DNA of 64,000 nt from an uncultured Ureaplasma sp. (GTDB lineage: Bacteria > Bacillota_I > Bacilli_A > Mycoplasmatales > Mycoplasmoidaceae), in contig CADAPK010000001.1 of assembly GCA_902789825.1 (NCBI GenBank), forward strand, positions 124,001 to 188,000, read 5' to 3'. A model generated the notes under the pieces. It did no database searches. It was not told the origin of the DNA and saw nothing but the letters and a program-made list of their open reading frames with translations. Positions 1 through 64,000 of this stretch are shown here, in pieces (the stretch's first letter is position 1; each line of letters opens with the position of its first letter). The position numbers and the translations under genes were made by a program.

Positions 1-238
1 GACTTTTATAAACAAAAAAATGTTGCGATGAGAAAGTAAGAAAGCATTATTTGCTAAAAATAATGGGTATGTTTTTTATGATTACTTTTTTTCATGGCTA
101 AAAAATCATAATTTCCAACAATGTTGACTTGAATATGGTTTTGAACAAAAGCCAACACTAAAAAAGAAATTAAAAAAAATATCAAATCTAAAATTTAATT
201 TCAAAAAAAATAACTATGTAATTATCGAACATCAATAA
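1..238 (+). CDS. prmC: Release factor glutamine methyltransferase PrmC (HemK), C-terminal part
   Basis: This is the 3' end of a gene cut by the left edge of the window; frame 2 is open from base 2 to TAA at 236-238. PrmC methylates the GGQ glutamine of peptide release factors. The visible part carries the family's C-terminal pattern: WESKKALFA followed by NGYVFYDYF corresponds to the usual E-P-x-x-A-L-F-G-G-x-D-G-L-x-F-Y, and LEYGFEQ corresponds to the usual L-E-I-G-x-x-Q. The NPPY motif would lie outside the window. One TGA is read as Trp in the W-E-S motif. The assignment rests on these short motifs, so a different class I methyltransferase is possible. Confidence 0.68.
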
Positions 239-274
239 GTATTTGCCTAAATTTAACTAAAAAACAATTTTTAA

Positions 275-466
275 TTATTTAACAATCAATTTTGCTTTAC
301 AAATTGGACATGTATCTTTTTTACAAAATAGTCAATATAAAATTCCAATGATTGGCAAAGTGAGAAACAAGATAATAACACCAATTATTTGGTTTTGGCT
401 CATTCCCCCTTTGACATACTTTTTGCAATTTAGACAATAACAATTCTTAACTTTCATTCTAAACAT
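275..466 (-). CDS. Small membrane protein with split zinc ribbon (LITAF-like layout)
   Basis: A 63-residue protein. Residues 9-14 hold C-Y-C-L-N-C, residues 26-48 form one strongly hydrophobic segment (IIGVIILFLTLPIIGILYWL), and residues 48-56 hold C-K-K-D-T-C-P-I-C. Two cysteine knuckles flanking a hydrophobic hairpin is the arrangement seen in LITAF-like proteins, where both knuckles bind one zinc at the membrane surface. A TGA inside the hydrophobic stretch is read as Trp. The start is ATG at 466; an internal ATG at 457 is also possible. No function can be given. It stands alone on the minus strand between prmC and the EzrA-like gene. Confidence 0.6.
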
Positions 467-523
467 TATTATATTCGTGAATACGATTAGATATTGAAGT
501 ATAAATATAATGTTTAGTTGGTA

Positions 524-2197
524 ATGTTACAATTTTTTATCATTTTTTTTCTTTCTTTTTGTCTATCAACGATTATCGTTTATCTTGTTTTTTTTTCACT
601 CTACTATTTCCTATTTTCACAACAAATTATTTTGATGAAAAAATGCAATAATTTTATTAAGACTATTTCAGGTATTAGTTTTACAAAAAATTTAGTTTTA
701 GTTGAAAAAAATCCTTATCTAAAAGAGAATTTAAAATATCTAGTTGAAAAAAATAATAAGAATAATAAAAATATTAAGATAATTTCGGCAAATTTATCGC
801 TTCTAAGCGATCAAATTAAACATTTACATTTTCGTAAAAGTTTTAACATGATTAATATCATTAAAAAAGATATTTGTCTTTATGGTAACAATCTTAATCA
901 ATTTATTAATGAATACAATGAATCGACAAAATTTCATCAAATTATTTCTCATTTGTATTTACACTATTTCGAAATTTATGAGAATTTGTTGCAAATTTAT
1001 AACGGTGTTAAATTAACAAAGTCAATAAAAAAAATTGATTTTCTATTTAGTCAATACAAAAATAATTTACTTAAATTAAATTCAATGTCCCTTGTCTTTG
1101 ATCTCAACCAAACATTACTAGTTTTAGATGAAATGAATAAACAAACCAATGAATGTTTTAGTTTTCTTGAAAAATTTATTAAATTGCATCTTGCCCAAAA
1201 ATACCTACAAAATTTTATTAAAAAAATCGATTTCCTTTTTAAAACAAATTTCACCCTTTTTACTGCCAATGAATTGGAAATTATTGAAAAAAATAAAATT
1301 TATTTAGAGGATAAAATGGAAAAATTTAATTATTTTTTTCAAAACATGGATTTTACTAATGCTTTTGGTTTAGTCCAAAATCTTTGCCACTTAACGAATA
1401 AAATCTATCATTTTGTGTTTATTCACATTAAATCTTTACCAATCATTGCAAAATGTCAGAAAATAATTTTCGATCAAACAAATGATATTTTATTAGCAAA
1501 AGATAAAATTTTCGAAGTAGCAAAACAAATAAAATTGTTCTTCAAAAACAAAGATTCTTACCAAATACTTGTTGATGAATGCACAAAAAAGATTATTGAA
1601 ATAGAAGCTATTTCTAAAAAAACTAAGACAATGAAAATTGTTTCTTATCAAGATAAAAATCATGCACTTTCATTATTGTTTGATTACTCTAATAAGATCT
1701 CAATATTAAAAAAGCAAATACAAAAAAATATTGAACAAATAAATGATTTTACAAGAAATTTTATTTTTGCAATTGAAAATTTAAATAATTTATATGCTTT
1801 TCATTATCAACTTCTTGCTATTGTTAATGATTTAAATAAAAATGATAATGGCGAATTAAACGAAATGAAAGCAGCATTATTGCATAACATTCAAATCATT
1901 AATAATCGTTGATTTACAACTTTTGTTCGCAATCAGGAAATTAATTTTAATGAATTTAATTCGATAATTATTGATCTTGATCGACAATTACAAGTTTTTT
2001 GTAAGAAGATTAAACAAAAAAAGATATTACAGCAATATGCTTATAGTCTAATCATTTATATCAATCGCTTTCAACAAAATAGCGATTACGAACAAAATTT
2101 TTTGAAAATATCGTCACTTTATCAAATGCAAAAATATGAACAATGCATTGATTTGATCCTATCAATACATTGACCTAAAGACCGTGCAAGTTATTAG
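524..2197 (+). CDS. EzrA-like coiled-coil membrane protein
   Basis: The protein has about 557 residues when the TGA codons at 1910 and 2171 are read as Trp; the stop is TAG at 2195-2197. The first 35 residues contain a long hydrophobic segment that would anchor the N terminus, followed by a lysine-rich, almost entirely helical body with predicted coiled coils and no cysteine or enzyme motif. One N-terminal membrane helix plus a spectrin-like cytoplasmic body of about 560 residues is the architecture and length of EzrA, the FtsZ-ring regulator of Firmicutes. The start is uncertain: ATG 524 is chosen, with TTG 518 and GTG 521 in the same frame. The match is by architecture, not by a diagnostic motif. 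Confidence 0.5.
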
Positions 2198-2206
2198 ATA
2201 TGGTAG

Positions 2207-2212
2207 TATAAT
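2207..2212 (+). promoter_or_regulatory. Putative -10 element upstream of rpsL-rpsG-fusA
   Basis: A perfect TATAAT lies 90 bases before the rpsL start, just after the EzrA-like gene ends. There is no good -35 box at the usual 16-18 base spacing; a TTGACC at 2170-2175 is too far away. This is a plausible promoter for the str operon, but such hexamers are common in DNA this AT-rich. Confidence 0.35.
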
Positions 2213-2301
2213 AGTATTGCCATGATGATTTTGGATTTTTTCAAATTATGATATTGTATTTTTTATAAAACACAAAATAATTGGATAAGTTAATTTAATC
2301 T

Positions 2302-2724
2302 ATGCCAACAATACAACAATTAATTAGGTACAAAAGAAAAAATAGGGCAAAGAAATGTAAAACTCCTGCTTTGTTGACAGTTTATAATTCTTTCAAACAT
2401 AAAGAAAAATACTCACCTAGTCCATTAAAACGTGGTGTTTGTACTAGGGTAGCAACGATGACACCAAAAAAACCCAATTCTGCCCTTAGGAAATATGCAA
2501 AAGTTCGCTTGACTAACCATCAAGAAGTTTTAGCGTACATTCCTGGTGAAGGACATAATTTACAAGAGCACTCTGTTGTTTTATTGCGAGGTGGTCGTGT
2601 TAAAGATCTTCCGGGGGTGAGGTATCACATTGTTCGCGGTGTTTTAGATACCCAAGGTGTTGTTAATCGCAAGCAACAACGTTCTGCTTATGGAACAAAA
2701 TTAGTAAAAAATAAGGATAATTAG
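2302..2724 (+). CDS. rpsL: 30S ribosomal protein S12
   Basis: S12 sits at the decoding centre of the small subunit. The 140-residue sequence matches the family throughout: [15 protein letters not shown] at the start, the conserved [11 protein letters not shown] loop (about residues 54-64) and [27 protein letters not shown]. The two lysines whose mutation gives streptomycin resistance in other bacteria appear as Lys in the loops (KKPNSA and RVKDLPGV). It is the first gene of the str operon, and rpsG follows after 3 bases. Confidence 0.97.
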
Positions 2725-2727
2725 ATT

Positions 2728-3195
<468 letters not shown>

Positions 3196-3203
3196 TTTAA
3201 ACC

Positions 3204-5285
3204 ATGCCACGTCAATTTCCGCTTGAAAAATATCGAAATTTTGGGATCATGGCTCACATTGATGCTGGCAAAACAACAACATCTGAGCGAATTTTGTTTC
3301 ATAGTGGAAAAACACATAAAATTGGAGAAGTTCACGATGGTGCCGCAACAATGGATTGAATGGAACAAGAAAAAGAACGGGGAATAACAATTACTGCGGC
3401 GGCAACATATGTAACATGAAAAGGTTATGAGTTAAATTTAATTGATACTCCTGGACACGTTGATTTTACCGTAGAAGTCGAACGATCATTGCGTGTTTTA
3501 GATGGAGCCGTTACCGTTTTAGACGCCCAAAAAGGTGTAGAACCACAAACCGAAACCGTTTGACGACAAGCGAATAAATATAATGTGCCACGAATTGTTT
3601 TTATCAACAAAATGGATAAGATAGGAGCTAATTTTGAAGCAAGTTTATCTTCGTTAAAAACAAAATTAGGGGCAAATGGTGTGGCAATCCAATATCCAAT
3701 TGGTTCAGAAAATAATTTTCAAGGTAGTATTGACCTTGTTGAGATGAATTGTCGAATTTTTGATGGTGGGCAAGACGAAAACTATAAGATTACATCTATT
3801 CCTAACGAATTATTAGAAAAGGCAAATAAATACCGAAATACTCTGATTGAAGAAGCGGTAAATTTTGATGAAAAATGTATGGAAAAATATCTAAATGGTG
3901 AAAAATTAACAACTGATGAAATTAAAAATTGTATCCGTAAAGGAGTTTTAACTGGTTCTTTCTTTCCGGTTTTGTGTGGAACTGCTTTCAAAAATAAAGG
4001 GGTGAAAAGTGTTTTAGATGCGGTTGTTGATTATCTTCCATCACCAATTGATACCAAACCAATTAATGTTAAAGATGAAAAAACAAACAAAGATTTAGTT
4101 TTAAAAAATTGTGATACTGATAAATTTGTTGCTTTAGCTTTTAAAGTGGCAATTGATCCATTCGTTGGAAAATTAACTTTTATTCGTGTTTATTCTGGAA
4201 CACTACAAGCTGGTAGTTATGTGATTAATTCTCGCAAAGGAATTAAAGAACGAGTATCACGTTTAATTAAAATGAATTCGAACCAACGTAACGAAATTCA
4301 AGAAATTCAAGCAGGAGACATTTGTGCGATTATTGGATTGAAAAACACGACAACTGGTGATACACTATGTGCTTGTGATGTTGATATTAAACTTGAAGCA
4401 ATGAAATTTGCCGAACCTGTTATTTCTTTAACGGTTGAACCAAAAACAAAAGCTGATCAAGAAAAGATGGCGATTGCTTTACAAAAACTTTCGGAAGAAG
4501 ACCCAACTTTTAAATATCATACTGACCATGAAACGGGACAATGTATTATTTCGGGTATGGGGGAATTACACTTACAAATTATTGTTGACCGCATGAAACG
4601 AGAATTTAAAGTTGATGTTAATGTTGGTGCTCCGCAAGTTTCATACCGTGAAACTTTTACCAAAACTGGTAATGCCGAAGGTAAATATATTAAGCAATCT
4701 GGTGGTCACGGTCAATATGGACATTGTGTGATTAGATTTGAACCAAATAAGGATAAGGGCTACCAATTTGAAAGTGAAATTGTTGGAGGAAAAATTCCCC
4801 GCGAATATATTAAACCAATTGACCAAGGAATTAGAGAAGCAATGCAATCTGGTCCATTAGCCGGCTATCCTTTAATTGATATTAAAGCAACGGTTTTTGA
4901 TGGTTCTTTCCACGAAGTTGACTCTTCGGAAATGGCATTTAAAGTGGCGGCAAGTATTGCTTTAAAAGAAGCGGCAAAAATATGCGGTTTAGTTTTATTG
5001 GAACCGATTATGTTGGTTAATGTTATTGTTCCAAACCAATATTTTGGTGATACAGTTGGTGATATTTCTTCTCGTCGTGGAACAATTGATTCAGTTGAAG
5101 CAAGCGGTAATGCCCAATTAATTAAAGCAAAAATCCCTTTAAAAAATATGTTTGGTTATGCAACAGATTTAAGATCATTTACCCAAGGAAGAGGAAATTA
5201 TTCAATGCAATTTAGTCATTATGCTCAAGCTCCAAAGTCAGTTGTTGAAGAGATTGTCGAAAGTCGAACAGGAAGAAAGAAGTAA
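3204..5285 (+). CDS. fusA: Translation elongation factor G
   Basis: EF-G is the GTPase that moves tRNAs and mRNA after peptide-bond formation. The protein has 693 residues and starts [20 protein letters not shown]. The GTPase motifs are intact: AHIDAGKT (residues 17-24), the switch segment with R-G-I-T-I, DTPGH and NKMD. Domain IV and V motifs such as SGGHGQYG and [10 protein letters not shown] are present. Two TGA codons near 3358 and 3418, plus one at 3562, are read as Trp. tufA does not follow; the next gene is on the other strand. Confidence 0.97.
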
Positions 5286-5325
5286 TTTATATTCTATATA
5301 AAGAGTTTTATTTGATTTTAATAAA

Positions 5326-7233
5326 TTATTTTGTTGTTATTTCTTTTCAATTTATTAGTATTGTTCTTATTGTCTCAATTTGCTCTTTTAAAAGTTTTTC
5401 AAAATTATTTTCGAATGAAGCATAAAATAACTTAGTTTCTTCTAAGTTTTCAAATATTTGATTATTTTGTTCGTTTTTAGAAATTTTAATATTTCAATTC
5501 AATTCATTATCGCTATGTGCTAATAAATTTCTCAACAGTGTTAAATTATCTAAACATAAAAGATCTTTATGTTTAATTTTTGTTTGGTTACTATTTCTCA
5601 TTTTATTTAATTTATCTGAGCTTTCAATGCAAGCAACACGATATATTTTATTTTTTAATACTTTAAAATTAATATGTAATAAAAAAAAACATAAACCGTC
5701 ATCAGTCATTTTTTTTAATGCATTTAATCCACTTGTTGTATTATGCTTTTCGTTCCGTAATATTGTAGCATAACTTTTTATTTTGTTAGACAAACCATTA
5801 ATTTTGTCATGTGTTTCATCCGGTTGACAACTTAAAAGATTGCATAATTGCTCAATAATTGGTTTATTTTTTTGATCATTTCTCCAATTTTCATCCTTAA
5901 ATTTTTCCATAAAACTATCCCAATCGGTGGAAGTACCATCATAGAGACACGACAATTTAGAAGCAATTAATAATTTATTCCCAATATTTTCTTTAAATTT
6001 CCTTTTCATTGTTTCATATAACGATATATAATAACTAGACATTGTAATATCATAATAAAGATAAATGATTTCATCATATGAAATCATTTTATCTCTATTA
6101 AGTAATAGTTTTTTATCTTTTTTTATGTTCTTTGCATTTTCGGCATTAATAATTACTGTATCTTTGCGATTTAAAAAGTTTTTAAGTACGAAAGGGGAAT
6201 GAGTAGTAATAAAAAATTGTTGTTTAATTTGATTATTTTCCATATTTTGCGATGTTTCAATAATGATTTTAGAAACTATATGTTGTTGATTAGGACAAAG
6301 AGAATTTTCTAATTCATCAAATAAACAAATGCAATTTTTATTTGTAAAAAGTAACTTAAGCAAAATAGAAAAAATGTGTTTTTCGCCTGAACTTAATTTG
6401 TCAAAATATATTCTGTCTGATTGTTTAATTGCTAACGTATTTTTTGGACTATTATCGTTCGTTGTTATCTTTGATACAAAAAAATTTCTATTCTCTGCGA
6501 AATAAATAAAATCATTATCATTATTGGGAAGTTCAAATTTAAAATATCTTTTTAAAATATCATTGTAAAAATAATATTTACTATATAACAAAACGACTGC
6601 AGATAATTCTGACTTCTTCCGATCATCGACAGTTTTGTCCAATGCTTTTAAGATAATATCACGAGTAAAAATCATAGTTTTTCACTCATTACGAAGTGTC
6701 AAAATATTATTTTTCACATCTTCCGTTTCCGATGCAACATTATGATTTTTAGTAACTAATTCTATCTTTAATGAAAATAAATACTCGACAAACTCATTAA
6801 TATAAAATTTGTCCGTCAAAAATAAATGCTGTTTTTTGTTATTTTGGCGATTTTTTTGGAAAATACAAACAAAATCTTCAAAGAAAAATAAAATTTTATT
6901 TTTCATTTTACCAATTTCGTTATCCATATTAATTTTTTTGTTAGCTTGTATAACAAAAGATTCTTTAAATTCTTTTCATTTTTCCGCCGCATCACCTAAT
7001 TTCAAATTTATTTTATAGTCGAGTTTATTTTTAATATATTGATTTTCAAATGAAAGAATTACTTCTTCCAATAAAGTTAATAATGTTGTTTTTCCACTTC
7101 CATTTTTACCTATTAAAATTACAAATTTGGCAGTTGTTATTTTAGTAGCATCGGTACTAGTAAAATCAAATTCCTTTTTGTCTAGATTTTTACTTTCCTC
7201 TTTTCAATCGAATACTATTTTTTTTATATACAT
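5326..7233 (-). CDS. ABC/SMC-type ATPase with C-terminal HEPN-like motif (copy 1)
   Basis: The protein has 635 residues with TGA read as Trp. Motifs seen: Walker A GKNGSGKT (42-49), a signature-like LSSGEKH (280-286), Walker B CICLFDE (301-307) and an H-loop ITTHSP (342-347). This is the layout of the AAA_15/AAA_21-type ATPases found in OLD, RloC and many phage-defence proteins. A linker with DWDSFMEKFKDENW follows. Near the C terminus is LLRNLLAHSD, an R-x4-H motif (R568, H573) typical of HEPN ribonuclease domains. The gene is 34 bases downstream of the HIT gene on the same strand. A paralogue of the same architecture lies at 12619-14475. The ATPase fold is well supported; RNase activity and a defence role are inferred. 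Confidence 0.8.
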
Positions 7234-7267
7234 AAACTTAAACCATTGTTTAAAATTAGGATGTTTT

Positions 7268-7696
7268 TTATTTGATCAAATACCTATAAATATCACTTAT
7301 CTTTTTCACTTTAATTTTTCCATGATTTAGACTAAAGCCTTCATTTTCTTTATATTTAGGCATAATATGAAGGTGAAAATGAAAAACTTGTTGTCCAGCA
7401 ATTTTACCTTGGTTGGAAACATAGTTGTAACCTAAAGGTTTAATTGGTAAAGATTTATTTAATATTTTTATTACTTTATTACTTAACTTTACAATTGCAG
7501 ACAATACTTTTGGTGGGGTATTTTGTCAATCACAATAATGTTTTTTGGGAATGATTATTGTATGCCCATCGCTAACAGGATTTATATCAAGCAAAGCAAT
7601 TGCTTTGCTATTTTTAGCAATAATTAAAGCGGGAATTTGTTTTTTTACAATTTGACAAAAAATGCATTTATTACTTGCCTTTTTGCATTTATTCAT
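7268..7696 (-). CDS. HIT family nucleotide-binding protein
   Basis: A 142-residue histidine-triad protein. HIT proteins hydrolyse or transfer nucleotides from nucleoside phosphoramidates and similar substrates. The N terminus holds CIFCQIVKKQIPA, the usual start of the bacterial HIT fold, followed by DGHTIIIPKKHY, and the catalytic triad reads H-F-H-L-H-I-M. Two further cysteines (KCKKASNKC) may help form a zinc site at the N terminus. The start is ATG at 7696; one TGA is read as Trp. The gene ends 34 bases before the ATPase gene and could be co-transcribed with it, but HIT genes are usual in Mollicutes and the pairing may be chance. Confidence 0.9.
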
Positions 7697-7778
7697 ACTC
7701 TAAAATTATAGAATAAAACACAAGAATTTTCTTCTTGAACAAACTTACACAAGTAAAAAAGAAGAGTAAAGATAGTCA

Positions 7779-8060
7779 TTATTTTACTTCTTTAACTTCA
7801 TCATAATTTGCATAAAATTCGACTTCAATCTTTTTATCCGATGACATATTATTTTCTTCATGTGTTATCGCGCCAATGTATATTGGTTTGTGATCGTTTG
7901 GTTTATCACTCATATGAGCCCCGATCATATTAGCACCAATTGATGAAATATCCACACCTTTGTTTGCTAAAACTGCTTTCAATGCATCAATCCATTCGTC
8001 ATAATTGTTAGGTTTATCGTTTGATGTACCGCCAACATTATAAAGAATTTTAATTTTCAT
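7779..8060 (-). CDS. Orphan 93-residue protein
   Basis: I do not recognise this protein. It starts MKIKILYNVGGTSNDKP, is soluble-looking and acidic, and has no signal peptide, membrane segment or cysteines. The order looks like strand, Asp-rich loop, helix (EWIDALKAVLANKG), then a second strand-rich half ending EVEFYANYDEVKEVK. A good ribosome-binding site (GAAAGG) lies 8-9 bases before ATG 8060, which supports real expression. The HIT gene lies 82 bases downstream. The 480 bases upstream appear to lack intact genes. Confidence 0.6.
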   Translation of the reverse strand: MKIKILYNVGGTSNDKPNNYDEWIDALKAVLANKGVDISSIGANMIGAHMSDKPNDHKPIYIGAITHEENNMSSDKKIEVEFYANYDEVKEVK

Positions 8061-8544
8061 GAATTTTTACCTTTCTACTTTCATTTTATTAATATTATGG
8101 TATGTTTTTGAATATTTCTACTAACAAACAATATTAGGTCTAAATAAAATATTCTTTGTAAATATTCTCTAATCTATCGAATACTACGATTTTTGAAGCG
8201 AAAAAACATTTTTAAACAATAAAAAAAGTGCATATGCAAGGATTATAAAAACTATTGGTAAGACTAAAACTATAAAAATAGTGAAAACTACGATTTTTTT
8301 CGTGGGATGAATTAAACTTACACAAAGAAAATTGGAAATATTGATAATTGTTGTTGAATTTACTTATTGCAAATAATAATTGCTTGGACTAATTACAAAT
8401 AATGTCCAAATCAAATCATCTTAAATCTAGCATAATTAAGATAAAATTTGTTTTTCGGTTTCACAACAAAAATATTTACAAAAACACACAAATGTCCTAC
8501 AATTAAAAAAATTAATTAAATTCGTAGTAGAGGTCGTAAATTAT
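8061..8544. other. Long spacer without an intact gene
   Basis: This 484-base gap separates two divergent genes. I see no RNA gene. A 67-codon open stretch without a good start (8173-8376, plus strand) reads into KTTIFFVGWIKLTQRK. The short motif IFFVGWIK resembles IFIGWIN in the similar spacer at about 11630, so both may hold decayed copies of one small hydrophobic protein. The right-hand end contains the promoter of the next gene. Confidence 0.4.
8475..8503 (+). promoter_or_regulatory. Predicted sigma-A promoter of the secreted-protein gene
   Basis: TTTACA at 8475-8480 and TACAAT at 8498-8503 are separated by exactly 17 bases. The gene starts 42 bases after the -10 box and has an AGAGG ribosome-binding site at about 8529. 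A similar -10 region, with TACAAT followed by an AT-rich leader and a ribosome site, precedes the related pseudogene at 11860. Confidence 0.55.
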
Positions 8545-9044
8545 ATGAAAATATCAAGAAAATCTTTAATTGGATTAAGTGCTATCACATCATTGTTGGT
8601 ATCGGCTAGTGCTATAAGTATTACAAATAAAATGAGAAAAGAGCCTTTTTCATTAATAACTAAAAGTAATATTGATATGTCTTTTCATTCTAGTGAAATT
8701 GATGTTGATAAAAACAATTCTTTAGAACAAGATATTGAAGATGTATTAAAAAAATCTTTAGATGAATTAAATAAAATACTAATCAAAATGGACAACGAAT
8801 TAATCGTTGCTTGTCTTTGTCTTATTCAATTAGATGATGGAAATTACACTGATTGGAATAGTTTTGTGGCAAAATTTAATGATAATGCATGAAAAGAAAA
8901 TGAAAAAATAAACCATTTATTAAAAAATTAGCTGATCTTTTAAAATGTAGTTTTGACGAAGTGAATGCAAAAAAAATAAAATTATCCGGAAAAATAGAAA
9001 GTAATGTTCAAAAGTTATTAAGTGAGAAACAAGAAGCATTATAG
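8545..9044 (+). pseudogene. Secreted protein sharing the ATPase linker domain, frameshifted
   Basis: The first frame gives 128 residues: a signal peptide (SRK, then a hydrophobic core GLSAITSLLVSASA), an acidic spacer, and a segment DWNSFVAKFNDNAWKENEK. That segment matches the linker of both ATPase genes (DWDSFMEKFKDENWRNDQK; NWDSFVAKFKDENWKKEEK). The frame ends at TAG 8929-8931. The match continues in the next frame (KLADLLKCSFDEVNAKKIKL, to TAG 9042-9044), so one base is missing at the six-A run 8922-8927. It may be a pseudogene, a phase-variable gene or a sequencing error. The truncated 128-residue form (8545-8931) could still be made and exported. Confidence 0.6.
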
Positions 9045-9161
9045 TCAAAAAAACAAATTGAACAACAAAGATTTAAGTGTTTTTTTAATCCATTAAACGA
9101 TGAGATTGTACTAGTTTGAAAAATCTATTGTACAACTTAATGTCTCTAATAAAAAACATAA

Positions 9162-9293
9162 GATGGATTAGTTGTTAATAGATCGAATATTGCTTTAAGT
9201 TGTTTAAATAATCAATTAAACATCACTCATAAAGTTAATGCTTTAGATGGAAAAGATCATCGAATAAATGAAAAGTTAATAAACAAAATTTAA
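9162..9293 (+). pseudogene. Further remnant of the ATPase linker domain
   Basis: An open stretch of 43 codons without a start codon ends at TAA 9291-9293. Its sequence ITHKVNALDGKDHRINEKL resembles the linker of ATPase copy 2 (EIYDKINGLDEEIKDQAKKL) at the same place in the domain, including the N-x-L-D core. It follows directly after the frameshifted secreted-protein gene and appears to be a second, older decayed copy. The similarity is short, so this is a moderate-confidence call. Confidence 0.4.
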
Positions 9294-9379
9294 ATCGTTA
9301 AAAAAATTGAAGTAAACAATTGAAACACAAAAAAGAAAATCAAACAAGTTTACAACTTAAGAGTTTTCTTGATAAGATT

Positions 9380-9402
9380 AACAAAAAATAATAATTTTTG
9401 TT
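9380..9402. repeat. AT-only inverted repeat
   Basis: The arms AACAAAAA (9380-9387) and TTTTTGTT (9395-9402) are perfect complements with a 7-base loop. A larger pair of arms, AAAAAGCAAAA at 9409-9419 and its complement at 9469-9479, follows. With so little G+C the stems would be weak; they may mark the end of transcription from the decayed genes, or be chance. Confidence 0.3.
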
Positions 9403-9568
9403 ATATATAAAAAGCAAAATCAAAAATTTAAAGTTTAATAATTATTTAATTTTTGTTCACGATTTACTTTTTGCTTTTTAATTTCAAATTAACTTATATC
9501 GAATTTATTTGTAATATTAAAGTTTTTTGTACTTTATAATTTTTACATTACTAAATATAAATTTATTA

Positions 9569-10303
9569 ATGAAAACAAGAAGAATTGATAAATTTTTAGT
9601 TGATCGAATCAATCTTTCGCGAAATAAAATTGTTTCTTTAATTGAGAAAAAACTCATTGAAGTTAATGGTAATGTTATTAATGACAAATCACATTTAGTT
9701 AATAGCAATGATGAAATTATTATTAAAAAGATAAAAGTTTATGTTTCGCGTGGGGCATATAAATTATTGCATGCAATTAAGCACTACAAGATTAATTTGG
9801 AAAATAAAATTTGCCTTGATGTTGGTTGTTCTACTGGTGGTTTTAGTCAAGTCATGCTAGAAGGCAAAGCAAAATTTATTTATGCCATTGATGTTGGTTA
9901 TAAACAATTTAATCGTAAATTGTTATCAAAAAAAATTTGTTTAAAAGAAAAGACAAACTTTTTAAATTTAAATAGTAGCGATTTCGAGAATAAAATTGAT
10001 TTTATTGCTTGTGATGTAAGTTTTATTAGTCTTACAAAAATTATTGAACACATTAATAAAATTTTTGCTTATCCTTTTAAATTGGTCTGTTTAATCAAAC
10101 CAGAATTTGAGCTAACACCAAAAATTATTGCTAAAAATAAAGGACATGTTGATTTAAAATATCACAAAAAAGTAATTGAAAAAATTTTATCATTGGCGAA
10201 AAAATTAAATTTAAAAATACATGAGCCAATCAAATCACCAATTGTTGGTGCAAAGAAAGGAAACATTGAATACCTTATTTTATTGGAAAAGAATAATGAA
10301 TAA
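9569..10303 (+). CDS. tlyA: TlyA family rRNA 2'-O-methyltransferase (hemolysin A family)
   Basis: A 244-residue protein. Residues 1-60 are an S4 RNA-binding domain (RRIDKFLVDRINLSRNKIVSLI). The rest is an RrmJ/FtsJ-type methyltransferase with the SAM loop DVGCSTGGFSQ, a conserved ACDVSFIS strand, and KPEFEL. Members 2'-O-methylate ribosomal RNA; some are annotated as haemolysins. ATG 9569 is preferred over an upstream in-frame TTG because it starts at the canonical S4 domain. The stop overlaps the start of dinB by 8 bases, so the two are translationally coupled. Confidence 0.9.
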   Translation: MKTRRIDKFLVDRINLSRNKIVSLIEKKLIEVNGNVINDKSHLVNSNDEIIIKKIKVYVSRGAYKLLHAIKHYKINLENKICLDVGCSTGGFSQVMLEGKAKFIYAIDVGYKQFNRKLLSKKICLKEKTNFLNLNSSDFENKIDFIACDVSFISLTKIIEHINKIFAYPFKLVCLIKPEFELTPKIIAKNKGHVDLKYHKKVIEKILSLAKKLNLKIHEPIKSPIVGAKKGNIEYLILLEKNNE

Positions 10304-11483
10304 TAAAATAATTTTTCATTTAGATCTTGATGCTTTTTTTGCCGCAGTTGAAGAAATTAAAAAACCAAGTTATAAAAATAAACCATTAATCATTGGGGGA
10401 AGAACTCACAATTCTGTTGTTTCAACATGCAATTATGTAGCACGAAAGTATGGTATTAAATCAGCAATGCCAATTTTTCAGGCAAAAATATTATGTCCCC
10501 AAGGCATTATTTTAAATGGTGATTATGCTTTATATAATTCTTATTCGAAAAAAATCTTTACTTTTATTAAAGAAAAATTTACAAATGTCTGTGAGCAACA
10601 CAGTATTGATGAATGTTTTTTAGATGTCACTGACATCGTTAAAAAATATAAAGATGTTTTAACTTTGGCTAAGACGATTCAAAAAACAATTTTTAATAAT
10701 TTTAAATTAACCGTTTCCATTGGAATTAGTTACAATAAATTTTTGGCTAAAATGGCAACAGATTTAAATAAACCTAATGGTATTACTTTAGTTAGTAAAA
10801 ATAATTTTAAAGATAAAATTTGACCTTTATCAATTGAAAAAATGTATTTCATTGGTAAATCAACCGCAAAAATTTTACAAAAAATTGGGATTAAAACAAT
10901 AAAAGATTTGGCCCAATTTAATAATTTAAAATTATTAGAACATAAACTTGGCAGTCATTGATATTTTATCCATCAAAATGCTAATGGTATTGGTAGCGAT
11001 TTTGTTAATCTCCAACTAAGTAATCCAAAATCTTTAAGTGTTAGTTATACATTATTAAATAAAACTAATGATTTAAATGAATTAGAAAATTGGTTAAAAA
11101 TATTATGTCTTGAGTTATCAGAAAAGTTAAAATCGCATCGAATGTATTGTTTGAATGTAATTCTTAAATTTAAATATTCAATCAATAAATTTTATAGTAA
11201 AAATATAAAACTAAGCGAACCAATAGGTAGTTATGAAGAAATTTATAAAAATGCTTATATATTACTAAATAAGATTTTCAATTATCAAAAATCTTTTCGT
11301 TTATTAGGAGTAGGGGCAAGCGATTTAATACGAATCGATAATCTTTCTCAGCAATTAACAATTTTTTCACGACCAATAAAGATCGTAAAAAAAGATCGTT
11401 TAATCCAAAATATTATCGATAAAATTAATGATAAATTAGGAAAAGATGTAATTAGTATAGGCACAAAGCTAATTAAAGATTAA
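10296..11483 (+). CDS. dinB: DNA polymerase IV (Y family)
   Basis: Low-fidelity translesion polymerase. The full 395-residue protein needs TGA at 10821 and 10960 read as Trp. The catalytic motifs are present: HLDLDAFFAAVEE (first metal site) near the N terminus, QHSIDECFLDVT with the paired acidic residues, and SIGISYNKFLAKMATDLNKPNG. The later parts hold the helix-hairpin-helix thumb and the little-finger domain. Length is in the normal range of 350-410. It overlaps tlyA and has no SOS-type operator that I can see. Confidence 0.93.
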
Positions 11484-11859
11484 TTTTTTTCATTAAATTA
11501 GAATTTCCAAACAAAAATTTTTATGCAATTGCTTGCAATACATCAATATGTTTATAAGACGGTATTAACAAAATCAAAAAACATTTAATTATTATTCCAA
11601 TTATTGAGCACTTACCAATTTTCATTGGATGAATTAATGTATGTTCTATTGTTACCTTTCACTAACAAGTTAATAGAAAAAACTTACCATCCTTCATGTT
11701 GTAATTTTACATTGTTAATGGTAATTTGATAATAAAAAAAACACTAAAGATATTACAAGAACTTTGTTTGTTAATAAAAAAATATCATTAATTTTATAAA
11801 TTTTTTAGGTAACGATGTGCTACAATACCAAAAATTAATAAAATAAAAGTGGTAAAAAT
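11484..11859. other. Spacer without an intact gene
   Basis: This 376-base gap follows dinB. I see no RNA gene and no complete reading frame. A short stretch near 11567-11662 reads IKKHLIIIPIIEHLPIFIGWI before a stop, which resembles a hydrophobic stretch in the spacer before the other secreted-protein gene (8173-8376). The last 50 bases contain the -10 region and leader of the next pseudogene. Confidence 0.35.
11818..11826 (+). promoter_or_regulatory. Putative extended -10 element (TGCTACAAT)
   Basis: TG-C-TACAAT at 11818-11826 fits an extended -10 box; no -35 box is evident. It lies 34 bases before the start of a damaged secreted-protein gene. The same TACAAT hexamer and AT-rich leader precede the related gene at 8545. 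Confidence 0.4.
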
Positions 11860-12440
11860 ATGGAAAATGTAAAAAAATACTTATGGTTCGTTAAGTGTCA
11901 TTGGTCTAATGACATCATTAGTGACTGCTGCTTCTGCTGTTGTTACTTCAAATTATTGCAAACAATGTAAAGAAAATGTGTTCTCTTTAAATCCCCACCT
12001 GAATTTCTTTTAAATCTTCCAAAACATCCAGCTTGTTGTGAAACTGGACTTTATTGTGACATTTATATAGAAACTTATTCTACTACTACCGAAGAACTTC
12101 TTAACTCTCTTGACTTTACTATTAATCCCTTTTACTTTAATGAAAAACCACAATATGGTTCTTTGAATAATGGAGCTAGTGATGATTCTTCAGATAACTA
12201 AGTTACTATTGAAAGTGCTTTTAAAGAACTAAAAGATTATTGTAATGAAGAATTAAATAAATGATCTGAAAAAGATGAAAAAATATGTAAGAAGTTAGTG
12301 AAAACAGTGTTAGAAAGTGATGACCAAACCGAAGAGATGTTTGCATTTTTGTTATTTTAATGCAATTAAAAAATTGGCTTTCTTATGTTTTTGATCGTAA
12401 AAATTGTTGTTTAAGGTCTTTTTTTGTTTTAAAAATATAA
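11860..12440 (+). pseudogene. Second secreted protein of the linker-domain family, multiply frameshifted
   Basis: Translation would start at ATG 11860 in one frame. The signal peptide (GSLSVIGLMTSLVTAASAVV) is in the next frame, entered at a seven-A run (11871-11877). The frame shifts again near 11990 to PEFLLNLPKHPACC and runs through a TAA at 12199 to KDYCNEELNKWSEKDEK. After about 12350 a third frame continues with LMQLKNWLSYVFDRKN, which lines up with LIQLDDGNYTDWNSFVAKFND of the gene at 8545. It is therefore a paralogue in decay. The cysteine-rich insert (NYCKQC, ACCETGLYCD) is not in the other copy. Confidence 0.55.
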
Positions 12441-12618
12441 AAATTGGTTCCATTTTAACTAGATAATCAATTGATTTATCATCATAAATTTAACATGTCC
12501 ATCATTCATTTAACTTATTTTAATTATGCCTACAAAAAAGAGAGTATTATCTAAAATTTAATTGATGTGCACAAACATTAAAATCGACTACTAAAAAAAT
12601 CGTTAAGAGCAAATAAGA

Positions 12619-14475
12619 TTATTTTGGTTTTAATTTTGTGATTTTGCAATAATTAATAAGTACTAAGCGCATTAATTCAATATATTTTTTTAATAGGGAT
12701 TCTATTTTTTCATTTGTAATATTTTCATTTTTAAAAAAAGAATAAAATTCATTTGTTTCAGCAATTTCATCATCATTAGCATTTTTGAATTGTTCCGAAT
12801 GATTTTTATAATATAAAAAATTTTTTTCTTTTGTTCATGCATGTGCAAACATGTGTCTCAATCTTGTTAAATTAGTTGAGGTTGTTCACGAAGTATCATG
12901 TTGTTTATTTTCAAATAATTTTTTTGCTTGATCTTTTATTTCTTCATCTAAACCGTTAATCTTGTCATATATTTCATTAGATTGACATTTTCAAATAGCA
13001 CATAGTTCCCCAATAATTTTCATATTTTTTTCTTCTTTTTTTCAATTTTCATCTTTAAATTTTGCCACAAAACTATCCCAATTAGTGTAATAATTTTCAT
13101 CTTCTAATTCACCAAGATAAAAAACAATTAATTGTTTTTTGCTTTGTTCAAATCGTTTTTCTTCTATTATTTCACCGTCATTGTTTAATTTCCAATGCTT
13201 AATACATTTAATTTTTTCTATCTCTACAAAATTATTTTTATCTAATTTTTTTTCTTTAATAATTTCATTAATTTTATCTTTATTCTCTTTTAATCAATCA
13301 TCCATCTCTTTATATGATTCGCACCCAACTTTATTCTTTAATTCTTCATAAAGACTTATGTAGTAACTAGAAGTAATAATATCATAATAAAGGTATGAAA
13401 TTTCGTCATATGAAATATTATTATCATTGAGCAATAATTTTTTCTTTTCTGACTTTAATATGTTTTCACCAGTTTCAACATTAATAATTACTGCATCGTT
13501 ACGGTTTAAAAAATTTTTGATAATAAAAGGAGAATGTGTGGCAATGAAAAATTGATGATTTCTTGTTCTTTTTTGCGAATTTTCAATAAAAAAATTAATT
13601 AATTTAATTTGCTCACTAGGATATAGTGAATTTTCTGGTTCGTCTATTAAAAAAATGCTCTCATAATGCAAACACATAATGCTTCTCAAGGCAATTTGAT
13701 GTTTTCATCCCGACGGTAATTGTGAAATTTCGCGTTGATTGCCACATAATGTAAAATTGCAAAAAAATTTCTTCCCATCGGTTTCGGCAGTACCCATTTT
13801 AATATTGTTTTCTTGCAATCAATTTTTATAAATACGTAAAATATCTAAATTTCAATTACATGAAATGTCTTGGATTCCAGTGTAATCAAATCTATTTATT
13901 GCTAAAATATCATCTTTATAACATTGTTTTTGGGATTCATATTTATTTCTATTAAGCTTTTCTTTGTATTCATGATCATATAAATTTTTTCAATATTTAG
14001 TAATTATCGTATCGTTACCATAAGTAGTAGATGTAAAGTACGAATATAAAGGTAAAGGCTTTCATATATTATTCTCGTGAAGAACACGGCAATTTAGTGG
14101 TGTTGTGTAATCAAAAATTTTATCGTTTATTGGTTTTCACTTAAAAAAGAAATAAACCGATCCATCGCATAAATTTATTTTTATTTTCGCATAAGGACAA
14201 TCATTCAATTTATAATTTTTAGCATCATATTCAGGATCAGAAGGATTTTCGTATTGTTTATCATATATTTCTTCATGATTATCAAATAATTTTTGTATTA
14301 ATGTCAATAAACATGTTTTACCACTACCGTTCTTACCAATTAATAAAACAAATTTTGCTATTTTTTCTTTATTTTTTTCATCTAAATAACAAAAGTCAAA
14401 TGGTGGTAGATTATTAAATATTGTTTTCTTCACAATATTTTCATTCATAAAAAAATTAATTTTTTTAATAATCAT
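12619..14475 (-). CDS. ABC/SMC-type ATPase with C-terminal HEPN-like motif (copy 2)
   Basis: An intact 618-residue paralogue of the protein at 5326-7233, with many TGA codons read as Trp. Motifs: Walker A GKNGSGKT (47-54), a signature variant LPSGWKH (253-259), Walker B FLIDEPENS (D278, E279) and H-loop ATHSP. The segment ISYDEI-YLYYDI-SSYYISLYE is nearly identical in the two copies. The linker holds NWDSFVAKFKDENW. The C terminus has LTRLRHMFAHAW, an R-x4-H motif (R540, H545) at the same place as in copy 1. The gene starts 28 bases downstream of ileS on the same strand and may be read from its promoter. ATPase identity is firm; the HEPN assignment and any role in defence are inferred. Confidence 0.8.
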
Positions 14476-14503
14476 AAGTTAACAACATATTTTTATCATT
14501 CAA

Positions 14504-17227
14504 TTATGAATGATTTTTCCTCATCATTTCTTGACAACGCGGACATAAACAATCAATAATTTCAATTTCATCAAAATAATTTCAACAACGTTGACATTTA
14601 ATTTTTGAGGTTTTTTTCACCTTTATGTCATATTCTTTGTTTTTTGTATCAACACTATTTATAGTTACCGTTGCCACATTAAAAATCTTCTTTAATAATT
14701 GTGAATTAATGTTATTGCTATTATTAAACGTTAGTGCTACATCCACTTCGTTACTTTTATTAATAATCTTTTGGTTACGTAATTGTTCAATTTTTGCAAA
14801 AACAAGATCTTTTAGTTTAAAGATTTGTTGCCATTCTTCTTGGTTTATTTTAGCAAAAGAAAAAGGAATTTTTTCAACTCAATCTTCTAAAAAAACACTT
14901 TCTTTTTTGTCTGTTTTATTGAAATAGTTATAAACTTCATAACATGTGTGTGGAATAATTGGATTAATTAAAATAACATAGGTATTAACAATTAAATATA
15001 AAATTGTTTGAATCGCTCGACGGTGTTTGTTATTAACTTCATCGCAATACAAACAATCTTTAACTAATTCAAAATATCAACTTGATAAATCATCAACAAT
15101 ATTTTTTACATTGCGAACAATTACGGCAAAATTAAATTTTTTATAAGCATCGTTAATTATTTCAACACTTTGGGCTAATTTATTTAAGACAAAAAGATCT
15201 TCTTTTTCAAATTCCCAGCACGAATTTTTTTCATAATCAAAATCACTAATATTTGCTAAACAAAATTTAAACAAACTATTACGGATTTTACGGTAAACTT
15301 CTCCAATCTGATTTAAGATATTTTTGGAAATTGATACATCGGCAATATAGTTACTATTTGCCACTCATAATCTTAAAATATCCGCTCCATAAGTTTTAAC
15401 AATATCCAATGGATCAACTCCATTACCAAGGGATTTTGACATCTTTCTTTTTTTTTCATCAACACACATACCATGACTAATTAATTGCCGGTAAGGACTA
15501 AAATTATTGATAATAATCGAAGTGATTATAGAAGAATTAAATCAACCCCGATATTGATCGTTTCCTTCAAGATATAAATCAACCGGATAGCAATTTGTAT
15601 TTTTATACATCAAGTGACTCGAACCAGAGTCAAACCAAACATCCATTGTATCAAGACATTTTGTGAATTTTTTGTAATCATATTTTTTATATTTTTCGGT
15701 TAAAAAATATGTAATTGGTTTGCTAAATCAAATATTCGTTCCTTCTTTTGCTAAGATTGTTAAAATATTTTCTAACAATTGTGGATCAAGAATTGGTTTT
15801 TCATCTTGGTCGTAAATTAAACAAATTGGAACCCCCCAAACCCTTTGACGAGAAATACATCACTCATTACGCTTTGCAATCATTTCTTGCATATGTTTTT
15901 TACAAGATTCATTAATAAATTGAACATGTTCCAAAGCATTGATAATTTGAGATTTTACTTTTGTAATATCAACAAATCACTGCTTTGTTGCTCGAAAAAT
16001 AACTGGTTTTTTTGTTCGTCAATCAATGGGAGCAGAGTGGGCAAATTCACTATGATGTAAAATTTTGTTTTGTTGTTTTAAACGACTAATAATGGCATCA
16101 TTAACTTTTTCATAAAATAATCCTTTTAATTCTGGATCATTAAGCTCATCATTAAAACAAGCATATTTATCTAAGGGGCATGTTGGGTTAATGTTATATT
16201 TTTTACAAGCAAGATAATCATCGTCACCAAAACTTGGCGCATTGTGAACTAATCCCGTACCGTCATGATCAGAAACATAATCAGCAAGAATTACAAAACA
16301 TTGTTTATTTGGGTACAAAGGATGTTGATACACCACATTTTCTAGTTCTTTCCCTTTAATTGTTTTTATAATCGCATAGTCATCCCATTTAAATAATTGC
16401 ACTACTTTTACTAATAATGTCTTACCAATAACATATTGTTCGTTCTTGTATTTAACTAACAAATATTCAAAAGAAGGATGGACAGCAACAGCAACATTAG
16501 CCGGTAAAGTTCATGGTGTTGTTGTCCAAATAATTAATTGGTCGTTTGTTTGTAACACATTTTTTCCATTCGTAACATTGAATTTTACATAAATGGACGG
16601 AGAAATTAAATCTTTATACTCAATTTCGGCTTCGGCTAAAGCTGTTTGACTTGATCATGATCAATATACAGGTTTAAAAGCTTGATAAATTAACCCTTTT
16701 TTTATCATTTCGATGAATAATTCTAATTGCCTTTTTTCATAATCTTTTGTAAGAGTACAATAAAATTTTGTGTAGTCAGTTAATAGACCGAATTGGGCAA
16801 ATTGTTTTTTTTGGATTTCAATATTATCTAATGCAAATTGATAACAAAGATCACGTTTTTCAATAGCAGATAATGCATAATATTTTTTTCCCATTTTTTT
16901 ATAAATAGCATGCTCTATTGGTAAACCATGACAATCCCATCCCATAAGAAACGGTGCATAAAAACCATAAGCATTTTTATAACGAATGATAATATCTTTT
17001 AAAATTTTATTTAAAGCATGCCCAACATGAAGATTACCATTGGCATATGGGGGTCCATCATGCAATATTCATAATTTATTGTTACTATTTTTTTGTAAAA
17101 CTTTGTGATAAAATTTATTTTCCTGTCAAATTTGTTGAAATTTTGGTTCATTTAAAGATAAATTAGCCTTCATTTGGAAATCGGTTTTTAAAATATTTAA
17201 ACTTTGCTTTATCGCTTCTTTTGTCAT
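14504..17227 (-). CDS. ileS: Isoleucyl-tRNA synthetase
   Basis: Class I synthetase of 907 residues, charging tRNA-Ile. The HIGH motif appears as HVGH (residues 67-70) after [11 protein letters not shown], with MGWDCHGLP shortly after. The [12 protein letters not shown] loop lies near residue 595. The C-terminal zinc finger is intact (CQRCW and CLCPRCQ) just before the stop. The CP1 editing domain includes [13 protein letters not shown]. At least ten TGA codons are read as Trp, breaking the frame if the standard code is used. ATG 17227 starts [10 protein letters not shown]. Confidence 0.96.
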
Positions 17228-17284
17228 GAGAAAATATTAAACTTTATATTTGAAAATTATATGAAAATATAATAAAAAGAGTTG

Positions 17285-17785
17285 ATGAAAAATAAACAAA
17301 AATTCCTTTGCTACTTAAAATATTTTTTTAGTTGTTTAACGATTTGACCAATTATTAAATATCGTACTTGGGTTAAGCAAATTAAAAATACAAATATTTT
17401 AGTACAAAAAATCATCGAAAATATTGTTTCGCTTTGTCAATCATATCGAATGAAAATTACCAAAATTTTTAAATTTTTTGGTCAAAAAAATAAAAGTGAA
17501 TATGTTAACACGATTTTAAAAAAATTTTTGGTTTTTGAAATTAATAATTCCACTTTTAAAGATTTTTTAAGGTTAAATGAAAGTTTTGGGATTGTTGTCA
17601 CCAAATTTTTAAAAATAGGAAAGAAAACTTTTGATGCATATTGGCACGAAGTAAATATTTTCAAAAAGCAAACTAATTTTTACACAAAAGCAATTAATTC
17701 TTTTCTTGGTGAAGTTAAATTTAATTTTAGAAATTGACCAAAAAAAATTCTAAGGAAAATTTATTTGCAAATTAACAATATCTAG
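17285..17785 (+). CDS. Hypothetical basic protein
   Basis: A 166-residue protein that I do not recognise. It starts MKNKQKFLCYLKYFFSCLTIWPIIKYRTW, a modestly hydrophobic and basic N terminus that could associate with the membrane, followed by a helix-rich, Lys- and Phe-rich body without cysteine motifs. TGA codons are read as Trp. The start lies 57 bases from the divergent ileS start. The stop codon TAG at 17783-17785 overlaps the stop of the convergent gene on the other strand by 2 bases. Confidence 0.5.
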
Positions 17786-18837
17786 TAAATATTAAGTTTT
17801 TCTTTTATATAGGTATTAACAATTTTTTTATTTTTTGTTACACATAAATTTGAATAATTTAAGTGCTTTTGCTCGTCAACAAAATCATTTAAATTGCAAG
17901 CAATCCATTTTGAAATAATTTCAGAAGATAAGTTTGGATAAAAATCGTTTACATTTGGTGGAACTAAATAAAAACACTTGTTAATTTTTTTAGGATGATC
18001 AAATTTGGTTGTCGCTTTTGCAAAGATAAAAGAAATACCATTTTCTGCACTTAAATCAATAAACAAAGATTTTTTTTGACATTTTAAAGTATTATCGGAA
18101 ACGATATTTCATGATGATTTTATTCCCGGTTTAATTGGCAATGAAATTATGCATTGATAACACGGCAATCATGAACTTATTTTTTCAACATCATATTTAA
18201 TAATCTTAAATTTAAGCATTTTCTCTTTTGCTAAATTAGTTGTTGCTTCGATAATTTCTTTTTCAACGCTTATTGGATATGATATATTAGCAACAATCGT
18301 CACGTTGTAATTATTTTTCAATAACATTTGGGCCAACTTACAGGCATAACTTGAGTGATTAAAAATTAAAATATTTTTAACATTTATTATTTTATTTTTC
18401 ACTTTATTTAATGTCGCTAAAACATAATTATTTTTAACAGCTTGTAATTCATTAAATAATGTGTATTTTTTTTGTTTAGAATCGAATAAACAAATTCATT
18501 GAAAACTAGAAATATTGTAATAAAGACAATACTCAAGCATTTTGACATTATTTAAAAAATTAGCCATAGTGACAATTGTTTTATTGGAAGCAATCTTAAG
18601 CTCTTTTTTTGTAAAACATTCTACTTTCAATAGAATGTCACATTTTTTTAAAATTTCTTCTTTTTTAACAATTTTACACCCAACTTTAGAATATTCTTGA
18701 TCAGAAATTCCAAGTTTTTTACCATAATTTTCAACAACAAATATATCAATTCCTCGCGATATATTTTTTTTAATGTCTTTAGGAAGAAGAAAAAGGATTT
18801 TTGTTTTTTTTGAAGCGAGCAAACCTATGCTTTTCAT
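17782..18837 (-). CDS. Divergent alanine dehydrogenase/transhydrogenase-like protein, probably inactive
   Basis: The protein has 351 residues, close to the 370 of alanine dehydrogenases. The N-terminal domain keeps the family outline: an IDIFVVENYGKKLGISDQEY segment in place of H-x-V-x-V-E-x-x-A-G-x-G-S-G-F-S-D-x-x-Y, then GCKIV and ILLKVE with the conserved Lys. The later LVPPN and TTKFDHP fit the end of the C-terminal domain. Key residues look lost: the region of the catalytic His reads FLNNV, and the NAD-binding G-x-G-x-x-G is replaced by NHSSYA. It may be a pseudoenzyme. The frame is open over its full length, so it is probably still selected. Confidence 0.55.
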
Positions 18838-18861
18838 AGAAATAATTATATTTATCTAAGT

Positions 18862-18890
18862 TTGACAGCGACACAAAAGCATAATAAAAT
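18862..18890 (+). promoter_or_regulatory. Predicted promoter of rpsP-rplS-trmD
   Basis: TTGACA at 18862-18867 and TAAAAT at 18885-18890 are 17 bases apart; a perfect TATAAT overlaps at 18890-18895. The rpsP start follows at 18922, with an AGGAAAGA ribosome site at 18901-18908. This is the clearest promoter in the window. Confidence 0.65.
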
Positions 18891-18921
18891 ATAATATTTT
18901 AGGAAAGATCAAAAAAATTTT

Positions 18922-19233
18922 ATGGTAAAAATTAGATTAGCACGATTTGGGAGGAAGAATAGTCCATTTTATCGTATCGTTACATCGGATTCACGAAATC
19001 GTCGTGATGGTGCTTTTATTGAACAATTAGGAACATATGAACCTTTCACTGGAAAAGTAACAATTGACGAAGAAAAATCGTTATTTGCTTTAAAAGTTGG
19101 GGCGCAACCAACTAGCACTGTTAAATCAATTTTGAAGAAAAAAGGAATTTTTGCTAAATTTTTACTTACTAAACAAAAAAAAGTAAAAACAAAGAAAAAA
19201 GATTCGCAACCTAGCGATGTAGCAAAAAAATAG
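18922..19233 (+). CDS. rpsP: 30S ribosomal protein S16
   Basis: A 103-residue S16. The first 80 residues match the family closely: [38 protein letters not shown] and [19 protein letters not shown] Lys-rich tail of about 20 residues extends beyond the core. It is preceded by a strong promoter and followed after 11 bases by rplS. In most bacteria rimM and trmD come between; here rimM is absent from the cluster. Confidence 0.95.
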
Positions 19234-19244
19234 AGAATATCATT

Positions 19245-19625
19245 ATGGCAAAAATAAGCAATTTAGCAATTATTTCAGCAATTCAACGAAAACAAATGCG
19301 TTTTGATTTACCTAATTTTCGTGTTGGTGATACGGTTGAAGTATCAGAAAAAATTATTGAAGGTAAAAAATCGCGAATTCAAAAATTTTGTGGGATTGTT
19401 TTAAAAATAAGTGGAACAAACAATACTTTAAATTTTATTGTCCAAAAAGAATCTTATGGTATTTTTGTTGAAAAAACATTTTTTCTTCATTCTCCACAAA
19501 TTGTTAAGATTGAAATTTTAAAATTAGGAAAAGTACGTCGTGCCTATCTTTCGTATATGCGCAATCGCAAAGGAAAATCAATACGAATTAAGACACAAGA
19601 TGTTTCCATAAAGAGCGAAGAGTAG
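19245..19625 (+). CDS. rplS: 50S ribosomal protein L19
   Basis: L19 lies at the interface of the ribosomal subunits. The 126-residue protein shows the family pattern FRVGDTVEVSEKIIEGKKSRIQKFCGIV, then VEKTFFLHSPQIVKIEILKLGKVRRAYLSYMRNRKGKSIRI. The glycine-lysine rich end is typical. The order rpsP-rplS-trmD is a rearrangement of the usual rpsP-rimM-trmD-rplS. Confidence 0.95.
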   Translation: MAKISNLAIISAIQRKQMRFDLPNFRVGDTVEVSEKIIEGKKSRIQKFCGIVLKISGTNNTLNFIVQKESYGIFVEKTFFLHSPQIVKIEILKLGKVRRAYLSYMRNRKGKSIRIKTQDVSIKSEE

Positions 19626-19700
19626 TTTGCAAGAATTATTCTTATCTTTAAAAACTTTACTTTTGCTATTACTAATCAATAAAGAAAACTCGAAATAAAT

Positions 19701-20372
19701 ATGAAAAAAATCATTATTTTAACCCTTTTTGACAAACCAATTCAACAATTGTTGAATTTTTCAATTATTAAAAATGCTATTGCCAAAAAAATCATTGAAA
19801 TTAAAATTATCAATTTTCGTGATTATTCGAAAAATAAGCATAAGAAAGTTGATGACTATCAATATGGTGGTGGTCCTGGTATGGTTCTAACATTACAACC
19901 GATTGTTGATGCGATTAAAAAAAATAAAAAGAAGAATATGGAAGTAATTTTATTATCCCCTCAAGGTAAGAAATATGACCAAAAAATGGCAAATAAATTT
20001 GCTAAAAGTAAAAAAAATTTAATGCTTGTTTGCGGTCATTATGAAGGATTTGATGCTCGTATTATTAATTTTGTTGATCGTGTGATTTCAATTGGAGATT
20101 ATGTTTTAACTGGTGGTGAATTACCAGCATGTATTGTCGTTGATAGCATGGTTCGACTGCTCGATTCATGCATTGCCAAAAAAAGTTTATTAAATGAAAG
20201 CTTTAATGAAAAGCTATTGGATTATGATTGTTACACAAAACCAAAAAACTTCTATGGTTACAAAGTTCCCCAAGTCTTGCTAAGTGGAAATCATAAATTA
20301 ATTGAGGAATTTCGCAGAAAAAATCGCCTTAAAAAAACAAAACAATTACGTCCTGATTTATTAAAGAAATAA
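19701..20372 (+). CDS. trmD: tRNA (guanine-37-N1)-methyltransferase
   Basis: TrmD methylates G37 next to the anticodon and prevents frameshifting. It is a 223-residue SPOUT-family enzyme. The trefoil-knot SAM site is seen as GHYEGFDARI and SIGDYVLTGGELP, with the N-terminal YQYGGGPGMVL motif. The length matches the bacterial family (220-250). It lies 75 bases after rplS and is followed 16 bases later by a membrane protein gene. Confidence 0.95.
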   Translation: MKKIIILTLFDKPIQQLLNFSIIKNAIAKKIIEIKIINFRDYSKNKHKKVDDYQYGGGPGMVLTLQPIVDAIKKNKKKNMEVILLSPQGKKYDQKMANKFAKSKKNLMLVCGHYEGFDARIINFVDRVISIGDYVLTGGELPACIVVDSMVRLLDSCIAKKSLLNESFNEKLLDYDCYTKPKNFYGYKVPQVLLSGNHKLIEEFRRKNRLKKTKQLRPDLLKK

Positions 20373-20388
20373 GCAATATAATTTTTTT

Positions 20389-20901
20389 ATGCTAAAACCT
20401 AAACAAAAACTTTACATAAAGGATAAAATAGATTATTTGTTTTTTGTGGGTAATGTTTTAATCTTTTTGGGTTGTGCGATAACAACAATCCTATTTGTTA
20501 AAAAAGCAAAAATTAATCGTGATTGGTATTTTCTTTTACCAACAATGATTTGTAATTTTTTTTCATTTCTTTTTGTTGGTTGTTTTTTATTTAAAAAAAC
20601 AAAAATTATCTTATATCAAACCTTTCATTTCCAAAAAAAATGATTATATTTTTATATGCTTGGGGTTACTTTATATTTATTTGCATTTTTATTTGATTCG
20701 ATCTTTTGTATGATCGCAAAATCAAATATTAAATCAAATTGGTCAGAGAAAACAATACAAATTTGTTTAGCTGTATATGTCGTTTTGGTTATGCTTTTAA
20801 CATCACTAGCAATTTTTTTTCAACGTTTTGCCCAAGGAAAAATTGATTACGAAATTGAACAAAAAAGACATGGCAAAAGTAAAGTAGATGATCAGTTGTA
20901 A
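20389..20901 (+). CDS. Four-helix membrane protein of unknown function
   Basis: A 170-residue protein with TGA at 20641 read as Trp. Hydrophobic segments lie at about residues 19-38, 47-67, 89-108 and 124-144, which suggests four membrane helices with a basic C-terminal tail (EIEQKRHGKSKVDD). I see no motif that assigns a function. The gene follows trmD closely, and its last 14 bases overlap the start of the YdeI-family gene, so the two are probably co-expressed. Confidence 0.65.
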
Positions 20902-21469
20902 AAAATGTAATATCTTACGTTTTACAAATCGTTTGCAATTACGAAAATGATTGGCAAAAAATTGTCAAACGGAAAAAGAATGTTTTGTCATAATAAAAAA
21001 AGGTAAACCAATAAATCAACGAGCACTATGATACATTGATTGCGTTGAAGAAGCACTATGTTTCGGTTGAATCGATTCGATCGTTCAGAAAAGTAAAAAA
21101 TACGGATTATTTATTCGTCTTTCACCCCGACGAAAAAATAGTCATTGAACAATGCATAATATCGAACGCTGCAAGCGGCTAATTAAATTAAAATTAATGA
21201 CAAAATATGGTTTAAAGACTCTACCAAAAATGGATCAAAAATTCAAAATTAGAATTGATTTGAAAAGAATTTTAAATCGCGATAAACAACTTGCAAAAAA
21301 TTTTAATAATTTCCCAAAATTATACCAAAGAATTCGCCTTGATTCGATTCAACGTTATTTTAAAATTAATCGTGAGAAATATAAAAAAGCCAAACAAAAT
21401 TTTATTAAAAAAACAAAGTTAAATAAGATGTATGGTGATTGAAATGATTATGGTCGCTTGCGCGATTAA
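20888..21469 (+). CDS. YdeI/OmpD-associated family protein
   Basis: The protein has 193 residues with several TGA codons read as Trp. It shows the family's core: W-L-A-K-N, then EEALCFGWIDS, LFIRLSPRRKNSHWTMHNIERCKRLI, and a C-terminal helical domain rich in Lys and Asn. The family is widespread and usually described as YdeI or bacteriocin-protection like, but its biochemical role is not established. ATG 20888 overlaps the upstream membrane-protein gene. The first residues include C-K-K-C. The gene ends three bases from the convergent ligA stop. Confidence 0.75.
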
Positions 21470-21472
21470 AAT

Positions 21473-23485
<2,013 letters not shown>

Positions 23486-23509
23486 TTATTGTTCTTAAAT
23501 GATTTTATT

Positions 23510-23583
23510 TGGAGCAGATGAGGGGAATCAAACCCCCGTATTAACCTTGGCAAGGTTACATTCTATCATTGAATTACATCTGC
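23510..23583 (-). tRNA. tRNA-Gly (anticodon GCC)
   Basis: On the minus strand the acceptor arms GCAGATG and CATCTGC pair perfectly. The anticodon stem-loop reads TAACC-TTGCCAA-GGTTA, giving anticodon GCC. The T arm is GGGGG-TTTGATT-CCCCT (one wobble). The 3' CCA is encoded at 23510-23512. The gene is 74 bases long including CCA. It sits between ligA and rpoB, on the same strand as ligA. Confidence 0.95.
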
Positions 23584-23637
23584 ATCATTTGATAATTATA
23601 AAATATTAAAAAATTTAAGACTATCGTTTTTTTCGTA

Positions 23638-23643
23638 TATAAT
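23638..23643 (+). promoter_or_regulatory. Putative -10 element of rpoB
   Basis: TATAAT lies 64 bases before the first in-frame GTG of rpoB. The hexamer 17 bases upstream (TTAAGA) is a weak -35 match. It is the only perfect -10 box between the tRNA and rpoB. Confidence 0.4.
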
Positions 23644-23707
23644 CACAATAATTAAACTATTTTACTTGATTTTATCATTTAATAAATAGGTTTAAAAGGT
23701 GTTTTGC

Positions 23708-27910
<4,203 letters not shown>

Positions 27911-27923
27911 AGAAAGGATAATT

Positions 27924-31814
<3,891 letters not shown>

Positions 31815-31826
31815 TACGGTATAACA

Positions 31827-32255
31827 ATGATAATGAAAAAAACTCATGCTAATCAAAGGAAATGATATCAAATTGACGCTACTAACTTTATCTTGGGTAA
31901 ATTAGCGGTAATGGCGGCAAATATCTTACAAGGAAAAAATAAAAAGGACTTTGTCCGCAATCAGGATTGTGGCGATAACCTTGTGATTATAAATGCAAAA
32001 AAAATAAAATTATCAGGAAATAAAGCGGCAAAGGAATTTTGGTATAACCACTCAGGTTATATTGGTGGAATTCGTAAACGAAGTGGAAAAGTAATGATTG
32101 AAAAATATGCAGATGAATTAATTACAACCGCCGTTAAAGGAATGTTACCAAAAAATAAATTAGCAAAGAAAATGATAAAAAAACTTCATGTCTTTAAAGA
32201 GGGAATCGGTGACAAATTTAAACAACAAAAACTTGAAATTTTAGGAAGTAAGTAA
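31827..32255 (+). CDS. rplM: 50S ribosomal protein L13
   Basis: An early-assembly large-subunit protein. Residues 13-20 read W-Y-Q-I-D-A-T-N, the family's W-Y-V-I-D-A signature, with TGA for Trp, followed by [15 protein letters not shown]. The middle has [15 protein letters not shown], and later [19 protein letters not shown]. Start ATG 31827 (142 residues) or ATG 31833 are both possible; neither has a strong ribosome site. It lies 12 bases after rpoC and 2 bases before rpsI. Confidence 0.93.
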
Positions 32256-32257
32256 TC

Positions 32258-32653
32258 ATGTTGAAGCAAATTGAATATAAAGGTTTGGGACGAAGGAAGA
32301 CATCAATTGCTAAAGTATTGATGGTTCCAGGTAAAGGAAAAGTTCTTGTTAATGATAAACCGCTAAAAGATTATTTCCCTAATGATCTTATTATCCAAGA
32401 AATTATGCAACCTTTCCAAGTCACAAACACAATGAATTCATTCGATGTTAAAGCAAAAGTTTTTGGTGGTGGTTTTACGGGACAAGCAGGAGCAATGCGT
32501 TTGGGGATAGCTCGTGCTTTGATCACAACAAATAATGATTTCAAATTAATTCTTAAAAAAGAAAAATTGCTAACACGTGATCCACGAGCAAAAGAACGAA
32601 AAAAATACGGAAAATATGGAGCACGACGAAGTCCACAATTTACAAAGCGATAG
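32258..32653 (+). CDS. rpsI: 30S ribosomal protein S9
   Basis: A 131-residue S9. It shows [32 protein letters not shown], then [21 protein letters not shown], and ends in the canonical [13 protein letters not shown] tail whose final residues contact the P-site tRNA. It is paired with rplM as in most bacteria. The end overlaps the convergent ftsY gene by 14 bases. Confidence 0.96.
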
Positions 32654-33698
32654 TTTTATTCTCTTCTTCAAGAAAAGAAAAATTTTTTAGCATTACTTTG
32701 ATAAATTTTTCCAAATCAAACATCTCAATATCTTCAACTTTTTCGCCAAAACAAAGAAATTTTAACGGTAAATTAAAATTATCTTTAATCGCAAAAATTA
32801 TTCCACCACCACTTGTACTATCAATTTTTGTTAGAACAATTCCCGAAACTTTGACAATTTCTGAAAAACATTTGGCTTGAATAAGACCAGATTGACCAAT
32901 TGTTGCATCAACAACTAATAAAGATTCACAGGGCTGATTTGGATTAAATTTTTTAATCACATTATCGATTTTTTTTAATTCATTCATTAAATTTATCTTG
33001 GTTTGTAAGCGTCCCGAAGTGTCGCACAAAACAACATTAAATTTATTTTCACTAGCCCATTTAACACCATCATAAATTACGGAAGCAGGATCTTGGTTGG
33101 GTTTAGTTGGTTTGAAAATTTTGATATCTAATTTCTTCGCCCATAAATCTAATTGTTCAACGGCCCCCGCTCGAAACGTATCACCAGCAACTAAACAAAC
33201 CTTTAAATTATTTTGTTGCAGAAAATTGGCAACTTTAGCAATGGTTGTTGTTTTTCCAACTCCATTAACACCGAAAAATAAAATTACATTTGTTTCGTTT
33301 GCCTTCAAATTTAAATTCGTTTGAACAATCGTATCCTGAATATAGTAAACAAATAGTTTGTCAATAATTATTTGCTTAATCAAATTGGGATTGTCGATGT
33401 TTTGGAATTTAACCTCGTTTTTAATGGCCGAAACAATTTTATTTGTTGCATAATTACCAACATCCATTGAAAGTAATGTTTCTTCAATTTTATGGAAAAA
33501 TTCATCATCAATGATGACATTTTTATAAATAATTTTATTTAAAGAATTAACAAAAAAATTGTTCGTTTTTTTTAAACCGTGATCGAAATTTACCGCACTA
33601 TTTTTTTTTACACCATCATTTAGGAGAATATTTTCGCTATTACTTTTTTTTTGTTTAAGATTTTTAATTTTATCGAATAATTTTTTAAATATGCTCAT
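32640..33698 (-). CDS. ftsY: Signal recognition particle receptor FtsY
   Basis: GTPase that docks ribosome-SRP complexes at the membrane. It has 352 residues. The N domain is helical; the G domain holds [15 protein letters not shown] (P loop), the insertion [34 protein letters not shown] and [14 protein letters not shown]. The acidic A domain of longer FtsY proteins is reduced to a short basic stretch. It lies downstream of rnc on the same strand and ends inside rpsI. Confidence 0.96.
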
Positions 33699-33701
33699 AA
33701 A

Positions 33702-34379
33702 CTAGTTCCAATTAACAAATTTAGTATAAGCACTTTTTGCGGCTTGTTTTTCAGCAGTTTTTTTATTCATACCAAAACCTTCGCCATATTTTATTTGATC
33801 AAATCATAATGATGAACGGTATAAATTGTTTGGTAATCTTTTTGTTAAATATTTTACTTTACCAACTTTATTCCAATTGATAAATTTATTTTGAATAAAT
33901 GATTTGTAGTCATATGTTAATGGAGAAATCGTATTTTCATCAACTAATCGAAAAATTTTTTTAACAACTTTTTGACAAATTTCCATATTTTGATCTAAAT
34001 ATATTGCCGCAATTAATGCTTCAAAAGCATCCTCAATGATCTTATCAATATTAGACAATTTTTGCATTCCTTTTCCCAATAACAAAAAGTTATCTAATTT
34101 TATTTTTTTTGCGATGAAAACCAAAGTTTTTGCTTGAATCAATTGAATTTTTTTTTGGGTTAAAAAACCTTCATTTTCATTTTTATACTTCAAAAATAAA
34201 TATTTGGAAATTAAAAAGCCAATAATCGCATCCCCAAAAAATTCTAATTTCTCGTAATCATAATCTAAATGATGTTCATTACGATAACTAGAGTGAGTTA
34301 GTGCTGTGATATACAATGTAAGATTATGCGGCGTTATATTTAATGTCTCTTTTAATCATTTCTTTATTTTATTAAACAT
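33702..34379 (-). CDS. rnc: Ribonuclease III
   Basis: Double-strand RNA endonuclease for rRNA and mRNA processing. The protein has 225 residues with TGA codons as Trp, starting MFNKIKKWLK at ATG 34379. The catalytic signature is ALTHSSYRNEH, then EKLEFFGDAIIGFLIS, with the second acidic site in IIEDAFEALIAAIYLD. The C-terminal dsRNA-binding domain ends GEGFGMNKKTAEKQAAKSAY. The start overlaps the end of plsX by 8 bases, and ftsY follows after 3 bases, so plsX-rnc-ftsY form one unit. Confidence 0.95.
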
Positions 34380-35340
34380 CGTAATTTTGATTATTGAGCT
34401 TATTAATAATCCCTTTTTTCACACATTCATAAGCTTTTTCAAGAGCAAAATAAAATTGAACTTCATCTGATGAACCATGTGTCTTGATGACAACACCATT
34501 AACACCTAAAACCACTGCTGCTGCCTTGTTACGATAATCAAAATATTTTTTCATTTTCTTTAATGAAAGAAGTGTTAAAATATTCCATGGTTTATTAAAT
34601 TTCTTTTTTAAAAAATTACCAAAAAATTTTAATGTTCCTTCAACAGTTTTAATAAAAATATTACCACTATAAGCATCCGTTAATAGGATATCTATACAAT
34701 CATTGAAAAGATTTTTAGGTTCAACGAAACCAACATAATTAAGGTTTTTGTTTGCTAATAGTAAATCATTGGCCTTTTTATGAAACGAAAAACCTTTGTG
34801 TTGTTCAGTGCCAATATTCAAAATTCCAATACGTGGATGTGGAATTTTATCGTTTTCTACCGCATATAAATTAGCCATTAAAGCAAATTTATATAAATCC
34901 TCACCTTCAACACTTAAATTGGCACCACAATCAATCAAATAAAAACCTTTGCCACTACCATTTGGAATAAAAGGCATAAAACCGAATTTATTAATGTTAT
35001 GAAAGAAATTAATTGTCTTATATAAAATTGGAACAAAACACGATGTTGAACAACCAGAAACGATGGCATCAACCTCTTTTTTACAAAGTTTATTTAATGA
35101 TAAAACAAACGAAGAATTTATTTTTCTTAAACCAGTAAGAATGTTATCTGACTGTTTTATATATTCATCGGTTGCCAAAATTTCAAATTCATTTTTAAAA
35201 AGAAAAGTTTTTTCTATTTCATGCTTGACACCAGCAAGAGTAATTTTAACATCTAAATGTTTCTTAATAAAATTACGAGCGGCAATTGTTGCGCATGCAA
35301 CTTTATTTTCAATACCCATCGCATCTAAAATAATTTTCAC
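34372..35340 (-). CDS. plsX: Phosphate acyltransferase PlsX
   Basis: Makes acyl-phosphate from acyl-carrier protein for phosphatidic acid synthesis. GTG 35340 gives the family start M-K-I-I-L-D-A-M-G and 322 residues; TTG 35361 in the same frame would overlap the upstream gene. Other motifs: VSGCSTSCF in place of the usual S-A-G-N-T-G-A, PFIPNGSGKGFYLIDCGAN, and LTDAYSGNIFIKTVEG. The usual DAMGGD reads DAMGIEN, so the sequence is divergent. It follows fakA directly, matching a fatty-acid import and activation route. Confidence 0.9.
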   Translation of the reverse strand: MKIILDAMGIENKVACATIAARNFIKKHLDVKITLAGVKHEIEKTFLFKNEFEILATDEYIKQSDNILTGLRKINSSFVLSLNKLCKKEVDAIVSGCSTSCFVPILYKTINFFHNINKFGFMPFIPNGSGKGFYLIDCGANLSVEGEDLYKFALMANLYAVENDKIPHPRIGILNIGTEQHKGFSFHKKANDLLLANKNLNYVGFVEPKNLFNDCIDILLTDAYSGNIFIKTVEGTLKFFGNFLKKKFNKPWNILTLLSLKKMKKYFDYRNKAAAVVLGVNGVVIKTHGSSDEVQFYFALEKAYECVKKGIINKLNNQNYDV

Positions 35341-35341
35341 G

Positions 35342-37048
35342 TTATTTTTTTGTAACCGCAATATCTAAACAACAGTAAAGATTAGTTACCATAATTATAC
35401 TTGGTTTAATACTTGTTTTTTTTGCGATATATCTTTTAAGTTTTGATATATCGGAATCTTTAATTAAACTATCACAAAAAATAACCATGTTGCTTCCTTT
35501 TCATACCAATTTTAATAATCGATTAACCAATTGTTTTGCTACCTCAAAAAAATCATTATTGATTGCCAAAATGTTTTTGTTATTACAAATTGCAATAAAA
35601 TCATTAATTTTAACATCAATTTTATCATATTTTGATTCACGATTAGATTTGAAAATTTGACCAAAATACGTGTTTTTAAAAATTTTGTTCATTGTGTGAT
35701 AATTTTTAATAAAACTGAAATTATGATTAAAACCTAAACAAATTAAAAAATTTGTACTAATATTCGTTGCAGGAATTAATTTGACTTTAGCTTTTTCACC
35801 TTTTAATAATTTAATTGCCTGCTTAACTGGCATAACCAAATCACTTTTACATGTAACAAAAATAATGGCTTGAGCCGAACATTTTTTCATTAATAAATAG
35901 ATTTCATGAACGGAGGGAGTGATTTTTTGTTCTCATTTAATAAAATCGGTAATTTGCAATTTTTTTGTATATAGCTCAACAATTTTTTTTATAGATGGAA
36001 CAATTGTACAAATTGCATTTGACAAAAAATATTTCGAAATTCGGGGAATATTTTCATTCTCATTTGCAAAAATATTAGGATTATTTTTCTTAATCTGATA
36101 AGTCATATTTGTAATTTCAATTTTATCTAATTCACCGAATTTTGTTACGTATTTCAACAACTTATATAAAACCAAAACATGAATGTGAACCTTCACCAAA
36201 TCACCAATTCTAACATAAACAATGCTGTTTCCTAAATCGTTTAAGTTGTTTTTAAATGTTTGTTCGTCAAATTCATCTTTATTTTGCTGTTTTTTAATAA
36301 TTTTTGATCCTAAATTTAGAATGAAAGTGCAACAATAACCATAATCTAATTTATCATTAATTATTTCATTTGTTAAATTTATGTCTTTGATCGCTAGGGA
36401 TTCATTCTTTTCGATTGGTTTTTCGTCATTTTTTTTAAGTGTCAAAGAAGAAAGCATTCCTTCAAAAAATTTTGTTAAACCATAACCACCAGAATCAACA
36501 ACATTCGCTTTTTTTAATTGTGGTAAATAGTTAGGTGTTGTCTTTAATATTCCATTTGCTTCAACACAAATAAATTGAAACATTTCCTCAATTGTTTTAA
36601 AATTTGTTTTCGTTTCATCAAGTTTTTTTGAAACTAAACGAATAACAGTTAGAATCGTCCCTTCCACGGGATTAGATACCGATTTGTAAGCATATGTACT
36701 AGCGCTAGCAAAACCGGTAACAAAATCGGAAATTTCAACTTTATCCTTTAATTTACTAAAACTATTAGCCAAACCATAAAAAATCTGACTAAAAATAACA
36801 CCAGAATTACCGCGCGCATTCATTAAAAGTCCATTAGCAAATGATTTTGTCAAAATAGAAATATTACCTTGTGTAAGATTTTTGATGCTTTTGCATGCCC
36901 CATCTAACGTTATTTTTAAATTTGTTCCTGTGTCACCATCAGGAATTGGAAAAACATTTAATTGGTCAATGTATTTGTATTGTTTTTCTACCTCTTTCGC
37001 TCCAGAAATAAACATTGATTTCAATTGTTGGGTTGTAAGATAGTTCAT
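35342..37048 (-). CDS. fakA: Fatty acid kinase FakA (DAK domain, DegV-linked)
   Basis: ATP-binding subunit that phosphorylates exogenous fatty acids carried by a FakB/DegV protein. It has 568 residues with TGA at 35501 and 35930 read as Trp. The N-terminal DhaL-type kinase site is PIPDGDTGTNL (residues 35-45), with NARGNSGVIFSQIF and NPVEGTILTV. The middle and C-terminal domains read DYGYCCTFIL and, near the end, KDSDISKLKRYIAKK. It lies just upstream of plsX, so imported fatty acids would go to acyl-phosphate. Confidence 0.93.
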
Positions 37049-37080
37049 TTGCTAATCAGATTGAATAATATAAATATTAT

Positions 37081-37102
37081 ATGTGTTCGACTAATAACAC
37101 AT
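37081..37102 (-). terminator. Small hairpin downstream of thrS
   Basis: ATGTGTT (37081-37087) and AACACAT (37096-37102) form a 7-pair stem with an 8-base loop in the 129-base gap between the thrS stop and the fakA start. On the minus strand it follows thrS. The bases after it are AT-rich but not a clear T run, so termination is only possible. Confidence 0.3.
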
Positions 37103-37177
37103 TTAAACAATATATTTGGTATTATTGCTCATATAATATTGCAGATCATCATCCATTTTTCAATTACATAAATAAAA

Positions 37178-38866
37178 TTACTTACAAGAACTTTTAATCA
37201 AATCAATTAAAGTAGATGTTTTACATTGGTTAACCGTAGTTTTAGCATAACAACGATAAGAAATTAAATCATTTTTAATTTCATTATCACCAATAACAAC
37301 TTGATAAGGAATTTTTTTAATGTTAGCGTTTCTAATTTTTTTAGCAATTCTTTCGTTCGAGCAATCAACAAAGACACGTATTTTCTGTTCTTTAAATATG
37401 TTTAATACCTTATGGCAATATTCCAAATGTACATCGTTTATCGGAATAATGACAACTTGTTGTGGGACTAATCATAGTGGTAATACACCTTTTGTTTGTT
37501 CTAATAGAATTGAAAGAAAACGTTCAAATGTACCAATAATACCGCCATGAATCAAAATTGGACACGAAAAACCACCACTTTTATCTTTATAAAGTAAATT
37601 GAATTTTTTAGGCAATAAAAAATCTAATTGGATTGTAGAAATTGTAACAATATGCCCCAAGACTGTTTTAATTTGAAAATCTATTTTTGGTCCATAAAAT
37701 GCCGCTTCACCAATTTTTTTTACAAAATTAAATTTCAATTGTTGACAACACTTTTCTAGTGTTGATTCAGCAATATTTCACATTTTTTCGTTATCAAAAA
37801 ATTTTTGTTTATTTTTTGGGTCATGTAGTGATAAATCAATCGAATGAAAATCAATATGAAAACAACCAAGACATTCTTTAATTGTTTCATAACAGTGTTT
37901 GATTTCATCGGCAATTTGTTCGAGTGAAATAATAACATGGGTGTCAACCAATTGCATTGATCGAACACGTTCAAGACCAATTAATGATCCAGTTGGCTCA
38001 TAACGGTGTAAAATAGCATGTTCTGCAATTCGAAAAGGCAAATCACGATATGAATGATTTTTCGATAAATAAACGATCATATGGTGTGGACAAGTCATTG
38101 GACGCAAAACAAATTTTTCATCATCAATACTAATTAGAGGGAACATGTTCTCACGATAGTGTTGTCAATGACCCGAAACCTTATATAAATTATCACTACC
38201 TAAAACTGGTGTTTGAACAAATTTATAATCGTTCTTTTCTAAAATTTCATGCACACGATTTTCGATTTGAGTTTTTATAATTGTTCCATTAGGTAATCAA
38301 ATTGGTAAACCTTTACCAACAAGATCATTGAAAGTAAATAATTCTAATTCTTGTCCAATCTTGCGGTGATCAATTTCTTTCCTTTTTTGTAATTCTGTTT
38401 TGAATTTAACCAATTCTTGTTGTGTTGAAAAAGCAAAACCAGTAATTTCTTGTAATTGTATGTTTTTAGCATCACCTTTTCAATAGACACCAGAAACATT
38501 ATCCAAAGTGAAAAAAAATGAAGAAGAAAAATCTAATTTCGTGTCGTTTTGATGAAAGAAAGGAAAGAAAAAATTATTGCATTGCACCATTAAATCACAT
38601 GGTTTTTTTACTAATTCATCTTTAACAAAATTATTTGTTTCAAAATACTTTTCTTCCAATTTTTTAATTTGTCATTTGTTTTTCTTATTGGAAAAAGATG
38701 ATATTTCCTTTTCAATTGTCGTAAAATCAAGTTTACTAATTTTTTTTTCACTTAGAAAATTAACAAAAAAATAATTACCTTTTTCAGCAATATCAACAAT
38801 TTGTGCATTATGTTTTGAAAAAAGAATATAGGCCAAAATATAAGCAATTTCTAAATTTGTTTTCAT
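37178..38866 (-). CDS. thrS: Threonyl-tRNA synthetase lacking TGS and a functional editing site
   Basis: Class II synthetase of 562 residues, shorter than the usual 640. The catalytic core is intact: [13 protein letters not shown] (zinc Cys), [23 protein letters not shown], and [14 protein letters not shown], followed by the anticodon-binding domain. The N terminus lacks the TGS domain. The editing domain is eroded: the usual H-x-x-x-H is replaced by residues around IAYILAYIL, and the C-x-x-x-H site reads [10 protein letters not shown]. Editing loss in ThrRS is known in several mycoplasmas. TGA codons are Trp. Confidence 0.94.
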
Positions 38867-38951
38867 CTATATTAAACTTATACTACAAAAAACATTAGGA
38901 TAAGTGATTTTACTATTCATATGCTTAGACTATTTAATTTAGTGTGAGGTT

Positions 38952-38957
38952 TATAAT
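38952..38957 (+). promoter_or_regulatory. Putative -10 element very close to a start codon
   Basis: TATAAT ends 10 bases before ATG 38968. Transcription would begin within a few bases of the start codon, so the mRNA could be leaderless. No ribosome site lies between. This would drive the tsaC and nucleoside-importer cluster. Confidence 0.4.
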
Positions 38958-38967
38958 TAAGTAAATA

Positions 38968-39504
38968 ATGGTTGTTTATCGTCCAACACAAATAAATGAA
39001 ATTGTGAGTGCTTTAAAAAATGATAAAGCCGCAATTGTTCTTACTGATACAATTTTTGGCATAATTTGTAAAAAACAGGAATTGATCTACCAAATTAAAC
39101 ATAGAAATTATGAAAAAAAAATTATAAAATTTATTAATGATATTGATGCTTTAAACATGCCAAAAAAATATAGAGATGAAATGGAAAAATATTTACCAGG
39201 AAAATTAACATTTATTTATCAAGGAAATGGTTACCGCATCCCAAACGATAGATTATTATTGCAACTTATTAAAATGGTTGGACCATTGTATTGTTCAAGT
39301 GCTAATATAACAAACCAATCACCAATTACGAACATCAACCAATCACAAACAATTTTTAAAGAATATGAAAAAGAAATTTTTCTTATCGATAAAGGTGCAC
39401 CTACTAAAATTTTTTGTCCATCAACAATTATTGACTTAGATAAAAAAATAATTTTACGTCATGGTGAAATTGATGGTAAGAAAATTTTAAAAAATTTATT
39501 TTAA
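38968..39504 (+). CDS. TsaC/Sua5 family threonylcarbamoyl-AMP synthase
   Basis: The YrdC-like fold makes threonylcarbamoyl-AMP, used to form t6A37 in ANN-decoding tRNAs. The protein has 178 residues, the short TsaC form without a Sua5 extension. Seen are VLTDTIFGIICKK (usual P-T-E-T-V-Y-G-L), LPGKLTFIYQG, GYRIPND, SSANITNQSP and CPSTIIDL near the C terminus. The usual glycine-rich Thr site is divergent. It is 4 bases upstream of the binding protein of the nucleoside importer. Confidence 0.85.
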   Translation: MVVYRPTQINEIVSALKNDKAAIVLTDTIFGIICKKQELIYQIKHRNYEKKIIKFINDIDALNMPKKYRDEMEKYLPGKLTFIYQGNGYRIPNDRLLLQLIKMVGPLYCSSANITNQSPITNINQSQTIFKEYEKEIFLIDKGAPTKIFCPSTIIDLDKKIILRHGEIDGKKILKNLF

Positions 39505-39508
39505 TTTT

Positions 39509-41323
39509 ATGAAAAAAATTAGCAAGAAAATAATAATAAAATTAATCATATCAATTCTTTTAATTTTTCTTCCTTTGACAATTATTCTTACGATTTCAGC
39601 ATTAACTTTTAAGATAAATTATGTAACAATAAACCGCAAAACGCGTTTAGCATCTGACAAATTAGCAAACTATAAGAATTTAAATGTGAGGTCTGAATGG
39701 AATTTAAATGAAAAAGAAAATTTTTTACCGCAACCAAACAAACAAGTGAAAAATGAGAACCAAATAATTAATTATCACCAAGCAAATACATTAAATTTTA
39801 ATTGAAATATTGACCACAAAGATTGAAAAAAAAATCGTCGTGAAAGTATGACATTAATATGTGATAGTTCTGATTCCGTTGTCTTGGATAAATCTTTTAC
39901 TCAATCACTATACCATGGTTTGGTTCAATATATAAACAACGATAATACAATTGACCACAACCAATTGAAAAACAATGGAGCAAATAGTGCACATTGGACA
40001 AGACCAACACAAGATTCATCATTATTTTTTCAATCAATTTATGACGAAGTTGCAAAAAAACATCGAGTAATACACCTATGCGGCTTTAATCACATCACAC
40101 CACTAAATAGCATTGGTGAAATAAAAACTAATAGTGATGGGAAAAAATATAAATCCTTTGATGGCAATTTTGGCAATGCCGCTTATATTTTATATGATGG
40201 TGATGTTAGTAATAATCAAAATATTGCCTCAATTTCATTCCGTGCTGACCAATCCGCCTTTTTAACAGGAATTGCTTGTTGTGTCGAGTTATTGAAAAAT
40301 GCCGAAACTTATCACAAAAATGGACGCGAAATGGCAATTGGAATTTTTGGTGGTGTAATGATTTCAACAGTATTAGTTTTCATGGGAGGGATTGAACGTG
40401 GGATTGAATTGTTTAATAATCACATTTTACCTAATATCATTGACAAAATCATTAATAAAGATTCTGAAATAATTGCTGATTTTCCAAATTTAAAAAAGAC
40501 AACGCAAGTTGAATGAAAAAAAGAAAATAAAAAAAAATTAATTGATGAATTTTCAATCAAAATAATTTCATTAGGAAAACAATCTTCCCATTTTAGTGGT
40601 TCTTTTGCTTGTGGTGATGCTATTGGTTTAGTTAAACAGTTTCTAAATCGTGATGCTAGTGCGATTATTCCAGTGGCTGGTCCGCAAATTGTCGATGCTG
40701 TTAATGAAATCAAAAACCAAAATGCTGCATGTTTTGTTATTGGTATTGATACCGCTTGTGAGAATGGTGATATGCAAAAAAAAATGTCTTATTGTGATAA
40801 AACCATTGATAAATTAAAGCAACATTCAAAACAACAAAACAATATTATTAAATTTAGTGCTTTAAAAAATATTGGTCATATCGCAAAAAAACAAAACGAA
40901 TTACTAAGAAAAAAGTGAAATTGAGACAATGATGATGGTAATAAACCTAATCCAAAAAAATCGGTTTGTAGTATTGGTTTCCGGACAAATGCGAATATTT
41001 TGAATGGGGGTTCACACATTAGTTACGATGGTTGATATTATGTAATGCAAGGTCTCAAGTACCTAACTTTTGATAACGAAAAAGAATTTACTAATGTATG
41101 AGATGAATATTGTGAAAATTTTAATTCAGGAAAAATTAAAAAGTTTAAAGATGCCTATAACTTTGACGATAAAGATGTTTATGAGAATTATGACATTTAT
41201 GGTGAACTATTAGGTGAAATATTAAATACACAAAAAATTACTTTTGGTGGTGACGAAACAATTGGCAATAAAAAGACAACTGTTCTTAATTGATTAGATG
41301 AAAACATGTATTTTATTTCATAA
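39509..41323 (+). CDS. BMP/PnrA-type substrate-binding protein of the nucleoside ABC importer
   Basis: The protein has 604 residues with several TGA codons as Trp. It begins with a basic stretch and one hydrophobic helix (residues 10-37) and lacks a lipobox cysteine, so it is probably held by an uncleaved anchor. The BMP core appears as TLICDSSDSVVLDKSFTQSLYHG, FRADQSAFLTGIACC, IGIFGGVMISTVLVFMGG and AIIPVAGPQIVDAV. BMP family members bind purine nucleosides. It is longer than usual (about 350), with extra segments. The ABC ATPase and two permeases follow, which strongly supports the transport role. Confidence 0.85.
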
Positions 41324-41327
41324 ATTT

Positions 41328-42884
41328 ATGAGAACAAAGAAGAAAATTAAATATGCTATTCAGATGAAGGAAATCACAAAAACTTTTTATGATGGTAGGA
41401 TTATTGCCAATAAAAATGTTAACATAAATGTGAAGCATAACGAAATTCATGTAATTTGTGGCGAAAACGGAGCGGGAAAATCAACATTAATGTCAATTCT
41501 TTTTGGTCTATACCAACCAGATAAAGGTGAAATTTACATTAATGAAAAGAAGGTAAATTTAAAAAATCCAGCACAAGCAAATAAATTAGGTTTAGGAATG
41601 GTGCATCAATATTTCAAATTGATTAATTGCTTTTCTATTCTTGATAATGTAATACTTGGTAACGAAAAAAAAATTGCAAAAAATGGACTTTTAAATAGAA
41701 AAAAAGCAAAAATTGAAATTGAAAAAATTTGCAAGGAATATGATTTTAAGTTGAATTTATCAGATAAAATTTCTTTGCTTTCAGTTGGTCAACAACAAAA
41801 AGTTGAGATCCTAAAACTTCTTTATGCAGATGCAAAAATTCTAATTTTTGACGAACCAACCGCGATTCTATCCGATCATGAGATTTTGAACTTTATTAAC
41901 ATGTTACATCAATTAAAAAAAAGGGGCAAAACAATAATTTTTATTACCCATAAAATTGAAGAAATTAAAAAAATTGCCGACTCCGTAACAATTTTGCGTA
42001 ATGGAGAAACGATTAAAACATTAGCGACAAAAGAAATAAAAAATGAAAAACTAATTGAATTATTGGTTGGCAAGGAAGTAATAAAAAAGACTACTATTAA
42101 CGTTTCAAAGCATGCGGAACACCCAATTTTGGAAGTAAAAAATTTATGTAGCAATAAAATTAATAATAACAAAATAAAAATTATTGATAATATGAGTTTC
42201 AAGATTTATCCAGGTGAAATTATTGGGGTTGCGGGAATTGAAGGTAATGGCCAAAGTGAATTAGCACTAATTCTTACTGGGATTTTAAAGCCAAAAAATG
42301 GTTCAATTTTGTATAGAAATGAAGAAAATAAAATATTTAATTTAAATAAATTAAACCCTAATAAAATCTCAAAATTGGGTATTTCACATGTTCCCGAAGA
42401 TCGTCATAAATACGGATGCATTTTGGATGAAACTGTAGAAATTAATTTAATTTTAAATCAAATTGATGATAAAAAGTTTTCCAATAATTTCTTTTTAAAA
42501 TGGAAGCAAATAAGATTAAATGCCATAAATTTGTGTTCAAAATTCAATATTCTTGGAGCAAACAATGGAAAAGCAAAAATGCGATCTTTGTCGGGTGGTA
42601 ACCAACAAAAAGTTGTCATTGCCCGTGAATTAACAAAAAAACATTCATTAACAATTATGGTTCAACCAACCCGTGGATTAGATATTAAAACAATTAATAA
42701 TATCCATGATTTTATCCGATACGAAGCTAAAAATAACAAAGCCGTTTTATTGATCTCTTATGAATTAGATGAAATATTAAAAATTTCTAATCGAATAATT
42801 GTAATGAACAAAGGAAAAATCGTCTGTGATAAGTCAAGCAATGAAATTAATCGCAATATTATTGGTAAATATTTAGTAAGTTAG
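41328..42884 (+). CDS. Twin-domain ABC ATPase of the nucleoside importer
   Basis: A 518-residue protein with two ATPase halves, as in RbsA/YufO-type (carbohydrate and nucleoside uptake) families. Half 1: GENGAGKST, LSVGQQQKVEIL, ILIFDEPTAIL and ITHKIEEIK. Half 2: the degenerate Walker A GIEGNGQSEL, HVPEDRHKYGC, the signature LSGGNQQKVVIARE, and a Walker B-like MVQPTRGLDI. The second half keeps the PEDR motif of this subfamily. ATG 41328 is chosen; ATG 41298 would overlap the previous gene. Works with the proteins on either side. Confidence 0.9.
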   Translation: MRTKKKIKYAIQMKEITKTFYDGRIIANKNVNINVKHNEIHVICGENGAGKSTLMSILFGLYQPDKGEIYINEKKVNLKNPAQANKLGLGMVHQYFKLINCFSILDNVILGNEKKIAKNGLLNRKKAKIEIEKICKEYDFKLNLSDKISLLSVGQQQKVEILKLLYADAKILIFDEPTAILSDHEILNFINMLHQLKKRGKTIIFITHKIEEIKKIADSVTILRNGETIKTLATKEIKNEKLIELLVGKEVIKKTTINVSKHAEHPILEVKNLCSNKINNNKIKIIDNMSFKIYPGEIIGVAGIEGNGQSELALILTGILKPKNGSILYRNEENKIFNLNKLNPNKISKLGISHVPEDRHKYGCILDETVEINLILNQIDDKKFSNNFFLKWKQIRLNAINLCSKFNILGANNGKAKMRSLSGGNQQKVVIARELTKKHSLTIMVQPTRGLDIKTINNIHDFIRYEAKNNKAVLLISYELDEILKISNRIIVMNKGKIVCDKSSNEINRNIIGKYLVS

Positions 42885-42904
42885 GTTTTTTGTTAAAATT
42901 AATT

Positions 42905-44422
42905 ATGGTTTCTAATCAACTCTTTTATAAAATAAATAAATTTATTTATCTAGACAAAAATCGTGGTAAATTTAAAAAGATTTTTGCAACTGCAATGATG
43001 ATGATTTTATCATTTTTTCTTGCTATTTTTTTTGTTTGTGCAGTTTGTCAAAAATGAGCAATGTTTAGTAAAATATTTGGAATAATTTTTAAAGAAAGCT
43101 TTAAAGGGACGGTAAAAATCAATATTTTACTTTCGAATATGGGGATATTAATTATTGCAAGTTTGTCTTTTATCATTAGTAACAAAGCCAACCTATTTAA
43201 TATGGGGATATCTGGACAATTAATGTGTGCAGCGACTATTTCAACATTGATTAGTCATTTTTGTTATTTAGGTCATGGGGTAAACCAAATAGTTATTTTT
43301 TTATTAGGACTAGTTGTTGGTGCAATACTTAGCACAATTATTGGTATTATTAAAGTTTTTTTAAATGTGAACGAAGTTGTTAGCTCAATCATGTTTAATT
43401 GGATTATTTATTTTTTAACGATTTTTATTTTAAAAACATATGTTCCACAAAATTCATCTAATAGTTTCACTAAACCAATTGATAATCTACTTCTTTTCCG
43501 AACTCGAATTTCTAATCAATATTTTGCTTTTATTCCAATTATCATCACCGCTTCTTTTCTTGTTGGTTTTATCTATCTTTTTTTGAACTATATGACAATT
43601 GGTAAAAAACAGTGTTTGACTGGTTTAAATATAAATTGCGCTAAGGCTATTGGTTATAACACAAAGATAAATTTAATTATTTCCATGACAATTTCAGGTG
43701 CGATTGCGGGGATTTTGGGCAATTTTATTTATTGCGGTTTTTCCTGTGAAATGCCAACCTCAACAATCGTTAAAGTGATACCCCAAGAGGGTTTTGATGG
43801 TATTGCTATTGGATTAATTAGTATGAATAATCCTCTTGCCGTTATTCCTGTATCACTTTTTTTTTCAATCATAAAAACTTCAACAAATGCTTTGCAATTA
43901 ATCGGTATTAGTTCCAACATTACACTAATATTTTTAGGAATCATTATTTATTGTAGTGCGATGGGTTCATTAGCTATGAAATTTAATTTTTATCGATGAT
44001 TTATCGTAAAAATTAAAGGTAAAACTTGAATGGAATCAAAAACAAAAGAAAAAAATGAATTATTGAATCTAATTAATATTGTTAACGATTATGAGCTAGT
44101 AATGGATCATTACCAAATAAAAAATGATTCTAATAGTAATGAAATATTAGTAAAAAATAAAAGAATAAAAAAAGAAAAAATATCTTTTGTTTCTTTTGAA
44201 TTAAAATTCGATCAAATAATGAGAAAGTTTAAAAATAATCTTGATCTTGCAAAAATCAAAAATAAATTTTACCATGCTTATGTCTTGACAAAGAAGAATA
44301 TAAAAACTAAATACCTAGAATATTTAAAAAATCACAAAAAAAACATGAAATACAGTGGTAACAAGTATGCAATAATAAATTTTTTGAAAAATTTTGAGTT
44401 ATTATTAAAAAAGAAAGATTAA
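42905..44422 (+). CDS. Nucleoside ABC importer permease 1, with C-terminal extension
   Basis: A BPD_transp_2 type permease of 505 residues. Hydrophobic helices fill residues 25-355, including N-L-F-N-M-G-I-S-G-Q-L-M and NEVVSSIMFNWI, the family core of YufP-type permeases. From about residue 365 a Lys-rich hydrophilic tail of about 140 residues follows (KEKNELLNLINIVND...); I know no such tail in standard members. TGA codons at 43055 and 43997 are Trp. It lies 20 bases after the ATPase gene and 4 bases before permease 2. Confidence 0.85.
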
Positions 44423-44426
44423 TAAA

Positions 44427-45362
44427 ATGAGTGATATACAAGTATTATTAGATTTAACATTCGTTTTTTCAACAATTCTAATTGTTGCAACGTTAGCTGG
44501 TTATATATCGGAAAAAGTTGGAATTATCAACATTGGAATTGATGGAATGATGTGTGTGGGTGCTCTTTTTTTTGGAATTTTTGCTTCTGAAAAAATTAAT
44601 CTCGTCAAGCTAAATGCATTTGGTTTAATCATCGCCATTACTTTAGCAATGTTTTGTACAACGATTTTGGGATGGTTACACGGATTTTTATGTATTACAC
44701 TAAAAGCGAATCATATTGTTTCCGGAACCGCAATTAATTTATTAGGTTTTGGTTTCACAACATTTTTAAATGAACCATTAGCTCGTAAGTTATATCCAAA
44801 ATTGAATTACTCACGAATTATGAGTTTATTTCATAGTGATCTACACATTAAAGATTCATTATATGGAACATCAATTATTCTTTTTATTTTTGCTCTTTTG
44901 CTTTGCGGAATAATTTACTTTATTATGAAAAAAACAACAATTGGATTGCGATATTTAGCAATTGGTGAAAATCCACATGCCGCAAATGCTAAAGGAATAA
45001 AAGTCATTAAATATAAATGGGTTGGAGTAATTTTATCCAGTCTTTTGGCAGGTATGGCGGGAGCATTATTTTTATTTCGAACAATTGCTTTTAATGGAAA
45101 TGTTCAATCAATGGGGTATTTAGCATTAGCAATATTAATTGTTGGGGGTTGAAATATTGGTGGTATTATCACGTTTGGTATTATTTTTGCTATTTTCATT
45201 GCTAGTGCCAATACAACAACATTAATTCAATTAGGAATAAATCAATTATTTGTTTTTGCTCTGCCTTACATAATCACATTAATAATTTTGCTCTTTACAA
45301 GCAATAAAATTATCCCCCCCGCTAGTGCCGGTCGACCATTTATAAGTGAGGAAAGAGAGTAA
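44427..45362 (+). CDS. Nucleoside ABC importer permease 2
   Basis: A 311-residue permease of the BPD_transp_2 family (YufQ type). Family motifs are SEKVGIINIGIDGMMCVGA near the N terminus, ANHIVSGTAINLLGFG and KTTIGLRYLAIGENPHAANAKGI, which is the coupling loop to the ATPase. About eight to ten membrane helices. TGA at 45150 is Trp. The stop codon is directly followed by ATG of upp, so transport and salvage are linked. Confidence 0.9.
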
Positions 45363-45980
45363 ATGAAAATTATTAACCATCCGTTAATTGCCCATCAATT
45401 AACAATAATGCGTGATAAAAGCACTAATTCATCAACATTTCGCCTTTGCTTACGATGTTTAAGTTTTTTTCTCGCTTATGAAGTAACAGCAAATTTAAAA
45501 ACAAAAAAAATTATCGTTCACACCCCAATCAGTGCGGCCATTGGCAAAAAAAATAAAACACCAATTATTTTAGTTCCCGTCTTACGGGCAGGATTAGGGA
45601 TGGTTGATGGTTTTAAAGAAGCAATACCATTTGCCCGAATTGGCCATATTGGAATGTACCGCGAAGAAAAAACGCAACAACCAATTCAATATTATGCAAA
45701 ATTTCCCAAACAAATTAAAAATGGAATTGTTATTATTCTTGATCCAATGTTGGCAACAGGAAAAACAATAGCAAAAACAATTGATCTAATAAAAAAATAT
45801 CATCCACAAAAAATTAAATTTTGCTCAGTTGTTTCTTGTAAAGAAGGAATAGAATATGTTAGTAAATGTCATCCTGATGTTGAATTATATACAGCAGCAA
45901 TTGATAAAAAATTGAATAAAAATAAATACATTGTCCCCGGTTTAGGTGATGCCGGTGACCGAATTTTTGGAACAAAATAA
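45363..45980 (+). CDS. upp: Uracil phosphoribosyltransferase
   Basis: Converts uracil and PRPP to UMP. The protein has 205 residues, normal for the family. Motifs: HPLIAHQLTIMRDK, PVLRAGLGMVDGF, the PRPP loop VIILDPMLATGKT, and a C-terminal YIVPGLGDAGDRIFGTK that closes over uracil. The gene follows permease 2 with no spacer. Uptake of nucleosides and salvage of bases are needed in an organism without de novo pyrimidine synthesis. Confidence 0.96.
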   Translation: MKIINHPLIAHQLTIMRDKSTNSSTFRLCLRCLSFFLAYEVTANLKTKKIIVHTPISAAIGKKNKTPIILVPVLRAGLGMVDGFKEAIPFARIGHIGMYREEKTQQPIQYYAKFPKQIKNGIVIILDPMLATGKTIAKTIDLIKKYHPQKIKFCSVVSCKEGIEYVSKCHPDVELYTAAIDKKLNKNKYIVPGLGDAGDRIFGTK

Positions 45981-45981
45981 A

Positions 45982-46374
45982 TTAGACAAGTAATTTGTCT
46001 AGAATTGCATTAAGAAAAGCTTTATCTTCGTTTTGTGAATAATGATCACATGTAACTAGTGCTTGATCAATAACAATTGCTTTAGGAAGTTTTAAACAAA
46101 AAAATTCACAATAAGCTAAACAAGAAATCGCTCGTACGATTAAACCCAATCGTTCCCAAGTCCATGTTACCTTTAATAATGATTTTATTTTTGTCTTTAT
46201 TATTTGAACATTTTCGGCAAAAAAACTGATAACTTTATTTTGTTCAAAGTCAAATTTATATTTTGAAACATTCGCAATGATTTGCTTATTATCAAGATCT
46301 TTGATTAGGCAAGAATAAAAATATTGCATTAACTCAACCCTTTTTTTTCATTGCTGTTTCTTGTCGGTAACCAT
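45982..46374 (-). CDS. nusB: Transcription antitermination protein NusB
   Basis: Binds boxA RNA with NusE (S10). The protein has 130 residues from ATG 46374; the frame requires TGA at 46348 as Trp. The N terminus has QWKKRVELMQYFYSCL, equal to the R-x-x-A-R-E-x-A-L-Q-A-L-Y motif; the end has PKAIVIDQALVTCDHYSQNEDKAFLNAILDKLL. It follows efp on the same strand with a 27-base gap and meets upp tail to tail, one base apart. Confidence 0.85.
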
Positions 46375-46401
46375 TATTAATAAATAAAAAATAATCAAAT
46401 T

Positions 46402-46974
46402 TTATTTTGACACACGTCCGACATATTCACCGGTTTTTGTATTAACAATTATTTGGTCAGTTTTCTTCACAAATTGGGGAACTAAAATCTCAAAATCATT
46501 CATTAATCAAGCTTTTTTTTGGATTGATTTAACTGTATTACCTTGGACCGCGTTTTCACAATCTTTTAATGTACAAGTTATTTGATCGGGTAATTTAACA
46601 CCCAAAATCTCATCATTATATTTTTGTACCTTGATTTCAACTCCATCAAGTAAAAAATTTTTTTCTCATTTTAATTTTGATGATGGAATTTCAATTGATT
46701 CAAAAGTTTTGCTATTGATAAAAACGTAATTGTCACCATCACGGTAAGAAAAAATCATGTCAATCGTTTCAATGATTGCTTTGGTAAATTTACCACCTGT
46801 CAAAACTTCTATCGTAATTGTTCCTGTGCGTAAATTTTTAACTTTACACTTTACAATTCCTTCACGCATTGCTGTTTTGTTAAAAAAATTTTCAATTACT
46901 TCAAACAAAGCATTTCCATTAATAAAAGTATTGCCTGGCCTTAAATCTTTGGCATGAATTATTTCATCTGACAT
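46402..46974 (-). CDS. efp: Elongation factor P with an unusual loop
   Basis: EF-P rescues ribosomes stalled at proline runs. The 190-residue protein (TGA at 46663 as Trp) has the KOW-like domain I, with [20 protein letters not shown], and two OB domains. In domain I the loop that carries the modified residue, usually K-P-G-K-G, reads N-K-T-A-M-R-E-G; the position of the modified Lys (or Arg) is Met, with Arg next to it. The C-terminal [10 protein letters not shown] is typical. It lies 1 base after the pyk stop. Confidence 0.93.
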
Positions 46975-46975
46975 T

Positions 46976-48511
46976 TTAGTTAATATCGTAAAATTTCTTT
47001 TTATTGTACAATAATGTTTTTTCCGATAAATTTAATTCGAATTTAATTTCCTTCGCCACGATGAAAGGATCAAAATTTTCATTAAATTCTTTCTTTATGA
47101 AAACAGTTTGTACACCGTAATTAACAGCAAAACGGTTTACATTAATTGACTTATTTGTTACAGCAATAATTTTACATGCTGGTTTAATCGCAGAAATTGC
47201 CCAAATTAATTCAAAATCATTAGTAAATATTATTAAATTTTCGTATTTTGGACAATTTATGCCTTTTTTGCAACAACATGGAAGAACTTTTTTAGCAATT
47301 TTAATTGCTTGTTTCTTATATTGTTTTTCAATCAAAGTATTCTTTTTATAAAATTTAATATTTTTTTCATAATCAAAATGTTTCTCCGCAACAGCATCAA
47401 TCGCTGCCATCACTTTTACAGCCTCGATTGGAAACAATCCATTAGCTGTTTCACCGGATAACATTGTCGCATCTGCACCATTTTCAACGGCAAAAAATAC
47501 ATCCGTTACTTCAGCCCGTGTTGGTTGGATACAACGTTCCAAAGAGTCAAGCATTTGGGTTGCGACAATACAAGGTTTACCAAACTTATGACATTGTTGT
47601 AGAATATATTTTTCCCAATAAGGAATATCGTAAAATGGAACTTCCAAACCTAAATCACCACGAGCAACCATGATACCATCAGCTTCTTGTAAAATTTCAT
47701 TAAAATTTTTAATCGCATCGGTTGATTCAATTTTAGCGAACAATTGAAGTTTTTCACTTGCATTTAATTTAGCTAATTCCTTTTTAACTTCAATAATGTT
47801 TTGAGCGGAATTAACAAAACTTAATGCAATATAGTCTAAATCATGTTTTACGGCAAATTTAAGATCTTCCTTGTCTTTTTTAGAAAGAAAAGGCATCGTA
47901 TACTTGCTACCGGGTAAATTGATACGTTTTTTTTCATAAATCGTATGAGAGTTTAATGCTTTAGCTTTAATTATTCCGTTTTCAACATCAACACTCTTCA
48001 CGCGCAATTGCAATTTTCCATCATCAATAAGAATCATTTTATCAATAGCCAAATCTTTAGCCATGTTATAAGTCTTTGTTGAATCGTACACATAAACTTC
48101 ATTGTCGGTAACAAGACAAGGTGAAAAATCTTTTGTCTTAATTGTTAGAATTGAATCTTGTTTAACAAGTAAAGTTGCATCTTTTTTTTTGCTATCAACA
48201 ATTTTACCAACACGAATTTCTGGACCTTTCGTATCAAGCATAATAGCGACATTTATATTTAACTCTTTAGCAACATCTTTAATTATTTGTAACCTAACTT
48301 CTTCCTCAGCATGATCACCATGCGAAAAGTTTAGACGACAAACATTAACACCAGCCAAAAATATTTTTTGCATCGTGTTATAAATTTTTTGTTTCTTCGC
48401 GGCATTATTTGGATCGGCAAGTTGTTCTTTTGTAAATATTTTACCAGTTGTTGCGGGGCCAAGAGTAGCAACAATTTTTGTTCTTTTATTGAATTCACTA
48501 TCAAAAATCAT
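46976..48511 (-). CDS. pyk: Pyruvate kinase
   Basis: The last step of glycolysis, producing ATP. The protein has 511 residues. Motifs: [39 protein letters not shown], the catalytic [11 protein letters not shown] and [12 protein letters not shown], and [39 protein letters not shown] ribosome site GAAAGGA precedes the start. ATP from glycolysis is the expected energy source here. It lies upstream of efp and downstream of rpsD. Confidence 0.96.
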
Positions 48512-48570
48512 TTTTATTCCTTTCGATGTTTATATTTTATTATTTTTTAGAATTAATCCCAAAATTTTGT

Positions 48571-49179
48571 TTAAACTAAACGGTTGTACCATTCAACAAC
48601 ATATATTTCTTTAATATCTTTATTAAGTTCGTCACGTTTGGGAAAACGAACATATTCACCGATTTTTTGCTTTTGATCAACTTTAACAAAATCAAGAGGC
48701 TTAATTAAAGACGAAGTGTTAACGATTGGTAAATTCTTACTTTTTTCTTTAATTGAAATTTTTTGACCAACTTTAACGATATTCGAAGGAATTGAACATC
48801 TTTTTTCATCAACAAGAACGTGACCATGACTAACTAATTGACGTGCTGCTTTTCTTGTTGGAGCAAAACCCATTCGAAAGACCAAATTATCTAAACGTGA
48901 TTCTAAAATAATTAAAAGATTTAATGAATTAGCACCTTGCATTTTTTTAGCTTTTTTAAACAAACGACGAAATTGACAATCGTTCATTCCGTACATAAAT
49001 TGAAGTTTTTGTTTTTCCTTTAATTGTTCACCATAATTCGATAATTTTTGTTTGTTAAGACCGTGTTGTCCTGGGGCATATGTACGTTTCTTTCCTTTTA
49101 AAAATTCTTTATTATTTTCTAATAGTGAAAAACCGTAACGCCTTGATTTTTTATTAATACTACCAATATATCTTGACAT
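48571..49179 (-). CDS. rpsD: 30S ribosomal protein S4
   Basis: A primary 16S-binding protein, also a translational regulator in many bacteria. The 202-residue protein starts MSRYIGSINKKSRRYGFSL and shows RTYAPGQHGLNKQKLSNYGEQLKEKQKLQFMYG, and the S4 domain LESRLDNLVFRMGFAPTRKAARQLVSHGHVLVD. The zinc ligands of some S4 proteins are absent. An AAAGAAAG ribosome site precedes the ATG. It lies 35 bases downstream of the large lipoprotein gene. Confidence 0.96.
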   Translation of the reverse strand: MSRYIGSINKKSRRYGFSLLENNKEFLKGKKRTYAPGQHGLNKQKLSNYGEQLKEKQKLQFMYGMNDCQFRRLFKKAKKMQGANSLNLLIILESRLDNLVFRMGFAPTRKAARQLVSHGHVLVDEKRCSIPSNIVKVGQKISIKEKSKNLPIVNTSSLIKPLDFVKVDQKQKIGEYVRFPKRDELNKDIKEIYVVEWYNRLV

Positions 49180-49214
49180 GTAAACTTTCTTTCGATAATT
49201 AAAAAATATTTATT

Positions 49215-52200
49215 TTATTTCCCAACAACTTTTTTGTGTCAATTCTTGATTCATTTAGAACCAAGAATATTATAAAGTTTTCCATCGAAAACTTTAATTT
49301 TTTCATGTCCAAAAACTTTTTTTCGCATATCACGATGAGCTTGTTTTTGAACCGACTCATCCATTGCTAAATCAACAACTAAGTAAAAGAATTCATCAGG
49401 TGAAACTCCTGCTTTACCCTTTACTCATTTTCCTTCATCCATGTTATAAATTGGTGTTAAATTATGTGAATAAAGATCATTTTTATTAATTTGTGTTGCC
49501 AGCAAACAAGCATAATTGCTTCTATCGTTTTTATTCATAAAATAATATGATTTATTAGTTATATCGATTAAGCTTGATATTGGTTTGTGAACACTCACAT
49601 CAACTAATCGTTCAAAGCAAATTTTATATTTATCATTTTTTAATTTCGAACATATTTCGTATTTCGCTTCTGATAATTGTCATTTGTTCTCGAACGAAAG
49701 ACTCTCAAGACCATTGTAAGATTGATTTAAATTATTGATAAATTTTTTTAAATCACTCGTTAAAGAAAATGTCGAAATTTTTTTAAAAATTCGTGCTAAA
49801 TACTCACGACCGACAAGATTAATTTTACCATAAGAACCAAAATCAAAATTAATATCTATTTTTTTACCATCGTTATCGTGTTCACCAGCATACTCGTATC
49901 AAATTCCTTTGTTAAAAGGATGATCTTTATTGGCAAAACTATTCTTCTTAGAAAAAATTGCTTCTTTTAATTCTGGATAGAGAGAAAAGATATTTGCATC
50001 AGCACTAATTAAACCGTTAAAACCAGAAAAAAATTTATTATCTTTGTTTATTATAGATCAGTACTTATCGTCCTTAATACGTTCGTCAACTCCTTTTTTT
50101 AGTGCCGATTGTCATCTTTTTTCATTCTCCTGTTCATTGGTACTTTTTCCTCGTAAAGCAAAAAGATCAAAACTTTCAATATCTTCGATAAAGCAATGAC
50201 GATCTAGTTCTTTTTGGTTATGATGGAACTTTGAAAAATAACCAATAAATAATCTTTCATCAGCAGTAAATTTTTTTTGTAATATCTTATAAAAATTAGC
50301 ATAATCGTTAGCGATTAAATAAGCAATAGTAGCATATAACTGGGAAATTTCATATTTAATTGACGAATTTTTTGATGACGATAGACCTTCTTGTTGATAA
50401 TAACTTTTGAAAACATTAAAAATGTTAGTGAAGAAATCATTTAATGGTGTACACAATTTGTTGTAGCTATTGCTTTCGGCTAAAATTTTTTTAACACAAT
50501 ATGCAGAAAGCATTGCCATAGAAGTGGGTTGTGATGATTTAGCAAAATCGTTAGTCAAAGCTTTTCATTTTGCATCGCTTTCATAATCATTACCTAGTAC
50601 TTTTGTAATATATTTGTTAAACATATCAAGATTTAATTGATTAATCAAATAGTTATTGCTTTGTTGTGATAATAAATCATGTATCGTGTAATCCACAACA
50701 AAAGAACTAAATCAAAAACTATTAGATTTTGCTTTGCTTGCCTGTTCAATTTGCGGTGAAAAACCAGAAGCAGTAAGATTAGGTTTAATTAATTTTATGT
50801 CATCAAAATATTTAGAAGAGTCTAATTCCTTTTTAAGATCTAATAACGTTTTATAATTAATTTCCACATAACTTCTTAAATCTTGATATTTACCATGATC
50901 ATTCGAATACATATTTCCCCAAAAAAAAGAATCTGATATTGTACAAATTATTCGGAGAATATTTGCATAAACATAGCGTGAATTTAAATCATTTTTATCA
51001 CTTTTATCGAAATATTGATACGATATTGGGGTTACCATCCCTAGCTTCTTTTTATAATTATTTTTTTGCTTAACATTAGCCTTAATGAATTTTGCATATT
51101 CAATTTTTTGATCACATGACTTATAGATCTTATCGTTAGCATTCAAATATTTTTTCAAATCATCATCATATATTTCATATTTAATTGTTTTAATTAAATA
51201 AGCAACCAATTCGCTCGGTGAACCCAAATTTTGTTGTTGAACAATTTGTGTTAAAAATGCATCACTTATTTGATAACTACCTTCTTTTAAAAACTTATAT
51301 GATTTAAAAATATTCATATTCTCGTCACAATTTTTAATATCTAAATCTGGTAAATATGTTTGTGCCGCTAATTCGAGAATGATATTATCAAAATTTTTAG
51401 TAAAATAATTACTCAATTGTCCATTTTTCCCTAAAACATCAAATTTTATTGCAGAAGGTAAACAATCAAGTTTTTGTTGCATTAACCGATATTTAAAAAC
51501 ATTTTTTAAAGATTTTAATTTGCCACCGATTGAAGCATTATTTACATCTTTTAAGGAATTATTAACAATGTATTCATGACCATCAATCGAAGTGATATTT
51601 AAACCTTTATTGTTTAACGAAAAAAGTCATGGTTGATGATTTTTTTTAAAATTATTGTATTTCAACTCGTTTTTATCTTCATCGGTAATTTCTTCATTAC
51701 GATCAATTTCATCAGGGATTGGTTGCTTAGGACAAAATGGTAAATCAATTTTGACCGTGTTTATTGTAAAACGAACAAGATCATCACAATCAAGATTGTA
51801 AGTTTCATCGTCAGCGCTATCAGATCAAGAGATGTTAACATTATTAAAACTTTTCCCTTCATAATTAGCAAGATAGTTTTTTTGAAAATCACGTGTAATT
51901 AAATCATATCACGAGTCATTAATGAGACTTTTGAGAATAGTTTTTGCATTTTTTATTGCAGAGAATATTTTTTCAAATTCTTTGTTTTCTAATTTTTCTA
52001 ATAATGCATCAAACACTTTATCATCGTTTGTAATGATAGCATTGATCACTTCGTTCAAAAAAGAAACAATTTTATCTTTATTTTCATCATTTAATGTCTC
52101 TTTAATAGCAACAATAATTTTTCCTAATTCATCACTATTAGTTTCTTTTAATAATTTATCAAATTTTTGTAAATCGTTAGATTTAAGTATAACAATGATT

Positions 52201-53738
52201 TTGTTAAGAAGAATAGTAATTTTTTCGATATTTTTAGGTTTACTAATTAAATCGTAGACATTGGCAAGATCAAGATAAGAATTAATTTTTGATTTATCAG
52301 TTCCATCGTTAAATTTATTTAATTTCCTTTGTGATAGCATGAAAAGTTTCATCATCGGAAAAACAATAATTTTTTCACCTTTATTCTCATTTAACTTAGA
52401 AAGAGGATATAACTCGTCATCCCCACTAAATTTTTCCCAACTTAAAAAATTTAAACATGCTGGTTCATCATTATCGTTAGCAAAAATCAAATCATTATAT
52501 AGTGAACCATAAACCATAATATTAGCGGTAGTATGTGATGATAAATTAGAACCTAAAACCAATTTTAGAGAATTATTAGATGCATCATTTTCATTAAAAT
52601 TGTTAATGTTGATGGTTCCATTAGATAGATCTTTCGGAATATAAAATTTATTTTCTGGAATTTCGATCGAACTCTCATTATCATTTTTATCAATTTTATC
52701 TTTATCAACGATCTTTCCAGCATTTTCACTAGGATTAGAATATAGGGATAAAAGACTTCGATTAAACTTTTTAAAAAAATCTTGATAATGTTGGAATGTC
52801 TTACCATCATTATTCGCAAAACAAGGAAAAATTTCACTTGGTCTAGCATTATCATTGAGTTCACTAAAATTGTAAATTGTTGACAAACCGCTATAACCAT
52901 TATTCATTGCTTTAGGGGGGGCTGAATAATCGAAATTTGCTTCAACAATAAAAAAAGGTTTTTCAGTTGCATATCAACGATCAAAAACATATTGCTGAAT
53001 CGTAGCATAATCACCATCAAGATTTGATGCTAGATATTTACTATCAGCATTATCAGGCATAAAAAAACTATTGCTTTTTGCATAAAAACCTATATTTGAC
53101 CAACAACTAGGATCGTTTAGTAAACTAGGATCAAAATTACTTTTAATATCACAAAAAATATTTGGAAATTTTGATTGACCATCGTTTTTTTCTGAAATAG
53201 TAAAATAATCTCTTTTTCAAACGTTATCAATAAAATCATTACGAACTTTTTCAACTAATTTTTTATGCTTATAACTTTTTTCAGTACCACCATTATCCGA
53301 TAGAACTTCATTTTGTAAATAAAATTGATATTGCGAACCATATACATCTTTTTTCTTTTGAACCAACTCATTATATTCATCATCAATTTCTTGTTTTCAT
53401 TGTTTAAGATTGGTAGCAAAAATAACATTACCACCAGCAGCTCGATCCTCATACCATTTTAAAATAATTTCATTCGCAAGAGCATATTTAAATTTTGCAT
53501 AATATTCTTTATCTTTTAAAGCACCTAAAATTGCATCCTTATAATCAAGATCATTAATAAGTTTTCCCAATGGGTTCAAACTTAACAAATCATTGTTTAT
53601 TGTTGGAATTTTAGAACAACTCGATAATGTCGATAAAAAAATTGAAGGATATATACATAAAACACTTGCAAAAAGTAGAATTTGATTAAACCTTTTTTTT
53701 TGCTTTTTACCAAAAATTTTAACTTTATTATTCACCAT
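49215..53738 (-). CDS. Giant surface lipoprotein (1507 residues)
   Basis: The N terminus is a lipoprotein signal: basic stretch, hydrophobic core, then L-S-T-L-S-S-C, a lipobox with Cys at about residue 32. The frame is open over its whole length if TGA is Trp, which occurs many times. The ectodomain is rich in Lys, Asn, Asp and Tyr. Early residues (YKDAILGALKDKEYYAKFKYALANEI) resemble the N-terminal module of large mycoplasma lipoproteins such as the MG307/MG309 type, but I cannot prove that match. A seven-G run at 52915-52921 lies in the coding sequence. It could be an adhesin, protease or nutrient receptor; no motif decides. Confidence 0.75.
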
Positions 53739-53751
53739 AATTCAACGATTT

Positions 53752-53764
53752 TATAATTATTATA
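53752..53764. promoter_or_regulatory. Overlapping divergent -10 elements between the lipoprotein gene and sufC
   Basis: TATAAT at 53752-53757 on the plus strand and its complement at 53759-53764 for the minus strand are two bases apart, in a 48-base gap between divergent genes. If both act, polymerases would compete for the region. Confidence 0.35.
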
Positions 53765-53786
53765 AAATAATTATTCTCTCATACAA

Positions 53787-54527
53787 ATGAACGTTTTGCA
53801 GCTAAAAAATTTAACCGTTAAAAACAAAAAAAAAATAATTTTAAAAAAAATTAATCTTTATGCAAAAACGGGTGATATTATTGCAATTATTGGGGCAAAT
53901 GGGGTTGGTAAAAGTAGTCTGTTAAAAGCAATAATGAAACATTTTTCCTACAAAATAACTAATGGCTCATTAAGTTATAACAACAAAAAAATAAACAATT
54001 TTAGTACTTATGATATGGCAAAATTAGGATTTTATTATTTAGATCAAAATCCTGTTGGAATTGAAGGGATAAAATTAATCGACTTATATCGCACAATTTA
54101 TCAGAATTGTCACCAAAAAATTGAAATGGTTGACTTTTATAAAAAAATCATGTTAGAGCTGAAGCAATTTAATCTAAAACCCGATATTTTAAATCTCGAT
54201 AACACAATGCTATCGGGTGGTCAATCAAAAAAAAACGAATTAATACAATTAGATTTAATCGACCCACACGTTATTATGCTTGATGAAATTGATTCTGGTT
54301 GTGATGTTGATTTTATAAAAATCATTGCTAAATATGTTAATAAAATTAAAGTAAATAAAATAATTTTTCTTGTTTCACACCAACAAAAATTATTTAATTT
54401 AATTAAACCTAATAAGTTTATTCTTTTACACAATAATACGATTGCTGAAACCGGAAAAAACGAAAAAATTAATAAAATTTTAAATTTGGGTTTTGAAAAA
54501 TATCTAAAAAATAATGATGACCACTAA
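53787..54527 (+). CDS. sufC: Fe-S cluster assembly ATPase SufC
   Basis: A 246-residue ABC-type ATPase that acts with SufB and SufD in Fe-S scaffold assembly. Motifs: IGANGVGKSS (Walker A), YYLDQNPVGIEGI after the Q loop, LSGGQSKKNELIQ (signature), VIMLDEIDSGCD (Walker B; the D-S-G-L-D of the family is changed to DSGCD), and VSHQQKL (H loop). It starts the operon and overlaps sufD by 14 bases. Confidence 0.93.
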   Translation: MNVLQLKNLTVKNKKKIILKKINLYAKTGDIIAIIGANGVGKSSLLKAIMKHFSYKITNGSLSYNNKKINNFSTYDMAKLGFYYLDQNPVGIEGIKLIDLYRTIYQNCHQKIEMVDFYKKIMLELKQFNLKPDILNLDNTMLSGGQSKKNELIQLDLIDPHVIMLDEIDSGCDVDFIKIIAKYVNKIKVNKIIFLVSHQQKLFNLIKPNKFILLHNNTIAETGKNEKINKILNLGFEKYLKNNDDH

Positions 54528-55155
54528 AGACAAAAAAAAAGTTACTAAAAATATTATTATTGATCCTAAGAAAAAAAAGATAAATTTGACATTCAACAAG
54601 GCGGGTATTTTTAATTTATATTTATTTAATTATTGTAAAAAAAAACATGTGTGTCAAATTAATATTTACCTAAAAAATAGGATCATTGTAAACATTTATT
54701 GCTTAATTTTGGCATATTTGCAAACCGAAAAAATTACCATAAATGTATACCATTATAAGAAAAAATCACAAAGTTTTGTAAAAGCAAAATTATTCGCAAC
54801 AAAAAAAGCTAATCTTATTTTCAATTGTTTTTCAAGGATTGAAAAAAACATCATTGAAAATAATCTTGAACAAAGTATTGATGGTTTTATCCTTGATGAT
54901 ACTGCTAAAATCGATGTTGTTCCTTCTTTAACGACCCAAACAAATAATTCTATCGCTAAGCACAATGTTAATTTGGGAAAAATTGATCCAAAAATTTTAT
55001 TTTATCTTAGTAGCAAGGCAATAAAAAACAGTCAAATTTACGAACTATTTTTGCTTAATTTTTTTATTCAAAGTAATTTTTTAACAATTTTTAAAGAAAA
55101 AAAGATAATTGAAACAATTGAAAATTTCTTTATGATTACAGACAATGAATATTAA
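54514..55155 (+). CDS. sufD: Shortened SufD-like scaffold protein
   Basis: A 213-residue protein, about half the usual 430. The C-terminal SufBD half is present: SRIEKNIIENNLEQSIDGFILDDTAKIDVVPSL, equal to the typical L-L-x-x-x-A-x-I-x-x-x-P-x-L, then AKHNVNLGKIDPKILFYLSSKAI with the conserved H-x-x-x-x-G and L-x-S-x-G/A-I. The N-terminal half is missing. Placement between sufC and sufS identifies it. It overlaps sufC and sufS by several bases at each end. Confidence 0.8.
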   Translation: MMTTKDKKKVTKNIIIDPKKKKINLTFNKAGIFNLYLFNYCKKKHVCQINIYLKNRIIVNIYCLILAYLQTEKITINVYHYKKKSQSFVKAKLFATKKANLIFNCFSRIEKNIIENNLEQSIDGFILDDTAKIDVVPSLTTQTNNSIAKHNVNLGKIDPKILFYLSSKAIKNSQIYELFLLNFFIQSNFLTIFKEKKIIETIENFFMITDNEY

Positions 55156-56353
55156 TCAAATACGCAAACAAATTCCATGAATAAAAAATAATAAAGACAA
55201 AATTTATTTTGATAATGCTGCGACAACATTGAAACCAAAATGTGTGATCGACAAAATTTCATATTATTACACCCATTTAGGAATAAACATCCATAATACC
55301 GATTCAACATTTTGTTTTGATGTTTATAAAAAAATTGAAATGGCACGAAAAACCATTGCAAAAGTAATTAATTGCTCGCCCGAAAATATTTGTTTTGTTA
55401 GTGGAGCAACCGAGGGTTTAACAATGATTGCTCACGGACTAGCCCACTACTATAAAAAAGCTGAAATTTTATTAAACGACTTCGAACACGCAAGCAATCT
55501 ATTACCTTGATATCACGAAAAACAAAAAGGCTTTTTTAAGATTAAATTTGTTAATATAAATGGAAAATTTAACGAAAAAACTATTATTGAATCGATTACA
55601 AAAAACACAAAAATTATTGCCTTAACTCTTGCAAGCAATGTCTATGGTAATAGCATTGATAATTATTCAAAATTATGCGCGCAAATTAAAAAGATTAATA
55701 AAAAAATTATTATTGTACTAGATGCCACCCAGTATTTAGCACATAAATGAATTAAACAATTACGCGATATCGATTTTATTGTTTGTTCCGCACATAAATT
55801 TTTTGGACCACTGGGAATAGGTTTTGTCTATTTAAAAAAAGATTGAATCACAAAAATACAACCATTGAGATATGGTGGTGGGATGAATGAAACAATAACT
55901 AAAATAAAATTTCAACTATATAATAACATCCAAAAATTTGAAGGCGGAACACAGCCTCTTGCCGAAATTATTGGTTGACAAGAAGCAATAAAATTTATCG
56001 ATAACATTGGCATAAAAAATATTATTGATTATGAACATAAGTTAAAAAAATATTTTGTTAAAAAAATGTCGACAATAAAAGATTTGGAAATTTATAACCC
56101 TAATACTCCTTTGCCAATAATCATTTTTAACTATAAAGGAATCAATGCGCAAGATTTTGCTAGTTGATTAGGAACAAAAGGAATCATTTGTCGCTCCGGA
56201 TTAAGTTGCGCTAAGCTTATAAAAAATATCTTAAAAAAAGACAATTTTGTTCGTTGTTCCTTGTCAATTTACAATACAAGAAAAGAAATTGATTATCTAT
56301 ATAAAGTCATAAAATCATATAAAAAAGGAGAAGAAATAAGAAAAATTTTATAA
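55145..56353 (+). CDS. sufS: Cysteine desulfurase SufS
   Basis: PLP enzyme that takes sulfur from cysteine. The protein has 402 residues with several TGA as Trp. Seen: [53 protein letters not shown] (the PLP lysine) and, near the C terminus, [10 protein letters not shown] with the catalytic Cys. The usual R-x-G-x-H-C-A is changed to RSGLSCA, a small divergence in the loop. It overlaps sufD by 11 bases. Confidence 0.93.
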
Positions 56354-56800
56354 ATGACAAAGAATTTTGATTTAGCCCAACAAACAATCATTGATCATTA
56401 TGAAAATCCACGAAATAAAATTAGCAAATCAAAAGCGATAAAAATTAAATATGTGAGGGGTCATAGTGATTCACCTTCTTGTATTGATAATATCGATGCC
56501 TATATAAAAATAAAAAATCAACGAATTCTTGATTTAAAATTTAGTGGTGTTGGTTGCGCTATTTGTACTTCTTCAACCGATATTATGACCATTATTTTAA
56601 AAAATAAAACACCGAAAAAAGCAAAAGAAATAATTGATAATTACAATAAAATGATTTTAGGAAAAAAATTTGATAAAAAAAATTTGAGCGAATTGTTTTT
56701 CTATCGAAATGTACACAAACAACCTAATCGCATAAAATGTGCTTTAGTCGGTATTCAAGCTATCAAAAATGCAATAGAAAAATATGAAAAAAGTAAATAA
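56354..56800 (+). CDS. sufU: Sulfur-transfer protein SufU
   Basis: A 148-residue SufU, which accepts sulfur from SufS through a zinc-bound cysteine. The ligands are present: SPSCIDNIDAYIKI, GCAICTSSTDIM and RIKCALVGIQAI. It begins directly after the sufS stop. SufS-SufU pairs are typical of Firmicutes; sufB starts within the end of the gene. Confidence 0.92.
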   Translation: MTKNFDLAQQTIIDHYENPRNKISKSKAIKIKYVRGHSDSPSCIDNIDAYIKIKNQRILDLKFSGVGCAICTSSTDIMTIILKNKTPKKAKEIIDNYNKMILGKKFDKKNLSELFFYRNVHKQPNRIKCALVGIQAIKNAIEKYEKSK

Positions 56801-58103
56801 AGGTTTTCTTTTAAAAAAAGGTATAGACGAAAAAATCATTAAAAGAATTTCACAAATTAAAAATGAGCCAAAATGAATGTTGAACATTCGTTTAAAGGCT
56901 TTTCGTTTTTTTGTAAAAAGCAAAAATCCTCTTTGAGCAAAAGAATTAAAAAAGATAAATTTTAATGATTATGTTTATTATTCTTCAATACCAAATAATT
57001 GGAATGAATTACCAAAAAAAATTAAACAAATTTTTAAAAAAAAATCGTCACTAAATACAAAGAGTGTTGTTTGCGGAGAGAATAGACAATATGATTCTGA
57101 GATCATTTACAATAGTCTACAAAAAAAACTTAAAGATAAAGGTATAATTTTTTGCCGTCTTGAACAAGCCGTTAAATCCTATCCCTCCCTCGTCAAAAAA
57201 TACTTTGCAAAATTGATGAAAATTAATGAAAATAAATATGTTGCTTTAAATACCGCTGTTTGATCGGGTGGTAGTTTCATTTATATTCCGAAAAATGTAA
57301 ACTTAACTAAACCGTTACAAACACATTTTCATATTAATACGAAGAATGTTGGGCAATTTGAACGGACATTAATAATTGTTGAACAAAACTCATCACTAAA
57401 ATATATTGAAGGTTGCACCGCTTTAATTTCACCGCAGGCAAATTTACATACGGCTGTTGTTGAAATTTTTGTAAAAAATGAAGCCTCATGTCGTTACATA
57501 ACAATCCAAAATTGATCTAAAAATGTTTTGAATTTGGCAAATAAGCGAGCAATTGTTAATCAAAATGGAAAAATGGAATGGATTGATGGAAATTTTGGTT
57601 CAAAATTAAATATGAAGTATCCATGCATAATTTTACAAGGGAAAAATAGCATGGGGAAGTATGTATCAATTGCTCATGCAAAAAAAAATACAATTCACGA
57701 TACAGGAGCAAAAATGATTCATCTAGGACAAAATACAAAATCATATATCCTTGCTAAGACAATTAATGATCGTAATAGTCAAACGATTTACCGAGGTTTG
57801 GTAAAGATTGCACAAAGTGCAAAAAAATCTTTTAGTAATGTCATGTGTGACACATTGTTGCTTGATGATAATTCCTTAACACAAACGATTCCAAGAGAAA
57901 TAATTGGTAATACCACTTCAACAATTAAGCATGAAGCAAAAATAACAAATCTTGATCGTGAGAAAATGTTTTATTTAAACAACAAAAAAATCGATTATAG
58001 TGAAGCAAAAAATTTATTGTCGTTTGGTTTTATTCAATCTTTTACAAAAGAATTACCTATGGAATATGCAATCGAAATAAAACGTTTAATGAATGAATAT
58101 TAA
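56784..58103 (+). CDS. sufB: Fe-S cluster scaffold SufB
   Basis: Scaffold on which the cluster is built. The protein has 439 residues with TGA codons as Trp. The N-terminal part, KKGIDEKIIKRISQIKNEPKWML, and the middle SGGSFIYIPKNVNLTKPLQTHF are standard; the C-terminal half has SSLKYIEGCTALI, GGNFGSK-type repeats, and the SufBD end HEAKITNLDREKMFYLNNKKIDYSEAKNLLSFGFI. The catalytic Cys may be the one in EGCTA or another; I cannot decide. It overlaps sufU by 17 bases. Confidence 0.93.
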
Positions 58104-58113
58104 CGATTTAATT

Positions 58114-58536
58114 TTAGTGGTTAAATAACCATGATTTGAGAATTAAAACTGCGGAAATTTTATCTTTAATTTTTTTAATTTTGCTACTTTTTAAACCAAT
58201 TTCTTTTAATGAATTAATTGCAAAAACTGTTGAATATTTCTCATCTTCAAGAAAAATTTTTACCGATTTAAAATTTTGTTTTAATTGATCGTAAAATTTT
58301 TCAACAAAAAACGTTTGAGAACTTTTACTACCAGATTCATATAAAGGATAACCTAAAACAATTGTATCAATCTCATAGTTATAAAGATGAAAAATTTCTT
58401 TAATCTTCGTAATACATAGATTTAAATCACAATGGGGGTAAAAGTAATTTTCTAGACCATTAACGATCATTTTTTTATTGTCAGTAATTGCAATCCCTAA
58501 TGATTTTGTCCCTAAATCTAACCCTAATGCACGCAT
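58114..58536 (-). CDS. ruvX: Holliday-junction resolvase-like RuvX (YqgF)
   Basis: RNase H-fold nuclease involved in rRNA maturation in several bacteria. The start ATG 58536 gives 140 residues beginning MRALGLDLGTKSLGIAITD; upstream in-frame codons would add a hydrophobic, unlikely leader. Other motifs are IVLGYPLYESG and EDEKYSTVFA (the usual D-E-R-x-T-T-x-x-A). It ends 10 bases from the convergent sufB stop. A divergent proS begins 71 bases upstream. Confidence 0.9.
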   Translation of the reverse strand: MRALGLDLGTKSLGIAITDNKKMIVNGLENYFYPHCDLNLCITKIKEIFHLYNYEIDTIVLGYPLYESGSKSSQTFFVEKFYDQLKQNFKSVKIFLEDEKYSTVFAINSLKEIGLKSSKIKKIKDKISAVLILKSWLFNH

Positions 58537-58606
58537 TCTTTCAATAAAAGCAAATATATAATTTAGTATATTATTAAACAAAATAAAAAATAACAATTAT
58601 TTAGTT

Positions 58607-60091
58607 GTGAAAAATAAAAATATTGTTCCAAAAGAAACGAATTTTTCAGCTTGATACTCTTCGATAATAAGCGAAGCGAAGTTAGCATTATATACTTCGG
58701 TTAAAGGGTCGATTATTTTTTTACCAAATGCCTGATTAATTTGACAATTAATCAAAGAAAAAATTGATGATGAATTTAAAAAAATAGGGGTCAAAAATGT
58801 ACAACTTCCAACTTTTATAAATGCCAATGATTTTGTGAAAGAAGTAAAACATATTAGTGGTTTTGCACCTGAAACATTTACCGTTAGTACATGTTTGTCC
58901 AATCCACTTAAATTAAATAGTGCTAACGATTTTCAAATAACTGATAATTTTATCGTAAACAAGCAAAATATTTCGTTTCATGATTCAATAATTATTAGAC
59001 CAACATCGGAAGTAATTTTTTGTGATTGTTTTAAGAAAATCCTTAATTCGTATAATGATCTGCCAATTTTGTACAATCAATGATGCAATGTTTTTCGCAA
59101 CGAAAAAAATACTAGACCTTTCTTGCGAACAAATGAATTTTATTGACAAGAATTACACACAATTCATCAAACGGAACAAGAAGCAATTGCCCAAACACTT
59201 CAAACAATTAAAATTTATAAAAAAATTTTAAAAAATGAATTGTGCATGCCTTTCATTTATGGTGAAAAAACAGTTAACGAACGCTTCGCTGGTGCAATAA
59301 AAACTTTTGCATTAGAATCACTAATGCCAGATGGACAAGCATTGCAATGCTGTACAAGCCACTATTTAGGTCAAAATTTTGCGAAAGCATATGATATAAA
59401 ATATCAAAATCAACATAACCAATTTGATTATGTTTACCAAACTTCCGCTGGGTTAAGTACAAGAATAATTGGTGGTTTAATCATGACACACAGTGATAAT
59501 AATGGTTTAGTTTTACCTTTGAATCTTGCTCCAATTCAAATTGCAATTATTCCACTAGAAAAAGATAATTTGCAAATTAATAATTGCATAAAAAATATTT
59601 TAAAAAACATAAAAAATAAGTATCGTATTGAAATTGATGATAGTGACAAAAGCTTAGGTTTTAAAATAAATAACTATCAAATACAAGGGACAGTCTTCAT
59701 TATTTTAATTGGCAAAAATGAAATCCAAAAAAATGTTTTGACAATAATTCAAAGGAATCAACACGAAAAAATAGAAATTAATCCAATTAATTTAAAACAT
59801 TTTTTAAAGGAAAATGGAAAAAACTACCAAAAGCAGCTATATGAAAAAGCAAAATGTTTTTTTAATTCATCAATTGTTAAAGTAAACAATTTTGACGAAT
59901 TTAAACAAGCAATTAATCAACATAAATTTGTCGAAGTAAAATTTAAACAATCTATTGAAAATGAAGAAAAGATTAAAAAGCTTACTGGTGCAACAGCACG
60001 ATGTATTAAACATAAAGCTAAAAAAAATGATAAATGTTTTTTTTCAAACGAACAAGCAACTGATATTGTTTACTTCGCTCGTTCATATTAA
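58607..60091 (+). CDS. proS: Prolyl-tRNA synthetase, archaeal/eukaryal type
   Basis: Charges tRNA-Pro. The protein has 494 residues from GTG 58607, with TGA codons at 58652, 58730, 58739 and 59081 as Trp. Class II motifs: PRNxx-type motif 2 segment NTRPFLRTNEFYWQE, RPTSEV, and GLIMTHSDNNGLVLP. The motif usually Q-G-G-T-S-H is QCCTSHYLGQNF. The C-terminal domain follows the archaeal form and lacks the bacterial insertion editing domain. It lies between ruvX and obg. Confidence 0.93.
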
Positions 60092-60093
60092 AA

Positions 60094-61368
60094 TTATTCA
60101 ATTTCGAATTCAATGCCATCAATAAAAAAAGAATCTTTTTCTTTAGCACCATTATTCTTTAAAATTTCATCGATTCGACAATTATTCATTTTTTCTTTAA
60201 AACGCCAAATGTTATCTTTTGTGTTCAACGGAATTTTTGCCAATCAATATGATAAATATTTGCTATGAATTATTCATTTATTATCCTGCTTAATAAAAGT
60301 AAAATTTTTTGATGAATCATTTTGTGTATTTTCGACAATTATTGGTTTAATAGTTTTTTTATCAATAATTTTTTTTGATAAATTTTTTGATTTTTTTAAA
60401 TTTTTAAATATTAATTCTTTCAAGAAACTAAGATTTTGTTTTTTTAATGCACTAATTGAAATAAGATCATTATCTTTTATTTTCATTCTTAATTGCTCAA
60501 ATTGAACCGTTGCACCATCAAGATCATTTTTGTTCGCGACGATCAATTGTACTTTTTTGACAAGTTGTTTATCATATTTTTTTAATTCATTGTTAATAAT
60601 AGTGTATGATTCATATGCATTATTTTCTTCTAATGAAACAACATGAAGAAGAAGATGACAGCGTTCAATATGTTTTAAAAAATCAAAACCCAAACCTTTA
60701 TTTTGTGATGCCCCCTCAATTAAACCAGGAATATCGGCAATAACGATATTATTTTTTTGTCAATTCATCACACCCAAAATTGGATTTAATGTGGTAAATT
60801 GATAATTAGCAATTTTGGGTTTTGCATTTGTTAAACGAGAAATTAATGTGCTTTTGCCAACATTTGGTAGGCCAACCAAACCAACATCAGCTATATATTT
60901 TAGTTCAATTTTAATAAAAATTTCTTCTCCTTTATCGCCATTTTCATATAGTGTTGGTGCTTTATTGCGCGAGGATTTAAAAAAAGCATTGCCATGTCCC
61001 CCTTTACCACCATGAGCAAGAACGAATTTTTCCTGGTTGTGAATAACATCAAATAATATTTCTTGTGATGTAATGTCACTTATTTGACTGCCTAATGGGA
61101 CTTTTATATAAATATCCTCACCGTCTTTACCAAAGCAATTTTTCGGTTGACCATTTTGTCCGTTTTGAGCTACAATGTTTTTCAAGTATCGTAAATGAAA
61201 TAATGAATTAACATTTTCATCACCAACAATAATGACATTACCACCTCTCCCCCCATCACCACCAGCGGGTCCACCTTCTGGATAGTGTGCTTCTCTTCTT
61301 CAAGCGACAATACCATTGCCACCATTACCAGCTTTTACTAAGATTTCACATTTATCAACAAATTGCAT
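60094..61368 (-). CDS. obg: GTPase Obg
   Basis: Ribosome-associated GTPase needed for 50S assembly and growth. The protein has 424 residues. The Gly-rich Obg fold includes [32 protein letters not shown], then [15 protein letters not shown] (G1), [11 protein letters not shown] (G3), NKNDLDG (G4) and ISALKKQNL (G5). A C-terminal OCT domain follows. TGA codons are Trp. It is downstream of a membrane-protein gene on the same strand, with a 2-base gap. Confidence 0.95.
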
Positions 61369-61370
61369 TA

Positions 61371-62111
61371 TTAATTATTTTTTGTTTCAACAAACGTCTT
61401 ATTGTTTTGCTTATGTTTTTTTCAGAAAAATATTTTTTTTTGTAAATCATTGAAATAAATTTTGTTTTCATCGTTAGGATAAGTACATAAGAATAATCTT
61501 TTTTGCTTATTACCGGTAGAGATAATTAAAATGATTTTGTTAACGATGTAATTGCTTAAGACGAAACTTACTAAAAGCAAAAGAGAAATAATAATGATTC
61601 TTAAGATCAAAAAATATTTATTATGCGGAATTAAATGGGAAAAGATAAATCCATTACCAGTAATTCCAATTGTGGTGGAAAAGGGGATCACATCAATATT
61701 TGAAATCTTAAAAAAGTAAAGAATTATCGGATAAATAATCGATCAAATTAATAGAACTAAGCATGGAATAAAAATCAAAGGATTAATCCACATTAAATCT
61801 GAAAGAATTTGACAATTTTTTCCAATTTTATGTAATAATTCTATTTTTAATGTTTCCCTTCCTTCAACAAAAAAATCACCAAATTTTTTCGCGATTTCAT
61901 CAATATTTTTATGATTAATATTTCCATGCCAAAGACGTTGATTTTTTGCAATTAATCAATTTAAATTTGAAAAATTAAATTCACCATAAAATAATCAAAT
62001 GAAAATTAGAGGAAGTAAAATGAAAAGAAAAGATGATAAAAATATTCATCACCCCTTTGTGTGATAAAAATTATTTAATGTTGATAGTTTTTGGTTTTTT
62101 AGCAAAGACAT
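61371..62111 (-). CDS. Membrane protein of unknown function
   Basis: A 246-residue protein with TGA codons as Trp. Four hydrophobic segments lie at about residues 24-48, 102-128, 140-160 and 170-195, and a hydrophilic, helix-prone stretch (EIAKKFGDFFVEGRETLKIE) lies between the first two. The tail is Lys- and Asn-rich. I do not recognise the family. ATG 62111 is the best start. It sits directly upstream of obg (2-base gap), on the opposite strand to lspA. Confidence 0.6.
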
Positions 62112-62140
62112 TCATTTTATTTATACAATATAATGAAAAC

Positions 62141-62650
62141 ATGATTAATCTTGTCAAAAATTTGTTTTTAAACAAAAAATTATTTTTGAGAAGATTAATT
62201 TTTTTTTTAAGTGTTTTTACGATTGTTTTAATTTTTGCTTTAACATTTCATTTAATGTTTAGAAAATATAACGATGGTGATATTATCTCAAAGAAAAATA
62301 AATTTTTATATCTATTAGTTAGATGAAATGATGGTTTAGGCTTTAGCATTTTAAAAGGAAAATTTGTTACAATATGTATTGTACAACTTATCTTTATTGT
62401 TTTACAAATTTTAATATTAAATCTTTGCAAAAAAACAATTGAAATTATTTTTCTTTCAATGATAATAAGTGGAGGATTGTTCAATTTTTTTCAGCGAATC
62501 CTATCAATAAAAAAACAAGTTCTTGATTATTTTTGTTTTGGGTTTTTTGAATTTCCAGTTTTTAATGTTTCTGATGTATTTATTACGATTGGGATCGTTG
62601 GATTTATGATTGTGGAAATGGTTAAATTAATTAAAACATTCGATGCATAG
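62141..62650 (+). CDS. lspA: Signal peptidase II (lipoprotein signal peptidase)
   Basis: Cleaves lipoprotein signals, as needed for the giant lipoprotein in this window. The 169-residue protein has four membrane helices. The family motif ending S-G-G-x-x-N-x-x-D-R is SGGLFNFFQRI, and the catalytic aspartates lie in VLDYFCFGFF and FNVSDVFITIG. The D of the first motif is Q here. Upstream ATG 62033 is in frame but would overlap the divergent gene; ATG 62141 is preferred. It overlaps rluD by 8 bases. Confidence 0.88.
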
Positions 62651-63551
62651 CAAAACAATTAATGTCAAGAAAAGAAAAAGACTTGATAAATATTTAGTTT
62701 CACTATTAAAAATTTCACGAACAAAAGCAAGTCAATTAATTAGACTAAAGCAAATTTATGTGAATAAGGTAATGATTAATAAACCTTCTTTTCAATTAAA
62801 ACAAAACGATGAAATCGAAATTATCAATAGTGATAAAAGTAAACAAATTGATGTCAATTTGAAACCATGTAAAAAAAAATTAGATATTGTTTATGAAGAT
62901 CAATATCTGTTAGTTATTAATAAACCAAAAAATGTTCTCGTCCACCCTACTAAATTTAATGAAAAAAATACAATTGCTAATCGATTAATTAATTATTTGG
63001 GTAATTTTTCAAATGACAAAATTCGTCCTGGAATAGTTCATCGTTTGGATAAAAATACAACAGGATTATTGGTTATTGCTAAAGATCTCAAGACATTAGC
63101 TGCATTAAAAAAACAAATTGACGAAAAAACCATGCTTCGAAAGTACATTTGCCTATGTCATAATCATTTCACAACAAAAAAAATAATCATTAATCGACCG
63201 ATTGATCATGACCGAAAAAAAAAGACGATAAAAATGGTTGTCTCGTCAGCAAAAAAAGCAAAAAAAGCAATAACTAAAATTACTGTTTTGAAAAATTTAA
63301 AAAATAATTTATCACTTGTTGAATGCACACTTTATACTGGAAGAACCCATCAAATTCGTGTTCACTTAAAATCCATCAATCATTGTGTATACAATGATGA
63401 TTTATATGGAAAAATTGAAGACAAAAAAAAATATGGACAATTTTTACATGCATACAAATTGTCATTCATTCACCCATGGACAAAAAAAACGATGAATTTC
63501 ATAATAAAACCTGATCCAATCTTCTATGAAAAAATTAAAAATTTAGAATAA
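62643..63551 (+). CDS. rluD: 23S rRNA pseudouridine synthase, RluD family
   Basis: A 302-residue enzyme of the RluA/RluD family. Residues 10-70 hold an S4 domain (RLDKYLVSLLKISRTKASQLIRLKQIYVNK). The catalytic motif reads RPGIVHRLDKNTTGLLVIAK with the essential aspartate, and later TGRTHQIRVHLKSINHCVYNDDLYG. The length is normal. The start overlaps lspA, the usual lspA-rluD arrangement in Firmicutes. Confidence 0.93.
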   Translation: MHSKTINVKKRKRLDKYLVSLLKISRTKASQLIRLKQIYVNKVMINKPSFQLKQNDEIEIINSDKSKQIDVNLKPCKKKLDIVYEDQYLLVINKPKNVLVHPTKFNEKNTIANRLINYLGNFSNDKIRPGIVHRLDKNTTGLLVIAKDLKTLAALKKQIDEKTMLRKYICLCHNHFTTKKIIINRPIDHDRKKKTIKMVVSSAKKAKKAITKITVLKNLKNNLSLVECTLYTGRTHQIRVHLKSINHCVYNDDLYGKIEDKKKYGQFLHAYKLSFIHPWTKKTMNFIIKPDPIFYEKIKNLE

Positions 63552-64000
63552 TTATTTTTTTGCGTTTTTAGTCAAAACAAAAATTTTATTATTTTTTATC
63601 AAGATCATATCCTCAATGCGAATCCCAAATTTATTTGGTAAATAAATACCCGGTTCAATCGTAAAAATCATATTATTTTTTAAATTTTCTGAATTATTAT
63701 GATTTGTTACTTTTTCGTGAATTTCAATGCCTAAACCATGACTTGTATAATGCGTAAAATATTTTCCATATCCAGCATTCTTAATGATGTTGCGCGCGCT
63801 TAAGTCAACATCACTTATTTTTGATGTATTAACTTTAATGCTTTTAATTGCTATTAAATTGGCTTTCAAAACAATATCATAAATTTTTTTTGCCTCTTTG
63901 TTTCCCATTAGGAATGTTCGAGTTATATCCGAACAATACCCCTGATAAATGCAACCTATATCTAATTTAACAATTTCATTTTTACCTAATTTTTTATTTG
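63552..64000 (-). CDS. pepP: Xaa-Pro aminopeptidase (M24 family), C-terminal part
   Basis: The C-terminal half of a metallopeptidase; the 5' end is outside the window. The metal-binding and substrate motifs are LDIGCIYQGYCSDITRTF (two metal Asp), HYTSHGLGIEIHE (metal His), FTIEPGIYLPNKFGIRIEDMILI (two metal Glu). These are the five ligands of the pita-bread fold. The stop is next to rluD (convergent). Confidence 0.9.
   Translation of the reverse strand, partial: NKKLGKNEIVKLDIGCIYQGYCSDITRTFLMGNKEAKKIYDIVLKANLIAIKSIKVNTSKISDVDLSARNIIKNAGYGKYFTHYTSHGLGIEIHEKVTNHNNSENLKNNMIFTIEPGIYLPNKFGIRIEDMILIKNNKIFVLTKNAKK

Follow-up and report, generated by a model that had tools for sequence, protein, structure and literature searches.

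The gene at positions 8545-9044 of the window (the whole 64,000-nucleotide stretch of contig CADAPK010000001.1 that was analyzed) raises the question of how a domain found in cytoplasmic ATPases comes to lie behind an apparent export signal. The window is part of a draft mollicute genome (G000; 457 kb, four contigs), in which TGA is read as tryptophan (genetic code table 4). Close relatives of this mollicute originate from the ruminant gut. The relatives compared were a sister genome, G004 (goat-reticulum isolate record RGIG3423), and G003 (an uncultured Mycoplasmataceae record). All three are drafts, G000 and G004 being metagenome-assembled, and together they make up the carrier genomes of the domain (n = 3). 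Export of the domain-bearing proteins is predicted throughout. Our analysis indicates, with a probability of roughly 70%, that the gene is in decay and belongs to an exported set, specific to this lineage, with a common 73-residue domain, copies of which recombine between host proteins.

Table 1. Features of the 8545-9044 gene and of the domain copies in the neighboring ATPase genes, in window coordinates.
Feature	Position	Strand	Basis
Frame as it stands, 128 aa	8545-8931	+	Table 4 translation
Signal-peptide-like leader MKISRKSLIGLSAITSLLVSASAIS, no lipobox Cys	8545-8619	+	Sequence; hydropathy
C-terminal half copy of domain, model positions 46-73	8677-8760	+	HMM, weak, E 1e-4 to 1e-2
First part of full domain copy, model positions 4-40	8815-8925	+	HMM, E 1e-12
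Second part of domain copy, other frame, to TAG at 9042-9044	8898-9044	+	HMM, E 8e-11 (8898-9020)
A run, one base fewer than G004 (frameshift)	8903-8908	+	Alignment with G004 ortholog
Possible promoter, TTTACA-N17-TACAAT	8475-8503	+	10 of 12 consensus matches
Domain in AAA_21 ATPase 1 (gene 5326-7296)	5764-5970	-	HMM
Domain in AAA_21 ATPase 2 (gene 12619-14475)	12916-13131	-	HMM; absent from G003 ortholog

The initial annotation had described a cleavable-looking signal followed by a segment of the ATPases, and both parts were recovered. The first frame begins with a basic, hydrophobic, cysteine-free N-terminus that ends in VSASA, has its hydropathy peak (1.85) over residues 7-21 and resembles the leaders of other exported proteins. 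Its basic n-region, hydrophobic core and small pre-cleavage residues fit a predicted type I Sec signal peptide. Two other leaders, L020:10389 and L024:1-482, have a similar hydropathy; a leader family shared with them is not claimed, and the L020 protein has no relative in G000. The leader is followed by a 40-residue spacer that contains the weak half copy. The domain that comes next is common to this gene and the ATPases, and the E-values of its two parts (1e-12 and 8e-11) exclude a chance match. The gene end had been placed correctly at 9044, since the second frame stays open up to the TAG codon. Read through, the gene would encode a signal peptide followed by half a domain copy and then a complete one. 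The product of the first frame is 80% identical to that of L016:10132 in G004.

Two further claims of the initial annotation stood in part. The domain is indeed interrupted where an A run has lost one base, but that run is at 8903-8908 and not 8922-8927. The gene had also been given its own promoter; a match to the consensus lies upstream (Table 1), but the case for a promoter is weak: eight matches of this type were observed in the region against 13.2 expected in shuffles. Within the gene, window positions 8793-8809 form a short perfect hairpin, CAACGAATTAATCGTTG, that is terminator-like on both strands. Beyond the gene, positions 9045-9300 are 8.7% diverged and resemble coding sequence that has broken down across several frames, perhaps a remnant of a once longer gene.

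The two window ATPase genes (5326-7296 and 12619-14475, both on the minus strand) flank the 8545 gene, one on each side, and match the AriA/PtuA/AbiLi models. The C-terminal parts of the ATPases vary between the sister genomes. The next conserved gene, tlyA, is intact in G000 and G004 and differs by 1.0% between them. In comparison with this nearby gene, the HIT-family gene at 7268-7696 (minus strand) differs by 8.2% from that of G004, and this divergence suggests that local recombination may have taken place beside the variable ATPase. The minus strand at 7779-8060 carries a 93-residue frame without a Pfam match, the G004 copy of which has an internal one-base deletion.

The domain was modeled with an iterated HMM of 73 positions built from the fetched loci. 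Domain counts are lower bounds, based on scans of the fetched loci and on limited candidates scored in the genome searches, and amount to at least 25 copies in G000, at least 24 in G003 and at least 12 in G004. The G000 copies comprise 17 in one lipoprotein-type array, three in another lipoprotein, two in an FtsX permease, one in each window ATPase and the split copy of the 8545 gene. A G003 lipoprotein has 13 copies, and others have five, three and three. Among 320 genomes of the order, only G000, G003 and G004 carry the domain, apart from one marginal match, and a further sample of the phylum yielded no additional carriers.

Searches of reference collections matched the domain to no known family. 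No Pfam family was common to more than three of 41 domain copies, the PDB gave no significant sequence or fold match to the domain, a viral fold collection gave no match to its predicted structure, and NCBIfam gave no match when the 8545 gene, one of the lipoproteins and the FtsX protein were compared with it. In addition, phage, plasmid and viral collections contained no domain match, and an origin in such elements was rejected for that reason. Kinship with death domains, raised by weak FADD sequence matches (E about 0.7), found no support in the fold search. An apparent resemblance of the array lipoprotein to Cro/C1 HTH or TniQ was also set aside, as it consists of weak sums over repeats and the fold disagrees. 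AlphaFold predicted the single domain as a confident six-helix bundle (pLDDT 89.5). In the model of a tandem pair (pLDDT 92.8), residues 66-100 are one helix across the linker, so that the final helix of the first copy runs on into the opening helix of the second, 35 residues in all. This model suggests that tandem copies may stack into a rod via the continuous helix. The domain is a new one, helical, 73 residues long and without a match to a known family, and we infer that it acts as a self-folding spacer or a binding module.

The domain lies in frame in unrelated hosts, namely AAA_21 ATPases, an FtsX permease, an LRR/DUF31 protein and several lipoproteins. An exported copy of this domain had been considered unusual, a view that the present results reverse. 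Most copies reside in proteins that carry a lipoprotein signal peptide, in the large loop of the FtsX permease or in the DUF31 peptidase-like (LRR/DUF31) protein; thus export is the usual setting of the domain and the ATPases are exceptional. Related exported proteins were also looked for in the sister genomes, where many exist. This FtsX loop would connect the first membrane helix to the FtsX domain, if the permease has the topology general to the FtsX family. In the ATPases, the copy follows the AAA part and precedes a C-terminal part bearing an Rx4H motif. The C-terminal motifs are of the Rx4-6H type (RNLLAH, RHMFAH and RNILVH), and these parts are putatively HEPN-like. The ATPases look like recipients of the domain. 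In G000, the 17-copy array lipoprotein (L017:4901-11012) has its leader in a different reading frame; the G004 counterpart (L022) is broken further, and G003 has a comparable array lipoprotein that is intact (L020).

At three sites, some orthologs contain the domain and others cleanly lack it, a comparison of filled and empty states in which gain and loss are not separated. First, the ATPase 2 site is filled in G000 and empty in G003. The flanks there show a DNA identity of about 97% on the left and mostly 85-97% on the right, and 15 residues of G003 correspond to the domain and its linkers in G000. No domain copy was detected in this G003 stretch, even with search filters off. About 44 nt are replaced at the junction, which shows no clear target-site duplication; the sequences at the other two sites are too diverged for this comparison. 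Secondly, the FtsX permease has two copies each in G000 and G004 and a clean gap with both flanks conserved in G003; in G001, G002 and G005 the region did not align at the domain site. Third, the DUF31 peptidase-like protein is filled in G003, with two copies, and empty in G004 and G000.

Near-identical tracts connect ATPase genes with lipoprotein genes. For example, the ATPase 2 copy is 98.4% identical over 186 nt to the G004 lipoprotein gene L023, with about 150 nt identical, and the ATPase 1 copy is 92.8% identical over 152 nt to an exported lipoprotein gene of the same genome (L019). Outside these shared tracts, the ATPase and lipoprotein genes are unrelated. In the domain tree, five ATPase copies fall at five separate places, which needs five changes, at least three of them forced by well-supported branches. 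The repeats within one array are alike, as gene conversion predicts. We propose that the copies recombine with one another and occasionally enter a new gene in frame. Copies would spread and be overwritten via recombination or gene conversion between repeats, and the side of the membrane on which the host protein lies would be irrelevant to this spread. Entry into new genes could come about by rare illegitimate recombination and selection, or by a dedicated process.

A broader interpretation, which we put forward tentatively and consider the less probable outcome, is that the self-folding domain is itself a mobile coding element. Such an element would move in frame into and out of unrelated genes, whose products lie on either side of the membrane, by an undescribed mechanism that involves no palindrome. 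A palindromic element was rejected, as no consistent inverted repeat occurs in five filled regions and the copies fold worse than shuffles. With no palindrome and no clear target duplication, the domain is outside the palindromic element classes.

Within the recombining family, the 8545 exported gene is most likely a real but decaying member. G000 and G004 are the two genomes with the gene, and its frame is broken at a different site in each. The A run has six A in G000 and seven in the G004 ortholog, which is out of frame too, through two other single-base indels further upstream. The mismatch rate between G000 and G004 is 1.3% in the 5' part of the gene versus 6.4% in the upstream spacer, and for this reason the gene may be under selection, or may only recently have been broken.

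Many mollicute surface genes are switched on and off by changes in run length. The 8545 gene could likewise be functional and phase-variable, with changes in A-run length switching the exported protein on or off. The small indels of the two genomes lie largely at A runs and at differing positions, the rest of the coding sequence is well kept, and the G000 array lipoprotein is likewise out of frame with its leader, all of which would fit such a switch. However, six or seven A are short runs for slippage switching, G004 has two single-base indels rather than one, and the sequence 3' of 9045 is diverged (8.7%); we therefore regard phase variation as unlikely. The breaks could also be sequencing or assembly errors, because both genomes are metagenome-assembled drafts and A-run indels are a common type of error, in which case an intact secreted one-domain protein would exist. 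This is improbable, since the neighboring housekeeping genes (EF-G, rpsL, rpsG, tlyA, ileS and a dinB-like gene) are intact on the same contigs in both genomes, and substitutions as well as indels surround the G004 break. The role suggested by the initial annotation, in which a domain taken from the ATPase is exported as a decoy, an immunity factor or an effector, is highly improbable. No evidence for these roles was found. In the tree, the domain copy of the G004 gene pairs with an ATPase copy, which would favor this reading, but the pairing has weak support (80/86) and array-lipoprotein copies are equally similar (54% versus 53%). Moreover, most contexts of the domain are exported, each known copy of the gene is broken, at a site of its own, and an exported immunity protein would be in the wrong compartment for a cytoplasmic ATPase.

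The main interest is the recombining domain family, rather than the 8545 gene, and it can be compared with three known systems. Rickettsia palindromic elements (RPE) are short elements of a bacterium with a reduced genome; they lie in frame in proteins unrelated to one another, and relatives differ in whether a site is filled or empty (review PMC10969869). The domain is similar in both respects. However, RPE are about 150 bp and palindromic, whereas the domain unit is about 220 bp, folded and found in tandem arrays, and its DNA is without dyad symmetry (fold z-scores +1.7 and +2.1). The PARCELs of Mollicutes are coding repeats of surface lipoproteins that are shuffled within genomes (Roske et al. 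2010, PMC2996958), and the domain resembles them in this. In contrast to the 25-residue PARCEL repeat, which has palindromic DNA and occurs in many phyla, the domain is helical, 73 residues long, non-palindromic, limited to one genus and also present in cytoplasmic ATPases. Lastly, AAA_21 (OLD/AbiEii-like) ATPases, among them AriA, PtuA and AbiL, are comparable to the window ATPases, which match PF13304 and the PADLOC AriA/PtuA/AbiLi models over the AAA part. These models are without the 73-residue domain, and the ATPase homologs of G003 and G004 include domain-free forms.

The in-frame spread of short repeats in coding genes is already known from Rickettsia, and in surface proteins from other mollicutes. 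In the present case, the unit is a whole folded domain, near-identical copies of which link a cytoplasmic defense-type ATPase to surface lipoproteins. Should the filled and empty sites prove true, this family would be a natural system in which to study the tolerance of a protein for, and perhaps its gain from, domain insertion.
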